From Adlercreutzia murintestinalis (lineage in GTDB: Bacteria > Actinomycetota > Coriobacteriia > Coriobacteriales > Eggerthellaceae), in contig NZ_CALPCC010000003.1 of the NCBI RefSeq assembly GCF_943192905.1, forward strand, positions 1 to 64,000: a stretch of 64,000 bases of DNA. The letters are read 5' to 3'. Under the pieces are notes generated by a model, which worked only from the letters and a program-made list of their open reading frames with translations, did no database searches and was not told the origin of the DNA. Of the stretch, positions 1 through 64,000 are shown piece after piece. Both the position numbers and the translations under genes were made by a program. The stretch's first letter is position 1; the number at the start of each line of letters is the position of its first letter.

Positions 1-77
1 GGCGAAACGTTGGATCAAGACGGGCAACACTTGGTACTACGTTATGAGTAATGGTGCTCGTCAGACCGGCTGGCTCT
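1..77 (+). repeat. Exact 77-bp direct repeat, copy 1
   Basis: Bases 1-77 are identical to 190-266, a period of 189 bp (63 codons), in frame within the wall-binding repeat gene. The copy may extend left of the window. Perfect identity at the third codon position points to recent unequal recombination or gene conversion. Confidence 0.9.
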
Positions 78-1243
78 GGTTAGGCGTGTGGTACTACCTC
101 GATCCTGCCAATGCGGGTGCCATGAAGACAGGGTGGTATCAAGATACGAGCAAGCGCTGGTTTTACTCCAACAGCTCTGGCGCTATGTTGGCGAAACGTT
201 GGATCAAGACGGGCAACACTTGGTACTACGTTATGAGTAATGGTGCTCGTCAGACCGGCTGGCTCTCTTTGGGGGTAGCAACGTATTATCTCAACCCTGC
301 TCAAGCGGGAGCGATGGTTGTTGGCGACTTCAAAGTGTCGAATGTATCCTATAGAGCAGATGCCTCGGGCGCTCTTGTAAAGAACGCTTGGGTTAGCATG
401 GGCGGGAACAAATTGGCTTTCGCTGGATCAAATGGAGCTCTCAATTCTGGTGCCGAGCGTACTTCAGACGGAAAGATCATCATTAAAGATTCGTCAGGTA
501 AGATCCGAACAGGATGGATCAATTTCGGCGGATATCGTTTCTTCGCTGATCCCAGTAAGGGCGGTCGTCTTGCAACCGGCTGGACAACGAGCAATGGTAA
601 GAAATACTATTTTGATTCGAACTATGCACCTCATAAAGGTTGGTTGCTTCTCAATGGTCGTTGGTATTACTTTGACAGCGACGGAGCTATGGCGACTGGG
701 TGGCGCAAGGTAGGTGGTAGCTGGTTTTGGCTGCGCTCGTCAGACGGGGTCATGCTGACAGGGAGCCAGTATGTTGATAATGCATGGAATTATTTCTATG
801 CAAATGGTGCATGGGACGCTACCGCGTCATATATGATGCGTCGGGCTCAGGGCATCTCAAGTAACACCGGATGGCTCATTTTGGTAGATACCTCAGCATG
901 TCGAACCACTGTGTTTAGCCGTAGCAGCAATAGCTGGGTCGTTAATCAGACTTGGTCCTGTTCCCCAGGAGCATATGGCACCCCCACGAAGAAGGGGTAT
1001 TTTACGGTCGGGAGCAGAGGGTATTATTTCGATTCTGGTGCATCACGTTGCTTCTATTGGACCCAGTTCAGCGGCAATTACCTTTTCCATTCGGTGCTCT
1101 ATGCGCGTACGGCCACACCGCAGTATATACGGGATGGACGGTTGGGTATGAATCTTTCTCATGGGTGCGTGCGATTGGATGTTAACTGTGCAAAATGGAT
1201 ATATGACCGTATTCCTTTCGGCACACGCGTCTATACGTATTAG
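2..1243 (+). CDS. Cell-wall-binding repeat protein with C-terminal L,D-transpeptidase domain (5' truncated by window)
   Basis: The frame is open from base 2, so the true start lies left of the window; 413 residues are visible. The first ~280 residues are tandem aromatic/glycine repeats (GW..., WYYFDSDGAM, YYLNPAQAGAM) of the choline/glucan-binding cell-wall repeat family, which anchor proteins to wall polymers. The last ~130 residues form a YkuD domain: an upstream His in YLFHSVLY, then the catalytic SHGCVRLD motif with its Cys near the end. Proteins of this family act outside the membrane and make 3-3 peptidoglycan cross-links or attach proteins to peptidoglycan. The signal peptide would be in the missing part. 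A terminator follows directly. The repeats are partly identical at DNA level, which suggests recent duplication. A second YkuD protein lies at 8770-10509. The domain call is firm; the exact substrate is not known. Confidence 0.9.
   Translation, partial: AKRWIKTGNTWYYVMSNGARQTGWLWLGVWYYLDPANAGAMKTGWYQDTSKRWFYSNSSGAMLAKRWIKTGNTWYYVMSNGARQTGWLSLGVATYYLNPAQAGAMVVGDFKVSNVSYRADASGALVKNAWVSMGGNKLAFAGSNGALNSGAERTSDGKIIIKDSSGKIRTGWINFGGYRFFADPSKGGRLATGWTTSNGKKYYFDSNYAPHKGWLLLNGRWYYFDSDGAMATGWRKVGGSWFWLRSSDGVMLTGSQYVDNAWNYFYANGAWDATASYMMRRAQGISSNTGWLILVDTSACRTTVFSRSSNSWVVNQTWSCSPGAYGTPTKKGYFTVGSRGYYFDSGASRCFYWTQFSGNYLFHSVLYARTATPQYIRDGRLGMNLSHGCVRLDVNCAKWIYDRIPFGTRVYTY
190..266 (+). repeat. Exact 77-bp direct repeat, copy 2
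   Basis: Identical to bases 1-77, in the same reading frame; the copies diverge right after 266. The pair marks one duplicated aromatic repeat unit of the encoded protein. Confidence 0.9.
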
Positions 1244-1269
1244 TACAAAGCCCCTTTTGAGTATGACCG

Positions 1270-1305
1270 CCGCGCTTTCCTTCGGGAGAGCGCGGTTTGC
1301 TTTAC
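1270..1305 (+). terminator. Rho-independent terminator with TTCG tetraloop
   Basis: An 11-bp stem (1270-1280 with 1285-1295, one G-U pair) is closed by a TTCG loop and followed by TTTGCTTTA. It lies 26 bases past the stop of the L,D-transpeptidase gene. Confidence 0.85.
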
Positions 1306-1410
1306 GGTAGGGAATCGGGAAAGATTCGCTGCATGACAGAGGGAAAGCGTATGCTACCTTACGTTCCGATATGACGTTGATACGTGTATGCGGCTTGGAA
1401 GGAGGCTGTG

Positions 1411-1782
1411 ATGAATTTCTTGATCCGTTGGTTGGTGACTGCTATCGCGGTTGGCGTAGCGGTATGGTTGGTGCCTGGTATTGTCATCATTGGGGGAGAT
1501 GGTGCATGGGTAGCTATTGCCATTTTCGCGCTCTTCTTGTCGCTCATCGATATCAGCATTAAACCCTTGTTGCAGGTGCTGAGCTTGCCGGTAACGGTTC
1601 TTACGTTAGGCATCTTCTATATCGTGGTGAATACGTTCATGCTCTATCTTGCAGCATGGCTCGCGAACGGCATTTTTCAAGTGGGATTCTTTATTGAAGG
1701 ATTCGGGTGGGCATTTCTTGCGTCCATCATCATCAGCATTGTGTCAGCCCTGCTCAATGGCTTGTTAGGTTCGGAAAAATGA
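1411..1782 (+). CDS. Phage holin family 4 / YvlD-like membrane protein
   Basis: Encodes a 123-residue, very hydrophobic protein with about four membrane spans (roughly residues 5-27, 33-52, 58-82 and 92-118) and little else. Composition and layout match the small Phage_holin_4_2 (YvlD-like) integral membrane family, which is widespread in bacterial chromosomes and of unsettled function; the name does not mean it is a phage lysis protein. The start at 1411 is chosen because a strong AAGGAGG (1398-1404) lies six bases upstream; an in-frame ATG at 1384 has no such site. It stands alone between the terminator of the preceding gene and the tmRNA. No phage genes are near. Confidence 0.8.
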   Translation: MNFLIRWLVTAIAVGVAVWLVPGIVIIGGDGAWVAIAIFALFLSLIDISIKPLLQVLSLPVTVLTLGIFYIVVNTFMLYLAAWLANGIFQVGFFIEGFGWAFLASIIISIVSALLNGLLGSEK

Positions 1783-2041
1783 TGTTTAAGAGGTGCGACG
1801 AAAATGAGATAGGGTCACTGTCACTGCGCTGCTTCTGAATCCATAGAGAGTTGATATGAATGAGCGCGCTTGCAAGTAGAGCATGATGGCCAGTGTTCAT
1901 GCATCGTTCGCGAACAAACACAATAAAGGTTCCAAAGGCATCAAGGAATGCGGCAGAAATGGTGTCTCAGAAGAGGATTTCATCTCGAAGGTGGACCCTC
2001 AGGCGAGAGCTCACCTCATTTCACTCTGACAGGGTCAAGTA

Positions 2042-2076
2042 TAGAAAAGACGAACTCTCGAAACGAGAGTTCGTCT
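2042..2076 (-). terminator. Terminator of ssrA
   Basis: A perfect 12-bp stem (2049-2060 with 2064-2075) with an AAA loop; read on the minus strand it is followed by TTTTCT. It lies 11 bases beyond the tmRNA 3' end. Confidence 0.85.
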
Positions 2077-2086
2077 CATATCACTT

Positions 2087-2463
2087 TGGTGGAGCCGCGG
2101 AGAATCGAACTCCGGTCCATACTAGATCCTCCATGAGGCGCTACAAGCTTAGTCTGCGTTCATAATTCGGAATCTCGCGGTTCGCAGACGAACGTTGAGG
2201 TTCCTAGTCGGTTCTTTCTTTTCTACACCCATACCGACTACGTGGTGCAGAGCATTCCCCTGAAATGACGTCTTGCTAGAATCGGGGAAATTTCTAGTTT
2301 GACGGATGGCTGACTTAAGCAGCCATAGCGGCCGGCATGTAGTAGCCGGTCTTAGCATTGTTAGTTTTGCCAATTAATTTTGACAGTACCCCTGTTTAGC
2401 GTGGCGAGGAGACCACGGCTTGCTCCTCATCTCAGACCTACCATGTCGAAACCAGTCGGCCCC
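2087..2463 (-). ncRNA. ssrA: Transfer-messenger RNA (tmRNA)
   Basis: A 377-nt RNA on the minus strand that rescues stalled ribosomes together with SmpB (gene at 6314-6781). The 5' end reads GGGGCCGACTGGTTTCGACA, the hallmark tmRNA start, and the 3' end carries a T-arm (GGAGTTCGATTCTCC) and CGGCTCCACCA. The acceptor stem of seven pairs includes the G3-U wobble required for alanine charging. The tag frame begins at GGC (2371-2369) and ends at TAA (2317-2315), encoding GKTNNAKTGYYMPAAMAA, to which the alanine from the charged tmRNA is added in front. The tag ends in AMAA rather than the usual ALAA. Its own promoter lies at 2479-2506 and a strong terminator follows. Confidence 0.97.
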
Positions 2464-2478
2464 TGATGTGTGGACTGC

Positions 2479-2506
2479 ATTCTACGCTCTCTGCACAGCA
2501 AGTCAA
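2479..2506 (-). promoter_or_regulatory. Sigma-70-type promoter of ssrA
   Basis: On the minus strand TTGACT (2506-2501) is followed after 16 bases by TAGAAT (2484-2479). The predicted start near 2472 is just upstream of the mature tmRNA 5' end at 2463. The -35 box overlaps the stop codon of the upstream gene. Confidence 0.75.
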
Positions 2507-3348
2507 GCGCAGGGGTCGATCTGTTTCAGTTCTGCGATATCTTCTTGCATCTCGGTTATGTTCTTCCAAAGACGCAGGGGCATGAATTGGCGACGCAATT
2601 CAGGATTGTAGCGGGCATCAATGGATACTGCGCGATAGAACGTACGCCATGCTTCTTGCATGGCTACCTCGTTTGCTGAATGATGTGGCAAACGAGATAC
2701 CAGTTCGGCTGCTGAAATTTGTATGAGATGCTGTTGCGCACCATCCCAAACGCCCGCAATGTTATGCGTTTCGTCGAATATGATAAACGGCTGCACGTTG
2801 AACCGTTCTACGAAGTGCCCAAGCACAAGTGGTATGACCGCATGCTTTGGATTAACGTTTGCAAACCATACCTGGATATCATCTCCTTTAAGGTGTTCAA
2901 AGCGCGCGAACTGACGCATGCGCTCGCATTCGTTCTCAACGCTCAAAACGGCCTCAAGGAGATCTGCGACCGCAGGATGCGCTCGATTCGAGAGTGCGCG
3001 CCTTGCATCGGCGTGTTCGTCTATGGCATAGCGGATGAAACGATAGATGATGTATCCCACACGCGGGTCCGATGAGGTGGATGCTTTCGTAATCTGCCAA
3101 AATGTGCGTTTGCCGCAGCGTTTGACAATACCGCGTTGCACGCGGCGCGCGAACATATCGTTTGTGGCAACGTGGTGGATTCGTTGTGAGAGACGTGGCT
3201 GTACGAGCTCGGAAGAGATCACATCGCTGGGATGCTCTTTGCGGGCGTACGCTTCAAACACGGCAGAGAGCAGCCCCTCGAGAGAGCCATCGTAGAGATA
3301 GGCTACCTCGTCGAAGAGGTCTGTGAGGGGGTTTTGCTGAGCGTCCAC
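2503..3348 (-). CDS. TIGR03915-family DNA metabolism protein (DUF4130)
   Basis: A 281-residue protein. The N-terminal YLYDGSLEGLLSAVFEAY and the C-terminal NPELRRQFMPLRLWKNITEM are characteristic of the SAM/DNA-glycosylase-associated DUF4130 family, which is nearly always encoded next to a radical SAM protein of the TIGR03916 family, as here. It starts with GTG at 3348; that G is also the last base of the TAG of the preceding gene, so translation is probably coupled. The pair is predicted to act in DNA modification or repair; the chemistry has not been established to my knowledge. Two SOS-like boxes ahead of the operon fit a DNA-damage role. The stop codon sits on the ssrA promoter. Confidence 0.85.
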   Translation of the reverse strand: MDAQQNPLTDLFDEVAYLYDGSLEGLLSAVFEAYARKEHPSDVISSELVQPRLSQRIHHVATNDMFARRVQRGIVKRCGKRTFWQITKASTSSDPRVGYIIYRFIRYAIDEHADARRALSNRAHPAVADLLEAVLSVENECERMRQFARFEHLKGDDIQVWFANVNPKHAVIPLVLGHFVERFNVQPFIIFDETHNIAGVWDGAQQHLIQISAAELVSRLPHHSANEVAMQEAWRTFYRAVSIDARYNPELRRQFMPLRLWKNITEMQEDIAELKQIDPCA

Positions 3349-4715
3349 TATGACGCCTTCTCAGGAAGGAGCGTGGCGGCCTGTGCGGCATCACTTTGGT
3401 CTTCACTAAAGAGGCTCAGCTGTCCTGCAAGAAGCCGATCGGCGCGTCTGCCGTGCCTGCCACCTTCGATGGGCTTCTTAAGCTGCGCCAAAAGCCACTC
3501 TCTGCTGAAATCTGCTCCGCTGCCACAGTAGGCACCATTGCAGGTGATGAAGTACCGCGCCCGATTGAAGGCGATACCGATCTTGCGCAGTTCCTGTTCA
3601 CCCAAGGTGCTTTGACGACGAGCGCTCACGATCAGTTGCGCCCCGCGTACGCCGATGCCAGGAACGCGCAGGAGCATCTCACGTGAGCAGGTGTTCACCT
3701 CGACCGGGAACAGATCGAGATGGTTTAAGGCCCAGTTTGCCTTTGGGTCGACGCTTTCTTCAAGAAAAGGATGCTCGGCGTCAATGATCTCGTCCACCTC
3801 AAAGCCATAGAATCGAAGCAGCCAATCTGCTTGATAGAGCCTGTGTTCGCGATTGAGTTGGATGCGATCGGTTTGGGGGAGACGGGTATCGGTGACCACG
3901 GGTATGTAGGCGCTGAAGAACACTCGCTTCATGTGCATGCCCTTATACAACGACGCCGCTAGATTCAAGATATGGTGATCGGTTTCAGGGGTGGCTCCGA
4001 TGATCATCTGGGTTGATTGACCGGCGGGAGCGAACGCGCGCGCCGCTCGTTTTGGACGGGCTGCCGATAGATAGGTGGTTTGCCGACGCCTGACCAGTGC
4101 GTGCGTTTCAGCATCCTCTGCGATGGAATCGGCAATTTGACGCATGGGAGCCAAGATGGTCCCCTTGCTCTTCTGTGGGCACAGCAACTGCAGGCTTTTC
4201 TCGGATGGCAACTCCATGTTCACCGAAAGACGATCGGCAAGCAGCCCCAATTCGGAGACAAGTTCAGGTGAGGTGCCTGGCACCGCTTTCGTGTGGATGT
4301 ATCCACGAAAGGCGTATTCGTGACGGAGGATGCGCAGCGTTCGTATCATGAGCTCGCTCGTGTCGTCGGGGCTTCCGATGACACCACTGCTGAGAAAAAG
4401 CCCTTCGATGCAGTTGCGGCGGTAGAATTCGATAGTCAGATCGGCCAACTCACGAGGTTTGAAGCACACGCGCTGTATGGCAGCATTGCTCGCCCGATTC
4501 ACGCAGTAGGCGCAATCGTAGATGCAGGTGTTGGTCATGAGCACTTTCAGCAGCGTGACGCATCGCCCATCAGGGGTGAAGCTATGGCAGCAACCGGCGG
4601 AGCTTGTAGCACCAAGCTGCCCCCGCTTACCAGCACGTGTTACGCCCGAAGAAGTGCACGCTACATCGTATTTTGCAGCATCAGCGAGCACTTCGAGTTT
4701 CTGAGCGATATCCAT
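3348..4715 (-). CDS. Putative DNA modification/repair radical SAM protein (TIGR03916 family)
   Basis: A 455-residue protein. The radical-SAM 4Fe-4S motif CxxxCxxC is seen as CIYDCAYC around residue 70, after the family's typical N-terminus (KLEVLADAAKYDVACTSSG). Near residues 340-390 there is a helix-hairpin-helix (LLRVPGIGVRGAQLIV), a DNA-binding fold, supporting a nucleic acid substrate. ATG at 4715 is preferred because family members begin at this MDIAQKL; a TTG at 4727 is possible but lies inside the operator-like box. It is first in the operon with the DUF4130 gene. Expression is probably repressed by LexA (boxes at 4725-4754). No LexA gene lies in the window. Confidence 0.88.
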   Translation of the reverse strand: MDIAQKLEVLADAAKYDVACTSSGVTRAGKRGQLGATSSAGCCHSFTPDGRCVTLLKVLMTNTCIYDCAYCVNRASNAAIQRVCFKPRELADLTIEFYRRNCIEGLFLSSGVIGSPDDTSELMIRTLRILRHEYAFRGYIHTKAVPGTSPELVSELGLLADRLSVNMELPSEKSLQLLCPQKSKGTILAPMRQIADSIAEDAETHALVRRRQTTYLSAARPKRAARAFAPAGQSTQMIIGATPETDHHILNLAASLYKGMHMKRVFFSAYIPVVTDTRLPQTDRIQLNREHRLYQADWLLRFYGFEVDEIIDAEHPFLEESVDPKANWALNHLDLFPVEVNTCSREMLLRVPGIGVRGAQLIVSARRQSTLGEQELRKIGIAFNRARYFITCNGAYCGSGADFSREWLLAQLKKPIEGGRHGRRADRLLAGQLSLFSEDQSDAAQAATLLPEKAS

Positions 4716-4724
4716 AACGTACCA

Positions 4725-4754
4725 CAAACATTTGTTCTAGCGAATATATGTTTG
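4725..4754 (-). promoter_or_regulatory. Tandem SOS (LexA/DinR-like) boxes
   Basis: Box 1, read on the minus strand at 4738-4725, is AGAACAAATGTTTG. Box 2, at 4741-4754 on the plus strand, is CGAATATATGTTTG. Compared with the Gram-positive DinR consensus CGAACRNRYGTTYC, box 1 differs only at the outermost base on each side and box 2 at two positions. They start 16 bp apart and sit directly in front of the radical SAM gene. Operator function is inferred. Confidence 0.55.
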
Positions 4755-4957
4755 TATAGTATCGCGTGAGGGAGAATAGGTCAAGCATGCTCTCTTGATT
4801 TGGAAGCCATCCGTGCTCTCCACTGTGCAGCGTTCGGTATGGCACGCGAGAGAGCGTCCTCTTTGGTACCCTATGCATAAGGAGTATCCGAGCGAAGAGC
4901 AAGCCCAGAGGGAAAATGCTGCAAATGTTAGAGATCCTGCGGGGTAAGGAGGCGGCC

Positions 4958-5644
4958 ATGGAGGGATATAAGCGCGAGTTCATTGAATTCATGGTAGAGA
5001 GCGATGTTTTGAAGTTCGGCGAGTTCACGTTGAAGAGCGGCCGCACCTCGCCATTCTTCATGAACGCAGGAGCCTACGTGACGGGGGAGCAACTGCATCG
5101 TCTCGGCTTGTATTATGCACAGGCTATCAACGATCGCTTCGGTCTTGATTTCGATGTGGTGTTCGGACCAGCATATAAAGGCATACCGTTAGCGGTGGTA
5201 ACAGCTATGGCCCTTCAGGAGCTCTACGGCAAGGAAGTACGGTATTGCTGCAACCGTAAAGAGGTGAAAGACCATGGGGCCGATGCGGGAAACCTGCTCG
5301 GGTCCGATTTGCATGATGGCGATCGGGTGGTCATGGTGGAGGATGTGACGACTTCGGGCAAGTCGATCGATGAGACCTATCCGCTCTTGAAAGCCGCCGG
5401 TCAGGTCGAGGTGGCAGGCCTTGTTGTATCGCTCAATCGCATGGAGGTTGGCAGAGACGGCGTCAAGACCGCCCAAGAAGAGATCGAGGAACGCTACGGA
5501 TTCCCGGTAGCATCCATCGTTACCATGGCTGAGGTTGTGGAGTGTCTCTACAATCGCGCCATAGAAGGCCGCACCATCATAGACGACGCGGCCAAAGAGG
5601 CGATAGATGCATACTATGCGCGTTATGGCGTGCAGGAATCTTAG
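4958..5644 (+). CDS. pyrE: Orotate phosphoribosyltransferase
   Basis: A 228-residue cytosolic enzyme that joins orotate and PRPP to give orotidine 5'-phosphate in pyrimidine synthesis. The PRPP-binding motif is clear as VVMVEDVTTSGKSI around residues 125-138, and the N-terminal FGEFTLKSGRTSPFFMNAG is typical of PyrE. The start at 4958 has an AAGGAGG (4946-4952) at good distance; an in-frame ATG at 4916 lacks one. The gene is separated from the other pyr genes. Its stop overlaps the stop of the convergent downstream gene by three bases. Confidence 0.95.
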   Translation: MEGYKREFIEFMVESDVLKFGEFTLKSGRTSPFFMNAGAYVTGEQLHRLGLYYAQAINDRFGLDFDVVFGPAYKGIPLAVVTAMALQELYGKEVRYCCNRKEVKDHGADAGNLLGSDLHDGDRVVMVEDVTTSGKSIDETYPLLKAAGQVEVAGLVVSLNRMEVGRDGVKTAQEEIEERYGFPVASIVTMAEVVECLYNRAIEGRTIIDDAAKEAIDAYYARYGVQES

Positions 5645-6285
5645 CGACGCTTTTTGAGGAAGCTCATCTCTTCCCCGATCTCGGCGAAGGTGTCCTTTAG
5701 TTCAGCTGCTACTTGCGCGCCCTCTTTGTAGACGGCGTTGAGGTCGGCCGTGGCTTCTGCCACACCTTCGCGCGTGATCCCAAGATCGAATTCCTCGCCA
5801 TCGCTTGCGCGTACGACTTTCGTGTCCGGTTCGCCAGCGTCGTCGACCACCTCGTACTCGTCCATATCGACATAGTAGTATTCTTGCTCGTTACCATCTT
5901 CGTCGATCAGCACGAACCCTATCTCGTTGTCGTCTTCATCAACAAGATAGGCATGGATGTCTCCGTCTTCGATCTCCATCTCAATGACCTCTTCTTCCAG
6001 GTCATGAGCGCTCTCTATATGGTAGCCTTCTGAATTCTCGACACGTGCGGCTTCTTCAGCCGCCATCGTCTCGTCAACCTCATGTGGGTCATAGCCATCG
6101 TAGTCAGCTTCGTTTTCGGTGATGAAGCTGTCGAAGGCATGGTATTGGTCGCTTTCCTCGGCGTTTTCGCCAAGCAGCTCATCCATATCGCTGGCCACGT
6201 CTTCGATCTCGGTCTCTTCGTCGATCTGTTCAGCCTCGGTCTGACCGACCTCTTCCATCGTTTCTAGCTGCTCATCCATGTTCAT
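5641..6285 (-). CDS. Hypothetical acidic protein
   Basis: A 214-residue protein of no family I recognise. It is extremely acidic (for example EEVIEMEIEDGDIHAYLVDE) and ends in a short basic tail (FLKKRR). The first ~100 residues look disordered; the middle (about 105-160) has alternating hydrophobic residues with EYYYVDMDEYEVVDD and could form beta strands. It has no signal peptide or membrane segment. A good GGAGG precedes ATG 6285. It lies 28 bases downstream of smpB on the same strand and may be the last gene of the peptidase-smpB operon. The stop overlaps that of the convergent pyrE. It could be a chaperone-like or nucleic-acid-mimicking protein, but this is speculation. Confidence 0.75.
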   Translation of the reverse strand: MNMDEQLETMEEVGQTEAEQIDEETEIEDVASDMDELLGENAEESDQYHAFDSFITENEADYDGYDPHEVDETMAAEEAARVENSEGYHIESAHDLEEEVIEMEIEDGDIHAYLVDEDDNEIGFVLIDEDGNEQEYYYVDMDEYEVVDDAGEPDTKVVRASDGEEFDLGITREGVAEATADLNAVYKEGAQVAAELKDTFAEIGEEMSFLKKRR

Positions 6286-6313
6286 GATGACCTCCGCCTC
6301 TTGTCGGTATCCG

Positions 6314-6781
6314 TCAGCGCATCCGATCCTTCAACGCCCGATCTATCTCGCGTTTCACGTCGCGCTCGCGCATGCTGCGACGCTTGTCGTGGAGCTTCTT
6401 GCCCCGCGCGAGCGCTATCTCCACTTTCACGAGCCCATGCTTGTTGAAGTAGAGCTTAAGCGGTACGACCGCGAGGCCCTTCTCCTGCGTTTTCTCTGAG
6501 AGATATCGTATCTGCTTTTTATGCAGAAGAAGCTTGCGGCGACGGTCCGGATCCACATTCGCAATGTTGCCGTTAGCGAAAGGTGATATATGGAAGTTGG
6601 AAAGCCAGACCTCGCCGTTGCGCACGAGGGCAAACGCGTCAGTGAGCTGTGCGTTGTTGTCGCGCAGCGAGCGCACCTCGGTCCCCGTGAGCTGAATGCC
6701 CGCCTCAAAGGTTTCGAGGATCTCGTAATCGTGGAACGCGCGGCGGTTCTTCGCGATGGTGGTATCGTCCCTCTTTGTCAT
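6314..6781 (-). CDS. smpB: SsrA-binding protein SmpB
   Basis: A 155-residue protein (usual length about 150-160) that binds tmRNA and brings it to stalled ribosomes. Recognisable features include FEAGIQLTGTEVRSLRDNNAQLTDAF near residues 24-49, the FHISPFANGNIANVDPDRRRKLLLHK core, and the basic C-terminal tail (KKLHDKRRSMRERDVKREIDRALK) that enters the mRNA channel. It begins eight bases after the stop of the M42 peptidase gene and is in the same operon. Its RNA partner ssrA lies 4 kb away at 2087-2463. Confidence 0.96.
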   Translation of the reverse strand: MTKRDDTTIAKNRRAFHDYEILETFEAGIQLTGTEVRSLRDNNAQLTDAFALVRNGEVWLSNFHISPFANGNIANVDPDRRRKLLLHKKQIRYLSEKTQEKGLAVVPLKLYFNKHGLVKVEIALARGKKLHDKRRSMRERDVKREIDRALKDRMR

Positions 6782-6789
6782 GGCAAGCC

Positions 6790-8259
6790 CTAAAAGCGCG
6801 GTCGCAGGATGTTGTCTTCGGGCATGAGCGCTCCGGTATTGCCCGTTTCCACTTCGTGAATGCCGCCCATATCTGGGATGCTCGTCGGGCTCGTGCTCGC
6901 TTGCGCTGGCATGGTGGCATGTGCGTTCGCGGCCATGCGCTCCTGCGTTTGCTGCTTAGCCTCCTCGGTACGCGCGATGAGCTCTTTCATCTCAGCTGTG
7001 TACTCGACCGAATGCTCGGGTTCCTCCGCTTCAAGAGGATCGTCGTGCAGCAGATCATCATGAGCGGCCTGCTCGAGCGCTTCCTCCTGTTCAAGGGCCA
7101 CCAACAACGCGTCAAGCTCGTTATCGTCGCTGGCATTCTTCGGGATATACGGATCGCCTTCAGCGCGCAAGAACGAGCGGGGCGCCGTCCCATCGATACC
7201 GGGGACGAAGTGGGGCTCTTCTTCCATGTCTAAAGCGAAACGCGCGATCAGGCGTACGGCGTGCTGGATATCGCTGAGCGAGATGACCTCAGTGGGCGTG
7301 TGCATGTAGCGCAGCGGTATGGAGATGAGGCCGGTGGGAATGCCGTCGCGCGCCACCTGGATAGCGCGCGCATCGGTGCCCGTGACGCCGGGTTCTGCCT
7401 CGAGCTGATAGGGGATGCTCTCTGCCTCTGCGGCAGCAACCAGCCGCTCGAACACGACAGGGTTGATATTGGGGCCGCGAGCGATAACCGGTCCGGCGCC
7501 CAGTTTGATATCGCCATACTTCGTCTTATCGATGCCGGGATAATCAGTGGCGTGAGTGACGTCGAAGGCGAGCGCAACATCTGGGTCGATCGAATGGGCG
7601 CTGGTGATGGCACCGCGCGTGCCAATTTCTTCCTGCACCGTTATGGCGGCCGTGAAGTCGCCTTTCGAGCGTCCAGCCGTCGCCAACTCTTCCATGACGC
7701 GACAGGTAACGAATACGCCCACTTTGTCGTCGAACCCACGCGAAACAGCCAGACCGTGCCCGAATCGCTCGAATCCCACCCCGTAGGTGATCGGATCACC
7801 AACATGTATGCGACTTTTCACCTCGTCAGGGGACAGGCCAGTGTCAATGACGAGCTTATCAAGGGGAGTAATGGATTTGCGATCGTCTGGTTCGATCAGA
7901 TGGATGGGCTTGCGTCCCACCACTCCGCGGATGGTGGCGCCCGCTGCATGGATGTCCATGCGCATGCCCGGCAGTATCGCTGCATCTACTCCGCCGATAG
8001 CGGCTACCGAGAGAAATCCTTCATCCGAGATGTAGGTGACCATCAGGCCCACTTCGTCCATGTGCGCTGAGAGCATCAAGGTAGGCCCTGACCCTTGACC
8101 ATCGAGGGTAGCATGCACCGAGCCCATGGTGTCGGTTTCCACCCAATCGGCTACCTCGGAGAATCTTGCGCGCACGAGTTCGGCCACGCGCTCCTCGCTG
8201 CCGGTTGCAGAAGGTGTTTCTACGAGCCGCTTCAAGAACCTGAGTTGCTGCTTTTTCAT
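6790..8259 (-). CDS. M42-family metallo-aminopeptidase with long acidic C-terminal extension
   Basis: A 489-residue protein. The first ~345 residues are a complete M42 (glutamyl aminopeptidase/endoglucanase M-like) enzyme: LSAHMDEVG (first metal His/Asp), SRGFDDKVG (bridging Asp), QEEIGTRGA (general base Glu), FDVTHATDYPG (metal Asp) and MHTPTEV (metal His). The family is normally about 340-370 residues; here ~140 additional residues follow that are acidic, then Gln/Ala/Thr-rich, and look largely disordered. AGGAGG lies nine bases before ATG 8259 and overlaps the stop of the upstream small gene. Cytosolic peptide degradation is the family role. The function of the tail is not known. Confidence 0.9.
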   Translation of the reverse strand: MKKQQLRFLKRLVETPSATGSEERVAELVRARFSEVADWVETDTMGSVHATLDGQGSGPTLMLSAHMDEVGLMVTYISDEGFLSVAAIGGVDAAILPGMRMDIHAAGATIRGVVGRKPIHLIEPDDRKSITPLDKLVIDTGLSPDEVKSRIHVGDPITYGVGFERFGHGLAVSRGFDDKVGVFVTCRVMEELATAGRSKGDFTAAITVQEEIGTRGAITSAHSIDPDVALAFDVTHATDYPGIDKTKYGDIKLGAGPVIARGPNINPVVFERLVAAAEAESIPYQLEAEPGVTGTDARAIQVARDGIPTGLISIPLRYMHTPTEVISLSDIQHAVRLIARFALDMEEEPHFVPGIDGTAPRSFLRAEGDPYIPKNASDDNELDALLVALEQEEALEQAAHDDLLHDDPLEAEEPEHSVEYTAEMKELIARTEEAKQQTQERMAANAHATMPAQASTSPTSIPDMGGIHEVETGNTGALMPEDNILRPRF

Positions 8260-8272
8260 CGTTTGAATCCTC

Positions 8273-8581
8273 CTATATCAGGCCGCGCTGTGTGTTGCGT
8301 TTGCGTCGTTTGGCTGGTTCACGGAAGTCGAGCTGCTGCTGACCGTCCATCTGGTCGGTGCGGGCGCGCTTGCGATCTATCCGATAGATGCTCCACGAAA
8401 GCGCTTCGTTACCGAATTCTTCCAACATGCGCAGACGGGCATCGTGAGCATTCGCCTTAGTGCCCAGCCGCGCATCGCTTGTAAAGGAAAGCATTCCGCT
8501 GATGTGGCGGCTATCCGAGTCGAGCGATCTGTAGTAGGCGACGTAGTCGGCCAAGGTGTGGCATCCCTTCTGTTTGTGCAT
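8273..8581 (-). CDS. Hypothetical protein, about 102 residues
   Basis: A short protein of no recognised family: TLADYVAYYRSLDSDSRHISGML, then ARLRMLEEFGNEALSWSIYRIDRKRAR, and a very basic C-terminus with KRRKRN. It looks like a soluble, DNA- or RNA-contacting helical protein, but no motif proves this. The start is uncertain: ATG 8581 has no good Shine-Dalgarno, and the frame is open far upstream. It is placed immediately before the M42 peptidase with its stop overlapping that gene's ribosome binding site, so it is probably the first gene of the hypothetical-M42-smpB operon. Confidence 0.5.
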   Translation of the reverse strand: MHKQKGCHTLADYVAYYRSLDSDSRHISGMLSFTSDARLGTKANAHDARLRMLEEFGNEALSWSIYRIDRKRARTDQMDGQQQLDFREPAKRRKRNTQRGLI

Positions 8582-8769
8582 CTTATCAATCTTAGCATTA
8601 GCCTTGCTTTGCGGGGATGATGAGGCATTCTTGATGATGGGCTGTAACCACTGCCGAGGCTGGAGGGCGCCCGCCGACGAAAGTGTTCGTCGCACACGAA
8701 AGGCACACACAAAGCTACGAGGATTTTTGTACAATACCGTCGTTGTAAACCTATGCTTGAAAGTGCAGT

Positions 8770-10509
8770 ATGGCGAAGCGTTCCAAGGGAAAGCATGCGG
8801 CTGGCGCAGCTGACAAGAAATCGGATGTGATGGCCGCAGGGTCCTCTTCATCATCGAGCGCTCCCGTTCAGGGCGGCGAGACAAGCGCAAGCGCGCATGA
8901 GGCAGCGAAGGAAAACGATGACGCATCAGCGGATGCGTCTGATGATGCTCCCCAAAACGCACCGGATGATACGCCCGACAAGGCTGCCGAACAACCGATC
9001 GAGAGCGTACCTGCTGCGACCGCGCTCGAATCGCAACCAAGTTCTTCTGGCGGTGGCTTGCATAGCGCGGCTGCGGTGCTTGATGGTGTGCCACAAGCGT
9101 GCGCGCGTGCGCGCAGGATCGCGATCGTGTGCGCGAGCATCGTTGGGTTTTTCGCTATCATCTATCTTGCTGGCGTCGTGCTGTTTTCCTCTCACTATCT
9201 TCCCAACACCTACATTGCAGGTATCAACTTCTCGCTCAAAACGCCCGATGAGATGGCGCAAACCCTTGATGAGACGCTTGATGGATACAGCTTCTCGGTG
9301 GTTGGGAAGGGCATGAACTTCACGGTGACCTCGTCTGAGGCTGACCTGTCGTCGGATTCGGTGCAGGTGGCCAAGGATGTGCTCGAGGCCGAAAACCCCT
9401 GGAAGTGGCCGCTCGATGTGTTCCAAGCGCGCGACCTGACCAACGCGTTCACCCATTCGATCAGCGCGAGCGGGCTGTCTGATCTGGTGAGCGCGCAACT
9501 TGAGGCAGTCAATGCAACGGCGAAGATGCCCGTGAATGCCACCATCGCCTTCGACGAGACGGCGCGGGACTACATGGCGGTGCCCGAGGTCAAGGGAACA
9601 GCTATCGATAGCGATCGCTTGTTGGAAACGATCATCTCTGGATTGCTCAATTTCGATAATCGCGTTGTGCTTACGGATGAGGTGCTGATTGAGCCTACCA
9701 TCTTGGTTGACGATCCACGTATCCAGGTGGCTATCGAAGCTGCCAATGCCTTCGTGAAAGCCGATTTCGATCTGACCATGGCAGATCATCTTGTGACCGA
9801 GGTTGACCCGAAGCTAATATCTACCTGGGTGTCGGTGGGTCCTGAGCTTGAGGTCGCTTTCGACGATGCGGCGCTCACCGCATGGGCCTCGGAGATATCG
9901 AGCGCATGCAATACGGTGGGCAGCCATCGTTCTTACACGCGGCCTGACGGCAAGGCGGTCAGCGTAGCTGGTGGCACCTATGGATGGAAGGTGGACAATT
10001 CCGCTCTGGTCGACCAAGTGGTTGCCGCGGTGAAGGCGGGAAGCACGGAGAATATCGCGATTCCTGTCGTGCAAAGCGGCACTGGGTTTGTTGGCGTGGG
10101 CGGTCAAGACTGGGGATCGCGCTATGTGGACGTTGACCTGTCCGAGCAGTACGCGCGCTTCTACGATGGCGGCACCATTATCTGGGAGAGCGCTTTGGTG
10201 TCGGGTAATCCGAACAAGGGCAATTCCACGCCACAGGGCGTATGGTCCATGAACGCCAAATCCAGCCCAGCTACGTTAGTGGGACAACGCGGTGACGATG
10301 GCGAACCTGAGTACGAGACGCGCGTGCAGTACTGGATGCCGTTCAAAGGCAACTCGGTGGGCTTTCATGATGCGACGTGGCAATCGTCTTTCGGCGGGAG
10401 CCGATATCTGACCAACGGCTCGCACGGGTGCGTCAACCTTCCTTATAACGCGGCACAGGCGCTCTATGGCATAATCCAGCGCGGCGATGTTGTCGTGGTG
10501 CACAAGTAA
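8770..10509 (+). CDS. Membrane-anchored L,D-transpeptidase (YkuD) with peptidoglycan-binding-like region
   Basis: A 579-residue protein. Residues 1-115 form a cytoplasmic, low-complexity, Ser/Ala/Asp-rich tail; one membrane segment follows (IAIVCASIVGFFAIIYLAGVVLF, about 117-140); then come a ~300-residue extracellular region of the type seen in VanW/PG_binding_4 L,D-transpeptidases and a C-terminal YkuD domain with GFHDATWQ (catalytic His) and SHGCVNLPY (catalytic Cys) near residue 555. It probably forms 3-3 cross-links in the wall. The stop is two bases before the start codon of murI, which provides D-glutamate for the same wall, so the two are likely co-transcribed. Confidence 0.88.
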   Translation: MAKRSKGKHAAGAADKKSDVMAAGSSSSSSAPVQGGETSASAHEAAKENDDASADASDDAPQNAPDDTPDKAAEQPIESVPAATALESQPSSSGGGLHSAAAVLDGVPQACARARRIAIVCASIVGFFAIIYLAGVVLFSSHYLPNTYIAGINFSLKTPDEMAQTLDETLDGYSFSVVGKGMNFTVTSSEADLSSDSVQVAKDVLEAENPWKWPLDVFQARDLTNAFTHSISASGLSDLVSAQLEAVNATAKMPVNATIAFDETARDYMAVPEVKGTAIDSDRLLETIISGLLNFDNRVVLTDEVLIEPTILVDDPRIQVAIEAANAFVKADFDLTMADHLVTEVDPKLISTWVSVGPELEVAFDDAALTAWASEISSACNTVGSHRSYTRPDGKAVSVAGGTYGWKVDNSALVDQVVAAVKAGSTENIAIPVVQSGTGFVGVGGQDWGSRYVDVDLSEQYARFYDGGTIIWESALVSGNPNKGNSTPQGVWSMNAKSSPATLVGQRGDDGEPEYETRVQYWMPFKGNSVGFHDATWQSSFGGSRYLTNGSHGCVNLPYNAAQALYGIIQRGDVVVVHK

Positions 10510-10511
10510 CC

Positions 10512-11387
10512 ATGGCGCAGAGCGAACGCGCTCCCATCGGAGTGTTCGATTCCGGCTTCGGCGGTTTGACCGTGCTTGCGGAATTGATCGGTCAGATGCC
10601 CGGTGAGGATATCATCTTCGTAGGCGATTCAGCGCGTTGCCCATATGGTCCGCGTCAACTTGACGAGGTGCGCGGATTCGTTTTGCAGATCTGCTCCTGG
10701 CTTGTTGAGCGCGGATGCAAGCTGATCATCATCGCATGCAATACGGCAACGGCTGCGGGGTTGCAGGCTGCTCAGCGTGCGTTTCCGGTGCCGATTATCG
10801 GGGTGGTGGAGCCGGGTGCGCGCGCGGCCGTTCACGCCACGCACAGCCGGGCGGTGGGAGTGATCGCGACGCGCGGCACGGTAGCATCGGGAGCTTATGA
10901 GCGGGCCATACATCATCTTGATGCAGGAATCGAGGTTGTCTCGCTTGCGACGCCACCGTTCGTTGAGTTGGTTGAGCAAGGGCTCCAGCACCGCAGCGGC
11001 GTTGAGCCTGCGGCGGATGTGGCCGAGCTCTTTCCCTATGCCGCATATGGTTCGTTGGTGCGAGAGACGTTGGCACCTCTGCGAAAGCTTCCGCTGGACA
11101 CGCTCGTGCTCGGATGCACGCATTATCCCGTCATTCGGCATCTGATCGGTGAGGCCATGGGGCCCGGAGTAACGCTGGTGTCATCTGCGGAGGAAGCGGC
11201 GCGGGATGCTCATCAGATACTGCATCGACGGGAAGCCTTAGCGGATGACGCGCAGGTCGCTGTTCGGAGCTTCTTCACGACTGGTGGTGATGTGGCGGAT
11301 TTCGAGCGGTTCGGTAGCTTGGTGCTGGGTTTTCCGATCGGAGAGGTGCACCACCTCGATCTGCCCGCGTACAGAGAGGATGTCTGA
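10512..11387 (+). CDS. murI: Glutamate racemase
   Basis: A 291-residue cytosolic enzyme that converts L- to D-glutamate for peptidoglycan. Both catalytic Cys motifs are present: IACNTATA (about residue 75) and LGCTHYP (about residue 200), plus the N-terminal GVFDSGFGGLTVL. It lies directly after the L,D-transpeptidase and overlaps rdgB by one base (the A of TGA is the A of the next ATG). The grouping murI-rdgB is common in bacteria. Confidence 0.95.
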   Translation: MAQSERAPIGVFDSGFGGLTVLAELIGQMPGEDIIFVGDSARCPYGPRQLDEVRGFVLQICSWLVERGCKLIIIACNTATAAGLQAAQRAFPVPIIGVVEPGARAAVHATHSRAVGVIATRGTVASGAYERAIHHLDAGIEVVSLATPPFVELVEQGLQHRSGVEPAADVAELFPYAAYGSLVRETLAPLRKLPLDTLVLGCTHYPVIRHLIGEAMGPGVTLVSSAEEAARDAHQILHRREALADDAQVAVRSFFTTGGDVADFERFGSLVLGFPIGEVHHLDLPAYREDV

Positions 11388-12001
11388 TGAAAGTTCTGCT
11401 TGCGACCAACAACGCGCACAAGGCCGACGAGATACGCAACGCGCTTGATTTGCCTGGATGGGAGTTCGTCACATTGCGTGAGGCAGGAGTTGATTCCGAT
11501 CCAGCCGAGGACGCCGATTCGTTCACGGGGAACGCGCGCATCAAGGCGTGGGCGGCCCATGAGGTGTCAGGCGGCATGCCAGTGCTGGCGGACGACTCCG
11601 GATTAGAAGTGGATGCGCTCGATGGAGCGCCGGGTGTGCGGTCCGCGCGGTTCGCGGGCGAGGATGCCGATGATGCTGCGAACAACGCGCTCTTGTTGAG
11701 CAGGCTTGAAGGCGTGCCCGACGCTCAGCGGCAGGCCCGCTTCGTATGCACGTTGGTGTTCGTTGGCGAAGAGGGCAATGAGGTGTGCGCGACCGGGTCT
11801 GTGGAGGGTCGCATTGGTCATGAGGCTCAAGGGGCGGGCGGATTTGGATACGATCCGCTGTTCTTCCCGGACGAGTTTGGGGGCGCCGTCTCATTCGCCG
11901 AGGTGCCGCAAGATGAGAAGTCGGCGATATCTCATCGTGGATGCGCGCTTCGCGAGCTCAAGAAGAGTCTCGAAGAGGTATATAATCTGCCTATGCAGTG
12001 A
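11387..12001 (+). CDS. rdgB: XTP/dITP diphosphatase (non-canonical purine NTP pyrophosphatase, RdgB/HAM1)
   Basis: A 204-residue enzyme that removes dITP, ITP and XTP from the nucleotide pool. N-terminal LLATNNAHKADEIRNAL carries the nucleotide-binding TxNxxK motif; VLADDSGLEVDALDGAPGV and GGFGYDPLFF are the other family signatures. It starts inside the stop of murI (translational coupling). The 3' end contains a TATAAT (11981-11986) that probably serves the tRNA-Arg gene. Confidence 0.95.
   Translation: MKVLLATNNAHKADEIRNALDLPGWEFVTLREAGVDSDPAEDADSFTGNARIKAWAAHEVSGGMPVLADDSGLEVDALDGAPGVRSARFAGEDADDAANNALLLSRLEGVPDAQRQARFVCTLVFVGEEGNEVCATGSVEGRIGHEAQGAGGFGYDPLFFPDEFGGAVSFAEVPQDEKSAISHRGCALRELKKSLEEVYNLPMQ
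11981..11986 (+). promoter_or_regulatory. Possible -10 box for tRNA-Arg
   Basis: A perfect TATAAT lies 33 bases before the tRNA-Arg 5' end, inside the last codons of rdgB. No good -35 box is visible. Confidence 0.4.
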
Positions 12002-12019
12002 TCTGCTGCGAATGAGCGT

Positions 12020-12095
12020 GCGCCTGTGGCTCAACGGATAGAGCATCGGACTTCTAATCCGACGGTTGCAGGTTCGAGTCCTGTCAGGCGCACCA
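12020..12095 (+). tRNA. tRNA-Arg (anticodon TCT)
   Basis: A 76-nt cloverleaf with encoded CCA. Acceptor GCGCCTG pairs with CAGGCGC; the anticodon loop CTTCTAA gives TCT, reading AGA/AGG; the T-arm is GCAGGTTCGAGTCCTGT. Confidence 0.96.
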
Positions 12096-12136
12096 TATTC
12101 ATCAGGCTCAAACGCTGATCGGCTAAAGGTGATCAT

Positions 12137-12670
12137 GTGGATACATTGACCGTGCGCAAGGCAACCAAGGACGACATGGATGCCGTTATGGATTTCTATA
12201 CGAACATGATCGACGAGATGCAAGGAACCGACTTCGACATTCTTTGGAAGCACGACGAGCATCCCAGCCATGCTTTTCTGCGCGAGTCTGTTGAGCGGGG
12301 CTACCTTACCATTGGCATCGCCGATGATGGCTGCATTGCTTGTGCGCTGGTCATCGATCATACGCGCGCACCCGGCTATGAACAGGCACCTTGGCGCATC
12401 AAAGCGCCGCTTGAGAGCATCGGGATCGTGCATGCGGTAGCCACGAGGCCCGCCTATCATGGGCGTGGGTTCGCCAAGCAGCTTCTCTCAGAGGCGATCG
12501 ATGCGGCGCGTGAGGAAGGAATGAAGTCGCTTCAGCTGGATACCTTCGTTGAAAACGTGCGCTCACATGGGCTCTACGAGGGGCTCGGGTTCGTCAATCA
12601 TGGCGCATGGCCCGTTTTCTACGACGATCTCGGCACGGTCGATCTCGATCTGTTTGAATACGTGCTCTGA
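12137..12670 (+). CDS. GNAT-family N-acetyltransferase
   Basis: A 177-residue protein. The acetyl-CoA-binding motif A is seen as AVATRPAYHGRGFAKQLL (about residues 100-117, R/Q-x-x-G-x-G/A type) and motif B as LYEGLGFVNHG near residue 150. The substrate cannot be told from the sequence. It starts with GTG at 12137 after AAAGGTG; an ATG two bases earlier is out of frame. It sits between two tRNA genes with no clear operon partner. Confidence 0.85.
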   Translation: MDTLTVRKATKDDMDAVMDFYTNMIDEMQGTDFDILWKHDEHPSHAFLRESVERGYLTIGIADDGCIACALVIDHTRAPGYEQAPWRIKAPLESIGIVHAVATRPAYHGRGFAKQLLSEAIDAAREEGMKSLQLDTFVENVRSHGLYEGLGFVNHGAWPVFYDDLGTVDLDLFEYVL

Positions 12671-12736
12671 TCGCCGCATGTGAACGGCATCGGTTCGCTT
12701 GAGTGCTCTTCGTATGCTAGAATGCAAGGCGCTTTG

Positions 12737-12813
12737 CGGGACGTGGCGCAGTCTGGTAGCGCGCCTGCTTTGGGAGCAGGATGTCGCAGGTTCGAATCCT
12801 GTCGTCCCGACCA
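12737..12813 (+). tRNA. tRNA-Pro (anticodon TGG)
   Basis: A 77-nt cloverleaf with encoded CCA. Acceptor CGGGACG pairs with CGTCCCG; the anticodon stem CCTGC/GCAGG holds the loop TTTGGGA, giving TGG. An extended -10-like TGCTAGAAT (12715-12723) lies 13 bases upstream. Confidence 0.96.
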
Positions 12814-12822
12814 CGCACTGTC

Positions 12823-12850
12823 GAAGAGCCGCCTCGTGCGGCTCTTCTTG
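12823..12850 (+). terminator. Terminator after tRNA-Pro
   Basis: A 10-bp stem (12823-12832 with 12837-12846) followed by a short T-rich tail, placed 9 bases beyond the tRNA CCA end. Confidence 0.7.
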
Positions 12851-12952
12851 CGTGAGCGGCCCAGTAGGAATGCGAGGCGAACGAGACGCCGAACTGCGGT
12901 CAGAGACCTGAAGGGATGCTCGCACAAGGGCACGAGCGTACCCTGCGAGCGT

Positions 12953-14911
12953 CTAGCGAACCTTTCGTTCGGGGATGAGACCCTGGCGATACGCTTCAAC
13001 CAGGCGCCCGAGTTCATCTGCGCGCTGCTGCAGGCGGATGCCGGTATCGGTGTCAGCCACAAGCGTGCGCTTCTCCACTTGCTCCACGACGCGTCGCGAT
13101 GAATGGATATCCAGCTCGTCGCGGACAGCAGCGGCGGCAGAGCTGAGCGGCTCGTGGGCTGCGAGCACGAACCCGTACGAATTGGAGATCAGCGTATATC
13201 CCGCAATGCCGGTAGTTGGTTGATATGCGCGCGAGAAACCGCCGTCGATGGTGAGCATGCGGCCGTCGCATTTGATGGGATCCTCGCCGTCCTTCGCTTT
13301 TACGGGCACATGCCCGCAGATGATGCGCGAACTGGCCGGATCCATGCCGAAATCCTCGAAGATGACGGCCATGGCATCAGGGTCGTCCAGCATCGCGTAG
13401 AACGGATTCTTGACCTCTTTGCGCGCCGCTTTGTCTGCGATGAGGTATAGCTCGAAGGTGGCCATCTTGCTCTTCGCGAAGAGAGGAGAGGTAGGGCTCA
13501 ACCACAGCCACCAGAGCACATCGCGGCTGCGCATGCGTTCGTTCTCATCGGCGCTGAAAAAAGCTGCTCTCACCTGCGCTTCGAGCACATCATAGAGCTC
13601 ACGACCTTTGTAGGGGCTTCCCCAAACATTCGCTTCTTTGAGAGATCCATCCTCATTCAGGGGGACGGCGGCATGGAAGAGCAGATTGCCGTTCGATATC
13701 TTGTAGAGATTGCCGCATTCCAGGAACAGCCGCATATGCCGTTGCAGCTTCTCGCTTGCCATGAACGACTGCTCAAGGCGCTCCATGACCGATGCTTCCT
13801 CGGGGGTAAGCCGGTAGGGATCGGTGGGGTCAATGGTGGGAAATACGGTGTCGGTCAGTTCGTATACGACGCCGTCCACCTCTACCGTACCCTGTTCATG
13901 GTCGATGCGATGGAGCAGCTTGCGATCTTCAAGGCCGAACCAAGGATGCGCGTCGATCAGCTGCCCTTCCACTTTGAATTGGATGATGGCCATAGCCTTC
14001 TGTATCTTGATGCTCACCTCGCGTTGACGCTCGGGGAGATCGGGATCGCCTTTCAGTCCGAACGCCACACAAGGGTCGTCGCGATAAGCACTGGTCGCGA
14101 AGGAGGCGAGCGGCAAGATATTGATGCCGTATGCGTCTTCCAGGATGGAGAGGTTTCCGTAGCGCGCGCAGTTGCGCACGACATGCGCGATGCAGCCGCG
14201 CTGCCCGAGCGAGGCGCCCATCCATACGATATCGTGATTGCCCCATTGGATATCGAGGCAATGATACTTGGTCAAGGTGTCCATGATGGCATCAGGTGCG
14301 GGTCCGCGATCGTAGATATCGCCAACGATATGCAGATGGTCGACGGCAAAGCGCTGGATGAGCTGGCATAGCGCAAGCGCGAAGGCGCGTCCGCGTCCGG
14401 CATGTATCGCGGCATCGATGATTGCGCGATGATATGCTGATCGGTTGACGGCATGGTTGTTCTCGGTCATCAGCTCTTCAATGGCATATGCGAACTCAGG
14501 CGGAAGGGCCTTCCGCACTTTCGAGCGCGTGTACTTGCCGGAGGCTTGTTTGGCAACAGCGATGAGGCGCTCGATCGTGGTAGCAAGCCATGCGCCCTCA
14601 TCGTTCGTCTCAGCCAAAAGCAGATCCATTTTTTCTTGAGGATAGTAGATCAGGGTGGCCAACTGACGCTTCTCTTGCGGCGTGAGGGTGTCACCGAAGG
14701 CATCGTCGATCTTGAGACGGACCGAACCCGATCCATTGCGCAGCAGATGTGAGAACGCTTCATGCTCGCCATGGATGTCTGAGGCGAACAGTTCGGTGCC
14801 TTTGGGCATGTTGAGCACGGCATTCAGGTTGATGATCTCGGCTGAGGCGTCAGCGATGGTGGGGAAGGTTTCGGAGAGCAGTTCTAGATAGCGCAGTTCG
14901 CGTTCGTCCAT
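12953..14911 (-). CDS. fbp: Fructose-1,6-bisphosphatase, class III
   Basis: A 652-residue gluconeogenic enzyme of the class III (Firmicutes-type) family, normal in length. It belongs to the calcineurin-like phosphoesterases and shows their metal motifs in order: ASDIHGEHEAF (about residue 43), VGDIYDRGP (about 197), QWGNHDIVWM (about 217), and C-terminal GHVPVKAKDGEDP with DGGFSRAYQ. AAGGAG precedes the ATG at 14911. It stands as a single gene; upstream there are about 160 bases to the next gene with a TACAAT (14949-14944, minus strand) as a possible -10 box. Confidence 0.95.
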   Translation of the reverse strand: MDERELRYLELLSETFPTIADASAEIINLNAVLNMPKGTELFASDIHGEHEAFSHLLRNGSGSVRLKIDDAFGDTLTPQEKRQLATLIYYPQEKMDLLLAETNDEGAWLATTIERLIAVAKQASGKYTRSKVRKALPPEFAYAIEELMTENNHAVNRSAYHRAIIDAAIHAGRGRAFALALCQLIQRFAVDHLHIVGDIYDRGPAPDAIMDTLTKYHCLDIQWGNHDIVWMGASLGQRGCIAHVVRNCARYGNLSILEDAYGINILPLASFATSAYRDDPCVAFGLKGDPDLPERQREVSIKIQKAMAIIQFKVEGQLIDAHPWFGLEDRKLLHRIDHEQGTVEVDGVVYELTDTVFPTIDPTDPYRLTPEEASVMERLEQSFMASEKLQRHMRLFLECGNLYKISNGNLLFHAAVPLNEDGSLKEANVWGSPYKGRELYDVLEAQVRAAFFSADENERMRSRDVLWWLWLSPTSPLFAKSKMATFELYLIADKAARKEVKNPFYAMLDDPDAMAVIFEDFGMDPASSRIICGHVPVKAKDGEDPIKCDGRMLTIDGGFSRAYQPTTGIAGYTLISNSYGFVLAAHEPLSSAAAAVRDELDIHSSRRVVEQVEKRTLVADTDTGIRLQQRADELGRLVEAYRQGLIPERKVR

Positions 14912-15069
14912 GATTCTCCTTGCGGTTGCTCATCAATGCGATCATTGTAGCGTAGCTGCTCGTTTGTAGCGCACGCCGAGCCGTATCACGCCTGCGCTGC
15001 GCCCGGCGTGGGCCTCTCGGTGATGAAGCCCTATGCAGGTGGCCGTTTGCTGCTGGTTGCTGATCTCGA

Positions 15070-16149
15070 TCATGCGGTCACTTCTTGGTCGCCGATCGAT
15101 TCTATGGTGCTTATTGGTCTGTGCGCGCTCGAAGGAATGAAGTCATAAGGCATCTTGCGCGTAACCAGATAGAAAAGGGCAAGCGGCACTACGCTGTAGC
15201 GCAGAAATACCAGCAGGAGGAAGAGCACGAGCGCACGCAGGGCATAGAAGGCAACGCGCATTGCGCCTGTACGCTGTTGCGTTTCGCACGACATACGATA
15301 GAACATGCCAGCTGGGGTGCTTCCGTGGTGCTTCCACGGAATGATGATCTCGACGAGCGCAAAGGCGATGATGAAGCAGGCGGCGAACACGATTGCGTTC
15401 ACATGCTCAAGAAGTGCGCTATCGACAGTATCGCCGAGCACCAACGTGAGACCGATCATGATGACGAGGCGGGGAATCACCGTGCAGATATCTATGATCG
15501 CCGCATCGGTCCACAGCGCCACTGCCCTCCGCGCGAATCCCGGCTCATGGGTGATCGGCGGCATCTGCGTTGATCCTTGCAGGATAAGCTTTGTCGCAAG
15601 TTGTCCGAGCGCCCAGCCGCCGAGGCCGCCAAGGGTGTTGCAGATGATGTCGTCAACGTCAAAGGTTCTAAACGCATAGGGATACATTCCGAATAGCCCT
15701 GTGAGCTGTGCGGTTTCGATGGTGCACGTGACGACAAGGGAGAGCGCCAAGGCCGATGGCAGTTTCAGCTTGAGAAGCGTCTTCGCAATGAATCCGAGCG
15801 GCACGAAGAGCACGATGTTGAGAAGAAGCTGAAGGGTTGCACGGAGACCGCCTTGTGCAATATCGGAGATGAAGTTCAACGGGTTGAGGACGGGAGGGAT
15901 GCCATAGGTGATGCCTGGCCCAGAATCGCCTGAGGGTAGAGGATATAAGGTGAAGCAGACGAGACCTGCGGCGTACAGGATGCTCATATAGACAGCAAGT
16001 GTTGCGGTGAGCGGCAGCCAACCATCGCGGCGGTACAAATACAGCAGGATCGGAAGGCTGAGCAGCAACGAGAGCAGCGGCCATACCAACACAGCTATGC
16101 TAAAACTTCCGCTAAACGTTGAGATATATCCGTCGATCACCGCGCCCAT
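15070..16149 (-). CDS. VanZ-like and RDD two-domain membrane protein
   Basis: A 359-residue integral membrane protein. Residues ~1-185 are VanZ-like with about five spans and the family's NPLNFISD and IETAQLTG...FDVDDIICNTLGG; residues ~205-345 are an RDD domain (FARRAVALWTDAAIID, then GSTPAGMFYRM) with three or more spans. Such fusions occur in Gram-positive bacteria; VanZ-like proteins are linked to glycopeptide tolerance in some species, but most have no known role. The start has no clear Shine-Dalgarno. It is 27 bases after the flavoprotein gene on the same strand. Confidence 0.85.
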   Translation of the reverse strand: MGAVIDGYISTFSGSFSIAVLVWPLLSLLLSLPILLYLYRRDGWLPLTATLAVYMSILYAAGLVCFTLYPLPSGDSGPGITYGIPPVLNPLNFISDIAQGGLRATLQLLLNIVLFVPLGFIAKTLLKLKLPSALALSLVVTCTIETAQLTGLFGMYPYAFRTFDVDDIICNTLGGLGGWALGQLATKLILQGSTQMPPITHEPGFARRAVALWTDAAIIDICTVIPRLVIMIGLTLVLGDTVDSALLEHVNAIVFAACFIIAFALVEIIIPWKHHGSTPAGMFYRMSCETQQRTGAMRVAFYALRALVLFLLLVFLRYSVVPLALFYLVTRKMPYDFIPSSAHRPISTIESIGDQEVTA

Positions 16150-16176
16150 GACGCACAGGGTATCACAAGAAGCTGC

Positions 16177-16764
16177 TCACGCTCCCATATGATGGTCGCA
16201 CGCCCGGAGAAGGTGCTGCATGTTCTCAGCGAGCTTCCGTGCCGTTGTGAGCCCTTCTTCGTCGTGCGCCACATCGCCGGGCATCTGCCCGTATGCGATC
16301 GGCCAATAGGAAGAACCGACGACGTACATATCTTGAAGCAGAAAGAAATTGGCGAGCGTATCGAACGTGTTGAGAGCACCGCCTCTTCGCGCAACCGCAA
16401 GGCATGCTCCGATCTTTCTGCTCAGAAGCGCCGCTTCTCTATTCATGTCGCACACAACAGCCGCGCGTTCGAGAACGGCTTGCAGCGCTGTGGAGATATT
16501 GCCTGTATACACAGGCGATGCCAAGAGGATCCCGTCGGCAGCCTTCATCTTCTCGAACACCTCGCAGAACGCATCGTCGTGATGGATGCAATTCCTCGTG
16601 CCGTCGCAGCCCCAACAAGCACGGCATCCGTGAATGTCAGCTCTGGCAAGCTGTACGAGCTCGCATTCGATATCGGCATCCTTCAATGCATCGAAAACGG
16701 TATTGATGAGGGTTTCGGTATTACCGCCTATTCGGGCGCTTCCGTTTATCGCAATGACGTTCAT
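16177..16764 (-). CDS. Iron-sulfur flavoprotein / NADPH-dependent FMN reductase family
   Basis: A 195-residue flavodoxin-fold protein. The N-terminal INGSARIGGNTETLI is the FMN phosphate loop; CRACWGCDGTRNC (about residues 46-58) is a CX2CX2CX5C cluster motif as in Isf-type iron-sulfur flavoproteins; ILLASPVYTGNIS (about 79-91) is the second FMN-contacting loop. The start at 16764 is chosen for the AGGAG eight bases before it and because the family starts right before the FMN loop. An electron-transfer or disulfide/quinone reductase role is likely. Neighbours are a LysR regulator and a decayed flavodoxin, so this was probably a small redox locus. Confidence 0.87.
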   Translation of the reverse strand: MNVIAINGSARIGGNTETLINTVFDALKDADIECELVQLARADIHGCRACWGCDGTRNCIHHDDAFCEVFEKMKAADGILLASPVYTGNISTALQAVLERAAVVCDMNREAALLSRKIGACLAVARRGGALNTFDTLANFFLLQDMYVVGSSYWPIAYGQMPGDVAHDEEGLTTARKLAENMQHLLRACDHHMGA

Positions 16765-16976
16765 CTGGTCTCCTGTTCTCAGCGTGGTCTGCGGGATTTT
16801 TGCTCGAAGGTGAGCAGGCAACTGCGCGGTGCGTTCTTGTTCGGACAGTAGGCTATCGTTTGCTGTGCTAGAAGTGAAGCACCTATGCGATATGCCGACC
16901 CATGCTCATGCGGTATGAGAGGAACAGTGGAAAGGGGACCAGGGCTGCCCTTCTTGTCTGGTGCTTTCCGAAAAGC

Positions 16977-17879
16977 CTAGAGAGCGCTCGGCGATGAGTT
17001 TTCGATGAGCGCTCTCATCTTCTCTAAGAAAGCGTTTGCAGCACGCGATGGGCGCTGCTCGCGCTTCCATACCAAAAACAAGGAAGCGTTGAGACGGGGG
17101 GCAAGGGGGCGAAATGTCAGGCCGCTTCCCGCGGTGGCATCAACGATGCCATCGAGCACAACGGCGTAACCGAGGCCCTCCCGCGCGAAACGAGAGACGT
17201 TGTAGGCGAGGTCATACGTTGCAACAACATCGAGTTCGGCCTTTTCCGGACCGAACCACGACATGAGATCGCTGCTCATGGCAGCCCGGTACGGAAGGAG
17301 CAAGGGTTTATCGACGATATCGGCGCGCTCGATGCGATTCCTGCGGGCCAAGTCGTCATCTTCTTTCATGAGGATGCCCCAGGTATCTTGAACAGGAAGC
17401 CTCAAAAAATCGAATTGAGCGCTGTTGACGCTTGATACGACGAGAAGCCCCAGGTCAACGGCGCCATATTCTAGCTTTTCCAAAACGAAATCGCCGTCTC
17501 CGCTGAGCAGACGATACGTGATGTGGGGGTGTTCGCTTTGAAGCCGCTTAGCGGCGCGCGCAAGCAGCGCAACGGCATCGGTCTCGCCGCACGCGATACG
17601 TATCTCGCCTGCGATGGCCTTGGTATCGGTGGTGATGTCGCACCGCAGTGACTCCGCGAGGTCTACGATCTCCTGAGCCCGCTCGCGGAATACGCGTCCG
17701 TCTTCGGTAAGGGTAACGCGCTTGCCACTGCGATCGAGCAGAGCGACGCCTAGCTCCGCTTCGAGCTCGATCATCTGACGCGAGAGCGGGGGCTGCGTCA
17801 TGTGGAGCGCTTCGGCCGCTTTCGTGATGCTCCCTTCGCGGGCGATGGCTAAGAAGTATTGCATCGATCGTATATCCAT
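16977..17879 (-). CDS. LysR-family transcriptional regulator
   Basis: A 300-residue protein, typical LysR length. The N-terminal winged helix-turn-helix is clear (MQYFLAIAREGSITKAAEAL, then MTQPPLSRQMIELEAELGV); residues ~90-295 form the effector-binding domain. It is divergent from the flavodoxin remnant at 18020; the AT-rich gap holds a 9-bp inverted repeat (17917-17965), a plausible operator for autoregulation and for the flavodoxin. With that target broken, its remaining target may be the iron-sulfur flavoprotein gene downstream. Confidence 0.93.
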   Translation of the reverse strand: MDIRSMQYFLAIAREGSITKAAEALHMTQPPLSRQMIELEAELGVALLDRSGKRVTLTEDGRVFRERAQEIVDLAESLRCDITTDTKAIAGEIRIACGETDAVALLARAAKRLQSEHPHITYRLLSGDGDFVLEKLEYGAVDLGLLVVSSVNSAQFDFLRLPVQDTWGILMKEDDDLARRNRIERADIVDKPLLLPYRAAMSSDLMSWFGPEKAELDVVATYDLAYNVSRFAREGLGYAVVLDGIVDATAGSGLTFRPLAPRLNASLFLVWKREQRPSRAANAFLEKMRALIENSSPSAL

Positions 17880-17916
17880 CAGGTGTTCCCTTCGTCTCGG
17901 GTTACCGCTGCATTAT

Positions 17917-17965
17917 ATATATCAACTTTAAATATGAATATGTACAAAATGCAACCTTGATATAT
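17917..17965. promoter_or_regulatory. Inverted repeat in LysR divergent intergenic region
   Basis: ATATATCAA (17917-17925) and TTGATATAT (17957-17965) are perfect reverse complements in an unusually AT-rich stretch between the LysR gene and the flavodoxin remnant. The position fits a LysR operator with DNA looping or tetramer binding. Function inferred. Confidence 0.5.
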
Positions 17966-18019
17966 GAAGGTGATGCGTGTAGGCTCTGATACAAAAGCGA
18001 TCGCGAAAAGGAGGCACCC

Positions 18020-18401
18020 GTGAAAACGATCACGCGACGGGTTTTCGTGGGCGCGACAGGTGCTTATGCCATGCTGGCGCTTGCGGGCTGTAGCGCTTCT
18101 TCGCCACATGAAGACGATACGATCGGTCTCGATGGGGATCTCGCAAATTCCGGACGCACTAAGAGTCATCAGCACCTTCCTTGAGGGCTTCGATCTTTTC
18201 GGCAAGACGATCCTGCCGTTTTGCACCTCGCACTCAAGCAGCATGGGATCGAGTGCGGAGAGCTTGCACAGCCTTTGCCATGGTGCAACATGGCTTCTCG
18301 GAAAGAGATTCGCTGCCGATTCCTCCGCAGACGAAGTCGCCGATTGGCTTTCTTCATCCGGCATTGCGCTGGATTACTCGAACATGGCATCTGCTGAGTG
18401 A
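18020..18401 (+). pseudogene. Decayed lipoprotein flavodoxin (internal deletion and frameshift)
   Basis: A good AAAGGAGG and GTG (18020) start a Tat/lipoprotein-type signal: KTITRRVFVGATGAY, then MLALAGCSASS with lipobox and Cys. This frame stops at 18182-18184 after 54 codons. In another frame (up to TGA at 18399-18401) the C-terminal third of a flavodoxin is readable: RVISTFLEGFDLFGKTILPF, CTSHSSSMGSSAESLHSLC and GATWLLGKRF. The FMN-binding N-terminal core, about 100 residues, is missing and the two parts are out of frame. Exported flavodoxins of this layout occur in anaerobic actinobacteria. The divergent LysR gene was probably its regulator. Confidence 0.75.
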
Positions 18402-18544
18402 CAGGATGAAGGTCGGTGCACGCGGGCGTCGTCGGGCGGCGGTGGCTGCTGGTGCCGTGGTTACGAAAGACGTGGCGCCGCGCGCTGCTCTGTGCTCCAG
18501 CGATCGACGACGGGCTCATTGCTGGTATGCCACGGGGGAGTACG

Positions 18545-18553
18545 TGCTATAAT
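18545..18553 (+). promoter_or_regulatory. Extended -10 promoter of tRNA-Gly
   Basis: TGCTATAAT: a perfect -10 hexamer with the TGn extension, 10 bases before the tRNA 5' end. No convincing -35 box is visible. Confidence 0.6.
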
Positions 18554-18563
18554 CGCATGCGCT

Positions 18564-18637
18564 GCGGGTGTAGTTCAATGGTAGAACCGGAGCCTTCCAA
18601 GCTCCTGACGCGGGTTCGATTCCCGTCACCCGCTCCA
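18564..18637 (+). tRNA. tRNA-Gly (anticodon TCC)
   Basis: A 74-nt cloverleaf with encoded CCA. Acceptor GCGGGTG pairs with CACCCGC; the anticodon stem GGAGC/GCTCC holds CTTCCAA, giving TCC. Confidence 0.96.
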
Positions 18638-18790
18638 TTTCCCCTCATCCACCACACCTTTGCACCGGAACATCTCTGCTTCGGGTCGATCCCCGCTGCG
18701 CGCTCGTTTTTCGCGTCAGACACCATGTCAGCCAGGTAGAATCTCTTCTCAGAATAGGAAACGCAAGGAAGCGTACGGGAAAGGTTCGCC

Positions 18791-19621
18791 ATGGATATCG
18801 ATGTTCTCCGATCCACCCTTGGATGCGCAGCCGAGCGAGTGCGGGCGGAAAAGCCGCTCGCTGGTTCGGTCACCAACGGCGTCACGATGGACTTCGTTGC
18901 AAACTCCCAGCTTGCGGCCGGGGGTTCAGCGGCCATGGTGTATCTGCCCGATGAGGCGGAACGCCTCGTCAACGTCGGTGGGGCGCTCTATCTGAACATG
19001 GGAACGCTGCTCCCGGTCTACGAGCAGACCATCCCCACGGCAGCTGCGGCGGCGCGACGCGCGGGCAAGCCGTGGGTGGTTGACCCGGTGGGCATCGGGA
19101 TCGGCGCGTTGCGCGCGCGCTTGCTGGCCGACTTGAAAGACGACAAGCCCACCATCATCCGCGGCAATGCGTCAGAGATCATCGCGCTTGCCACTCTGTG
19201 GGGGCTTGGGGGCGATGCGGGCACGGGCCCGCTTGGTGTGGATTCGGTCGATGAGGTGGAAGCGGCCCGTGCGGCAGCCGTGGCGCTCGCGCGGTGGACC
19301 GGGGGAGCGGTGGCTGTGTCGGGTGTCTGCGACCTTGTGACCAACGGGCAGGTGGTCGCGCGCTGTCAGGGTGGTTCGGCTCTCATGGAGAAGGTCACCG
19401 GCTTCGGGTGCTCGCTCGGCGGAGTGACGGCGGTGTATGCTGCCTGTGCCGACCCCTTTGCTGCGGCAACGGCGGCGGTCGTGCTCTATAACATTGCGGG
19501 TGCGCGCGCAGCGACCCGTACCACGCTTCCTGCTAGCTTCAAGGTGGCGTTCATCGACGAGCTGGCGGCTGCCATCCCGGCGGATATCGCTGAAGGCCCG
19601 CTGACATTGGAAGAGGTGTGA
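18791..19621 (+). CDS. thiM: Hydroxyethylthiazole kinase
   Basis: A 276-residue cytosolic kinase that phosphorylates hydroxyethylthiazole in thiamine salvage. Family features: PLAGSVTNGVTMDFVANSQL near the N-terminus, RAGKPWVVDPVGIG (about residues 90-103), IIRGNASEI (about 119-127), and the anion-hole/base motif GFGCSLGG (about 206-213, with the Cys seen in many ThiM proteins). It is first in the run thiM - thiamine-binding protein - thiE. No TPP riboswitch is recognisable in the 150 bases upstream. Confidence 0.94.
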   Translation: MDIDVLRSTLGCAAERVRAEKPLAGSVTNGVTMDFVANSQLAAGGSAAMVYLPDEAERLVNVGGALYLNMGTLLPVYEQTIPTAAAAARRAGKPWVVDPVGIGIGALRARLLADLKDDKPTIIRGNASEIIALATLWGLGGDAGTGPLGVDSVDEVEAARAAAVALARWTGGAVAVSGVCDLVTNGQVVARCQGGSALMEKVTGFGCSLGGVTAVYAACADPFAAATAAVVLYNIAGARAATRTTLPASFKVAFIDELAAAIPADIAEGPLTLEEV

Positions 19622-19622
19622 G

Positions 19623-19934
19623 ATGAATGTGCTGGTTGCGGTGGCTATAGCGCCTTTCGGAGTGGGTGATGAACTGGCCGACGAGGTGTCCCAGGCGGTG
19701 CGTGTCATCCGCGAGAGCGGGTTGTCGTACAAGGTGGGCTCCATGTTCACCGAGATAGAGGGCGAGTGGGATGCGGTGATGGCGGTGGTGAAGGAGGCCA
19801 CGTTCGCGCTCGCTGAGAAGGGCATTCGCACGGAGGTCGTCTTGAAGGCGGATCTGCGCCCTGGTTTCACCGATACGATGCACAGCAAAGTGGCGAAGGT
19901 GCGAGGCATCTTAGGAGATGATCTGCATGCGTGA
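19623..19934 (+). CDS. MTH1187/YkoF-type thiamine-binding protein
   Basis: A 103-residue protein (family length about 95-105) with the fold's typical start VLVAVAIAPFGVGDELADEV and a beta-alpha-beta layout including YKVGSMFTEIEGEWDAVMAVV. Members bind thiamine or its hydroxymethylpyrimidine part in the cytosol. It lies one base after the thiM stop and overlaps the thiE start by eight bases. The placement between two thiamine salvage genes strongly supports a thiamine-related role. Confidence 0.88.
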   Translation: MNVLVAVAIAPFGVGDELADEVSQAVRVIRESGLSYKVGSMFTEIEGEWDAVMAVVKEATFALAEKGIRTEVVLKADLRPGFTDTMHSKVAKVRGILGDDLHA

Positions 19935-20616
19935 GAAGATCGACGTATCCGCGTATCTGGTGATCGGGCCGGAGAACACCTGCGGGCGCCCGATAGGTGA
20001 CGTGGTCGCGAAGGCGCTTGCTGCTGGTTTCACGTGCGTGCAGGTGCGCTCGAAGGAATGCAGCGCTCGGGAGCTCATGGCGTGCATGGCAGTGGCAGCG
20101 CAGGCCATCGCCGATGCTGGGCGCACGGGCACGGTGGCGCTGCTCGTGGATGATCGGTTGGACGTGGTGTTGGCAGCGCGCCATGCGGGCATTGCGGTCG
20201 ATGGGGTGCACGTGGGCCAGTCTGATATTCCACCAGAGGCGTGCCGGGCGCTGCTCGGTCCCGATGGTGTCGTCGGACTTTCGGCGCGCACCGATGAAAT
20301 GCTCGAATATGTGCGCACCATGCCGACAGGGCTCGTAGACTACCTGGGCGTGGGCCCGCTGCATGAGACGCAGACCAAGCGCGACTGCGGGCTTGATAGC
20401 GCAGGCAACATCATCACCAAGAGCTTTGAGGACATTGCGGAATTGGCTCGGGTGAGCCCGGTGCCATTCGTGGTGGGCGGCGGTGTGAAGCTGGCCGATA
20501 TCGCACCTCTCAAAGCTGCTGGTGCCGATGGATTCTTCGTGGTATCCGCGGTGTGTGCGGCTGCGGACCCGTATGCGGCAGCAAAGGAACTGACGGATGC
20601 TTGGAGTCGTGCCTGA
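19927..20616 (+). CDS. thiE: Thiamine-phosphate synthase
   Basis: A 229-residue TIM-barrel enzyme that joins HMP-PP and thiazole phosphate to thiamine phosphate. Motifs: TCVQVRSKECSARELM (about residues 36-51), LLVDDRLDVVLAAR (about 73-86), VHVGQSD, VGLSARTDE and DYLGVGPLHETQTKRD. The start at 19927 is chosen because AGGAG (19913-19917) lies nine bases upstream; an ATG at 19918 would be too close to it. Eleven bases separate thiE from the response regulator start, so the two-component genes may be read from the same transcript. Confidence 0.93.
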   Translation: MREKIDVSAYLVIGPENTCGRPIGDVVAKALAAGFTCVQVRSKECSARELMACMAVAAQAIADAGRTGTVALLVDDRLDVVLAARHAGIAVDGVHVGQSDIPPEACRALLGPDGVVGLSARTDEMLEYVRTMPTGLVDYLGVGPLHETQTKRDCGLDSAGNIITKSFEDIAELARVSPVPFVVGGGVKLADIAPLKAAGADGFFVVSAVCAAADPYAAAKELTDAWSRA

Positions 20617-20627
20617 GCGGATGGGTC

Positions 20628-21299
20628 ATGAGCGCGATCGTATGGTATATCGAAGATGATGCTGACGTCGCTGAGCAGGTGAGCGAAGGTCTGCGCAGCG
20701 CAGGTTTTCAGGTGCGCGTGTTCTCTCAGGGGCTCGATGCGCGTTCGGCTCTTGCTACGATGACGCCCGATGTTTTGCTCATCGACTGGAATCTCCCCGA
20801 TGATGCGGGGCCGTCCCTGTGCGCGTGGCAGCGTCGGCGCGATGCGCAGCTGCCCATCATGATGCTCACTGTACGCGATGATCCCGAAGAGGTGGTGGAG
20901 GGGCTGCGCAGCGGTGCGGACGACTACGTTACCAAGCCCTTCGCGATGAACGTGCTAGTGGCCCGCATCGAAACGCTTCTGAGACGAGCGCCTGCGCAGA
21001 CGTCGTTGTTCACGTGCGGCGAAATCGCGCTCGATACCGGGGCGCATATGGTGTCGGTTGGATGCGAATCGGTGGCGCTCACGCCTCTCGAATACGAACT
21101 GCTAGCGCTCTTCATGCGGAACAAGGGCCGCATCGTCTCGCGCGATGTCATGCACGCCACTATCTGGGAGGCGCGGGGTGACTACGTGAGCGATAATGCG
21201 CTGACCGTTGCTATCAAGCGGCTGCGCGCCAAACTAGGGACGGCGTGTCATCTGAGAACCGTTCGCAGCTTCGGCTACCGATTGGAAGAGCCTCTATGA
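20628..21299 (+). CDS. OmpR-family response regulator
   Basis: A 223-residue protein. The receiver domain (about 1-120) shows the acidic pair (YIEDDAD), phospho-Asp in LLIDWNLPDD and the Lys of TKPF; the winged-helix effector domain (about 130-223) has LTPLEYELLALFMRNKGRIVSRD and a C-terminal FGYRLEE. The start ATG 20628 begins the receiver; no strong Shine-Dalgarno is seen. It overlaps the kinase gene by four bases (ATGA). It is likely to control the ABC exporter downstream. Confidence 0.92.
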   Translation: MSAIVWYIEDDADVAEQVSEGLRSAGFQVRVFSQGLDARSALATMTPDVLLIDWNLPDDAGPSLCAWQRRRDAQLPIMMLTVRDDPEEVVEGLRSGADDYVTKPFAMNVLVARIETLLRRAPAQTSLFTCGEIALDTGAHMVSVGCESVALTPLEYELLALFMRNKGRIVSRDVMHATIWEARGDYVSDNALTVAIKRLRAKLGTACHLRTVRSFGYRLEEPL

Positions 21300-22213
21300 C
21301 GATAGCGGTGGTGGGTGCTGCTTGTTTCGGCGTTGCGCTCGGCATCGTCTGTGTCGGTTTGGTTGCCTTGCACCGGCGGCATGCGATGCGCCGACGCATC
21401 GACGAACTGACGCGGTACTTGGAGCAGGCAGCTCTCGGCACAGCGCCAGCCCTTTTGCCGACCGGCGAAGATGACCTGTCGCGCTTGCAAGACGAACTGG
21501 GCAAGACCGTGATGGCGCTCCAGCGCACTCGGACCGACGCGGTGCAGGTTAAAGACGGCTTCGCGCGCAATCTCGCCTACATCGCGCATCAAACCAAGAC
21601 CCCCCTTGCGGCGCTCTCGCTTGCTGCCGATCGTCTTGATCCGCACGATCCGATTGCACTCGCAGATGCCGCGCGCACCATTCGCGAGCAAGCCGATCGT
21701 TTGAAGGTGCTCTACGACGATCTGCTCGTTATGGCGCGTCTTGATGCGGGTGCATTGAACTTGGTGCGCACGCCTCAGGATGTGTTCACGCTCGTGAGCA
21801 TCGCAGTAGATACCGTGGAGGAGCTGGCAGACGCGGCATGCGTGTCGTTCGAGATCGTCGAGAGCGGTCCGTGCGAGGTTCTTGCCGACGCGCATTGGAC
21901 ATGCGAGGCGCTTGCGAACATCTTGAAGAACTGCATCGAGCATGCTCCCGCGGGCTCTGCCGTGCGCGTCGAATATACGTCAGGCCCGCTTTTCGTCGAA
22001 ATACGCATTATCGATGAAGGGCCCGGGTTCGGGATGCATGAAACCGAGCGGGTATTCGATCGCTTCTACACTGGTGCGCGCGCAACGGCGAGCGCAACCG
22101 GGTTAGGATTGGCTTTCGCGCGTGAGATCGTGGAGTTGCAGCAGGGTAGCGTGCGGGCTTCATCTTGTTCTGGCGGGGGTGCGTGTTTCGATATTCGGCT
22201 CTATCGTCACTGA
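21296..22213 (+). CDS. Sensor histidine kinase with one membrane segment
   Basis: A 305-residue protein. A single membrane segment (about residues 2-24) is followed by a short linker, a HisKA helix with the phospho-His in IAHQTKTPLAAL (about residue 100), and a HATPase_c domain: N box ANILKNCIEHA, G boxes DEGPGFGM and TGLGLAFA. It has no extracellular sensing domain, so sensing may occur in the membrane or through the ABC partner. It overlaps its response regulator and is 61 bases before the ABC genes. Confidence 0.91.
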   Translation: MTIAVVGAACFGVALGIVCVGLVALHRRHAMRRRIDELTRYLEQAALGTAPALLPTGEDDLSRLQDELGKTVMALQRTRTDAVQVKDGFARNLAYIAHQTKTPLAALSLAADRLDPHDPIALADAARTIREQADRLKVLYDDLLVMARLDAGALNLVRTPQDVFTLVSIAVDTVEELADAACVSFEIVESGPCEVLADAHWTCEALANILKNCIEHAPAGSAVRVEYTSGPLFVEIRIIDEGPGFGMHETERVFDRFYTGARATASATGLGLAFAREIVELQQGSVRASSCSGGGACFDIRLYRH

Positions 22214-22274
22214 GATGTCACTTGGGCTAGGTACAGTAGGGCTGTGATGCGATCCGCTCGAAAGGAGACAGCCC

Positions 22275-22955
22275 ATGCCCCTCGCAGAATGCATTGGCGT
22301 AGAGAAAACGTACGGTTCCGGTGCGGCGGCGGTTCATGCCTTGCGAGGCGTCGACCTGTCCATTGAGGCTGGTGAATACGTTGCTATCATGGGGGCGTCC
22401 GGGTCGGGCAAGTCAACGCTTCTGCATATCATGGGTGGCATTGATGTTCCCACAGCCGGCCAAGCGTTGGTGGATGGCCAAGATGTGTCGACGCTGGATG
22501 CGACGCAAGCAGCGCTCTTTCGTCGGCGCAAGGTGGGCATCGTCTATCAGTTCTTCAATCTCGTTCCAACGACGACGGTCAAGCGGAACATCCTCATGCC
22601 ACTGCTGCTCGATAGGCGGGAGGTCGATCCCCGCTTCTTCACAGAGATCGTAGAGGCGCTTGGCCTCGCGTCGCGCTTGGACGCCATGCCCTCCGAACTT
22701 TCTGGCGGGCAACAGCAGCGGGTGGCCATCGCGCGGGCGCTGATCTATCGGCCGATGCTGCTGTTGGCTGACGAGCCAACGGGCAATTTGGATCAGCGTA
22801 CCTCACGCGAAATCATCGACCTGCTGAAACTGGCGCATCGGTCGTTCCATCAGACCACGGTCATCGTCACGCACGACGAGGCCGTGGCGCTCAAAGCCGA
22901 TCGCGTCATAGTCATGGAGGACGGCCGCCTTATCTCCGATGAATCGAGGCGGTGA
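22275..22955 (+). CDS. ABC transporter ATP-binding protein (MacB/LolD-like)
   Basis: A 226-residue ATPase. Walker A GASGSGKST (about 40), signature LSGGQQQRVAIARAL (about 139), Walker B LLLADEPTGNLD and the His loop VTHDE are all intact. The family pairs with FtsX-like permeases that export or extract peptides, lipids or antibiotics. AAAGGAG precedes the start. The stop overlaps the GTG start of the permease, so they form one unit. Confidence 0.93.
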   Translation: MPLAECIGVEKTYGSGAAAVHALRGVDLSIEAGEYVAIMGASGSGKSTLLHIMGGIDVPTAGQALVDGQDVSTLDATQAALFRRRKVGIVYQFFNLVPTTTVKRNILMPLLLDRREVDPRFFTEIVEALGLASRLDAMPSELSGGQQQRVAIARALIYRPMLLLADEPTGNLDQRTSREIIDLLKLAHRSFHQTTVIVTHDEAVALKADRVIVMEDGRLISDESRR

Positions 22956-24469
22956 GCACGGTGGGACGATATCTGATGCTTGACATGGTGCGCGGCAATC
23001 GCGCATCGAGCGCCACCATAGCCGTCACGGTGGGCGTCAGTTCGCTTCTCTTGGCAATGCTCACCTGCGTGCTCTATAACTTCTTAGCCGATTCTGCGGC
23101 GCAGGCTCAGGCGGAAGGGGTTAACTGGATCGCTCAGTTGGGCGATGAGCTTTTGGTGAGCGCTGCGCTGTATAGCGTGGTGCTGTTGCTCGCCTGCGTT
23201 GCGCTGGTGCTCATCATCCGCAATGCCTTCGCCGCATCCATGCAAGCACGACTGCACCAGCTCGGGCTCTTGGTCACAGCTGGTGCCACACCGCACCAGG
23301 TGCGCTCGATGTTGGTATGCGAAGCGCTGCTCTTGAGCCTTGTGCCCGCTGCGCTCGGCATTGGTCTTGGAACACTGGCAGCGCGTATGTTTGTTGCCGC
23401 AGCGAGCGACCTTGCACGTCAGATTGGCGTTGCAGAGAACGTGCCGCTCACGTTCCAGTATCATCCGCTGCTGTTGGCAGCTACCGTTGTGCTCGTGCTC
23501 ATCACGGTGCTCGTATCGGCGGGGTTGCCAGCGCGCAAACTGTCCCACATCGGGCCGCTTGCCGCCATCGCAGGTGGTCTGGAAGCACCGCAGCAGCCCA
23601 CGCGCCGTCGTTGGTCTTTGGCATGCGCGTTTGGGATCGAAGGCGAGTTGGCCGCAGACTCCATGCGCCAGCGGCGGGGTGCTCTGCGTTCGGCGTCCCT
23701 TGCGCTTGGGCTAGCGTTTCTCGTGCTCGGTCTGTTTCTCTCGTTCATGACGGTATCGCATCTGAGCGTCCAGCAGACCTACTACGAGCGCTATGGAATT
23801 GCGTGGGATGCCGTGGTGGATGTACCCGATGCTTCGGCAGCCGATCTGGATGCTCTTGCGCATCGGATCGACGAGCTTGCCGCTTCAACCATGGTCGAGC
23901 CATCTGATAAGGGCATGCGTCTGTACCTGCAAGCGCGCGATGGTGCAACGGATTCGCTGTATGAAGCGGTGGTGGGAGCGCTGCGCAGGGCAGGATACGC
24001 CGATTTCACGTTCGTGGATATGGCAGCTGACGAGCAGCGCTCGCAAGCGATCTGGGATGGCTATACGATGGTAGCCGGTGGATTTTGTGCCATATTGGCA
24101 CTGATCGGCATCGCGGGCATCTTCGCGCAGGCGCTCGGCTTTCTGTATCAGCGCCGCCGCGAGTTCGCGCGTCTGCGCTCTCTTGGCATGACCCCTTCAG
24201 GCATCTTCAAGATGCTCATGGTCGAAGGTCTTTGCACGATCGTAAGGCCGGTCGTGATGGCTCTGCCGTTTTTGGTGGGTGCTGCTGTTCTGCTTGCATA
24301 TCTTGCACGTCAGAGTCCCCAGGCGGTTCTTGCTGCGTTCCCTTATGGGATCTTGTTGGGCTATCTCGTGGTTGTCGGGGCGCTTGTGAGCGGCGCATAT
24401 GCGCTCGGCGCGTTCCGGTTGGTTCGCAGCGACCTCTCTCAGATGCTCAGAGATGATACCTTGATGTGA
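22952..24469 (+). CDS. FtsX-like ABC transporter permease
   Basis: A 505-residue membrane protein starting at GTG inside the stop of the ATPase gene. There are FtsX domains in both halves: N-terminal spans near residues 22-45, 68-92 and 122-146, with RLHQLGLLVTAGATPHQV as the typical cytoplasmic motif, and C-terminal spans after about 370 with REFARLRSLGMTPSGIFKM. A soluble outside region of about 100 residues lies between (about 275-370). The layout matches peptide- or antibiotic-type exporters controlled by a neighbouring two-component system. Substrate unknown. Confidence 0.88.
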   Translation: MSTVGRYLMLDMVRGNRASSATIAVTVGVSSLLLAMLTCVLYNFLADSAAQAQAEGVNWIAQLGDELLVSAALYSVVLLLACVALVLIIRNAFAASMQARLHQLGLLVTAGATPHQVRSMLVCEALLLSLVPAALGIGLGTLAARMFVAAASDLARQIGVAENVPLTFQYHPLLLAATVVLVLITVLVSAGLPARKLSHIGPLAAIAGGLEAPQQPTRRRWSLACAFGIEGELAADSMRQRRGALRSASLALGLAFLVLGLFLSFMTVSHLSVQQTYYERYGIAWDAVVDVPDASAADLDALAHRIDELAASTMVEPSDKGMRLYLQARDGATDSLYEAVVGALRRAGYADFTFVDMAADEQRSQAIWDGYTMVAGGFCAILALIGIAGIFAQALGFLYQRRREFARLRSLGMTPSGIFKMLMVEGLCTIVRPVVMALPFLVGAAVLLAYLARQSPQAVLAAFPYGILLGYLVVVGALVSGAYALGAFRLVRSDLSQMLRDDTLM

Positions 24470-24480
24470 GGACGCCTTTT

Positions 24481-25431
24481 CTATCGGTTATGCTGGTGTT
24501 CCGCTTTCGTATGGCGGGCCGCCAGCACGTTCGTGCGCACCGCATCGATGCCGACGAGCGCCAAGCCCGCCCAGATGCATCCGAAGCACACCGCGTGTGC
24601 CACCGTGAAGGGCTCGCCGTTCACGAGCACGCCGATGATGAGGGCGATGGTGGGGCTGACGTACTGAATGAACCCGAGCAGAACGAGCGGTATCGAGTTC
24701 GCTGCCGTTGCGAACAGGATCAACGGCACGGCCGTGATCGCGCCGCCTCCGATGAGCAGGGCCGTTGTCGTCCATCCTGCGGCGTCCCCGGTATCTCCGA
24801 GAAAGGCGCAACCGCCGGTCGTGGCAGCAAGAACAACGGCGAAGATCACCGCGAAGGGCATCATGACCGCGCTCTCGACCGCGATCGCCTCAACCGGAGG
24901 GTAGCCGCCCTTCTTCTTGACGGCACCGTACAATCCGAAGCTGATCGCCAAGATGATCGAGATCCACGGTATCTCACCGTATCCTGCGATGAAGAGCGAA
25001 AGGCCGCCGATGCAGAGCGCCACCGCTATCCATTGCAGCGGCGTCATGCGCTCCTTGAAGATGATGAGGCCGAGCACGATGGATACGAGGGGATTGAGGT
25101 AGTAGCCGATAGACGTCTCGACGATGCGGTCCATATCCACGGCGAAGATATACGTACTCCAATTCACCGTGATGAGCATAGCGGCGGGAATGAGGTAGCG
25201 CAGTGCGCGCCGGTCCTTCAAAAGCCCGATGAAATCCCATCGTCCGATGAAGCAGATGAGGGCGGTGAAGACGAAGCACCAGATCATGCGCTGCGCGATG
25301 ATCTCAAACGAGTTGACGTGGTCCAGCAGCTTCCAATACAGGGGGAACAGGCCCCACATGATATAGCAGCAGAATGCCGCGGCGATGCCTCGTCGGGTTC
25401 GCGTTCGCAGTGTTTCGGCGTTTACCTCCAT
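24481..25431 (-). CDS. rarD: RarD-type EamA-family transporter
   Basis: A 316-residue membrane protein with about ten spans (two EamA halves). The start RGIAAAFCCYIMWGLFPLYW and SFEIIAQRMIWC are typical of RarD; later GYYLNPLVSIVLGLIIFKE and GFIQYVSPTIALIIGVLVNGE are the paired family motifs. RarD proteins are drug/metabolite superfamily permeases; the substrate is unproven. It converges with the ABC permease gene with 11 bases between stops and is divergent from argS. Confidence 0.9.
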   Translation of the reverse strand: MEVNAETLRTRTRRGIAAAFCCYIMWGLFPLYWKLLDHVNSFEIIAQRMIWCFVFTALICFIGRWDFIGLLKDRRALRYLIPAAMLITVNWSTYIFAVDMDRIVETSIGYYLNPLVSIVLGLIIFKERMTPLQWIAVALCIGGLSLFIAGYGEIPWISIILAISFGLYGAVKKKGGYPPVEAIAVESAVMMPFAVIFAVVLAATTGGCAFLGDTGDAAGWTTTALLIGGGAITAVPLILFATAANSIPLVLLGFIQYVSPTIALIIGVLVNGEPFTVAHAVCFGCIWAGLALVGIDAVRTNVLAARHTKAEHQHNR

Positions 25432-25602
25432 GAGGCGATTATCTCATATATGCTTGATGCGGCTCGGTTTTATGGCACCGCCGCACACCATGTGCCGCGC
25501 GTGCGGCCCGCCTGTTACGTGCGCTTCGCAGCGACGTTGGGATGTGCGTGCGCTGCGCAGGTATGGAGACGCATGCCGATGGTGGGAAGATGCCGCGGCC
25601 GC

Positions 25603-25611
25603 TGGTATAAT
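25603..25611 (+). promoter_or_regulatory. Extended -10 promoter of argS
   Basis: TGGTATAAT: perfect -10 hexamer with TGn extension, about 50 bases before the argS start; the -35 region is poor. Confidence 0.55.
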
Positions 25612-25660
25612 GCCGCACTATCGAGTAGATACGTCTTCAATGTGAATCGGAGTATGGCGA

Positions 25661-27388
25661 ATGGATATCCGCGAACAGCTTGAAAAGATATTTAGGGCCG
25701 CTATCGATGCGGCTTTGGCCGATGGCTCGCTGGCGCTGGAGGGCGCAGCCCCCGAGCCTTCCCTTGAACGTCCGCGCGATGAAGCGAACGGCGACTGGGC
25801 ATCCACGGTGGCTATGCGCACGGCGAAGCTGGCGCACACCAGCCCGCGCGAAGTGGCGCAGGCCATCGTCGATCATCTGCCGGACAACGACATGATCCAA
25901 GCCGTTGAGATAGCGGGTCCGGGCTTCATCAACATCCGCCTCGCCGATGCGGTGCTGCAAGGCGTGGTGCGCGCCGTGCGCACGGAAGGCGAGAACTATG
26001 GGCATGGCACTATCCCTGAGGGTCAGCGCAAGGTCAACCTGGAATACGTTTCCGCCAACCCCACCGGCCCGCTTCATGTGGGGCATGGCCGCTGGGGAGC
26101 GCTCGGCGATGCTATGGCGCGCGTGATGCGTCATGCGGGCTACGATGTGTACGAAGAGTTCTACGTGAACGACCACGGCACGCAGATGGATGTGTTCGGC
26201 AACTCCGTGGGCGTGCGCTACATGCAGCTGCTCGGCCACGACGTAGAGATGCCCGAGCAGTGTTACGGCGGCAGTTACGTGTCCGATATCGCACAGGGCA
26301 TCATCGATCGCGAGGGCAACAAGTACGAGAGCCTGACCGATCAGGAGCGCATGGAGGCGTTTCGCGAGATCGCCTATCAGGAGATGCTCGACCTCCAGCA
26401 TGAGGTGCTCGGGCGCTTGGGCACGACGTTCGATCGCTGGTTTTCCGAGCGGAGCCTGTACGTGGAAGACGAGACAGGCGAGAGTCCGGTCAGCCGCAGC
26501 CTGAAGGCCATGGAGGACAAGGGCTACGTCAAGGAAGAGGATGGCGCCATCTGGTTCCGCTCATCGGCGCTCGGCGACGAGAAGGACCGCGTCATGATCA
26601 AGGCCAACGGCGAGATGACCTACTTCATGAGCGATGTGGCCTATCACTACGACAAGAAGATGCGCGGATTCGACCACCTGATCAACATTTGGGGCGCCGA
26701 TCACCATGGGTACGTGAAGCGCTGCGAATGCATGCTGGAGGCCTGGGGATGGCCGGGCGATCTGGAGATCGTGCTCGGGCAGCTGGTGAACCTGTTCCGC
26801 GATGGGGAAGCGGTGCGCATGAGCAAGCGCACCGGCGAGATGGTCACGCTCGAAGAGCTGATCGACGAGGTGGGCGTGGACGCTACGCGGTATCTGATGT
26901 TGTCGCGCTCGTCCGATCAGCCTATCGACTTCGATATCGAGCAAGCCAAGAAGAAGGACTCATCGAATCCGGTCTATTACGTGCAGTACGCGCACGCCCG
27001 CATCTGCTCCATCATCCGCCGGGCCTACGATGCCGCCAACGGTGAGGGGGCCGCAGAAGGGAAGAGCATCGCCGAGTTGGCTTGCGCGGTAGCGCCCGAA
27101 GGATGCGATCTGTCTGCGCTCACGAATCCCACCGAGTTGGCGCTCATGCGCAAGATGGCCGATTTCGGCAACTTGATCGCGCTTGCCGCACGAGATCGCG
27201 AGCCGTTCCGCCTGACGCATTACGCGCAGGATCTCGCAGCGCTCTTCCACGGGTTCTACACCGAGTGCAAGGTGCTCACCGATGATGCGGCTCTGAGCAC
27301 GGCGCGCGTGGCGCTCTGCGATGCTACGCGCATCATGCTGGCGCTGACGCTGGGGCTGCTCGGCGTTTCTGCTCCTGAGAAGATGTAG
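25661..27388 (+). CDS. argS: Arginyl-tRNA synthetase
   Basis: A 575-residue class I aminoacyl-tRNA synthetase. It shows the N-terminal Add-1 domain (about 1-110), the HIGH motif as HVGH within VSANPTGPLHVGHGRWG (about 127-143), MSKRTG as the KMSKS-like motif (about 387-392) and a C-terminal DALR anticodon-binding domain ending in LALTLGLLGVSAPEKM. CGGAG lies eight bases upstream of ATG 25661. It converges with a tRNA gene that begins six bases after its stop. Confidence 0.96.
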   Translation: MDIREQLEKIFRAAIDAALADGSLALEGAAPEPSLERPRDEANGDWASTVAMRTAKLAHTSPREVAQAIVDHLPDNDMIQAVEIAGPGFINIRLADAVLQGVVRAVRTEGENYGHGTIPEGQRKVNLEYVSANPTGPLHVGHGRWGALGDAMARVMRHAGYDVYEEFYVNDHGTQMDVFGNSVGVRYMQLLGHDVEMPEQCYGGSYVSDIAQGIIDREGNKYESLTDQERMEAFREIAYQEMLDLQHEVLGRLGTTFDRWFSERSLYVEDETGESPVSRSLKAMEDKGYVKEEDGAIWFRSSALGDEKDRVMIKANGEMTYFMSDVAYHYDKKMRGFDHLINIWGADHHGYVKRCECMLEAWGWPGDLEIVLGQLVNLFRDGEAVRMSKRTGEMVTLEELIDEVGVDATRYLMLSRSSDQPIDFDIEQAKKKDSSNPVYYVQYAHARICSIIRRAYDAANGEGAAEGKSIAELACAVAPEGCDLSALTNPTELALMRKMADFGNLIALAARDREPFRLTHYAQDLAALFHGFYTECKVLTDDAALSTARVALCDATRIMLALTLGLLGVSAPEKM

Positions 27389-27393
27389 GGAAG

Positions 27394-27468
27394 TGGTGGG
27401 CCCTGCAGGATTCGAACCTGCAACCAAAGGATTATGAGTCCTCTGCTCCACCATTGAGCTAAGGGCCC
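27394..27468 (-). tRNA. tRNA with CAT anticodon (elongator Met or lysidine-type Ile2)
   Basis: A 75-nt minus-strand cloverleaf with encoded CCA. Acceptor GGGCCCT pairs with AGGGCCC; the anticodon loop CTCATAA gives CAT. The acceptor and CTTAGCTCA in the D-arm resemble tRNA-Ile2, which needs TilS, but elongator Met cannot be excluded. It does not have the C1-A72 mismatch of initiator tRNA. It has its own promoter at 27512-27540. Confidence 0.93.
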
Positions 27469-27481
27469 GAGTGGAAAGTGG

Positions 27482-27511
27482 AACGCTCCGTGCGAAGCGG
27501 AGCGTTTTGCT
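27482..27511 (+). terminator. Hairpin: plus-strand terminator past argS, and 5' leader hairpin of the CAT tRNA
   Basis: A 9-bp stem (27482-27490 with 27498-27506). Read on the plus strand it is followed by TTTGCTATT, so it can end argS transcripts after they cross the antisense tRNA. Read on the minus strand it begins about where the tRNA transcript should start, 5-6 bases after TACAAT. Confidence 0.65.
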
Positions 27512-27540
27512 ATTGTAGGGGATGGTGCCATAAGCTGCAA
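27512..27540 (-). promoter_or_regulatory. Promoter of the CAT tRNA
   Basis: On the minus strand TTGCAG (27540-27535), a 17-base spacer, then TACAAT (27517-27512). Confidence 0.75.
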
Positions 27541-27667
27541 GCGTGTGGCGGGTATGCGCATGCCGAGAAAAGCGGCAGGGCGTCAGGTCCAGGCGACGTG
27601 CTGAGCGAAATGAACGGAAGCGCCAGAGCGCACAGAACGCTGACGAGATATCTGAACGTGGAGAAAA

Positions 27668-27745
27668 TGGGGTGGCTGACCGGACTTGAACCGGCGACCT
27701 CCAGAGCCACAATCTGGCATTCTAGCCAACTGAACTACAGCCACC
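27668..27745 (-). tRNA. tRNA-His (anticodon GTG)
   Basis: A minus-strand cloverleaf with encoded CCA. Acceptor GTGGCTG pairs with CAGCCAC, and the extra G(-1) at 27745 faces the discriminator C, the tRNA-His identity pair. The anticodon loop TTGTGGC gives GTG. It lies 12 bases after tRNA-Lys and is probably in the same transcript. Confidence 0.96.
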
Positions 27746-27757
27746 ATACCAAGTGAG

Positions 27758-27833
27758 TGGTGCGCCATGAAGGACTCGAACCTTCGACCTTGGGATTAAG
27801 AGTCCCCTGCTCTACCAACTAAGCTAATGGCGC
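27758..27833 (-). tRNA. tRNA-Lys (anticodon CTT)
   Basis: A 76-nt minus-strand cloverleaf with encoded CCA. Acceptor GCGCCAT pairs with ATGGCGC; the loop CTCTTAA gives CTT. It is the first gene of the Lys-His pair. Confidence 0.95.
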
Positions 27834-27845
27834 ACATCAAGAACC

Positions 27846-27869
27846 AGCGCTTAAAAAGCGCTTTGCTAT
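27846..27869 (+). terminator. Hairpin: 5' leader hairpin of the tRNA-Lys-His transcript, terminator-like on the plus strand
   Basis: A perfect 7-bp stem (27846-27852 with 27856-27862), AAA loop, then TTGCTATT on the plus strand. No plus-strand gene needs ending here. On the minus strand it begins just after the TACAAT of the tRNA-Lys promoter, as at 27482-27511. Confidence 0.5.
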
Positions 27870-27896
27870 TGTAGGCGAACACCTCACCCCGCGCAA
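27868..27896 (-). promoter_or_regulatory. Promoter of tRNA-Lys and tRNA-His
   Basis: On the minus strand TTGCGC (27896-27891), a 17-base spacer, then TACAAT (27873-27868), the same architecture as the CAT tRNA promoter. Confidence 0.75.
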
Positions 27897-28151
27897 GGGG
27901 TCATTCTCTATCTTTTCTCGACCGCTGTTTTTCGACGTTTCTCGCGCGTGCTCCCGGATCGCCCTGCAGGTAATCGGTGAACGGCGCAAATGTTACTCGA
28001 ACGAGCCGGGATTATGCAGCAAGGCGTGCTATACTCGGAAGGCTTGTAAAAATGCAAGCGAAATATTGTATCGGCCCCGAGTAATGTAAGTTTCTGTCCA
28101 AGACGACTGCTTATTGAAAACGGGGTCCCTCATTTCCGAAAGGGGTCCGTT
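27897..28151 (+). promoter_or_regulatory. Upstream and leader region of rpsA
   Basis: Gene-free DNA. A TATACT at 28030-28035 is a possible -10 box (no good -35), giving a leader of about 110 bases before the rpsA start. The leader holds two GGGGTCC copies (28122 and 28143 regions). Bacterial rpsA is often autoregulated through its leader, but I see no decisive structure here. Confidence 0.4.
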
Positions 28152-29468
28152 TTGACCGAGATCAAGAACACGTCAGTCATCCAGTTCGACGACGTATCCG
28201 ACGACCAGCTCAATGCCATGATCGATGGCACGCTGACCGACTTCGACGAGGGCGACCTGGTTGAGGGCACGGTAGTGAAGCTGGAGCACGATGAGGTGCT
28301 CGTGGACATCGGCTTCAAGAGCGAAGGCGTCATTCCGTCGCGCGAACTGTCCATTCGCAAAGATATCGATCCGTCCGAGGTCGTGGGTCTGGGCGATCAC
28401 ATTGAGGCGCTGGTTCTCCAGAAGGAGGACAAGGACGGCCGCCTGATCCTGTCCAAGAAGCGCGCCGAGTACGAGCGCGCATGGAACCGCGTCGAAGAGA
28501 AGTTCAAGGCTGGCGAAGTGGTCACCGGCGAGGTCATCGAGGTCGTCAAGGGTGGCCTGATCCTCGATATCGGCCTGCGTGGCTTCCTGCCGGCGTCGCT
28601 GGTCGATCTGCGTCGCGTGAAGGATCTCGACATGTACCTCAACACCGAGATCGAAGCGCGCGTCATCGAGATGGACCGCAACCGCAACAACGTGGTGCTC
28701 TCCCGCCGTGTGCTGCTCGAAGAGGGCCGCAAGGCCGAGCGCACTGAGATCCTCTCCAAGCTCTCCAAGGGCATGCGCCTCAAGGGCACCGTTTCCAGTA
28801 TCGTGGACTTCGGTGCATTCGTCGATCTGGGCGGCATCGATGGTTTGGTGCACATCTCCGAGCTGTCCTGGAACCACGTGAACCACCCCAGCGAGGTCGT
28901 GAAGGTGGGCGACGAGGTAGAGGTCGAGGTGCTCGACGTCGATCTGCAGCGTGAGCGCATCAGCTTGGGCCTCAAGCAGACCACCGACGATCCGTGGGTG
29001 GAGTTGGTCGATAACTATCCGATGGGCACCATCGTCGATGGCACCGTCACCAAGATCGTGCCGTTCGGCGCATTCGTTGAACTGGGCAATTCCATCGAGG
29101 GCCTGGTGCATATCTCCGAGATGGCCGCCAAGCACATCGATTCGCCTGCTCAGGTGGTCAAGCAAGGCCAAGATGTGAAGGTGAAGGTCATGGAGATCAA
29201 CCCCGACCGCCGTCGCATCAGCCTGTCCATGAAGGCTGCCGCCGAAGAGCTTGGCTACGACATCGAGATCGACGAGAGCGTTGTCGTGGAAGATCCTAAG
29301 CCGCGCAAGAAAGATGACGAGGCTGAGCAGACCGAGGAAGTCGTGACCGACGCTATCGAAGCAGCTGACCCCGCCGCTGAGGTGACCGAGGTTGATGTGG
29401 TGGATACTCCCGAGGCGGAGGCTGTTGTGGTGACCGAAGAGGCGGCTGAGGAGCCTGCTGCTGAATAG
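28152..29468 (+). CDS. rpsA: 30S ribosomal protein S1
   Basis: A 438-residue RNA-binding protein with four S1 domains (about residues 35-105, 120-190, 205-275 and 290-362), each with the G-x-V/I...DIG-F or [10 protein letters not shown] pattern, followed by a ~75-residue acidic Ala/Glu/Val-rich tail. This four-domain form is usual in actinobacteria, versus six in E. coli. It starts with TTG after GAAAGGGG; no better start is in frame. It helps mRNAs bind to the ribosome. coaE follows, as in many actinobacteria. Confidence 0.95.
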
Positions 29469-29494
29469 CGCGCACGCGCGAGCAAGGAGATGCG

Positions 29495-30088
29495 GTGAAG
29501 AAGATCTTTATCATAGGCGGTATGGGAGCGGGCAAGTCAACAGCGCGCAAGGCGCTGACCGATCAGGGTCTGGCCTATATCGACCTTGATAAGGTGGGAC
29601 ACGACATCCTGAAATGGGAGATCGTCAAAGAAGAACTGGTAGAGGCTTTCGGTGACGATATCCTTGACGAGGATGGTGAAGTGGTCAGGCAGCGTCTGGC
29701 CGCCAAGGCCTTTGTCAGTCCGGCGGAGACGCGCAAGCTCAACCGCATCACGATGCCGCGCATCGAAGAGGCATACACCGATATGGTCGACGAGCTGGAA
29801 GCGCAAGGGGTAGAGGCGGTCGCCGTGGAGTACTCGGTGTTCAAGAACCGCTCAACATCGCTTGCTTGGTCTGCCGATGCGGTGATCGCGGTGCTCGCGC
29901 CCATGGACCTTCGTATTCAGCGCGCGGTGGCTTCCGGTTTTGACGAGGATGACGTGCGTCGACGCATCGCTCAGCAGATCACCGATGCCGATCGCATCGA
30001 GGCAGCTGATGTGGTGTTCAACAACGATTCCACAAAAGACGAGTTGTACAACGAGGTCACTACGTGGTGGAAGAACTGTCAGCAGTAA
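29495..30088 (+). CDS. coaE: Dephospho-CoA kinase
   Basis: A 197-residue P-loop kinase for the last step of coenzyme A synthesis. Walker A GGMGAGKST is at residues 8-16, followed by the CoaE-typical YIDLDKVGHDIL; LAWSADAVIAVLAPMDLRIQR (about 123-143) matches the nucleotide-binding segment of the family. Start GTG 29495 follows AAGGAG. It is 26 bases after rpsA and is ended by a terminator. Confidence 0.87.
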   Translation: MKKIFIIGGMGAGKSTARKALTDQGLAYIDLDKVGHDILKWEIVKEELVEAFGDDILDEDGEVVRQRLAAKAFVSPAETRKLNRITMPRIEEAYTDMVDELEAQGVEAVAVEYSVFKNRSTSLAWSADAVIAVLAPMDLRIQRAVASGFDEDDVRRRIAQQITDADRIEAADVVFNNDSTKDELYNEVTTWWKNCQQ

Positions 30089-30110
30089 ACGTGTTCTCAC
30101 GCTAAGATGA

Positions 30111-30146
30111 GACCCGGCGTGCCGCAAGGTGGCGCCGGGTCTTTTG
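30111..30146 (+). terminator. Terminator after coaE
   Basis: The stem ACCCGGCG (from 30112) pairs with CGCCGGGT (to 30140), extended by one G-C pair, followed by TTTT. It lies between the coaE stop and the uvrB Shine-Dalgarno. Confidence 0.8.
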
Positions 30147-30160
30147 GATTCAGGAGGCAC

Positions 30161-32314
30161 ATGTCAACACATCTGCGCAATATCGAGGGCATGGAGATGC
30201 CGGGGAAGCTCTCTGTGGACGCAGCCTCAAGCGCCGCGCTTGAGGTGGTCTCTCCCTATGAGCCCTCGGGCGATCAGCCGCAAGCGGTGGCGAAGCTCGC
30301 TGACGGGGTTCGGGCTGACCTTCGCTATCAAACGCTTTTGGGCGTGACGGGTTCTGGCAAGACGTTCACGATGGCGAAGGTGATCGAGGAAGTGCAAAAG
30401 CCCACTTTGATCATGGCGCCCAATAAGACGCTCGCAGCGCAGTTAGCCGCTGAGCTCAAGGAGTTCTTCCCGAATAACGCCGTGGTGTACTTCGTGAGCT
30501 ACTACGATTACTACCAACCCGAGGCGTATGTGCCAGCATCGGATACGTTCATCGAGAAGGACGCTTCCATCAACGAGGAGGTGGAGAAGCTGCGCCATGC
30601 GGCTACCAGCGCACTGCTGTCGCGGCGCGATGTGATCGTGGTGGCTTCGGTGAGCTGCATCTACGGTATCGGCAGTCCGCAGGACTATGCGGGCATGGCG
30701 GTCTTTCTTGATAAAGAGGTGCCCGCCGATCGCGATGAGGTGATCTACGGACTGATCGACATTCAATACGACCGTAACGATTACGAGCTGAAGCGCGGCA
30801 CCTTCCGCGTGCGCGGAGATGCGCTCGATATCTTTCCGCCCTATGCGGACAATCCCATTCGCGTGGAGTTTTGGGGTGACGAGATCGAGACGATCGAAGA
30901 GGTCGACAACGTGACCGGTGAGGTAGTGGCCTCCTACCATGCGGTGCCCATTTGGCCAGCTTCGCATTACGTGACGGCGCGGCCTAAGATGGAGCACGCG
31001 CTTGGCACCATTCGCGACGAGCTGCGCGAGCGCTTGGAGCAATTCAACGCTGAGGGCAAGCTGCTCGAGGCGCAGCGGCTCGAAATGCGCACGAATTACG
31101 ATCTTGAGATGCTGGAAACGATGGGGTTTTGCTCGGGTATCGAAAACTACTCGCGGCATCTGGATGGTCGAGCGCCGGGTGAGCCGCCCTATACGCTGAT
31201 CGATTACTTCCCTGACGACTTCCTCTGCATCATCGACGAGAGCCACGTGACAGTGCCGCAGATTCGCGGCATGCATGAAGGCGACCGCTCGCGCAAGGTG
31301 ACCTTGGCCGAGCACGGGTTCCGCCTGCCCTCAGCGCTTGACAATCGCCCGCTGCGCTTCGATGAGTTCGAAGACCGGGTTCCGCAGTTCATCTACGTGA
31401 GCGCCACGCCGGGCGATTATGAAGAGAAGGTCAGCCAAGCAACGGTAGAGCAGATCATCCGTCCGACGGGCCTGCTCGACCCCGAGGTGATCTTGCGGCC
31501 CATCAAAAGCCAGATCGACGACATCATCGACGAGGCGCGTGAGCGCTCGGCGCGCGATGAGCGCGTGCTCGTGACGACGCTGACGAAGAAGATGGCCGAA
31601 GACCTGACGGATCACCTGCTCGATCAGGGCATTCGCGCGCGGTACATGCATTCAGACATCGGCACGTTAGAGCGCGTGGAGATCCTCCGTGAACTGAGGC
31701 AAGGCAAGTTCGATGTGCTGGTGGGTATCAATTTGCTGCGCGAGGGGCTCGACCTGCCCGAGGTCAGTCTCGTGGCCATTCTCGATGCCGACAAAGAGGG
31801 CTTCCTGCGCAACCATCGCAGCCTCGTGCAGACCATCGGTCGTGCTGCGCGCAACGTGTCGGGTCAGGTCATCATGTATGCCGACAAGGTGACCGATTCC
31901 ATGAAGCGCGCTATCGACGAGACGCGCCGTCGCCGCGATATCCAGATGGCCTACAACGCCGAACATGGCATCGAGCCGACGACCATTCGCAAGAAGATCA
32001 ATGACATCATGGATTCTATCGTCGATGAATCGGAGGGGCTCTCCGCTGAGGATATCAATCGTGAGATGGCAGAGCTTTCGCGCGAAGAGGTCATGCGCAT
32101 GATCATGTCGATGGAAGAGGAGATGCAAGCCGCCTCTGCTGGTATGGATTTTGAAGAGGCTGCTCGCTTGCGCGATCAGGTGGTGCAGCTGCGCACGGCG
32201 GTCGAGGATGTCTCAGAGAAGGATGTCCTCGCCGATCTAAAGAAGAGCGCGCGCAAAGGCAGTGCATACGGCAATCGCAAGAATGCCGCTTATGGAAGCA
32301 GTCGGCGCAGCTAG
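30161..32314 (+). CDS. uvrB: Excinuclease ABC subunit B
   Basis: A 717-residue helicase-like subunit of nucleotide excision repair. Walker [13 protein letters not shown] (about residue 60), the damage-contacting beta-hairpin [20 protein letters not shown] (about 110-129), [13 protein letters not shown] (motif II), RAARN helicase motif VI, and a C-terminal UVR motif ([17 protein letters not shown], about 668-684) that binds UvrC/UvrA are all there. Start ATG 30161 follows AGGAGG. It is followed at 39 bases by recN, forming a repair gene pair. No SOS box of the type seen at 4725-4754 is visible in front. Confidence 0.97.
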
Positions 32315-32353
32315 GCGGCGCTGGGACGGCGCTCGGCCGTGGGAGGAATGCAG

Positions 32354-33970
32354 ATGATCGACGAGATACACGTTCGCAACCTTGCTCTGATCGATGAGGC
32401 GACCATCGTGCCCGCCGAGGGTCTGACGGTGCTGACCGGAGAGACGGGTGCGGGCAAGACAGCGCTGCTGATGGCATGCAAGCTCTTGATGGGGGCGCGC
32501 GCGGATCGCACGGCCGTGCGCGAAGGGGAGGCTGAGTCATGCGTGGAAGGGCGGTTCTTCTTCGGCGATGACGAGCATGTCGTCTGCCGCCGAGTGTCCG
32601 CCGATGGGCGTTCGCGCGTGCAGCACGATGGGCGCATGGCCAGTGTTGGGGAACTTGCGGAGGTCATCGCTCCCACGATCGATCTATGCAGCCAGCACGA
32701 CAGCCAAGAGCTCTTGCGGCCCGCGAGTCATCTGCGCATGTTGGATGCATGGGCGCAGACGACCTCTCTTACCCACGCCTACCAGCAGGCCTATGAGCGC
32801 GCTCAGGCGGCAGCTGCGCGATTGGATGAGGTGCGCATGGGCGCTCGTGCGAGCGCTGACCAGCTCGATCAGGCATCGTTTATGTTACGCCAGATCGAGG
32901 CGGTCTCGCCCGACGTGCAGGAATACGACGAACTGACCGCTGCGCTCAAGAAAGCGGAACATGTTGAGGCGCTCGCGCGCGCAGCGTGCAGCGCCCGCGA
33001 CGCCGTTTCGGGCGACGGAGGTGCTCTGGACCAGGCAGGGGCGGCCCTTACAGCCCTTGAAGAGGGCGCCCGTGTTGACGAGTCGCTCGACACCATAGCC
33101 GATGCCCTTCGCGAGGCGGTCTTTCTGTTGGAGGATGCAGCGCGTGATATCGCGGCGTATGCTGGGGGGATCGAATTCGAGCCTGACGAGCTTGCGCAGA
33201 TGCAGGAGCGGGTGGCATCTTACCAAGGTCTTTTGCGCGCGTATGGGCCGACGGTGGCAGATGTTCTTGCCAAGGCGGCCGAGGCGCGCGCTCGCATTCA
33301 AATGGTAGATGAGAGCGAGCGACTCGAAGCGGAAGCGCAGGCGCAGGTTGAACTGGCTGAAGCTGAATTAGCCGAGTGCGCTCAGGCGTTGAGCGTGGCG
33401 CGCGCAGAAGCAGCTTCGGAGTTCGCAGAGAGGATCAGTGCGGTGATGGCGCGCTTGGAGATGGGAAGCGCGGAAGTGTCGTGCACGGTCGAGCCGCAGC
33501 CGCGCGCGCAGTGGGGCCCCTCGGGCGGCGATCGGATAGAGCTTGCGTTCCGTCCGGCTCAGAACATGCAGGCGCGGCCGCTTTCGCGCATCGCATCAGG
33601 AGGCGAGCTTTCGCGCGTGCTCTTGGCGCTTCATGTGGTGATGGAGGATAAAGACGAGGTGTCCACGCTCGTCTTTGACGAGATAGATGCTGGTGTTGGC
33701 GGTGCGACGGCGGTCGCCTTGGCGGAGGTGCTCGCTGAGCTGGCGCAAACCCATCAGGTGCTCGTGGTGACCCATCTTGCTCAGGTCGCCGCCCGTGCGA
33801 CGAAGCATTATGTGGTGCGGAAGACCGAAAAGCAGGGTGTGGCCCGTACGCAGCTCATCGAGGTGCGCGACCAGGCGCGCGAAGACGAGATCGCTCGCAT
33901 GCTCTCCGGGGGTGGTACGCAGGCTTCCCTTGCTCATGCGCGCGAGCTTCTCGAGCGCTCAGCGCAGTGA
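32354..33970 (+). CDS. recN: DNA repair protein RecN
   Basis: A 538-residue SMC-like ATPase of recombination repair. Walker A is TGETGAGKT (about 28-36, with Ala after it instead of the usual Ser), then QHDSQELL typical for RecN; a coiled-coil middle (about 140-390); and C-terminal RIASGGELSRVLLAL signature and VLVVTHLAQVAARA. The start at 32354 is chosen because GGGAGG is seven bases before it; ATG 32348 would be too close. It is downstream of uvrB in one unit. Confidence 0.95.
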   Translation: MIDEIHVRNLALIDEATIVPAEGLTVLTGETGAGKTALLMACKLLMGARADRTAVREGEAESCVEGRFFFGDDEHVVCRRVSADGRSRVQHDGRMASVGELAEVIAPTIDLCSQHDSQELLRPASHLRMLDAWAQTTSLTHAYQQAYERAQAAAARLDEVRMGARASADQLDQASFMLRQIEAVSPDVQEYDELTAALKKAEHVEALARAACSARDAVSGDGGALDQAGAALTALEEGARVDESLDTIADALREAVFLLEDAARDIAAYAGGIEFEPDELAQMQERVASYQGLLRAYGPTVADVLAKAAEARARIQMVDESERLEAEAQAQVELAEAELAECAQALSVARAEAASEFAERISAVMARLEMGSAEVSCTVEPQPRAQWGPSGGDRIELAFRPAQNMQARPLSRIASGGELSRVLLALHVVMEDKDEVSTLVFDEIDAGVGGATAVALAEVLAELAQTHQVLVVTHLAQVAARATKHYVVRKTEKQGVARTQLIEVRDQAREDEIARMLSGGGTQASLAHARELLERSAQ

Positions 33971-33974
33971 TGGG

Positions 33975-34002
33975 TTGCGTTGATGCGGAAACATGGTATC
34001 AT
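33975..34002 (+). promoter_or_regulatory. Promoter of the tryptophan attenuator/ECF operon
   Basis: TTGCGT (33975-33980), a 16-base spacer, then TATCAT (33997-34002) with a TGG extended -10 before it. The predicted start near 34009 gives a leader of about 220 bases before the first structural gene. Confidence 0.65.
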
Positions 34003-34036
34003 CGCTTCCAGCTTGCATATCCGAGAAGGAGATAGC

Positions 34037-34117
34037 TTGATCAACCTGCATACACATATCCTCGGCGCGGGCGCTGCGGCGTTCGCTGGTGCATGGTGGT
34101 GGAACAAGCCCGAATAA
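34037..34117 (+). CDS. Tryptophan attenuator leader peptide
   Basis: A 26-codon reading frame starting with TTG, five bases after AAGGAG (34026-34031). The peptide is Leu/Met-INLHTHILGAGAAAFAGA, then W-W-W (34094-34102), then NKPE and TAA. Three consecutive TGG codons, rare in proteins, close to the end of a short frame and just before a terminator, are the hallmark of trp leader peptides such as trpL. Ribosome stalling at these codons would set the fold of the following RNA. It lies between recN and the ECF operon and has no other plausible role. Confidence 0.82.
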   Translation: MINLHTHILGAGAAAFAGAWWWNKPE

Positions 34118-34182
34118 GACGGATCATCCAAGCTCTGGCTTTCCTGCATGCAAGCCCTCGGTGATCCGCCGGGGGCTTTTTC
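34101..34182 (+). promoter_or_regulatory. Trp attenuator with alternative RNA folds
   Basis: Four alternating segments are readable. Segment 1: GGAACAAGCC (34101-34110, overlapping the third Trp codon). Segment 2: GGCTTTCC (34137-34144). Segment 3: AAGCCCTCGG (34152-34161). Segment 4: CCGCCGGGGGCTT (34166-34178). 1:2 and 3:4 form the terminating state. 2:3 (GGCTT with AAGCC), extended by an outer 8-bp helix of 34121-34128 with 34160-34167 (one G-U), forms the antiterminator and removes bases needed for the terminator. Stalling at the Trp codons leaves 34121 onward free; a ribosome at the stop codon covers it. Confidence 0.78.
34152..34182 (+). terminator. Conditional terminator of the Trp attenuator
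   Basis: AAGCCC (34152-34157) pairs with GGGCTT (34173-34178) and CGG (34159-34161) with CCG (34166-34168), with an internal loop, followed by T's through 34181. It stands 47 bases before the S-component start. Confidence 0.8.
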
Positions 34183-34228
34183 ATGGGCTTGCACCACGTA
34201 TGCCAAGATGTGACGGAAAGGAATCATC

Positions 34229-34843
34229 ATGAACGACGAGACGATGCAAGCACAGCCAACCGCCCCGCAAGGCGCTCCGCGCACCAGCGCTCCTGCTGCA
34301 CCGAAGCGCACCGTGCAGGCGCAGGCAAGCAACGGGCTTTCGGTGCGCGACTTGATTTTGATAGCGGTGCTGCTGGCAGCAGGCGCCGTGTTGAAACTGA
34401 CCGTGTCCTCATTTCTGAGCTTCGGTGGCATGAAGCCGAACTTCATGATCGCCATGTATTGCCTTGCCATTATCCTGGTGCGTCCCAATGTGGGACAAGC
34501 GGCCATTATCGGGTTGCTCACTGGTCTGATCAGCCAGATTCCCATGCTGAACGCAACGCCCTGGGTCAACATCGCATCTGAGACGCTTGGCGCAACGGTG
34601 TGCGGGCTCTTGATCCTGATCCCTCTCAAGGTGGGCAAGCTCGATCTGAATCCACTGGTGAGCACCTTCTTGTCCACCCTGGTCTCCGGTTACACCTTCG
34701 CTCTTATCGTCGGCCTGATGAATGGTCTGGCCATCGGCGCTATCATGATCACCTACGCCATAATGGTATTCGGCACCGCTTTGGTGAACTGCATCCTGGT
34801 GGAGATACTGGCGCTGCCGCTCTCCCGGGTGCTGAAACGCTGA
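34229..34843 (+). CDS. ECF transporter S component, TrpP-like (predicted tryptophan)
   Basis: A 204-residue membrane protein with an N-terminal ~35-residue Ala/Pro/Gln-rich cytosolic tail and about five to six spans from residue 38 on. The GMKPNFMIAMYCLAIIL segment (about 70-86) resembles the GMKPDF region remembered for Bacillus TrpP, and small size plus neighbours (two ATPases and EcfT) identify it as the substrate-binding S subunit of an energy-coupling factor importer. Tryptophan is predicted from this similarity together with the WWW leader peptide in front; the two lines agree. AAAGGAATC precedes the ATG. Confidence 0.8.
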   Translation: MNDETMQAQPTAPQGAPRTSAPAAPKRTVQAQASNGLSVRDLILIAVLLAAGAVLKLTVSSFLSFGGMKPNFMIAMYCLAIILVRPNVGQAAIIGLLTGLISQIPMLNATPWVNIASETLGATVCGLLILIPLKVGKLDLNPLVSTFLSTLVSGYTFALIVGLMNGLAIGAIMITYAIMVFGTALVNCILVEILALPLSRVLKR

Positions 34844-34877
34844 TGAGCGTATTGGGACAGACGACAGGAAATCACAG

Positions 34878-35717
34878 ATGCTCTGCCTGAAAGACTTTTC
34901 ATTCAAATACGCTGAAAGCGATCGGTTCGCCTTGCGCGATATCAATCTGGCAGTGCCGGATGGATGCTTCGTCGGCATCACGGGCGCGGCCGGGTCGGGC
35001 AAGTCTACGTTGACGTATGCGATGAACGGCATCATCCCACATTGCTATCCGGGAGATTTCTTCGGAAGCGTCATCGTGGGAAGCCTGGATACCGTTGATG
35101 CGAGCCTAACCGATATCTCGCGTCTGGTCGGCAGCGTCTGCCAAGACATCGATTCTCAGATGGTTGCCTCCATCGTGGAAGATGAGGTGCTCTACGGCCT
35201 TGAGAACTTCGGTGTGCGCACAGACGAAGTGGAAGTGCGTCTGACCGATGCGCTTGAGGCGATGGGCATTGCCGATCTGCGCACGCGCACCATCGACTCG
35301 CTCTCGGGGGGTCAAAAGCAGAAGGTGGCGCTCGCGTCAATTATCGCGTTGCGTCCGAAGGTGCTGCTCTTGGATGAGCCGACCGCTGAACTCGACCCTG
35401 CCAGTTCGCTCGCGGTCTTTGAATTGTTACGTGAATACGCTCACCATCATCAGACGACGGTGATCGTGGTGGAGCAGAAGATCGCGCTGCTTGCCGATTT
35501 TGCCGACAAGCTGGTCATCGTCGAGAAGGGCCGCATCCGCTTCGATGGCGCGCCCGCAGACGTGCTGGCGCATTCTGAGGAACTGCTCGAGATCGGGGTG
35601 AACGTGCCACGGGCGACGAGCTTGGTGAACGGGCTTCGCCAACGCGGGCTCTACCGGGGCAGCGCTGTGCGCGATGTGGATGAGGCCGTGGCGGTATGCG
35701 AGGAGGTGCTCGCATGA
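34878..35717 (+). CDS. ECF transporter ATPase (EcfA, first)
   Basis: A 279-residue ABC ATPase. Walker A GAAGSGKST (about 39-47), signature LSGGQKQKVALAS (about 140-152), Walker B VLLLDEPTAELDP and His-switch region IVVEQK, with Gln where a His is common. It energises the S component from the cytoplasmic side together with the second ATPase and EcfT. It starts 35 bases after the S gene and overlaps the next gene by four bases (ATGA). Confidence 0.92.
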   Translation: MLCLKDFSFKYAESDRFALRDINLAVPDGCFVGITGAAGSGKSTLTYAMNGIIPHCYPGDFFGSVIVGSLDTVDASLTDISRLVGSVCQDIDSQMVASIVEDEVLYGLENFGVRTDEVEVRLTDALEAMGIADLRTRTIDSLSGGQKQKVALASIIALRPKVLLLDEPTAELDPASSLAVFELLREYAHHHQTTVIVVEQKIALLADFADKLVIVEKGRIRFDGAPADVLAHSEELLEIGVNVPRATSLVNGLRQRGLYRGSAVRDVDEAVAVCEEVLA

Positions 35718-36562
35718 TCGAGTTCAAAGCGGTGAGCGCTAGTTATGACGACGAGATGCCGGTGCTCAAGGACGTCTCCTTCACCATCGACGATGGCGAT
35801 TTCGTGGCCTTCGTGGGAACGAACGGCGCAGGCAAATCAACCACCATGCGCCTGATGAACGGGTTGTTGAAACCCACGGCAGGCGAGGTGCTGATAGACG
35901 GGGTGCCCACCACGCAGCTCAAGACGAGCCAGCTTGCCGCACAGGTGGGATTCCTCTTCCAGAATCCGGATCGACAGATATGCTGCAACACGGTGCGCGA
36001 TGAGCTGCTGTTCGGCTTTCGGGCGCAAGGGCGCGCTGATGCGCATGCTGAGGCGCGGGTGGATGCAATCATCGAGCAGTTCGGCTTCGATGCGGATGCC
36101 GAGCCGTTTCTACTGAACCGAGGAACACGCCAGCTATTGGCCTTGGCTTCCATCATCGTGATGGAGACGCCGTATGTGGTGTTGGACGAACCGACCACTG
36201 GTCTTGATTTTCGCGAGTGCGCGAAAGTGATGGACATCATCGCGCAGCTGCATGCGCACGGCACCACGGTGATCATGGTATGCCACGATATGGAAGTGGT
36301 TGGCGACTACGCGCAGCGCGTGATCGCCATGACGGCGGGGCGCGTGGTGGCCGATGGACCCACGTTCCAGGTGCTTTGTGATAGGAGCGCGCTTGATGCG
36401 ACGCACTTGCTCGCACCTCAGATACCTCAAATAAGCATGGCGTTGGTAGAGAACGATCCGGCGCGTGCCGATACGGCGCTCGCGCGTGCGAATACGGTCG
36501 ATGAGATGCTGGATGCTCTCCAGGCGCAGGAAGGAGCGATGAGCTGTGGCGAAGTTTCTTGA
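35714..36562 (+). CDS. ECF transporter ATPase (EcfA', second) with degenerate signature
   Basis: A 282-residue ABC ATPase. Walker A GTNGAGKST (about 38-46) and Walker B YVVLDEPTTGLD are intact, and CHDME holds the His switch, but the signature is LNRGTRQLLALAS instead of LSGGQ. In the heterodimer this sequence faces the Walker A of the first ATPase, so one of two ATP sites may be weak. The start at 35714 is supported by GAGGAGGTG upstream and the overlap with the stop of the first ATPase. The end overlaps the EcfT start by 17 bases. Confidence 0.9.
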   Translation: MIEFKAVSASYDDEMPVLKDVSFTIDDGDFVAFVGTNGAGKSTTMRLMNGLLKPTAGEVLIDGVPTTQLKTSQLAAQVGFLFQNPDRQICCNTVRDELLFGFRAQGRADAHAEARVDAIIEQFGFDADAEPFLLNRGTRQLLALASIIVMETPYVVLDEPTTGLDFRECAKVMDIIAQLHAHGTTVIMVCHDMEVVGDYAQRVIAMTAGRVVADGPTFQVLCDRSALDATHLLAPQIPQISMALVENDPARADTALARANTVDEMLDALQAQEGAMSCGEVS

Positions 36563-37325
36563 ATATGTGCCAGGCGAGAGCTTCCTGCACCGCATGAATC
36601 CGGTCGTCAAGGTGCTGTGCGCGCTCTTGATATCCATCTCGTGCTTTTGCACGGGCAATCTGATCTTCCTTGGTGTGGTGCTGGTGATGGATTTTGCGCT
36701 GGCGGCCAGTTGCACCATGATGCGCCAAGCAGCAGGATTGGCCAGGGCGATCGCCATCTTCTCCATCCTATTGGCGTTGATCGCGCTTTTGACCACGCCG
36801 ACCGGCCCGCAGTTGGTGGCGCTGCCGTGGGGCTATCTTGGATGGGGGTCGGTGGTGGCGGCCATCACGGTGGTCGTTCGTTTGGTCGCGTGTGCTATTC
36901 CACTGTTCTTGGTGATGTATGTCACGCAGATGAGCGACCTTGCCAATGCCTTCTGCAAGATCGTGCATGTGCCGTACAAATACGCCTTCACGTTCACGAG
37001 CGCCGTGCATTTCATCCCGGTGTTCATGAACGATATGTCGGGCATCATGGAAGCGCAGACTGCGCGTGGCGTGGAGTTCGATGGCGGTGCGCTGAAACGG
37101 ATACGCTTGATGGTTCCCCTCTGCGTGCCGCTGCTCATCAGTAGCGTTCGCAAGACGAATTCGGCGGCCATTGCAGCCGAGGTGCGCGGCTTCAACCTGC
37201 GCACCTGCGAGAGCGGCTTCAAGGAATACCCGTTCGCGAGGCTTGATGCGGGAGCGATCGTTGCTTGCGTGGCATTGGTAGCTGCCTCCATCGTGGTGAG
37301 CATGCTGGTTCCGCCGCTGTTCTGA
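36546..37325 (+). CDS. ECF transporter transmembrane component EcfT
   Basis: A 259-residue membrane protein with spans near residues 18-40, 60-85, 90-120 and at the C-terminus (about 230-258). The two coupling-helix motifs of EcfT (Ala-Arg-Gly type) are seen as TARGVEFDG (about 172-180) and VRGFNLR (about 212-218). It starts with GTG, within the previous gene, behind AAGGAG. It completes a full group I-like ECF module (S, A, A', T) in one operon, apparently dedicated to the TrpP-like S subunit. Confidence 0.92.
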   Translation: MAKFLEYVPGESFLHRMNPVVKVLCALLISISCFCTGNLIFLGVVLVMDFALAASCTMMRQAAGLARAIAIFSILLALIALLTTPTGPQLVALPWGYLGWGSVVAAITVVVRLVACAIPLFLVMYVTQMSDLANAFCKIVHVPYKYAFTFTSAVHFIPVFMNDMSGIMEAQTARGVEFDGGALKRIRLMVPLCVPLLISSVRKTNSAAIAAEVRGFNLRTCESGFKEYPFARLDAGAIVACVALVAASIVVSMLVPPLF

Positions 37326-37382
37326 ACGAAGCGTGAGGCATATCCGGTGTCGATCAAGTTCGCACCCGTACGCTTGTTCCCG

Positions 37383-37388
37383 TATAAT
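37383..37388 (+). promoter_or_regulatory. -10 box placed for a leaderless lhr mRNA
   Basis: A perfect TATAAT is separated by seven bases from ATG 37396, so transcription should start at or next to the A of the start codon. No Shine-Dalgarno precedes the ATG. The -35 region is poor. Confidence 0.55.
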
Positions 37389-37395
37389 CTCTTCC

Positions 37396-40300
37396 ATGGA
37401 ACAAGGTATGGATACATTCTCCCATGAGGTGCGCGGGTGGTTCCTCGATATGTTCGAGGCGCCTACGGAGGTGCAGACACGTGCCTGGGACACCATCGCG
37501 CAGGGAAGAAACGCCCTGGTCGTGGCACCAACGGGCTCCGGTAAGACGTTCGCAGCGTTCTTGCAGGCCATTGATGCGCTGATGTGCGAGAAAGCGGCCG
37601 CGCGTCAGTGGCGGCGCGGGGTGCGCGTGCTGTACGTATCGCCGCTCAAAGCGCTCGGAGCCGATGTGGAGCGCAATCTTGCGGAACCCTTGCGCGATAT
37701 CGCCGTGCGCACCGGTTGCGATGTGGGCGTGGACGTAGGTGTGCGCACCGGAGATACGACAGCTGCCGAGCGACAGCGTCTCAATCGTCGTCCGCCCGAT
37801 ATTCTGATCACCACGCCCGAATCGCTCTATCTGATGCTGACCTCGCAAGCACGGGAGATGTTCAAAGACCTGCAGACGGTGATCGTGGATGAGATCCATT
37901 CTCTTGCTGGCAACAAGCGCGGCGCGCACCTGTCGCTTTCCCTTGAGCGGCTTGACGTGTTCGTGGGCCATCCCGTGCAGCGTGTGGGGCTTTCAGCCAC
38001 GGTGGAGCCACGCGAGGAAGTGGCCCGGTTTCTCGGGGGTGTGCATGCGGTCGAGGTGATCGCAGCTGATGGGCGCACTGACGCGGATATCAGGATATGC
38101 GTCCCGGTGCAGGATATGACGGCTATCCCTCGTTTCGGAGACAACCAGAAGGTCTCCATCTGGCCGTATTTGGAGTCAGCCATCTTAGATGAGGTGCTGC
38201 GGCATACCTCGACGATCGTCTTCGTGAACTCGCGCGGGCTTTGCGAGCGTTTGACCGCACATCTCAACGACCGCTACGCTCGCCGCACAGAGGGCGCGCG
38301 CGGCAAGGTGTTAGATGCTGAGCTCGCAGGGCCCATCCGCTCAGATATCGGTTCGACCTCTGAGCTTACCGGAGCCAGCGCTCAGATCATCGCGAAGGCG
38401 CATCATGGATCGGTTGCGAAGGAGAAGCGCGTCCAGGTGGAGCGCGAACTGAAAACGGGTGCTCTGCGGTGCGTGGTGGCAACTTCAAGCCTGGAACTCG
38501 GCATAGATATGGGCGAGGTCGACCTGGTCATCCAGGTGGCACCGCCTCCTTCGGTGTCAAGCGGGTTGCAGCGCATCGGGCGGGCGAATCATCGGGTGGC
38601 AGGCAAATCGGAAGGCATCATGTTCCCGCGCGTGCGCACCGAGGTGCTCGATTGTGCCGTAGTGGTAGAAGGCATGGTAGCCGGGCACATCGAACGGACC
38701 CATCTCATCAACTGCCCGCTTGACATATTGGCGCAGCAAACGGTGGCCGAGGTGTCTTTGTGCACGGAGGGGCTCTCCGCGGATGAGTGGTTTCAGACGG
38801 TAAAGCGCTCGGCATGCTTCACGACGCTTGCACGTTCGGCGTTCGATGCGGTCATCCAGATGCTCTCAGGCGTATTCGCTACCGGTGAGGTAGCTGAATT
38901 CGCGCCCCGTATCAGAGTGGAGGGGCCAAGCGGTCTTTTGATGCCGCTTCCGCGCAGCCAACGTTTGGCGGTGAGCGCGGGCGGCACCATTCCCGATCGG
39001 GGGCTTTTTCCGGTGATGCTGCCAGAAGGGGATGCTGCGCGAGGGCGAAGGCGCGTCGGGGAGCTTGATGAGGAAATGGTCCACGAATCGCGGGTGGGCG
39101 ATCGTATCATCTTGGGAACGAGCACCTGGCGCATCATCGAGATCGGGCGCGATCGCGTGTTAGTGGAACCAGCTCCTGGTCAAGCGGCGCGTCTGCCGTT
39201 CTGGCACGGCGAGAACGTAGGGCGCAGTTTCGATGCGGGGATGCGACGAGGCGCTTTTGTGCGCCAGCTCGTCCATGAGGATGCAGATGCGGTGGAGACG
39301 CGCTTGATCGCCGATGGCTTGGATGCGTTCGCGCGCGATAACCTTCGAGCGCTCGTGGAGCAACAGCGACAGGCAACGGGTGTGCTGCCCGACGACCACA
39401 CCGTCGTCATCGAGCAGTGCGCTGACGAGCAAGGCGATGAGCGCATCATCATCCATGCGACCTTCGGCAAGCGCGTTTGCGAACCCTGGGCGCTGGCTCT
39501 TGCGACGCGCGTGCGCGCGCATTATGGATTTGACCCGCAGGCCATGGCAGCAGATGATGGTATCGTACTGCGCATTCCCGAGGCGCACGACGCTGCGCTC
39601 GACAGAGAAGCCTTCCTGTTCGATCCAGACGAGATCGAGCGCATTGTCTGCGATACGGTGGGTTCCACCGCGCTGTTCGCGGCGCGTTTTCGCGAATGTG
39701 CGGCGCGGGCGCTTCTGGTCACACCGCATCAGCCGGGTACGCGTGCGCCTCTGTGGCAGCAGCGCATCAAGGGCGGTCAGCTTCTGGAGGCAGCGCGGCG
39801 TCAGGGTGATTTCCCTCTTCTGGCCGAGACCGCGCGCGAGTGCTTGCAAGATGTCTACGATCTTCCCTCGTTGCGACAGGTGATGCAAGACGTTGCCGAG
39901 GGTTCCCTGCAGGTGCATCTGGTACGCACTCAGACACCATCGCCGTTTGCAGCACCGCTGCTCTTCGGGTATGTGGCTGAGCATCTCTATGAGGGCGATC
40001 TGCCGCATGCGGAGCAACGACGGGCGTTGCTCTCGGTAGATGCGGGGCTTTTGCGCGAGCTCTTGGGAGGCGATAAGACCGCGGAGATCCTTGATGAGGT
40101 AGTGGTTGCTCGCGTGCAGGCCGAACTGCAACATGAGGTGCCTGGCTACCGGATGCATGGCAGCGAAGGAGCACATGAGCTCTTGCGGCGGCTGGGGCCC
40201 CTGTCACGTTGTGCCGTTGCGGCTCGCCTTGCTGCCGACGCATCGGCTGTTCGCGCTCTTGACGGTTCTGATCCTCTTGGTGCGGAGGCGGATGAGGCGG

Positions 40301-41949
40301 CTTGCAGCGAGGAAGAGGCGCAGCGCATGCTCGACGCATTGGATGCGGCGCATCGAGCGTTCCGGACACGGGTGGGCGTGGCGGAGGTGTGGGTTGCAGC
40401 AGAAGATGCTGCCCGACTGAATGCGGTGCTGGGCGTGCGTGGCCCCTCGTGGGCACCGAGCGCTCACGCCGCTGCAGACGGAGACGATCTGCTCGATGGT
40501 CTTGTGGCGCGCATAGTGCAAACGAACGTGCTCTCTTCTGCGTCGGGCATTGCTGAGAGCTTTGGAATAGGGGCTGCTTTGGTAGAAGAGAGCCTGTGTC
40601 GTCTGGCAGCGCAAGGAAGGGCTAGGCGCGTGTCTGCCCCGGGTGATGCAGCGCAGCTGATGTGGGCTGACCCAGCCGTTTTGCGGCGCGTGCGTGCCCG
40701 TTCTCTTGCGGCGGCTCGCAAGGCGGTGGAGCCGGTGAGTCAAGAAGCCTACCTGCGCTTTCTCTTCGATTTGCAGGGCATCGGCGTTGCCTTCGACACG
40801 GACAGCCTCGATCGACTGGCGGAGGTTATTGCGCAGTTCGAGGGCGTTGCTCTCCCGGCGTCTCTCTGGGAGTCCGCTGTGTTTCCTGCGCGGGTCAGAG
40901 CATATCAGCCTGCCCTGCTCGATGAGTTATTGAGCGAGGGCGAGGTGATATGGGTCGGCGGTACCGATGCGGACGGTCATCGGGTCGTTTCATTCTATCC
41001 CGCTGACTCGCCGCTGTGTCCGGTTCGTGCGCCTTGGTATGCGGGCGGTGAGCAGGCGAAGATCGCTGAGGCAGCGTGGCAAGGCGGCGTATCGTCCGAT
41101 CGCTTCACATTCGTGCGCGCTTCCTGTGCCGGTCAGCACGGTCAGCAGACCAGCGCTCCACCGCCTGCGCCCCGTCGCGCCATGAGTCGCCGATCGATGC
41201 GGCGCTATTCCGAGCTGTCCGCTGCGCGTCGGGCAGCGCGCGAGCGGGTGGTTGCCCGCAGCGCCCACGATGCGGCTTTCGCTGGTACCTGGTGGGCGCT
41301 TAAGGCGCTGCCAACAAACGATACCATGCGTGCGCTCGAGATGGTCGATTCCCTCTTGGAGCGATTCGGCATCATTGCGCGCGACATCGCGTTAGGGGCA
41401 GGAGTGCCAGGCGGTTTGAGCGGCATCTATCCGGTATTGCGAAGTCGGGAAGATGCGGGGGAGCTTTTGCGCGGGGCATTCGTCGAGGGGCTTGGCCCTG
41501 CGCAGTTCGCGTTGATGGATTCGATCGAGCGCATCCGCTCCTTCGCAGATGCATCGGATGATGCCACCATCGTTCTCGATGCGGATGATCCGGCGAATCT
41601 GTTCGGGGCTGGCCTTGCGTGGCCGGATACGGGCAGTGCGAAACGGCTCGTACGTCGCAGTGGCGCCCTGGTCGTTTTCTGCGATGGTCAGCTGGTCCTC
41701 TACGCCAGCGCACACGCTCGCGACCTCATATCCTTCGATGCTGATGAGGCCTTGCTCGTGCGGGCGATTCGTGCTCTTGCAGATGAGCTGCGCGCGCGGC
41801 TGCGGCGTCCGGGCGCTCTGCGGGAGCGCATACAGGTGCGCACCTTTGACGGTCAGCCTGTGTTGGATAGTCCTGCTGCTGGCATGTTGGAGGAAGCGGG
41901 CTTCGCGCGCAACGGTCTTGAGTTGCGCCTGTACGCGCAGCTTTCCTGA
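37396..41949 (+). CDS. lhr: Lhr-family ATP-dependent helicase
   Basis: A 1517-residue protein, normal for long bacterial Lhr. Walker A APTGSGKTFAAF (about 40), motif DEIH in VDEIHSLAGNKRGAHL (about 162-177), GLSATVEP (motif III), CVVATSSLELGIDMGEVDLV and QRIGRANHR (motifs V and VI) form the Lhr core with WH and domain 4 to about residue 860; a long C-terminal region follows with ISGVPGG-like GVPGGLSGIYPVLR near 1340. Lhr unwinds DNA and RNA:DNA hybrids and is linked to DNA repair in actinobacteria. ATG 37396 is chosen for its position after TATAAT; ATG 37408 is the alternative. Confidence 0.94.
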   Translation: MEQGMDTFSHEVRGWFLDMFEAPTEVQTRAWDTIAQGRNALVVAPTGSGKTFAAFLQAIDALMCEKAAARQWRRGVRVLYVSPLKALGADVERNLAEPLRDIAVRTGCDVGVDVGVRTGDTTAAERQRLNRRPPDILITTPESLYLMLTSQAREMFKDLQTVIVDEIHSLAGNKRGAHLSLSLERLDVFVGHPVQRVGLSATVEPREEVARFLGGVHAVEVIAADGRTDADIRICVPVQDMTAIPRFGDNQKVSIWPYLESAILDEVLRHTSTIVFVNSRGLCERLTAHLNDRYARRTEGARGKVLDAELAGPIRSDIGSTSELTGASAQIIAKAHHGSVAKEKRVQVERELKTGALRCVVATSSLELGIDMGEVDLVIQVAPPPSVSSGLQRIGRANHRVAGKSEGIMFPRVRTEVLDCAVVVEGMVAGHIERTHLINCPLDILAQQTVAEVSLCTEGLSADEWFQTVKRSACFTTLARSAFDAVIQMLSGVFATGEVAEFAPRIRVEGPSGLLMPLPRSQRLAVSAGGTIPDRGLFPVMLPEGDAARGRRRVGELDEEMVHESRVGDRIILGTSTWRIIEIGRDRVLVEPAPGQAARLPFWHGENVGRSFDAGMRRGAFVRQLVHEDADAVETRLIADGLDAFARDNLRALVEQQRQATGVLPDDHTVVIEQCADEQGDERIIIHATFGKRVCEPWALALATRVRAHYGFDPQAMAADDGIVLRIPEAHDAALDREAFLFDPDEIERIVCDTVGSTALFAARFRECAARALLVTPHQPGTRAPLWQQRIKGGQLLEAARRQGDFPLLAETARECLQDVYDLPSLRQVMQDVAEGSLQVHLVRTQTPSPFAAPLLFGYVAEHLYEGDLPHAEQRRALLSVDAGLLRELLGGDKTAEILDEVVVARVQAELQHEVPGYRMHGSEGAHELLRRLGPLSRCAVAARLAADASAVRALDGSDPLGAEADEAACSEEEAQRMLDALDAAHRAFRTRVGVAEVWVAAEDAARLNAVLGVRGPSWAPSAHAAADGDDLLDGLVARIVQTNVLSSASGIAESFGIGAALVEESLCRLAAQGRARRVSAPGDAAQLMWADPAVLRRVRARSLAAARKAVEPVSQEAYLRFLFDLQGIGVAFDTDSLDRLAEVIAQFEGVALPASLWESAVFPARVRAYQPALLDELLSEGEVIWVGGTDADGHRVVSFYPADSPLCPVRAPWYAGGEQAKIAEAAWQGGVSSDRFTFVRASCAGQHGQQTSAPPPAPRRAMSRRSMRRYSELSAARRAARERVVARSAHDAAFAGTWWALKALPTNDTMRALEMVDSLLERFGIIARDIALGAGVPGGLSGIYPVLRSREDAGELLRGAFVEGLGPAQFALMDSIERIRSFADASDDATIVLDADDPANLFGAGLAWPDTGSAKRLVRRSGALVVFCDGQLVLYASAHARDLISFDADEALLVRAIRALADELRARLRRPGALRERIQVRTFDGQPVLDSPAAGMLEEAGFARNGLELRLYAQLS

Positions 41950-41989
41950 GGCATCTTGCCTGAGCGAAGGCGCGACGCGCGCTGCCGTC

Positions 41990-43240
41990 TCAGCGCAGCT
42001 GTGCGCAGATGCGTGTCAGGATGGCCACCATCTCATCGATATCGGCATCGGTGCAGATGAGCGGAGGGAGAAAGCGCAAGGTCTGTGGTCCGGTCGCATT
42101 GATGACCAGTCCCGCCTCCAGCGCGGCATCCACCGCTTGCGGAGCCGAGAGCCCTTCATCGAGATCGACTCCTACCATGAGCCCGCGCCCGCGCACGGCA
42201 CGTACGCCCGGTATCGTTTCCAGGCGCTGGCGCAAAGACGAGCCACGCTCGTTCACGTTCGCCGCGATGGCTGGATCCGAGAGCTCCCGCAACGTTGCAC
42301 GCGCAGCTGCCATGGCAAGGTTGCTGCCGCCGAACGTGGAGCCATGCGTGCCTGGTGTCAAAACCTCGCCGAGCTCATCGCGTGCCGCGCAGGCGCCGCA
42401 AACCATGCCTGAGGCGATTCCTTTCGCCATCGTGACCACATCGGGTACGATGCGCGCGCTTTGGAAGGCGAAGGCATCGCCGGTACGGTAGATACCGCAT
42501 TGCACTTCATCGCAGATCAGCAGCGCATCTGCCTCGCTGGTCAAGCGACGCGCCTCTTGCAGAAACTCAACAGTGCAAGGATGCACCCCTGATTCTCCTT
42601 GAATGGGCTCGAGCATCATCGCGCATATCTGACCTGAAAAGCGCGCGAAGAGCTCCTGGAGCGCATCTATATCGTTGATGGGGGTGTATACGAACCCTTC
42701 TGGAAGAGGCTCGAAGCCATGCTGGAGGCTGCTTTGACCGGTTGCCGTCAAGGTGGTCATGGTGCGCCCGTGGAAGCTCTTCACCAGCGTGACGATCAAC
42801 GATGGCGCCCTCATCTCTTCGTCGCGCGCCTTTGTTTGCTTGTGTGCATGCAGCCGCGCCAGCTTGATGGCGCATTCGTTGGCTTCGGCGCCCGAGTTCG
42901 CGAAGAAGGTCTTCCACGTATGATGGGAGGCCGCGTCAAGCCCTGCGTTGAGCATGTCGCTGAGGCCTCGCGCAACCTGCCCGCGGTTCTCGATATAGAA
43001 GTAATTGCTCACATGAATGAGCTGCTCAGCTTGGGATCGAAGAGCGGTAACCACCGCAGGGTGGCAGTGGCCCAAGCTGCACACGCCGATGCCAGAGAGG
43101 AAGTCAAGGTAGCACTTGCCAGTGCTGTCGGTGAGATGCATGCCGCTGCCGGAGACGAACTCGACCGGCTTGCGCGCGAAGGTGGGCATCACATATTCGG
43201 TTTCTAGCTGTTGTTGCTCATCAAGGCTCGGGGTGCTCAT
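41990..43240 (-). CDS. argD: Acetylornithine aminotransferase
   Basis: A 416-residue PLP enzyme of arginine synthesis (class III aminotransferase). SGIGVCSLGHCHPAVV near residue 50, NSGAEANE (PLP phosphate contact, about 114), FHGRTMTTLTATGQ (about 155), ICDEVQCGIYRTG (about 242-254, PLP Asp/Gln) and TMAKGIASG with the Schiff-base Lys (about 272). It is last in the argC-argJ-argB-argD operon, 29 bases after argB. Ornithine-type substrates are assigned from the operon context. Confidence 0.94.
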   Translation of the reverse strand: MSTPSLDEQQQLETEYVMPTFARKPVEFVSGSGMHLTDSTGKCYLDFLSGIGVCSLGHCHPAVVTALRSQAEQLIHVSNYFYIENRGQVARGLSDMLNAGLDAASHHTWKTFFANSGAEANECAIKLARLHAHKQTKARDEEMRAPSLIVTLVKSFHGRTMTTLTATGQSSLQHGFEPLPEGFVYTPINDIDALQELFARFSGQICAMMLEPIQGESGVHPCTVEFLQEARRLTSEADALLICDEVQCGIYRTGDAFAFQSARIVPDVVTMAKGIASGMVCGACAARDELGEVLTPGTHGSTFGGSNLAMAAARATLRELSDPAIAANVNERGSSLRQRLETIPGVRAVRGRGLMVGVDLDEGLSAPQAVDAALEAGLVINATGPQTLRFLPPLICTDADIDEMVAILTRICAQLR

Positions 43241-43269
43241 CGATCTGCCTTTCGATTGCGATGTTCGTA

Positions 43270-44247
43270 TCAGTTGCCGGTATGCGTCGTATCTGCGTTC
43301 TCGAGCAGTTTCGATGCGAATCGGCCCAGACGTGCTGGATCGAATCCGGAGGCGGGGCCAACGCCGGTGATCATGGTGCCGATCCCCTTGTTGGTGAGGG
43401 TCTCGAGCAAAAGCGCGTGCGGGGTAGTGCCGTTGATGATATGCGCTCGTTGCACGCCAGCATCAAGGGCGGTAACGCAGCTTTCCAGCTTCGGGATCAT
43501 GCCAGTGGATATCTCGCGGGCGGCAACCATGGCTCGCGCCTCATCCGCCGTCATGCGAGCGACGAAGGTGTCCTCGTTGGGGAAGTCCTCGTACAGTCCG
43601 TCCACATCGCTCAAGAAGATGATCTTGTGCGCCCCGATGGCAGCGGCGATATGACCTGCTGCAACATCGGCGTTGACGTTGAACCAGCCGCCCTGCGCAT
43701 CTATCGCCACCGAGGCGATCACCGGGATGTAGTCATCGGCAATGAGGTCTTCGATGAGCTGTTCGTTCACGCGGGTGATACGCCCCACGCGCCCCAAGCG
43801 CGCATCGGCTTGCTCGGCTTCCATGATGCCAGCATCAGCGCCGGAGAGTCCAACCCCCATATTGCCGTGGCGGTTCATAGCGCGCACGAGGTCTTGGTTC
43901 ACTTTGCCCATCAGCACCGTGCGCACCAGTTCCATGGCTTCGTCGCTGGTGACGCGCTGCCCTTCTGCGAACTCCACCGGGAGATTGGCTGTTTCCATGG
44001 CAGCGCTGATGGCCTTACCGCCGCCATGCACGATGACCGGATTCACGCCGATGATCTTGAGCAGCACGATATCGGCCATGACCTCAGCGCGCAGCTGCTC
44101 GTTGACCATGGCGGCACCGCCGTACTTGATGACGATGGTTTTGCCGGTCACATTCTTGATCCAGGGCATGGCCTCGGAGAGCACTTCTCCTGTTAGGGTG
44201 GAAACACCGTGGGGTCTTGTTTGTCGATCGTATTGCATAGCGCTCAT
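43270..44247 (-). CDS. argB: Acetylglutamate kinase
   Basis: A 325-residue amino-acid kinase fold enzyme, second step of arginine synthesis. TIVIKYGGAAM (phosphate-binding Lys, about residues 36-46), VIVHGGGKAI (about 69-78), GLSGADAG and GVGPASGFDPARLGRF-type C-terminus are seen. ATG 44247 is preferred, ten bases after the argJ stop; the open frame runs further up into argJ but that part is not ArgB-like. ATG 44238 is a second choice. Feedback by arginine is possible but cannot be read from the sequence with certainty. Confidence 0.93.
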   Translation of the reverse strand: MSAMQYDRQTRPHGVSTLTGEVLSEAMPWIKNVTGKTIVIKYGGAAMVNEQLRAEVMADIVLLKIIGVNPVIVHGGGKAISAAMETANLPVEFAEGQRVTSDEAMELVRTVLMGKVNQDLVRAMNRHGNMGVGLSGADAGIMEAEQADARLGRVGRITRVNEQLIEDLIADDYIPVIASVAIDAQGGWFNVNADVAAGHIAAAIGAHKIIFLSDVDGLYEDFPNEDTFVARMTADEARAMVAAREISTGMIPKLESCVTALDAGVQRAHIINGTTPHALLLETLTNKGIGTMITGVGPASGFDPARLGRFASKLLENADTTHTGN

Positions 44248-44257
44248 TTCGTCAGGG

Positions 44258-45529
44258 TCAGGAGCGGTAATCCGCATTGATGTCGATGTAGGAATGGGTG
44301 AGGTCGCACGTCCAGAGGGTCGCTGCGTGCTCACCGGCGCCCAAATCTGCCTCAAGGACGATCTCGCTGTTCTCGAAACGCTTGCGCGCTTCGGCCTCAT
44401 CGAAGGGCTGTGCCATGCCTGCACGACAGACGGGAAGCCCCATGATGTCGATATCCACCTTGTGCTGATCGAATCGCGCGCCAGATTTGCCCAACGCTGC
44501 GGCGATGCGTCCCCAATTGGCATCGCGACCAGTTACAGCCGTCTTCACGAGGGGAGAGTTCGCCACTGCGCGCGCGGCGACATCGGCCTCATCGGCGCTA
44601 GCGGCCCCACGTACGTGTACGGTGACAAGTTTGGATGCCCCTTCACCATCGCGTGCCATAGCGCGCGCAAGGGCAACGCAGACTTGCGTGAGCGCTTTTT
44701 GAAACGCCTCGTATGCTGCGCTTCCGACGGAAAAGGGCGCCATGGTGTCTGCTGCGGCTCCCGAGGCCATCAGGATGCACGTGTCGTTCGTGGAGGAATC
44801 GGAGTCAACGGTGACCTTGTTGAAGCTTGCTGCTGTGGCCGCATGGAGCGCCTTATGCAAGACGGCGGGTGCGAGGGGAGCGTCGGTCGTCAAAACCGCG
44901 ATCATGGTCGCCATATCAGGCATGATCATGCCTGATCCCTTCGCCATGCCGCCTACGGTGAACGTGGTGTTCTCAACCTGAAAGGTGACCGCGCATTCCT
45001 TCTCTACCGTATCGGTGGTCATGATGGCGCACGCCGCATCGGTACCGCCTTCGCGGGAGAGCTTCGCTGCTGCCTCGGGCACGCCGTGGCGGAAAGGCGT
45101 AAGCGGCAGCGGTACGCCGATCACCCCCGTTGAGGCGACCAGAACATCGCGCGGGGGTATTTCGAGATGCTCAGCGACGATCTCGGCTGCCGCCTCAGCC
45201 GTGCGCACGCCTTCTTCGCCGGTGGCCGCATTCGCGTTGCCGGAGTTCACGATCACGGCTTGTGCTGTTCCGTAGCTCTCGCCGATGACGCCACCGAGAC
45301 GATCTCGGCTGACGCGCACTGGTGCCGCGCAAAAGGCGTTGCGCGTGAAGACGGCTGCGGTCGGGCATGGCGCTTGAGCAGCCACGATGGCCATGTCGAG
45401 CCGATGGGGGTTTGCGCGAAACCCGGCGTGGATGCCAGCAGCGGTGAATCCTCGAGCAGAGGTCACGCCACCGCCCGCTTTGAACGGAAAACCGAAGGCT
45501 GCCGCGTAGGTATCATGCGTTATGCTCAT
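44258..45529 (-). CDS. argJ: Bifunctional glutamate N-acetyltransferase / ornithine acetyltransferase
   Basis: A 423-residue enzyme that moves the acetyl group from acetylornithine to glutamate, so the pathway recycles acetyl and does not need a separate deacetylase. The autocleavage motif is GMAKGSGMIMPDMATMIA, cut before the Thr to give alpha and beta chains; VNSGNANAATG and ASTGVIGVPLPL are further hallmarks. ATG 45529 has GAGG six to seven bases upstream; ATG 45541 overlapping the argC stop is also possible. Confidence 0.95.
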   Translation of the reverse strand: MSITHDTYAAAFGFPFKAGGGVTSARGFTAAGIHAGFRANPHRLDMAIVAAQAPCPTAAVFTRNAFCAAPVRVSRDRLGGVIGESYGTAQAVIVNSGNANAATGEEGVRTAEAAAEIVAEHLEIPPRDVLVASTGVIGVPLPLTPFRHGVPEAAAKLSREGGTDAACAIMTTDTVEKECAVTFQVENTTFTVGGMAKGSGMIMPDMATMIAVLTTDAPLAPAVLHKALHAATAASFNKVTVDSDSSTNDTCILMASGAAADTMAPFSVGSAAYEAFQKALTQVCVALARAMARDGEGASKLVTVHVRGAASADEADVAARAVANSPLVKTAVTGRDANWGRIAAALGKSGARFDQHKVDIDIMGLPVCRAGMAQPFDEAEARKRFENSEIVLEADLGAGEHAATLWTCDLTHSYIDINADYRS

Positions 45530-45537
45530 AGTGGTCC

Positions 45538-46602
45538 TCATACTGCGAGCGCGACGGTATCAAGGCCCGCGCTCTGGTCTTCGCCGAAAATGATGTTCGC
45601 GCATTGTACCGCTTGACCAGCAGCACCCTTGCCCAGATTATCAAGAGCGCACACCGCGATGACCGATCGCGCCGCCTCGTGCACGGTCACGCCGATGTGC
45701 GCGCGATTGGTGCCCGCGACGCTTCTGGTTTGCGGGAAGGTTCCTGGTGCCAAAACGGTGACGAAGGGGGAATGCGCATAGGCTTCCGCATAGATGCGCA
45801 CGAGTTCTTCGGTGGTGATGCTGATGGTGGCGCCAAGGGGCATAGTCACCGTTGAGAGCAGCCCGCGGTTCATGGGTGCCAGATGCGGTGTGAAAACCAG
45901 CCGATCGCCCAGACCGAGTATCTGAGCTATCTCGGGGGTATGACGATGGGTGCCCACGCCGTAGGCTTGCGCATCCTCGTTGACCGTGCAGAACTGGTTG
46001 CGCGCATTGGGGCTTTTGCCTGCGCCGCTGATCCCCGAGATGGCATCGGCTACGACCGCGCCCTGCTCGGCTATCAGGCCTGCCTGCAAAGCGGGAAAGG
46101 CTGCAAGCGATGTGGCAGTAGGGTAGCACCCGGCACAGGCGACAAGGGCAGGGCTGCCCTGGTTTCTCTGGGCAGCTGCCCGTGCGAGCTCATCTCCGGT
46201 GATCTCAGGCAGTCCGAACGCTGCGCGGGCAAGCAGGTCAGGGTGCGTATGAGCCGTGTCGTACCAGTGTTCGTAGACGGCGGCATCTTTGAGGCGGAAA
46301 TCAGCGGAGAGGTCGATCACGTTGACCCCGGCATCAAGGAGGGCGGCGGCGCTGTCAAGGGCTGCCGTATGAGGAACCGCGAGAAACACCGCGTCGCAGT
46401 GGGCGAGGTCGGGCGTATCGTTGGCGGAGAAGCGCAGGTCGGTCATTCCGGCAAAGGCGGGATAGCGCTCCGCCACAAGCGCTCCCGCATAAGCATCGGA
46501 GGTGACCGTGGTCACGCGAAACGTAGGATGAGCGAGAAGAAGGCGTACGAGCTCGATGCCCGCAAATCCTGCTGCCCCTACAACGCCAACCCGGTATTCC
46601 AT
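45538..46602 (-). CDS. argC: N-acetyl-gamma-glutamyl-phosphate reductase
   Basis: A 354-residue NADPH enzyme, third step of arginine synthesis and first gene of this operon. VGVVGAAGFAGIELVRLL is the Rossmann start; ACAGCYPTATSLAAFPAL holds the catalytic Cys (about residue 150); HRHTPEIAQ (about 215) the catalytic His. ATG 46602 is chosen; a GTG at 46611 is in frame and also has a plausible Shine-Dalgarno. A TATAAT lies upstream (46649-46644). No ARG box could be asserted. Confidence 0.94.
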   Translation of the reverse strand: MEYRVGVVGAAGFAGIELVRLLLAHPTFRVTTVTSDAYAGALVAERYPAFAGMTDLRFSANDTPDLAHCDAVFLAVPHTAALDSAAALLDAGVNVIDLSADFRLKDAAVYEHWYDTAHTHPDLLARAAFGLPEITGDELARAAAQRNQGSPALVACAGCYPTATSLAAFPALQAGLIAEQGAVVADAISGISGAGKSPNARNQFCTVNEDAQAYGVGTHRHTPEIAQILGLGDRLVFTPHLAPMNRGLLSTVTMPLGATISITTEELVRIYAEAYAHSPFVTVLAPGTFPQTRSVAGTNRAHIGVTVHEAARSVIAVCALDNLGKGAAGQAVQCANIIFGEDQSAGLDTVALAV

Positions 46603-46643
46603 GCTGCTCACCTGCTCACCTTGATCTGTATCACGTTCTGAAG

Positions 46644-46649
46644 ATTATA
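46644..46649 (-). promoter_or_regulatory. Possible -10 box of the arg operon
   Basis: TATAAT on the minus strand, 41 bases before ATG 46602; no good -35 box is visible. Confidence 0.4.
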
Positions 46650-46794
46650 TACGCAACGGACACGCGCCGGGCCTTCTTGCAGGGAGTTCGGTCGCGGTGA
46701 TGGAGATGGAGCGGCACGCGCGCGGAGATGGTGCGAATGCACTACACTGGAGACGGTATGCTACGGACGGTTTTTTTGAGAAAGTAGGCGGACT

Positions 46795-47259
46795 ATGTCG
46801 GGTATAAAGGGTATGACGGGCGTGCGGATGCGTATGGCCATGGTCGCGCTTGCGATGGCGGTGTTGCTCGCTTGTGCGGGATGCGCAGGGTCGCAGACGT
46901 CATCTTCAAGCGAGAGTTCATCGGCTTCCAGTGAAGCAGTCGCGCAGGCTACTTCTATCGCGGTGAGCGTATCGGTGACGGGTCCTGCAGACGAGGTCAT
47001 GCTCGCACCGGCGGTCATCTCTCTCGAAGAGGACAGCACCGCTCTTGAGGCGCTCCAGGCAAGCGGGCTTGATGTGACGGTGACCGAGTCGAGCTTCGGT
47101 CCGTTCGTCGAAGCGATAGACGGGGTTGCCGGTGAGGGTTCGGCCGGATGGACCTATACCGTGAACGGAGAGATGCCGCAGGTGTCGGCAGGAAGCTGCG
47201 TGGTATCCGATGGTGATGCTGTTGCATGGACCTACGCGGACGCCTCGGACGTCTCGTAG
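46795..47259 (+). CDS. Lipoprotein with DUF4430 (cobalamin-binding-like) domain
   Basis: A 154-residue predicted lipoprotein: hydrophobic signal with lipobox LLACAGC (Cys about residue 27), a Ser-rich spacer, then a DUF4430 domain with DSTALEALQASGLDV and GWTYTVNGEMPQVSAGS...DGDAVAWTY. The same fold is found at the C-terminus of transcobalamin-like and surface proteins. It acts outside the membrane; the ligand is unknown and no vitamin B12 transporter genes are near. The gene is followed at 13 bases by a GNAT gene. Confidence 0.8.
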   Translation: MSGIKGMTGVRMRMAMVALAMAVLLACAGCAGSQTSSSSESSSASSEAVAQATSIAVSVSVTGPADEVMLAPAVISLEEDSTALEALQASGLDVTVTESSFGPFVEAIDGVAGEGSAGWTYTVNGEMPQVSAGSCVVSDGDAVAWTYADASDVS

Positions 47260-47272
47260 GTAAGGAGCGCGC

Positions 47273-47716
47273 ATGAAGATGCAGAGCGGGCGCGACGCCT
47301 TTGAAGCGGCTCAGCAGGTGCGGCGTGCGGTGTTCATGGAAGAGCAGGGGTACCAAAACGAGTTCGACGCGATCGACGAGGACGATCGGTGCGTTCATGT
47401 GGCGCTCGTTGAAGGGGGGAATCCGCTCGGGTGTGCTCGTGTGTTTCCCGTAGAGCTGGAGCCCGATTGCGAAACGGCCCCCGGCCGATGGGTGTTTGGC
47501 CGTCTTGCGGTTATGCCCCAGGTTCGTAAGGGAGGTCTTGGCTCCGAGTTGCTCGTTGAAAGCGAACGCATCGTTCAGAGCCGGGGCGGCACCGAACTGC
47601 ATCTGCATGCGCAGTGCCAAGCCCAAGGATTCTACGAGAAGCATGGTTATGTGCCCTATGGGGAGATCGGGTACGATGAGGGGGAGCCGCATCAGTGGAT
47701 GATGAAGCGGCTCTAG
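47273..47716 (+). CDS. GNAT-family N-acetyltransferase (ElaA-like)
   Basis: A 147-residue protein. AAQQVRRAVFMEEQGYQNEFDAIDE (about 11-35) is typical of the ElaA/YjcF-like branch of GNAT; GRLAVMPQVRKGGLGSELL (about 76-94) is the acetyl-CoA loop; FYEKHGYVPYGEIGYDEGEPHQWM (about 120-143) the C-terminal motif. Substrate unknown. It is likely co-transcribed with the lipoprotein upstream. Confidence 0.87.
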   Translation: MKMQSGRDAFEAAQQVRRAVFMEEQGYQNEFDAIDEDDRCVHVALVEGGNPLGCARVFPVELEPDCETAPGRWVFGRLAVMPQVRKGGLGSELLVESERIVQSRGGTELHLHAQCQAQGFYEKHGYVPYGEIGYDEGEPHQWMMKRL

Positions 47717-47743
47717 CGCGTTCGTTCGGGTAGAAGCACCTTC

Positions 47744-48874
47744 TCACCCGACATAGTCGGCATCGATGACCACGTTGTACTCATAGGCGGGATACGCGCT
47801 CTTCATACGATCGATGACGCCGGTGCGCACCGCTTCGTTGTCGGCGCGAAACTCTAAGACCAAGTCGAAGGTGACCAGCTTGCGCTGCTCGTCCACGTAG
47901 AACCCATGCACTTGCAAAACGTCAGGATAATCCTCGACGATCTCATGGAGCGTGCGGCGCATGGGCTTGTAGCGATCGTGCGGATTGGCCGCATAGACGC
48001 CGATGGTGATGATGATACGGAATTCCCTGTACACATCCTCTGAAATGCGCCGTGTGAGCTCGTGTATCTGGGCGGCTCGCATATCGTCGTCCACTTCGAT
48101 GTGCGCTGCGCCGATCATCTCGTTAGGGCCGAAGTCGTCAAGGATGATATCGTAGGTTCCCAAAACGCCGTCGTAGCTTGAGATGAAGCTCTTGAGTCGA
48201 GTACCCAAGCCGTTGTCGCAACGTGCGCCGAGAATGGGACTGACCGCTTCGCGCAAGATGTCGCATCCGCTCTTGAGAACGAACAGCGAAATGATGACGC
48301 CGATAGCGCCATCGATGTTCACCTGCCAGATCAACGCGACGAGCGCGGCTACCAGGGTGCCCGCCGTCAGAATAGCATCGTTGTCCGAATCAACGCCGGA
48401 TGCGCTGAGCGCACTGCTGCGGAGGGTCTTGCCGCGCCGTTTCAGGTAGATGCCGATCCCCACCTTCACCAGGATGCTCGCTATGATGACGATCAGCGTG
48501 AACGTGCTGTAGTCAGGATCGGTTGGCCAGATGACCTTCACGGCAGCCTCCCAAAGCGAGATGCCGCCAGCTATCAGGATGATGACGGCGATGGCAAGGG
48601 AGGTCATGTACTCCATGCGTCCAAACCCGAAGGGGTACTGGCGCGAGGCTCTGCGAGCGGCCAGTTTCGTGCCTATGATGGTGATGACTGACGAGAGAAC
48701 GTCGGTAGCGTTGTTCACGGCATCGAGGATGATGGCGATGGAGTGAGCCGCCAGGCCAACGAGCAGCTTGAAGGCGACGAGCACCACATTGCCGACAATG
48801 CCGACGATGCTCGCCTGCACGATGTTGCTCTCACGCCTTTTCGCGTTACGAGAGATGTCCTGTGCTTGCTCCAT
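47744..48874 (-). CDS. Cation diffusion facilitator (CDF) family transporter
   Basis: A 376-residue membrane protein with six spans in the first ~210 residues and a long cytosolic C-terminal region. HSIAIILDAVNNATDVLSSVI (about 37-57) holds the Asp/Asn pattern of metal site A, and SGVDSDNDAILTAG (about 153-166) the site in TM5. Metal (zinc, iron, manganese) cannot be decided by eye. The start at 48874 follows AAGGAG; an ATG at 48892 lies upstream of this site. Single gene, convergent with the GNAT gene. Confidence 0.9.
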   Translation of the reverse strand: MEQAQDISRNAKRRESNIVQASIVGIVGNVVLVAFKLLVGLAAHSIAIILDAVNNATDVLSSVITIIGTKLAARRASRQYPFGFGRMEYMTSLAIAVIILIAGGISLWEAAVKVIWPTDPDYSTFTLIVIIASILVKVGIGIYLKRRGKTLRSSALSASGVDSDNDAILTAGTLVAALVALIWQVNIDGAIGVIISLFVLKSGCDILREAVSPILGARCDNGLGTRLKSFISSYDGVLGTYDIILDDFGPNEMIGAAHIEVDDDMRAAQIHELTRRISEDVYREFRIIITIGVYAANPHDRYKPMRRTLHEIVEDYPDVLQVHGFYVDEQRKLVTFDLVLEFRADNEAVRTGVIDRMKSAYPAYEYNVVIDADYVG

Positions 48875-49033
48875 GTGCTGCTCCTTGCGCATTGCGTAGA
48901 TCGAAGCGATGTCGTGCTTCCTCTACCGTGCCTCTCTATTGTGCCGCAAAGCGCTTTGCGGGAAGCGCTGCGATCGCATCTGATATGCTGATGTTGACGA
49001 GATGCTCTTGAAGTGCGAAGAGGCGGTGGGAGT

Positions 49034-49729
49034 ATGGATGAGGGCAGTGGATGCGCTCATGCGGCGCCGAAGGTGTTCGTAGTGGAAGATGATGCGGCCT
49101 TGCTCGATGGGCTCGAGCGGCTCTTGCGCCTGCAAGGCTTCGCGGTCGAGCACTGCGTTTCTTTTTCAGAAGCGGCAGCTGAGGTGCTCGCGGCAGAGGT
49201 GGACTGCGTCGTGCTCGATCTGCGGCTGCCCGATGCTGACGGCTTGCAGATCTGCCGCGATATCCGCGCGGTCTCCAAGGTTCCGATCATCATGTTGACC
49301 TCATCGGAGAGCGAATTCGACGAGGTGATGGCGTTCGGCCTGGGCGCAGATGACTTCGTGACCAAGCCGTACCGCCCAGCAACCCTGCTCGCGCGCATCC
49401 AGAGCGTGCTGCGTCGTCAGGCAACCACTGGCACGCCCGTTCTGGAGCATGCAGGCGTGCGGTTGGATATGGCGTCGGGCGTCGTGTCGTATGAAGGCGC
49501 CTCGCGGGAGCTCTCGCGCAACGAGCAGCGCATCTTGCAACTGCTGTTGCGCAATGTCGGCAGCGTAGTGAGCCGCCAGCAGATCATGGCCGATCTTTGG
49601 GAAACCGATGAATTCGTTGACGATAACACGCTCACGGTCAATGTGAACCGTCTGCGCAAGGCGTTGAACGCTATCGGAGCGCCGGAGGATTTCGTCAAGA
49701 CGCGCCGCGGGATGGGATATTCGGTATGA
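49034..49729 (+). CDS. OmpR-family response regulator (BceR-like context)
   Basis: A 231-residue protein. The receiver domain has VVEDDAALLDGL, phospho-Asp in CVVLDLRLPDADG (about residue 60) and TKPYRP; the winged-helix domain has LSRNEQRILQLLLRNVGSVVSRQQIM and KTRRGMGYSV at the end. GGGAG precedes ATG 49034. It overlaps the kinase gene by four bases. Confidence 0.92.
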   Translation: MDEGSGCAHAAPKVFVVEDDAALLDGLERLLRLQGFAVEHCVSFSEAAAEVLAAEVDCVVLDLRLPDADGLQICRDIRAVSKVPIIMLTSSESEFDEVMAFGLGADDFVTKPYRPATLLARIQSVLRRQATTGTPVLEHAGVRLDMASGVVSYEGASRELSRNEQRILQLLLRNVGSVVSRQQIMADLWETDEFVDDNTLTVNVNRLRKALNAIGAPEDFVKTRRGMGYSV

Positions 49730-50781
49730 GCGAAGCAGATGCTCCACGATTCACCTTCAGGGGATACCTTGCTGAGCGCTGGATCGCTTTGGTAGCGCTC
49801 GCTGTCTGCGAAGGTGGAATTGCGGCCATGGGCACCATCATGGGGTTGACCCGCGATGGGTCCGCCGCTTTGTGCGTGTTCGTCGGGCTTGTCGCGGCAA
49901 GCGTGCTCGTGCTCGACTTCATACGCCGCCGCCATTTCTGGAAGCAAGCTTCGGTCATGCTCGAGATGATGGATGAGACGAACCAGATGCAATCGTTTCT
50001 CGATGAGCCGGGGTTTCTCGAGGGCAGAATAGCGTATGCGATAGCCGAGCGCATGGGGGACTGCGGGCACGCTGAGATGCAGAGCGTCCAGCTCGAAGCA
50101 GCTGGCTATCGGGATTACATCGAACTGTGGATACATGAGGCTAAGACCCCTATCGCGGCGGCAAAGCTGATCCTTTCGCGCATGCAAGGGGAAGAGAGCG
50201 ATGCGCTCTCGCGTGAGGTGGAGCGCATCGAGGATGAGGTGGAACAGGCGCTCTATTATGCCCGGTCGACCTCTGTGCGCAGCGATTATGCCATTCGCGA
50301 GGTCAACTTAGGCGAAGCGGTGCGCGAAGCATGCAAGCGCCATGCTCGGTTCCTGATCGAGCGGCAAGCTATTCCAAGCATACGCATTCCCACTGATGCG
50401 ACCGTGCTCGCCGATCGGCCGTGGCTCGTATTCATGGTGGGACAGGTGGTGGTCAATGCGGCCCAATATGGCGCGCATACCATCTCGTTCGTGAGCACCG
50501 AAGAGGGCGTGGGCACCTCGCGCGAGCACACCGTGCTCGAGGTGGCCGATGATGGATGCGGCATTCCCGCTGAAGACGTACCGCGCGTCTTCGATCGCGG
50601 TTTTACGGGCCGCAATGGGCGTGCTCGTGGCAGTGCGACCGGCATGGGGTTGTATCTGGTCGCCAGCATGTGCGAGCAGCTTGGGGTGGGCGTGCGCCTT
50701 GCTAGCGAAGAGGGCATTGGCACGCGCGTTATCTTCACGTTTCCGCACGATCGTCGTCGCGCACACGTGACAGGGATGTAA
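49726..50781 (+). CDS. BceS-like intramembrane-sensing histidine kinase
   Basis: A 351-residue kinase. Two membrane segments (about 19-41 and 47-67) with almost no loop between them, then a linker and the phospho-His motif LWIHEAKTPIAAAKL (about residue 132), typical for BceS-type kinases that sense antimicrobial peptides through a partner ABC transporter. The ATPase domain has VNAAQYGA (N box), DDGCGIPAEDVPRVFDRGF and TGMGLYL. About 78 bases after its stop comes an ABC ATPase, but no permease follows. Confidence 0.92.
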   Translation: MSEADAPRFTFRGYLAERWIALVALAVCEGGIAAMGTIMGLTRDGSAALCVFVGLVAASVLVLDFIRRRHFWKQASVMLEMMDETNQMQSFLDEPGFLEGRIAYAIAERMGDCGHAEMQSVQLEAAGYRDYIELWIHEAKTPIAAAKLILSRMQGEESDALSREVERIEDEVEQALYYARSTSVRSDYAIREVNLGEAVREACKRHARFLIERQAIPSIRIPTDATVLADRPWLVFMVGQVVVNAAQYGAHTISFVSTEEGVGTSREHTVLEVADDGCGIPAEDVPRVFDRGFTGRNGRARGSATGMGLYLVASMCEQLGVGVRLASEEGIGTRVIFTFPHDRRRAHVTGM

Positions 50782-50858
50782 GCCAGCTGTAAGCCGATTC
50801 GATGGCAGCCCGCAGGCGCAGAGCGCATAGTGGCAACATCGGATCGAAGGAGGAAATC

Positions 50859-51713
50859 ATGGCAGAAACGGTAGCTCAGCCTCAGGGCATGCATGCGGCA
50901 TCAGCGACAGCGTTGGCGGTGCGCCAGCTCAGGAAATCCTACGGCACGCGCGACTCTATCACCAATGCGCTCGATGGGGTGAGCTTCGATGTGGAATCCG
51001 GCGAGTTCGTCGGTATCATGGGGCCGAGCGGCTCGGGTAAGACCACGCTGCTCAACTGCGTATCCACGATCGACAAGGCAACGAGCGGCCAGATTGTCGT
51101 GGGCGGTCAGAACATCATGGGCATGCGTCGCGCCGCTCTTGCGAAGTTTCGACGCGAGCAGCTGGGCTTCATCTTCCAAGATTTCAACCTTCTTGAAACG
51201 TTGACCGCGTTCGAGAACATCGCCTTATCGTTGACGATCAAACATGTGTCGCCCGCAAAGATCAGTCAGCGCGTCGAGCAGGTAGCGGCAAGCCTCGGTG
51301 TGACGCAGGTGCTCCAAAAATACCCTCACCAGATGTCCGGTGGCCAGAAGCAGCGTGTGGCGGCGGCGCGCGCGATCGTGGGCGACCCTAAGCTCATTTT
51401 GGCCGACGAGCCAACAGGCGCGCTTGATTCGCGCTCGGCCACCGTGTTGCTTGAGACGCTGGAGATGATGAATGAGCGCATGGGGGCCACCATCATGATG
51501 GTCACGCATGATTCGTTCGCGGCATCCTTCGCAAGCCGCGTGCTCTTCATCAAAGATGGCAAGCTTTTCAATGAGATACGCCGGGGCAATGCGACGCGCA
51601 GCGAGTTCTTCCAGCGCATCGTCGAGGTGGTGAGCTTCTTGAGCGGAGAGGCGATGGAGGCAGTTGAGACGGTGGAGGCAGTTGGGGTTGAGAACCGTTC
51701 GGCAACAGCTTAG
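50859..51713 (+). CDS. ABC transporter ATPase (BceA-like), permease partner absent
   Basis: A 284-residue ATPase. Walker A GPSGSGKTT (about 60), LSLTIKHVSPAKI insert, signature MSGGQKQRVAAARA (about 166), Walker B ILADEPTGALD and VTHDSF are intact. It belongs to the branch that works with BceB-type permeases of about 650 residues. Start 50859 is supported by AAGGAGG. In nearly all known systems the permease gene follows at once; here it is replaced by an eRF1-like gene. The C-terminus ends in a short Val/Glu/Ala repeat (about 265-280) not usual for the family. Confidence 0.9.
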   Translation: MAETVAQPQGMHAASATALAVRQLRKSYGTRDSITNALDGVSFDVESGEFVGIMGPSGSGKTTLLNCVSTIDKATSGQIVVGGQNIMGMRRAALAKFRREQLGFIFQDFNLLETLTAFENIALSLTIKHVSPAKISQRVEQVAASLGVTQVLQKYPHQMSGGQKQRVAAARAIVGDPKLILADEPTGALDSRSATVLLETLEMMNERMGATIMMVTHDSFAASFASRVLFIKDGKLFNEIRRGNATRSEFFQRIVEVVSFLSGEAMEAVETVEAVGVENRSATA

Positions 51714-51834
51714 ATGAGCCAGTCAACAGCTCAGCTAGATCTCCATATGCGCGGGAGCGAGGGCCTATCCTGAAGGGGCAGGTGGCGTGCGTGCGCGTGC
51801 GCGAACCGGAGAACATCAGGATCGGAGGCACATC

Positions 51835-52707
51835 ATGAGAAAAGAAGCCATCAGAGAGTTGTCGCAGCGAGTGCATTTCAGCAGTGGATTCGATGCGAAG
51901 CGGTTCAAGCAGGCGAGTGGTCCATCCGTTTCTATCTATATGCCTATCCAGCATGCCGAGCGCGAAGAGCGTCGCGACGAGTGGAACCGTATCGAATTCA
52001 AAGATCTGACGAAGCAGGCGCGCGTGCAACTGGCGGAGCGTTTTCCCGATGCGCGGCAGTATGCGGGCATCATGGAGCTTCTTGACTACATTCTCGACCA
52101 TGGGGATCTGTCGCTGTGGCTTGAGGCTGACAAATCGTTAGGCTTTCTCGTCAACAACGATGAAGCTGACGTCTTCAACATGGATGTAGCGGTCGATCCG
52201 CTCTCGATCGTGGACGATCATTTCTACATGGGGCCGCTCATGCAGAATGCGGAGCACGATCGCGTGGCATACAAGTTCTTGTTGCTCAATGCCGATTTCT
52301 TCAGCGTGCTCGATGGTGACGAGCAGCAGGTGCGCTACGAGCAGCTTCCTGACGAGATAAAGCAGTATTTCGCCGAGATGTTCCCTGCGACGTTCAATGG
52401 CGACACCTCAGTGCTTGATTACTATAGCCTTGAGGGCCATGAGTCGCCGTATCACGACCACCGCTCCCGCAATGATGTGAAGAAAGAGGAAGCGGAGAAG
52501 TTCTTCCGCGCGGTGGATAAGGCCATGTGCGCCATGACCGAAGGCGATGACACGCCGGTGATCCTCGTGACGCTGCCGGAGCACGAGCATGCGTTCCGCG
52601 AGATCGCCACGTTCAAGACGCTGTTGCCACAGGGCATCAACAAGGATCCGCGCACGCTTTCGGGCACCCAGTTGGTGAAGATGGCATGCGAGGTTCTCGG
52701 GGAGTAG
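51835..52707 (+). CDS. Bacterial archaeo-eukaryotic release-factor-like (baeRF) family protein
   Basis: A 290-residue soluble protein. The start region GPSVSIYMPIQHAEREERRDEWNRIEFKDLTKQAR (about 27-61) matches the SIYMPTxRxGxE...RIxFKNLLKEA pattern of baeRF proteins, which are related to eRF1/Vms1 and often found with stress genes; the middle SLWLEADKSLGFLVNNDE and VAYKFLLLNADFFSVLDGD fit the same fold, and the C-terminal part ends like the eRF1_3 domain. GGAGG precedes ATG 51835. A role in ribosome or peptidyl-tRNA turnover is inferred from homology only. Confidence 0.6.
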   Translation: MRKEAIRELSQRVHFSSGFDAKRFKQASGPSVSIYMPIQHAEREERRDEWNRIEFKDLTKQARVQLAERFPDARQYAGIMELLDYILDHGDLSLWLEADKSLGFLVNNDEADVFNMDVAVDPLSIVDDHFYMGPLMQNAEHDRVAYKFLLLNADFFSVLDGDEQQVRYEQLPDEIKQYFAEMFPATFNGDTSVLDYYSLEGHESPYHDHRSRNDVKKEEAEKFFRAVDKAMCAMTEGDDTPVILVTLPEHEHAFREIATFKTLLPQGINKDPRTLSGTQLVKMACEVLGE

Positions 52708-52824
52708 AAGGCGGTGCACGGCGTTCGGGCAGCTTGGCGTAGAGGGCTGCCTGATGGTAGGCGATGGCAGGAGGCTTTACGAGAAGCCTTGAGTCGTCGC
52801 TTCTTGAGAAGATGCTCTGGATGT

Positions 52825-52864
52825 AAGAAGGCCGGACCGCCTCGTGGCTCGGCCTTCTTTTGCG
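52825..52864. terminator. Bidirectional terminator between baeRF gene and feo operon
   Basis: A 10-bp stem AAGAAGGCCG / CGGCCTTCTT (52825-52834 with 52850-52859) followed by T's on the plus strand; the minus strand tail is also T-rich. It serves the two convergent units. Confidence 0.75.
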
Positions 52865-52907
52865 GAGGTATCGTTGTGCGATGCCTCAGATGAACGAGGT
52901 TGGGATG

Positions 52908-53198
52908 CTAGCGCGCAAAGGGGGTAGGGGCCATGAGCTTGGCGCTGCCTCTCCGGGAAGAGGGCCCGCGGTCATGCGTGTCATCGATTTCGATGTGCGC
53001 GAGCATGGCGGCCACCGCATCGCAGCCATCAGTGCCAGCGCATTTCTTTGCGCAATGGGCGCAGCCTCCCGACGCTTCGTTACCGTCACCGCAGTCGCAC
53101 ATGCCGCGTTTGACGAGTCGTCGTACGGCAAGAACCGCTGCGGCAAGGATGCCAGCTAGCAAGATGACAGTAGAGGGCGTCATGGTCAGTTCGAGCAT
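52908..53198 (-). CDS. FeoB-associated Cys-rich membrane protein
   Basis: A 96-residue protein: one N-terminal membrane segment (about 9-26) and a Cys cluster CDCGDGNEASGGCAHCAKKC (about 34-53) with a further Cys. This is the layout of the small protein found next to feoB in anaerobes, thought to take the place of FeoC, perhaps as an iron-sulfur or metal-binding partner. It follows feoB by 20 bases in the same operon. An in-frame ATG at 53183 is an alternative start. Confidence 0.85.
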   Translation of the reverse strand: MLELTMTPSTVILLAGILAAAVLAVRRLVKRGMCDCGDGNEASGGCAHCAKKCAGTDGCDAVAAMLAHIEIDDTHDRGPSSRRGSAKLMAPTPFAR

Positions 53199-53218
53199 CC
53201 GTATCCCTTCCTTTGAAG

Positions 53219-55795
53219 CTAGGCAGCGGTGTGAGCGTCGAGCGTTGCCTGGGCCTTCCGGTTTTCATCCTTGTTGTACTTTGGCATGGGCCTGAACAGC
53301 TGGAAGAGCATGCCGACCAGCAGCAGGATCGCAATAACGGTCCAGACGTTGAACATAACATCGCCGGTGATGAGACCGCCCAGCTGATAGATGATGAGCG
53401 CCACCACCCAAGCAAAGGCTGTCATATAGCCAATAGCAGCCCAGGTCCATTTGGCGGAGCGCATCTGATTGCGGATGGCGCCCATGGCGGCAAAGCATGG
53501 TGCGCACAGCAGATTGAAGGCGCAAAATGCCATGATCGCAACGCTGGTGCCGCCCATCATGGTGGCAAACGACATCCAGATGGTGGGGTCGTCTTCACCC
53601 ACTTCACCAAGGCTGGTGATGATGCCGACCGTGGCTACCACGTTTTCCTTCGCTACCAGGCCCGTGATGGAGGTGACGGTACCCTCCCAGTTACCGAAGC
53701 CCAGCGGTGCGAAGATCCAGGCGAGTCCGTTGCCGAGGCCAGCCATCAGGCTGTATTGAATGTAGTCGTCCATCTCGGTGTCAAGAAGTCCGAACGCGCC
53801 CTCGTACACACCGAATTGCAACAAGAACCAAATGACGATGGATGAAAGGAAGATGATCGTGCCGGCCTTCACGAGGTAGGCCTTCACGCGCTCCCACATG
53901 GACAGCAGAACGTTTTTCACCGTGGGCAGGTGATAGGCGGGTAGCTCCATGATGAACGGTGCCGCGTCACCTGCGAAAGCACGCAGTTTTTTGAGCATGA
54001 TGCAGCTGATGATGATGGCGGCCAGCCCGAGGAAATAAAAGAGGGGAGCGACCCACCAGGTGCCTTCGTAGAAGCTTCCAGCCAGCGCGCCGAACACGAG
54101 CGCGATGATGGGCAGCTTCGCGCCGCAGGGGATCATGGTGGTGGTCATCACCGTCATGCGGCGGTCCTTCTCGTTCTCGATGGTCTTGGTGGCCATGACC
54201 GCAGGTACGCCGCAGCCGCTGGCGATGAGCATAGGGATGAACGATTTGCCCGACAGGCCGAAGCGACGGAAGATGCGGTCCATGATGAACGCTACGCGCG
54301 CCATGTATCCGCAGCCCTCCAGAATGCCGAGCAGGATGAACAGGATGATCAGCTGGGGGACGAATCCGATCACCGCGCCGACACCGGCAAGGATGCCGTC
54401 GATGATGAGGCTTTGCAGCCACGGTGCGCAGTCGATGGCGGTAAGCCATTCTTCGACCACCACGGGGATGCCGGGATGCCACAGACCGAACTCAGCTGGG
54501 TCGGGTTCCTCGGCGCTCACTGCCTTGAGGAAGGTGGCGGCGTTGACGGTCTCTTCGGTCACTTCGCCGGTGTCCTCGTCCTCCACTTCCATGGTGCCCA
54601 TGATACCTGCGGCGCGCGCGTCATCCATGAACGCATCGAAACCCTCTTCGGCTTGCGCGTATGCGGCAAGATCGGCGCTCTCGGCATCTTCGGCGGGCTC
54701 TTCTAGGGCAAGGAACGCCTCAGCGGGCTCAATGTCAAGACCGTCTTCTTCGGCGGCCTCAAGGTAGGCGCCGATCATCTCTTGCTGAGCCTCGAAATCA
54801 CCGGTGGCTTCATCGTATTCTTCGGTGTTGGTGTAGAGCCAGCCATCGCCGAACAGGCCGTCATTGGCCCAATCGGTCGCAATGGTGCCGACCGTGGAGA
54901 CGCTGATGAAGTACACCAGAAACATCACCACGATGAAGATAGGGATGCCCAGCACGCGGTTGGTGACGATGCGGTCGATCTTTTGGGTGGTGGTCATGCC
55001 GCGTGTCGTGCGCTTCACGCAGGTGGTGCACATATTGCTGATCGCATCGTAACGCTCGTTGGTGATGATGGACTCAGTGTCGTCGTCCATGACCGTCTCG
55101 AGCGTGGCGCGTATCACAGCGATCTTCGAGAGGTCTTCGGCGGGCAGCTGGAGCTTGTCTGTGGTGAGTTGTTCGCCTTCGAGCAGCTTGATGGCCGTCC
55201 AGCGCATCTCGCGTGCAGGGACGCGGTCGCCTATGATGTCGATCACCTTGTTCAGCGATGCTTCCACATCATCAGCGAAGCGCATCTTGGTGGCGGGCAC
55301 CTTGTCAGCATCTGCCAGCTCACGCGCTTTGGCGACCACCTCTTCGGTGCCGCGACTCTTGAGCGCCGAGAGGGGCATGACCGGGCATCCTAGATCTTCG
55401 GAGAGCTGGTCGATGTCGATCTGGTCACCGTTCTTCTCGACAAGATCCATCATATTGAGCGCTATGACGCACGGCAGCCCCAAATCGAGTATCTGCGTGG
55501 TCAGGTAGAGGTTGCGCTCCAGATTGGTGGCATCGACAATATTGATGACGGCATCGGGGGCGTCGCTCATCAAGTAGTCGCGCGTGACGATCTCTTCAGG
55601 TGTGTAGGGGGACAACGAATAGACGCCCGGCAAGTCCGTGATCGTTACATCCTTGTCGCGTCGGTAGGTGCCCTCTTTCTTGCTGACGGTGACACCGGGC
55701 CAATTCCCGGTGTATTGATTTGTGCCGGTCAGATCGTTGAACAGCGTTGTTTTGCCGCAGTTCGGATTGCCGGCGAGCGCGATGCGTATCGCCAT
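53219..55795 (-). CDS. feoB: Ferrous iron transport protein B
   Basis: An 858-residue iron(II) importer. The G domain is N-terminal: G1 GNPNCGKTT (about 9-17), G2 region with PGVTVSKKEG, G3 DLPGVYSLSPY and G4 NMMD. A membrane part with two Gate domains follows from about residue 285, with VFGALAGSFYEGTWW and CGVPAVMATKTIENE typical. An acidic outside loop of ~130 residues (about 315-445) after the first span is longer than in E. coli FeoB (773 residues) and has 4-helix-like acidic blocks. A DtxR-like box lies just upstream. Confidence 0.95.
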   Translation of the reverse strand: MAIRIALAGNPNCGKTTLFNDLTGTNQYTGNWPGVTVSKKEGTYRRDKDVTITDLPGVYSLSPYTPEEIVTRDYLMSDAPDAVINIVDATNLERNLYLTTQILDLGLPCVIALNMMDLVEKNGDQIDIDQLSEDLGCPVMPLSALKSRGTEEVVAKARELADADKVPATKMRFADDVEASLNKVIDIIGDRVPAREMRWTAIKLLEGEQLTTDKLQLPAEDLSKIAVIRATLETVMDDDTESIITNERYDAISNMCTTCVKRTTRGMTTTQKIDRIVTNRVLGIPIFIVVMFLVYFISVSTVGTIATDWANDGLFGDGWLYTNTEEYDEATGDFEAQQEMIGAYLEAAEEDGLDIEPAEAFLALEEPAEDAESADLAAYAQAEEGFDAFMDDARAAGIMGTMEVEDEDTGEVTEETVNAATFLKAVSAEEPDPAEFGLWHPGIPVVVEEWLTAIDCAPWLQSLIIDGILAGVGAVIGFVPQLIILFILLGILEGCGYMARVAFIMDRIFRRFGLSGKSFIPMLIASGCGVPAVMATKTIENEKDRRMTVMTTTMIPCGAKLPIIALVFGALAGSFYEGTWWVAPLFYFLGLAAIIISCIMLKKLRAFAGDAAPFIMELPAYHLPTVKNVLLSMWERVKAYLVKAGTIIFLSSIVIWFLLQFGVYEGAFGLLDTEMDDYIQYSLMAGLGNGLAWIFAPLGFGNWEGTVTSITGLVAKENVVATVGIITSLGEVGEDDPTIWMSFATMMGGTSVAIMAFCAFNLLCAPCFAAMGAIRNQMRSAKWTWAAIGYMTAFAWVVALIIYQLGGLITGDVMFNVWTVIAILLLVGMLFQLFRPMPKYNKDENRKAQATLDAHTAA

Positions 55796-55820
55796 AGTGC
55801 TTAGTTCCCTTCTGAATCCC

Positions 55821-55839
55821 CTAAGTTAGCTTTAGTTAA
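55821..55839. promoter_or_regulatory. DtxR/IdeR-like iron box before feoB
   Basis: CTAAGTTAGCTTTAGTTAA matches 13 of 19 bases of the IdeR/DtxR consensus TTAGGTTAGCCTAACCTAA, and lies 26 bases before the feoB start. Function inferred. Confidence 0.5.
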
Positions 55840-55862
55840 CTTGCTTTCAAAAAAATAGCCGT

Positions 55863-56096
55863 TCAGTCCACGAGCACATGCTCTGCTTCGGCCTTGCGCA
55901 GTGATACCTCGGTGCCGCGCACGGTGACCTCAATGGGATCTCCTAAAGGTGCCACCTTGCGCACGAGCACAGGGGTCCCCTTGGTGAGCCCCATGTCCAT
56001 GATGCGGCGGCGCAGCGCCCCTTCGCCCATCAAGCGGCGTACCGTGGCGGTTTCGCCAATGGGTACCTCACGTAGCGTTTTTCCTTGGTCGGTCAT
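55863..56096 (-). CDS. feoA: FeoA-domain protein (second)
   Basis: A 77-residue SH3-like protein: RRIMDMGLTKGTPVLVRKVAPLGDPIEVTVRGTEVSLRKAEAEHV is a typical FeoA core. FeoA proteins assist FeoB in the cytosol. It lies 20 bases after the other feoA and 67 before feoB. GGAGG precedes its start. Confidence 0.92.
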   Translation of the reverse strand: MTDQGKTLREVPIGETATVRRLMGEGALRRRIMDMGLTKGTPVLVRKVAPLGDPIEVTVRGTEVSLRKAEAEHVLVD

Positions 56097-56116
56097 AGTC
56101 CTCCTTGCGTGTTCTT

Positions 56117-56398
56117 CTAACCGGCGATGATCTTGGAAGCCGCAGACCGGTCCAGCGCCACCTGCGCGCCTTTGACCTCAACGATCAGGTTTCCCGACAG
56201 CTTGTTGACCACGCGCACCGGCGCACCTGCGACGAAACCCAGGTTTTCCAGATGATGGTGGATCTCGTCGTTGCCGCGCACCTTGATCACGCGAGCCTGC
56301 TCGCCTGCTTGCAAAAAGGTGAGGGGCATCTGATGGGCGGCGTGCCCTTTGGGCTGCGCGGTGAACGCTGCGTCTTCGACGGCCATCGCACTGTGCAT
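56117..56398 (-). CDS. feoA: FeoA-domain protein (first)
   Basis: A 93-residue FeoA: VIKVRGNDEIHHHLENLGFVAGAPVRVVNKLSGNLIVEVKGAQVALDRSAASKIIAG. It carries an additional N-terminal segment (about 1-30) compared with the second copy. It is first in the feoA-feoA-feoB-Cys-rich operon, with a DtxR-like box 17 bases upstream of its start, so iron-dependent repression is probable. Confidence 0.92.
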   Translation of the reverse strand: MHSAMAVEDAAFTAQPKGHAAHQMPLTFLQAGEQARVIKVRGNDEIHHHLENLGFVAGAPVRVVNKLSGNLIVEVKGAQVALDRSAASKIIAG

Positions 56399-56414
56399 GT
56401 CATACCTCCGATAC

Positions 56415-56433
56415 TGAAGTTAGCCTCAGCAAA
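56415..56433. promoter_or_regulatory. DtxR/IdeR-like iron box before the feo operon
   Basis: TGAAGTTAGCCTCAGCAAA matches 14 of 19 bases of the IdeR/DtxR consensus and lies in the promoter region of the first feoA. A third weaker GGTTAACTTTTT is at 56474-56485. Confidence 0.55.
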
Positions 56434-56822
56434 CAAAGCGACTATAGCACTCGGAATTTTGGTTTGCAACCGTGGTTAACTTTTTCGATCGACTCTTGTC
56501 GTAGGCGGTCTGAACGGCGCAGAGGCTTCAAAGGAACTGCCATAGTGGAGGTAGGTGCGCTCGCTGAGCGTGATACGGCATGCGCACAGAATGCAAGGAC
56601 GGAAGCGAGGGATTCGGGTGGACAGCGCGGCGCTGGAGGTGCCGAAGAAGGGCAGCGGTGGCGCATCTGATGTTTTTTCTCCACAAGATATTGCGTTTTC
56701 CGCTATCATAAGAGACTATTTCCGCTGGAGATGAGCGCTTCGGTGCTTGTGCGGCGCATCGCAACGGAGAATACGCGCGGAAGCATTTCAACGGAGAAGC
56801 CAGAAAGGGACTACGGGACATT
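56434..56822. other. Gene-free region between feo operon and RlpA-like gene
   Basis: Divergent intergenic region of ~390 bases. It must hold the promoters of the feo operon (minus) and the RlpA-like gene (plus). Reading frames exist on both strands but lack family resemblance and start signals. A run of six T's is at 56673-56678. I see no RNA gene or riboswitch. Confidence 0.5.
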
Positions 56823-57887
56823 TTGGTACTGAACCTCTTGAAAAAAGGCTCGTATGCATGCATGTCTATCGTGTTGGCGTTCTCTCTGAGCGTCTTCGCG
56901 GTTATCCCCTCCTACGCTGAGACCGAAAACGAAGCGGTGCTCAATGAGGCTCAGCAGCGTCTCGATCAGATCTCTACCGAATATGAAGCATTGAGCGCTG
57001 AGATCAACGAAATGCAGACGCAGATCGACGAGTTGGCGGTGCAGGTGCTCGATGCGCAGCAAGCCATGATGGAAGGGCGCGCGGCGTTAGGCTCCACGGT
57101 GCTCTACGAATACCGTGGCGGCTCCATCTCTACCATCTTGGGCGTTTTGATGGGATCAACCGATATCGCTGAGCTCACGCGCAATGTTGGGTACGTGAAC
57201 CAGATCATGGATCACCAAGCCGAAGAGATCAACACTCAAAAAGAGCTCAAAGAGCAGTTCACGAAAGTATCCGACCAGCTTACTGCTCAAAAAGACGAGC
57301 AGGATGAGAAGCTGGAAGAGTTGGCTACTAAACGCGAAGAGGCCACGGCGGTGGTCGAAGAGGCCAGCGTGAAGGTCGAGGCCGACAACGCCCGTATCGA
57401 GCAGATGCGCAAGCAGGCAGATCAGTTCATTTGGGGCGGAGTGAAGGAAGAACCCCAGCCTGAACCTGAGCAGAAGCCTGCGTCGTCGAGCAGTTCGTCA
57501 AGCAACAACGGCGGCGGTGGTGGTGGCTCATCCGCAGCGCCGGGCGATCTGTCCGGTTTCCGTTCGGTGGTCGCCTCTGCGTACGGCGGCAGCAGTGATC
57601 CGAGCACCGGTGCGGTGGCAACCACGGCTACCGGCGCAATCTGCAATGATAGCTCAATGGGTGTTGCCATTCCGCTTTCATGGAGCAACCGTGCTAGCTA
57701 TTACGGCAAAACGGTGGAAATCGTCTATAACGGACGTTTGGTCTACGCCACCATCAACGACTGCGGCAACATGGATAAGTACGGTTGCGAGCTTGATCTG
57801 CAGCCCGGCGTATGGAAAGCGCTTGACCCCAGTTGCACCACGTGCAACCAGTGGGGTCACCGCAACGTCAAATACCGCGTTCTTTAA
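56823..57887 (+). CDS. Secreted coiled-coil protein with RlpA-like double-psi beta-barrel domain
   Basis: A 354-residue exported protein. A signal peptide (KK then MSIVLAFSLSVFAVIPSYA, cleavage after about residue 32) is followed by a long coiled coil (about 35-200) as in PcsB/NlpC-type hydrolase partners, a linker rich in Pro/Glu, Ser, Asn and Gly (about 205-240), and a C-terminal 3D/RlpA-like barrel (about 245-354) with TATGAICN and INDCGNMDKYGCELDL. RlpA-like barrels bind or cut peptidoglycan glycan strands. TTG 56823 keeps the basic start of the signal; ATG 56862 is the alternative. Monocistronic, before pheS. Confidence 0.82.
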   Translation: MVLNLLKKGSYACMSIVLAFSLSVFAVIPSYAETENEAVLNEAQQRLDQISTEYEALSAEINEMQTQIDELAVQVLDAQQAMMEGRAALGSTVLYEYRGGSISTILGVLMGSTDIAELTRNVGYVNQIMDHQAEEINTQKELKEQFTKVSDQLTAQKDEQDEKLEELATKREEATAVVEEASVKVEADNARIEQMRKQADQFIWGGVKEEPQPEPEQKPASSSSSSSNNGGGGGGSSAAPGDLSGFRSVVASAYGGSSDPSTGAVATTATGAICNDSSMGVAIPLSWSNRASYYGKTVEIVYNGRLVYATINDCGNMDKYGCELDLQPGVWKALDPSCTTCNQWGHRNVKYRVL

Positions 57888-58010
57888 GAGATAAGGCGGC
57901 ATCATGCCGCCCGCATTGCGCTATAGTAATCCGCACAGAAATTCGATTCGGTACGCGATGGCCCATGGTCGTCGCGTGCATGCACATATCGCGAAAGGGA
58001 AGAGGCGACC

Positions 58011-59072
58011 ATGGCATTGACGGACGAACTTGAGGGGTTGCGCAGCGACACGCTTGAACGGGTGGCCCGTGCGGAGGACCTTGCGAGCCTGGATGAGGTT
58101 CGCGTGGCGGTCATCGGCAAGTCTGGAACCTTGACCAGCTATCTGCGCAATATGGGCAATGTTGCCAAGGAGGAACGGGCCGAGGTTGGCAAAGCGGTCA
58201 ATGCGGCACGTCAGGCGGTAGAAGACGCTCTTGAGACGCGGCGCACTGAACTAGCTGCCGCCGAGCTTGATGCGCGCATTCAGGCGGGTGCGGTGGATAT
58301 CACCCTTCCCGGACGTGCTCAGCAGATGGGCAGTCGCCATCTCATCAATCGCATGATAGACGAGCTCAACGACATCTTCTTGGGGCTCGGGTACACGGTC
58401 GAGTCCGGTTTTGAGGTCGAGACCGACTACTACAACTTCACGGCTTTGAACGCGCCTGCCGATCACCCGAGCCGCAGCATGCAGGACACGTTCTACGTGA
58501 AGGATCTCTCGGGTGACGCTGCCTCGGTGCGCGGCGAGAGCGACGTGCTGTTGCGCACCCAAACGTCCGGCGCTCAAGTGCATGCCATGGAAGACTGGGA
58601 GCTTCCGATCTACATGGTATCCCCTGGCAAGGTGTATCGGCGTGACGTGGCCGATCCGAGCCACCTTCCCCAATTCCATCAGATCGAAGGGCTCGTCGTG
58701 GATAAGGGCATCACGTTCGGCGATCTGAAGGGCACGCTGGAATACGTGTGTCGAGCTATCTTCGGACCCGATCGGCGCACGCGTTTTCGCGCGCACTATT
58801 TCCCTTTCACGGAGCCTTCCGCTGAGGTCGATGTGAGTTGTGCGGTGTGTGGCGGTGAGGGATGCCGCATGTGCAAGCATACAGGCTGGCTTGAGATCCT
58901 CGGCTGCGGCATGGTGGATCCGAACGTGTTGCGCATGAGCGGCATTGACCCTGAGGTATATTCCGGTTTCGCGTTCGGCTTTGGAATCGAGCGCGTGGCT
59001 GCGCTCAAATACAACGTGCCCGATCTGCGCATGCTGCTGGAGGGCGATATGCGCTTTTTGCGCCAGTTCTGA
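58011..59072 (+). CDS. pheS: Phenylalanyl-tRNA synthetase alpha subunit
   Basis: A 353-residue class II synthetase subunit. N-terminal coiled coil (about 1-90) that contacts the tRNA; motif 1 near GSRHLINRMIDEL; motif 2 GKVYRRDVADPSHLPQFHQIEGL (about 206-228); motif 3 GFAFGFGIERVAALKY (about 323-338). A CxxC...CxxC-like group (CAVCGGEGCRMC, about 281-292) is seen as in many PheS of this type. It is 46 bases before pheT, the usual order. Confidence 0.96.
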   Translation: MALTDELEGLRSDTLERVARAEDLASLDEVRVAVIGKSGTLTSYLRNMGNVAKEERAEVGKAVNAARQAVEDALETRRTELAAAELDARIQAGAVDITLPGRAQQMGSRHLINRMIDELNDIFLGLGYTVESGFEVETDYYNFTALNAPADHPSRSMQDTFYVKDLSGDAASVRGESDVLLRTQTSGAQVHAMEDWELPIYMVSPGKVYRRDVADPSHLPQFHQIEGLVVDKGITFGDLKGTLEYVCRAIFGPDRRTRFRAHYFPFTEPSAEVDVSCAVCGGEGCRMCKHTGWLEILGCGMVDPNVLRMSGIDPEVYSGFAFGFGIERVAALKYNVPDLRMLLEGDMRFLRQF

Positions 59073-59118
59073 TGTTGGGGCGGATGTGGTGAAGGGCCGA
59101 TAGGGAAAGAAGTAGACG

Positions 59119-61599
59119 ATGCTTGTTTCATTGAAATGGTTAAGCGAATACGTGAAGGTGCCAGAGGATCTGCAAGCGTTTTGCGATCGTCTGGACTTGA
59201 CCGGCACTGGTGTAGAGGGCGTCGAGCAGGTAGGGGATGCGTTTGCCAACATCGTGACAGCGAAGGTGGTCGGCAAAGAAGCGCATCCTGGCTCTGACCA
59301 TCTCTGGGTTTGCCAGGTGGATGTGGGAGCGTGCAACCTTGATGAGACTGGCCAGCCACAACCTTTGCAGATCGTCTGTGGCGCGCAGAATTTCAACACG
59401 GGCGATCATATCGTGACCGCGCTGATCGGCGCCGAGCTGCCGGGAGGCGTCAAGATCAAGAAGGGCAAGCTACGCGGTGTGGCATCGTGTGGGATGAACT
59501 GCTCTGAGCGAGAACTGGGCCTGGGGAGCGGGCATGACGGCATCATGATCCTGCCCGAGGATGCGCCAGTGGGCATGCCGCTGGCGGAGTATCTGGGAAA
59601 GAGCGATACGGTCCTCGACCTTGAGATCACACCGAATCGTCCCGATTGTCTTTCGGTGACGGGCATGGCGCGCGAAGTCGGTGCGATGTATCAAGAGGAC
59701 TGGGCCGATCCTCTGTTGGATGCGGCAGCACGGTTGGGCCTTGCTGGCGAGGCGCCTGCCGATCGCGTGAGCGTGACGATCGAGGATGCGACGCGGTGTC
59801 CGCGCTACACAGCGCGGGTGATCCGTGGCGTGAAGATCGGCCCCTCGCCAGACTGGCTGGTTGAGCGTCTGGCGGCGCTTGGACAGCGCTCTATCAACAA
59901 CATCGTGGATGTGACCAACTACATCCTGTTCTTGTACGGGCAGCCGCTCCATGCGTTCGACATGGAGAAGCTGGCGGATGCAGCGGGCAACGTGGATGTG
60001 GTGGTACGCGCTGCTCATGCGGGCGAGAAGCTGCAGACCCTTGATGGACAAGAGCGCGTGTTGAACGAGGACATGACCGTGATCGCCACACCGAGCGCCG
60101 GTGCGGTCGCGCTTGCGGGCGTGATGGGCGGTCTGGAAAGCGAAGTGACGGAAGAAACGACCGATATCTTCCTTGAGGCTGCGACGTTTCAGCCTGGTCG
60201 CACGAGCCGCACCAGTCGCAATTTGGGTCTGATATCCGAGAGCAGCATGCGCTACGAGCGCGGCGTTGACGACCATGGCATGCTGGAGCGCTCGGCGGCA
60301 GCGGCGGCGCTCATGGTGGAAGTAGCAGGGGGTCAGGTGGTGCCGCTTGCGGGCGAGGGCTTCATCGACGAATGGCCGCAGCCGAGCGAGGCACCTCATC
60401 TGACGTTCCGCATTAAGCGTTTCCAAGAGTTCGTCGGTGCTGATATCCCGTCCAGTTTCACGATGGATACGCTGCGGCGGTTAGGGTGTTCGGCGGAAGA
60501 TACGGGAGAGGGCACGCTTGAGGTGATTGCTCCTACGTTCCGCCCCGACCTTGAGCGAGAGATCGACCTGTACGAGGAAGTGCTGCGCTTGTGGGGAATG
60601 GATCGCGTTTCCTCCACGTTGCCCGCAAGTCCCCATCGAGTAGGTGCTCGTACGCCGCGCCAGCTGATCAACATGAAGGTGAACGAGGTGCTTCGCGCGG
60701 CTGGTCTCAATGAGACCATGACCTATTCGTTCGCGGAGCCAGCTGACGTGCAGCGCCTTCGGCTGGAGGAAGGCGCGCTCGGCTTAGCGGTCGAGGTGCT
60801 CAACCCGCTCAACGCTGAGCAGTCGATCATGCGTCAAACGTTGCTGCCGGGGTTGTTGCGCTCGCTTTCCTATAATCAGAATCGCGGCGTACCGAACGTT
60901 CAGCTCTACGAGATAGGCACCGTGTTCACCGCGACCGAGGGTCGTAAAAATCCCAAGGAGCGTACGAAAGTGGCCAGTGTTCTCGCGGGCCATATGCTGG
61001 CGCGAACATGGAACAGTGATCCTGCTGCGTTTGACTTCTTCGATGGCAAAGGAGTGCTCGAGAGCCTTGCACGTGAACTTGCACTGCCCAAGGTGCGCTT
61101 CAAGGCTCTGGATGCCGATGAGGCGCCTTATTTGCAGCCGGGTCGTGCTGCGCAGATGCTCGCAGGTGGTATCGTCATCGGCTGGGTGGGCGAGGTGCAC
61201 CCGCTTGTGAGCGCAGCTTTCGATGTTGACGGTACGGTGGTTGCCTTCGAGTTGGATATGGATGCGCTCCAAAAGGCGTCGCAGCCCGCGCGTCCCTTCA
61301 ACGACGTTCCCGCCTTCCCGCCGATCGAGGTCGATCAGAACCTTGTGGTTGCCGAAGAGGTGACTCATGAGAAATTGGTGCAGGTGATGTCGTCTGCGGG
61401 TGGCAAGCTCTTGGAAAGCATTCGTCTGTTCGATGTGTATCGAGATGATGCGCGCGTGGGTGCAGGGAAAAAGTCCATGGCATATACGCTGACCTATCGT
61501 GCTCCCGATCGTACGCTGACCGCTGATGAGGTGGAACGCGCTCACGAACGTGTGGTGAAGAAGACCGCGAGCGCTACGGGAGCTGAGGTGCGCGGGTAG
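59119..61599 (+). CDS. pheT: Phenylalanyl-tRNA synthetase beta subunit
   Basis: An 826-residue subunit with the normal domains in order: EMAP/OB tRNA-binding domain (about 40-155), B3/B4 editing domain (about 210-400, with ARVIRGVKIGPSPDWL), B5 (about 410-480), the catalytic-like core (about 485-690, LRLWGMDRV and LNPLNAEQSIMRQTLLPGLL) and the C-terminal ferredoxin-like anticodon-binding domain (about 730-826, ending with DRTLTADEVERAHERVV). Works as (alpha-beta)2 with PheS. Confidence 0.96.
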   Translation: MLVSLKWLSEYVKVPEDLQAFCDRLDLTGTGVEGVEQVGDAFANIVTAKVVGKEAHPGSDHLWVCQVDVGACNLDETGQPQPLQIVCGAQNFNTGDHIVTALIGAELPGGVKIKKGKLRGVASCGMNCSERELGLGSGHDGIMILPEDAPVGMPLAEYLGKSDTVLDLEITPNRPDCLSVTGMAREVGAMYQEDWADPLLDAAARLGLAGEAPADRVSVTIEDATRCPRYTARVIRGVKIGPSPDWLVERLAALGQRSINNIVDVTNYILFLYGQPLHAFDMEKLADAAGNVDVVVRAAHAGEKLQTLDGQERVLNEDMTVIATPSAGAVALAGVMGGLESEVTEETTDIFLEAATFQPGRTSRTSRNLGLISESSMRYERGVDDHGMLERSAAAAALMVEVAGGQVVPLAGEGFIDEWPQPSEAPHLTFRIKRFQEFVGADIPSSFTMDTLRRLGCSAEDTGEGTLEVIAPTFRPDLEREIDLYEEVLRLWGMDRVSSTLPASPHRVGARTPRQLINMKVNEVLRAAGLNETMTYSFAEPADVQRLRLEEGALGLAVEVLNPLNAEQSIMRQTLLPGLLRSLSYNQNRGVPNVQLYEIGTVFTATEGRKNPKERTKVASVLAGHMLARTWNSDPAAFDFFDGKGVLESLARELALPKVRFKALDADEAPYLQPGRAAQMLAGGIVIGWVGEVHPLVSAAFDVDGTVVAFELDMDALQKASQPARPFNDVPAFPPIEVDQNLVVAEEVTHEKLVQVMSSAGGKLLESIRLFDVYRDDARVGAGKKSMAYTLTYRAPDRTLTADEVERAHERVVKKTASATGAEVRG

Positions 61600-61770
61600 T
61601 TGCGCGATGCAAGGGCTTTTCTGTGCATGAGCGCGCACGCGCGCACTGAGAAGGTTACGCCATGGTAAAGGCAGTGTATCAGGCTCTTTGCGCTTGGCGC
61701 TCGGGGTCTCTTTCTTCATGCGCGCTGCCGATAATGAATTCCAGAGAGGCGCAGGCGATCGGACTGCGTC

Positions 61771-61938
61771 ATGGCAAGCGAACTGGAAGAGGTGGTCGAG
61801 ATGGCAACTGAAGAGAAGATCGGTCAGACCGAGGTATTCGACTCTTTCGAGTCGAACGTGCAGAACAAGATCTCAGAGCCGAAGGCGAAGGCGCAAGAAG
61901 CAGTAGCCGAGAAGGTGCGCGCTACTGAAGGCAAGTAA
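61771..61938 (+). CDS. Small charged protein (45-55 residues), unknown function
   Basis: A short frame with two possible ATG starts, 61771 and 61801. The latter follows GAAGAGGTGG at a useful distance and gives 45 residues (MATEEKIGQTEVFDSFESNV, then a Lys/Glu/Ala-rich helix to VRATEGK); the former adds MASELEEVVE. The protein would be soluble, helical or disordered, with balanced charge. A strong terminator follows at once, which supports a real transcription unit. No family recognised. Confidence 0.5.
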   Translation: MASELEEVVEMATEEKIGQTEVFDSFESNVQNKISEPKAKAQEAVAEKVRATEGK

Positions 61939-61962
61939 GCGCTTGCATTCGAGAGACGCTTG

Positions 61963-61998
61963 AAAAGAGCCCGTAGTCGGATGGCTGCGGGCTCTTTT
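61963..61998 (+). terminator. Terminator after the small charged protein gene
   Basis: AAAAGAGCCC (61963-61972) pairs with GGGCTCTTTT (61989-61998), giving a 10-bp stem whose 3' arm ends in the U-tract. Confidence 0.85.
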
Positions 61999-62213
61999 CA
62001 TATGCGCGATCGATCCCCTCGCGCAAGATCGGACACGCTTAAAACCGTGCTCATAGTGGTGGTGTGGATGATAACATCGCCTATTCTGCTTATACTTCTC
62101 TGGAGAGCGTTCTCATAAGGCCCTTTGCGCAGGCGCAATCGCTTTCGCAGGGAAGAGGGAAGGAGGGCGCATTCGCTTTTCATGGTTCGTGGTTCGAGTG
62201 GAAAGGAGCCTCC

Positions 62214-63134
62214 ATGCTCTTCACGCTTCTCTCATCGGTGTCCTTCATTGCTTTTGTGGTGCTCGTTGTCGTTGCGGTGGGGATCCTCGTTGCGGGTATC
62301 TATGTGGTTCCGCAGCAAAGCGTCTATATCATTGAGCGCTTCGGCAAGTTCCACCGGCTTGCCGATCCCGGCATTCACGTGAAGATACCTCTGGTTGATC
62401 GCATTGCGACGAAGGTGTCCATGCGCATCCATCAGATGGATCAATCCGTGACCACCAAGACGGTCGACAACGTGTTCGTGAACCTGAATGTATCGGTGCA
62501 GTATCGCGTTGACGAAAAGAACATCGCGGCATCGTTTTATGAGCTGAGCAGCCCCGAGACGCAGATCCGTGCGTATGTGGAGGACAATATCCGCAATGCG
62601 GTGCCCACGCTCACCCTTGATGACGCCTTCGTGCAGAAGGACAAGATCGCCAACGATGTCGAGGATACCCTGCGCGCCTCCATGAGCCAGTTCGGTTTCG
62701 TCATCATCCGCACGCTCATAACCGATATCGAGCCGGATGCGGCCGTGCGTGATGCTATGAACTCCATCAACGAGAGTCAGCGCCGCAAGGAGGCGGCACG
62801 TGAGCTGGCCGAGGCCGATAAGATCACGGTGGTGGTGAAAGCCGAGGCGGAAGCTGAGCAAGCGAAGCTGCATGGTGTGGGCATCGCCAATCAGCGCAAG
62901 GCCATCGTGGATGGTTTGCATCGCAGCTTCGAAGAGTTGAAGCAAGACGGCATGACGGAAAGCGAGATCATGTCCATCATCTTGACTGAGCAATACCTGG
63001 ATGTGCTGAGCCGCTTCGCGGACAGCCCGAACATGAAGGTGCTTATGATGCCCTCGGATATTGGTGCGGTAGGGGAGATGCAGCAGAGCATCATCGCCAG
63101 CATCGAGGCCACCAATGCCTCGTGCGGACGCTAA
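62214..63134 (+). CDS. SPFH-domain / stomatin-like membrane protein
   Basis: A 306-residue protein: one N-terminal membrane segment (about 10-33), then an SPFH (band 7) domain with VPQQSVYIIERFGKFHRLADPGIHVKIPLVDRI (about 36-68) and NVFVNLNVSVQYRVDEKN, and a coiled coil with AEADKITVVVKAEAEAEQAKLHG (about 200-222). This layout is that of stomatin/paraslipin (QmcA-like) proteins that form large ring assemblies in membranes. The start 62214 follows AAAGGAG; an upstream in-frame ATG at 62064 would give an unusual extension. No nfeD-type partner gene is adjacent. Confidence 0.92.
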   Translation: MLFTLLSSVSFIAFVVLVVVAVGILVAGIYVVPQQSVYIIERFGKFHRLADPGIHVKIPLVDRIATKVSMRIHQMDQSVTTKTVDNVFVNLNVSVQYRVDEKNIAASFYELSSPETQIRAYVEDNIRNAVPTLTLDDAFVQKDKIANDVEDTLRASMSQFGFVIIRTLITDIEPDAAVRDAMNSINESQRRKEAARELAEADKITVVVKAEAEAEQAKLHGVGIANQRKAIVDGLHRSFEELKQDGMTESEIMSIILTEQYLDVLSRFADSPNMKVLMMPSDIGAVGEMQQSIIASIEATNASCGR

Positions 63135-63345
63135 GGCTTGATGCATCGGGCGAGCAGCCGACCAACTACGGGCAGAGATCGTCTTCTGCAAAGCTTCGAT
63201 GCGGGCAGCGCACCTTCGGTAGAGGCGCAAGGGGCGCGATCAGGTCGCCAATTGCTGATCAGGAAAGAAAGCCCGCGCGCCCTTTCTGCTTTCAGATCTA
63301 TCGCTTTCGTTTGTCAGGTGCGGATGCGACGTATCACTGCGCGCA

Positions 63346-64000
63346 TCAGATGGCGAGTGAGAGCCCATCTTGCGCGACCTTTACGCGTCCCTCGTAGCGT
63401 TCAAGATAGTCAACCAGCTCAGCGTGGGTGATGGGCTCGTCGTAGTGCATGCAAAGATGTGTGAGGTAAGTGGTTCCAGCATCAAGGGAGAGACCCTCGG
63501 CGATGCATTCTTGGATGGAATGATGATCGTTCGGATTCCAGTTGTTATTCCAGAACGTGGCATCCATGGCTAAGATGTCAACTCCGCGGATGCGCTCGGC
63601 GGTTTCGGAAGGCAAAGGCCCGGTATCCGAGGCGTAGAACAGGCGCGTCGTGTCCGTCTCTATCAAGTAGCCGTACGTGCCCGGCGCGTGCGTGACGGGC
63701 AGTGCTGTGTAGCGCACTCCGTCAAAGACATGCTCATCGAACGGCTCGATCTGCTCGCAGTCCAAGCAATAGCCCATGTAGTGGAATTCGGCCAAGATGC
63801 CCTGCAGCGCCTCAGGTGAGGCACCCACGGGCAGTGGTGCGCCCTTGCGTACGAGCTGCACGAGGTACTCGTATTCCCCCAGGCCGCCAATGTGGTCGAA
63901 GTGGCAGTGGGTGAACAGGATCTCGTCAACATGGCGCACCCCTTCGCGCAGAAGCTGATGGCGCGCATCAGGTGGCGTGTCGATCACGAGCGTGGGCGTA
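63346..64000 (-). CDS. Metallo-beta-lactamase-fold hydrolase, PhnP-like (5' end outside window)
   Basis: The frame continues past base 64000, so the N-terminus is missing; about 218 residues are visible. THCHFDHIGG is the HxHxDH metal motif; VTHAPGTYGYLIE and LFYASDTGPLP (metal Asp), LAMDATFW and LTHLCMHYDEP (metal His-type region) continue the fold. The long form with PHP/PhnP-like features suggests a phosphodiesterase acting on small cyclic phosphates or RNA ends; the substrate is not certain. A GTG at 63987 lies within the conserved strand and is not the start. Confidence 0.85.
   Translation of the reverse strand, partial: TPTLVIDTPPDARHQLLREGVRHVDEILFTHCHFDHIGGLGEYEYLVQLVRKGAPLPVGASPEALQGILAEFHYMGYCLDCEQIEPFDEHVFDGVRYTALPVTHAPGTYGYLIETDTTRLFYASDTGPLPSETAERIRGVDILAMDATFWNNNWNPNDHHSIQECIAEGLSLDAGTTYLTHLCMHYDEPITHAELVDYLERYEGRVKVAQDGLSLAI

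Follow-up and report, generated by a model that had tools for sequence, protein, structure and literature searches.

Introduction

Tryptophan-responsive leader-peptide attenuators have been described in Actinobacteria for the trp operons of Corynebacterium and Streptomyces and for Streptomyces trpS, in a survey that makes no mention of Coriobacteria (PMC1262725). Tryptophan transport is also known to be controlled by other means: Bacillus subtilis trpP is regulated at the level of translation by TRAP (PMC11255114), and Trp-specific T-boxes precede transporter genes (PMC2494555), such as trpX of S. suis (PMC9382623). Furthermore, exchange among T-boxes, attenuators and repressors has been reported for histidine genes and transporters of Gram-positive bacteria (PMC9413887).

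In this work, we analysed a 64-kb stretch of the Adlercreutzia murintestinalis genome (hereafter, the window), in which an ECF-type importer operon lies downstream of a short open reading frame with three tandem tryptophan codons. The locus resembles the attenuators of Corynebacterium and Streptomyces and that of E. coli trpL in combining a short ORF, two or three tandem UGG codons and alternative antiterminator and terminator hairpins. It differs from them in its target, an ECF importer operon together with trpB2, the host genomes having yielded neither trpA nor trpC. Its architecture differs too: the antiterminator strand lies 3' of the stop codon, its pairing partner extends into the terminator loop, and this leader type has no conserved 1:2 helix. 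The S component belongs to the same family as B. subtilis TrpP (YhaG; PF17099), its profile score being above the cut-off; in contrast to the Bacillus gene, trpP is associated here with a leader peptide or a T-box instead of TRAP, and with its own A, A' and T genes. T-box leaders specific for tryptophan share with this locus both the signal (tRNA-Trp charging) and the type of target, a tryptophan transporter; however, a T-box binds the tRNA directly, and the genus of the window has none before trpP. The histidine case displays the same exchange of regulators at one target, transporter included, but in Firmicutes, whereas here tryptophan and Coriobacteriia are concerned, and two leader designs as well as T-boxes occur on orthologous genes. 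Searches of an open-access library returned no report of the combination described here. Taken together, our results make it very likely that A. murintestinalis, a probable tryptophan auxotroph, regulates a dedicated ECF importer of tryptophan (TrpP-EcfA-EcfA'-EcfT) through a ribosome-mediated attenuator that responds to charged tRNA-Trp.

Results

Organization of the leader and the importer operon

All features described below lie on the forward strand. The probable promoter TTGCGT-16-TATCAT that had been claimed for positions 33975-34002 was read there (TTGCGT, 33975-33980; TATCAT, 33997-34002), and its TTG-16-TA..AT arrangement is readable in 3/3 members of the genus (the window and loci L002 and L003); it is weak by consensus, and a consensus promoter scan, below whose threshold it falls, did not list it. 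A Shine-Dalgarno sequence, AAGGAG (34026-34031), is followed exactly where predicted by a leader ORF of 26 codons (34037-34117; TTG start at 34037, TAA stop at 34115-34117) with the translation LINLHTHILGAGAAAFAGAWWWNKPE; GGAG or AAGG is also found 5' of the leader in L002, L003 and L160, the latter from a metagenome-assembled genome (MAG) of another family. Its three consecutive TGG codons (34094-34102) constitute the predicted stall site, and WWW is present in every leader of the same type. When both strands of the 64-kb window (128 kb in all) were scanned for short ORFs with WWW and a ribosome-binding site, the trpP leader was the one ORF recovered.

Past the stop codon by 2 nt starts the 5' strand of the putative antiterminator, CGGATCATC (34120-34128), whose 3' partner GGTGATCCG (34160-34168) overlaps the end of the terminator upstream arm and the loop. 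The intrinsic terminator, AAGCCCTCGG-TGATCCG-CCGGGGGCTT (34152-34181), has a stem formed by 34152-34161 and 34169-34178, a U-tract at 34177-34181 and a predicted dG of -20.6 kcal/mol, in agreement with the terminator and U-tract of the original prediction. The AAGCC (34106-34110 and 34152-34156) and GGCTT (34137-34141 and 34174-34178) segments were likewise all present.

Downstream, profile matches recovered the expected S, A, A' and T genes in that order over 34229-37325: a TrpP-family S component of 204 aa with an ECF S fold (34229-34843), the ATPases A (34878-35717; PF00005; TIGR04520, E 5e-65) and A' (35714-36562; PF00005; TIGR04521, E 7e-63), and a transmembrane T component of the CbiQ/EcfT family (36546-37325; PF02361, E 2.7e-24). 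The S-A-A'-T order is conserved in every named relative with a long enough contig, with S and A fused in two MAGs.

The S protein and its ECF module

With its low-complexity N-terminus left off, the S protein (core, residues 38-204) scored 34.0 bits against the TrpP profile PF17099 (cut-off, 27.2), while for the full-length protein no Pfam TrpP match was reported. The orthologous proteins of the other two genus members scored 37.3 and 36.6 bits, and the profile was matched by 15/27 relatives. The AlphaFold model of the protein (mean pLDDT 85.7) was most similar to ECF-type transport components, which made up the 20 best matches among solved structures, nearly all of them S components; the top one had a Z of 16.4, with 3.0 A over 162 residues. 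A sequence search of solved structures gave no match at E up to 10. Since Foldseek alone returned E-values >0.1, the family assignment is carried by the sequence profile, the fold being only supporting. These data support a TrpP-family ECF S component, for which tryptophan transport would follow from the family and the regulation.

S, A, A' and T are encoded together, as in group I (dedicated-module) ECF transporters. The window genome encodes a second EcfT, which adjoins rplQ; therefore, the module at trpP is most likely dedicated, in line with what had been proposed and with the retention of A, A' and T in relatives.

Conservation of the leader and its pairing

Both other genus members have a homologous leader at the corresponding position, the peptide being LIDANAHILSASASAFAGAWWWSKPE in one and ending in AFACAWWWHKSR in the other; the genus leader peptides differ in sequence and share an AxAWWW core. 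The window genome carries a second homologous WWW attenuator, with the peptide LTNLHAQIELTSARVACAGAWWWYSRI and the same hairpins (L188), before trpB2, which encodes a TrpB-like enzyme according to its NCBIfam match, and the genus relative G001 also has a WWW leader before trpB2 (L187). In two MAGs from another family (L160 and L161), a leader ending in ALAGAWWWRSRIS precedes trpB2, a TrpP::EcfA fusion, A' and T.

Conservation was assessed in seven leaders of the window type from five genomes, with pairing judged by counts over named helices; these replaced an automatic duplex-energy search for antiterminators, which had given inconsistent shuffle p-values across 14 loci (from 0 to 0.28). The antiterminator showed 9/9 pairs and the terminator 10/10, both paired in 100% of cells across the seven leaders, with a compensatory C-G to U-A change in three of them for the former and compensatory changes at two pairs for the latter. 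When the register was slid by 1-3 columns, pairing dropped to 23-68% for the antiterminator and 39-77% for the terminator. As the set comprises only seven leaders from five genomes, this covariation rests on few independent changes. WWW was kept in all seven while other leader codons vary, and the distance between the stop codon and the antiterminator strand remains a few nt. The retention of both Trp codons and stem pairs in relatives, together with the compensatory changes, supports leader-peptide control.

One part of the proposed architecture had to be revised. Four alternating AAGCC and GGCTT segments had been thought to form mutually exclusive hairpins, aided by an 8-bp outer helix (34121-34128 with 34160-34167). 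This helix (GGATCATC/GGTGATCC) is real and longer by one pair (34120 with 34168; 9 bp), whereas only 73% of cells retain the inner pairings in three relatives, and as a 1:2 protector they performed no better than shuffles. Because the outer helix is paired in 100% of cells in seven leaders, we regard it as the probable antiterminator itself and not as a helper, and the four-segment scheme is replaced by this single helix. No conserved helix protecting the antiterminator in an untranslated leader was found in the window leader type. With an E-value limit of 1, L001 and L002 matched neither the Rfam Trp_leader (RF00513) nor any other amino-acid leader model; in L161, a match to Leu_leader was under the gathering score.

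Folding of the leader transcript

The 220-nt equilibrium fold was not unusually stable (z -1.15). A comparison of folding energies over 34009-34228 had been put forward as a discriminating check and turned out uninformative, because the terminator dominates at equilibrium in every modelled ribosome state; the E. coli trpL control behaves alike, being largely in the terminator form under the same treatment (P 0.84). Thus, the choice between structures must be kinetic, made during transcription.

For a transcript ending just past the terminator loop and a ribosome placed on Trp codon 1 or 2, the modelled antiterminator probability was 0.84-0.999 in three genomes. The model assumed a downstream ribosome footprint of 12 nt, under which a ribosome on the stop codon masks the 5' strand of the antiterminator. 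Without any ribosome, most transcript lengths favoured the antiterminator, some lengths in L001 and L002 being exceptions; transcription of an untranslated leader may therefore continue past the terminator.

Tryptophan genes of the host

Searches of the three genus members recovered neither trpA nor trpC, and no TRAP (PF02081) match was obtained in the window genome, which is 91% complete, so that genes scored as absent could be missing from the assembly. Among 60 related genomes, trpA was rarer in those with TrpP (5/32) than in those without it (12/28; Fisher p 0.024, relatedness ignored). Both observations fit an importer needed by a tryptophan auxotroph, which the A. murintestinalis genome probably represents, judging from its gene content.

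T-boxes and WWW leaders among relatives

We tabulated 89 TrpP loci, mostly from the same order plus two labelled Clostridiales/Lachnospiraceae; the best-scoring matches supplied the sample, from which loci truncated at a contig end were excluded. A T-box was present in 52/89, a WWW leader lay directly upstream in 35/89, and in the remaining 2/89 (L006 and L112) WWW stood before an upstream trpB2, which rules out the reading of these two as loci without either regulator. No locus carried both devices (0/89) and none lacked both (0/89). The T-boxes, missed by Rfam at the gathering score, were confirmed in E-value mode, and UGG was the specifier in 71/71 alignable T-boxes, a set including named loci that duplicate some others. 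A TGG in GAGTATCTGGACC had been considered as the specifier and was dropped, since it is variable and the Rfam alignment places the specifier at AAAUGG.

A second WWW leader design, NWWWR.....GR*, includes a 1:2 helix of 7 bp that shows compensatory changes. Two large families have this design, as do three loci with S proteins that cluster among those of T-box loci. The WWW loci do not form one clade on the S tree (AU p 2.7e-17). A single clade was allowed for the hosts of the window leader type (p 0.52) and rejected for those of the other WWW type (p 0.017); a tree uniting the window genus with the main WWW clade was a borderline case, not clearly rejected (p 0.06). These tests point to more than one event in which the sensor was exchanged or moved, either together with its gene or on its own. 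We somewhat favour a history in which the tRNA-Trp sensor of trpP was swapped repeatedly within the order between the T-box and at least two leader-attenuator designs, the signal remaining unchanged, and in which the window genus has an attenuator reduced to two structures, lacking a conserved protector hairpin, that was copied onto trpP and trpB2 as a small regulon.

Discussion

The arrangement of the leader suggests a simple mode of action. When Trp-tRNA is scarce, the ribosome translating the leader would stall on the three Trp codons and leave CGGATCATC, just past the stop codon, free to pair with GGTGATCCG before the downstream arm of the terminator is made, which would let the polymerase continue. 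With abundant Trp-tRNA, the ribosome would reach the stop codon and cover CGGATCATC, and the terminator would form. The second copy of the device, before trpB2, would extend this control to a tryptophan regulon of two operons. The analysis establishes the sequence, its conservation, the compensatory pairing, the family of the target protein and the gene context; we infer the stalling, the footprint, the termination, the substrate and the direction of the response.

That the imported compound is tryptophan, as originally predicted, is supported by the TrpP match and, independently, by the regulation of the locus, as UGG T-boxes replace the leader in most relatives and the same leader precedes trpB2. 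A genuine Trp-sensing attenuator could also serve the uptake of an indole compound or another tryptophan precursor, turned into tryptophan by TrpB2. A possible indole salvager, trpB2 is under the same leader type in the window genome, and in two MAGs it belongs to the operon that encodes the S component, which would suit such a substrate; however, the S protein falls in the TrpP family, whose B. subtilis member is a tryptophan transport gene according to a reference title cited in PMC11255114, and genome G002 (Adlercreutzia sp. ZJ304, same genus) keeps importer and leader yet showed no PALP match of trpB2 size. We therefore judge precursor uptake improbable.

Control of another kind has still less in its favour. 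If the leader ORF were a by-product and the hairpins a constitutive terminator fixing a basal level of expression, the dominance of the terminator at equilibrium in all states would be expected; against this stand the constancy of WWW in seven leaders whose other codons change, the stop codon kept close to the antiterminator strand, and the UGG T-boxes of relatives, which place the same gene under tRNA-Trp control. A leader working without Trp stalling thus appears very improbable. TRAP or a T-box might instead act on trpP in the window genus too, given that TRAP acts on trpP in B. subtilis (PMC11255114) and that most relatives carry a T-box. This proposal is largely refuted, with next to no chance of being correct: a TRAP family protein was not found in the 91% complete window genome, the locus gave no T-box match in the window, L001 and L002 gave none with the E-value limit set at 1, and no T-box core motif occurs within 650 nt upstream of trpP in L001-L003. 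Ribosome-mediated attenuation by the leader peptide is the reading that we retain.

On this view, the WWW leader and the UGG T-box are two independent regulatory readings that identify tryptophan as the likely substrate of this ECF importer family across a large group of gut bacteria, whose TrpP-bearing genomes are often without trpA. The data suggest a rule for annotation, whereby a WWW leader or a UGG T-box before an ECF S gene denotes a tryptophan importer. Moreover, the order offers a natural comparison of two unrelated RNA sensors of one tRNA on the same gene in related species, which makes it testable whether a T-box and a stalling ribosome give control of different sensitivity, speed or dependence on translation.

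Additional leaders and RNA elements

A further attenuator with three consecutive Trp codons (WWW), of the same type as the leader preceding trpP in the window, was found in the same genome (locus L188, contig C20, about 17.5-19.0 kb, minus strand); its hairpins are nearly identical to those of the trpP leader, and a trpB2-type gene lies downstream. In loci L161 (3270-8150) and L160, which belong to MAGs from a different family of the same order, the operon is arranged as WWW leader, trpB2, a TrpP::EcfA fusion, EcfA' and EcfT. The WWW leader region of L161 also displayed a weak match to the Rfam family Leu_leader (3333-3460; 26.6 bits against a cut-off of 50), which probably reflects a common leader-terminator layout. 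Tandem TrpP paralogues are headed by a single WWW leader in L132, L133, L117, L118 and other loci (families f4 and f10), and a fluoride riboswitch match below the cut-off (30.5 bits, cut-off 34) was located near the trpP locus of L117 (714-788, minus strand).

On three MAG contigs labelled Lachnospiraceae/Clostridiales (L178-L180), a T-box with a UGG specifier lies upstream of TrpP (about 49% identity), followed by the ECF module in L179 and L180, while L178 stops after the S component. Locus L023 carries an additional T-box (2832-3079, plus strand; 109.3 bits, over the gathering score), on the strand opposite to its trpP gene. Within the window's genome, a T-box match of 56.6 bits, below the cut-off of 93, was identified upstream of a minus-strand dihydroxy-acid dehydratase-like (ilvD) gene (L031, contig C6, 85727-85861, minus strand), and this sub-threshold sequence match suggests that T-boxes are still in use elsewhere in this genome.
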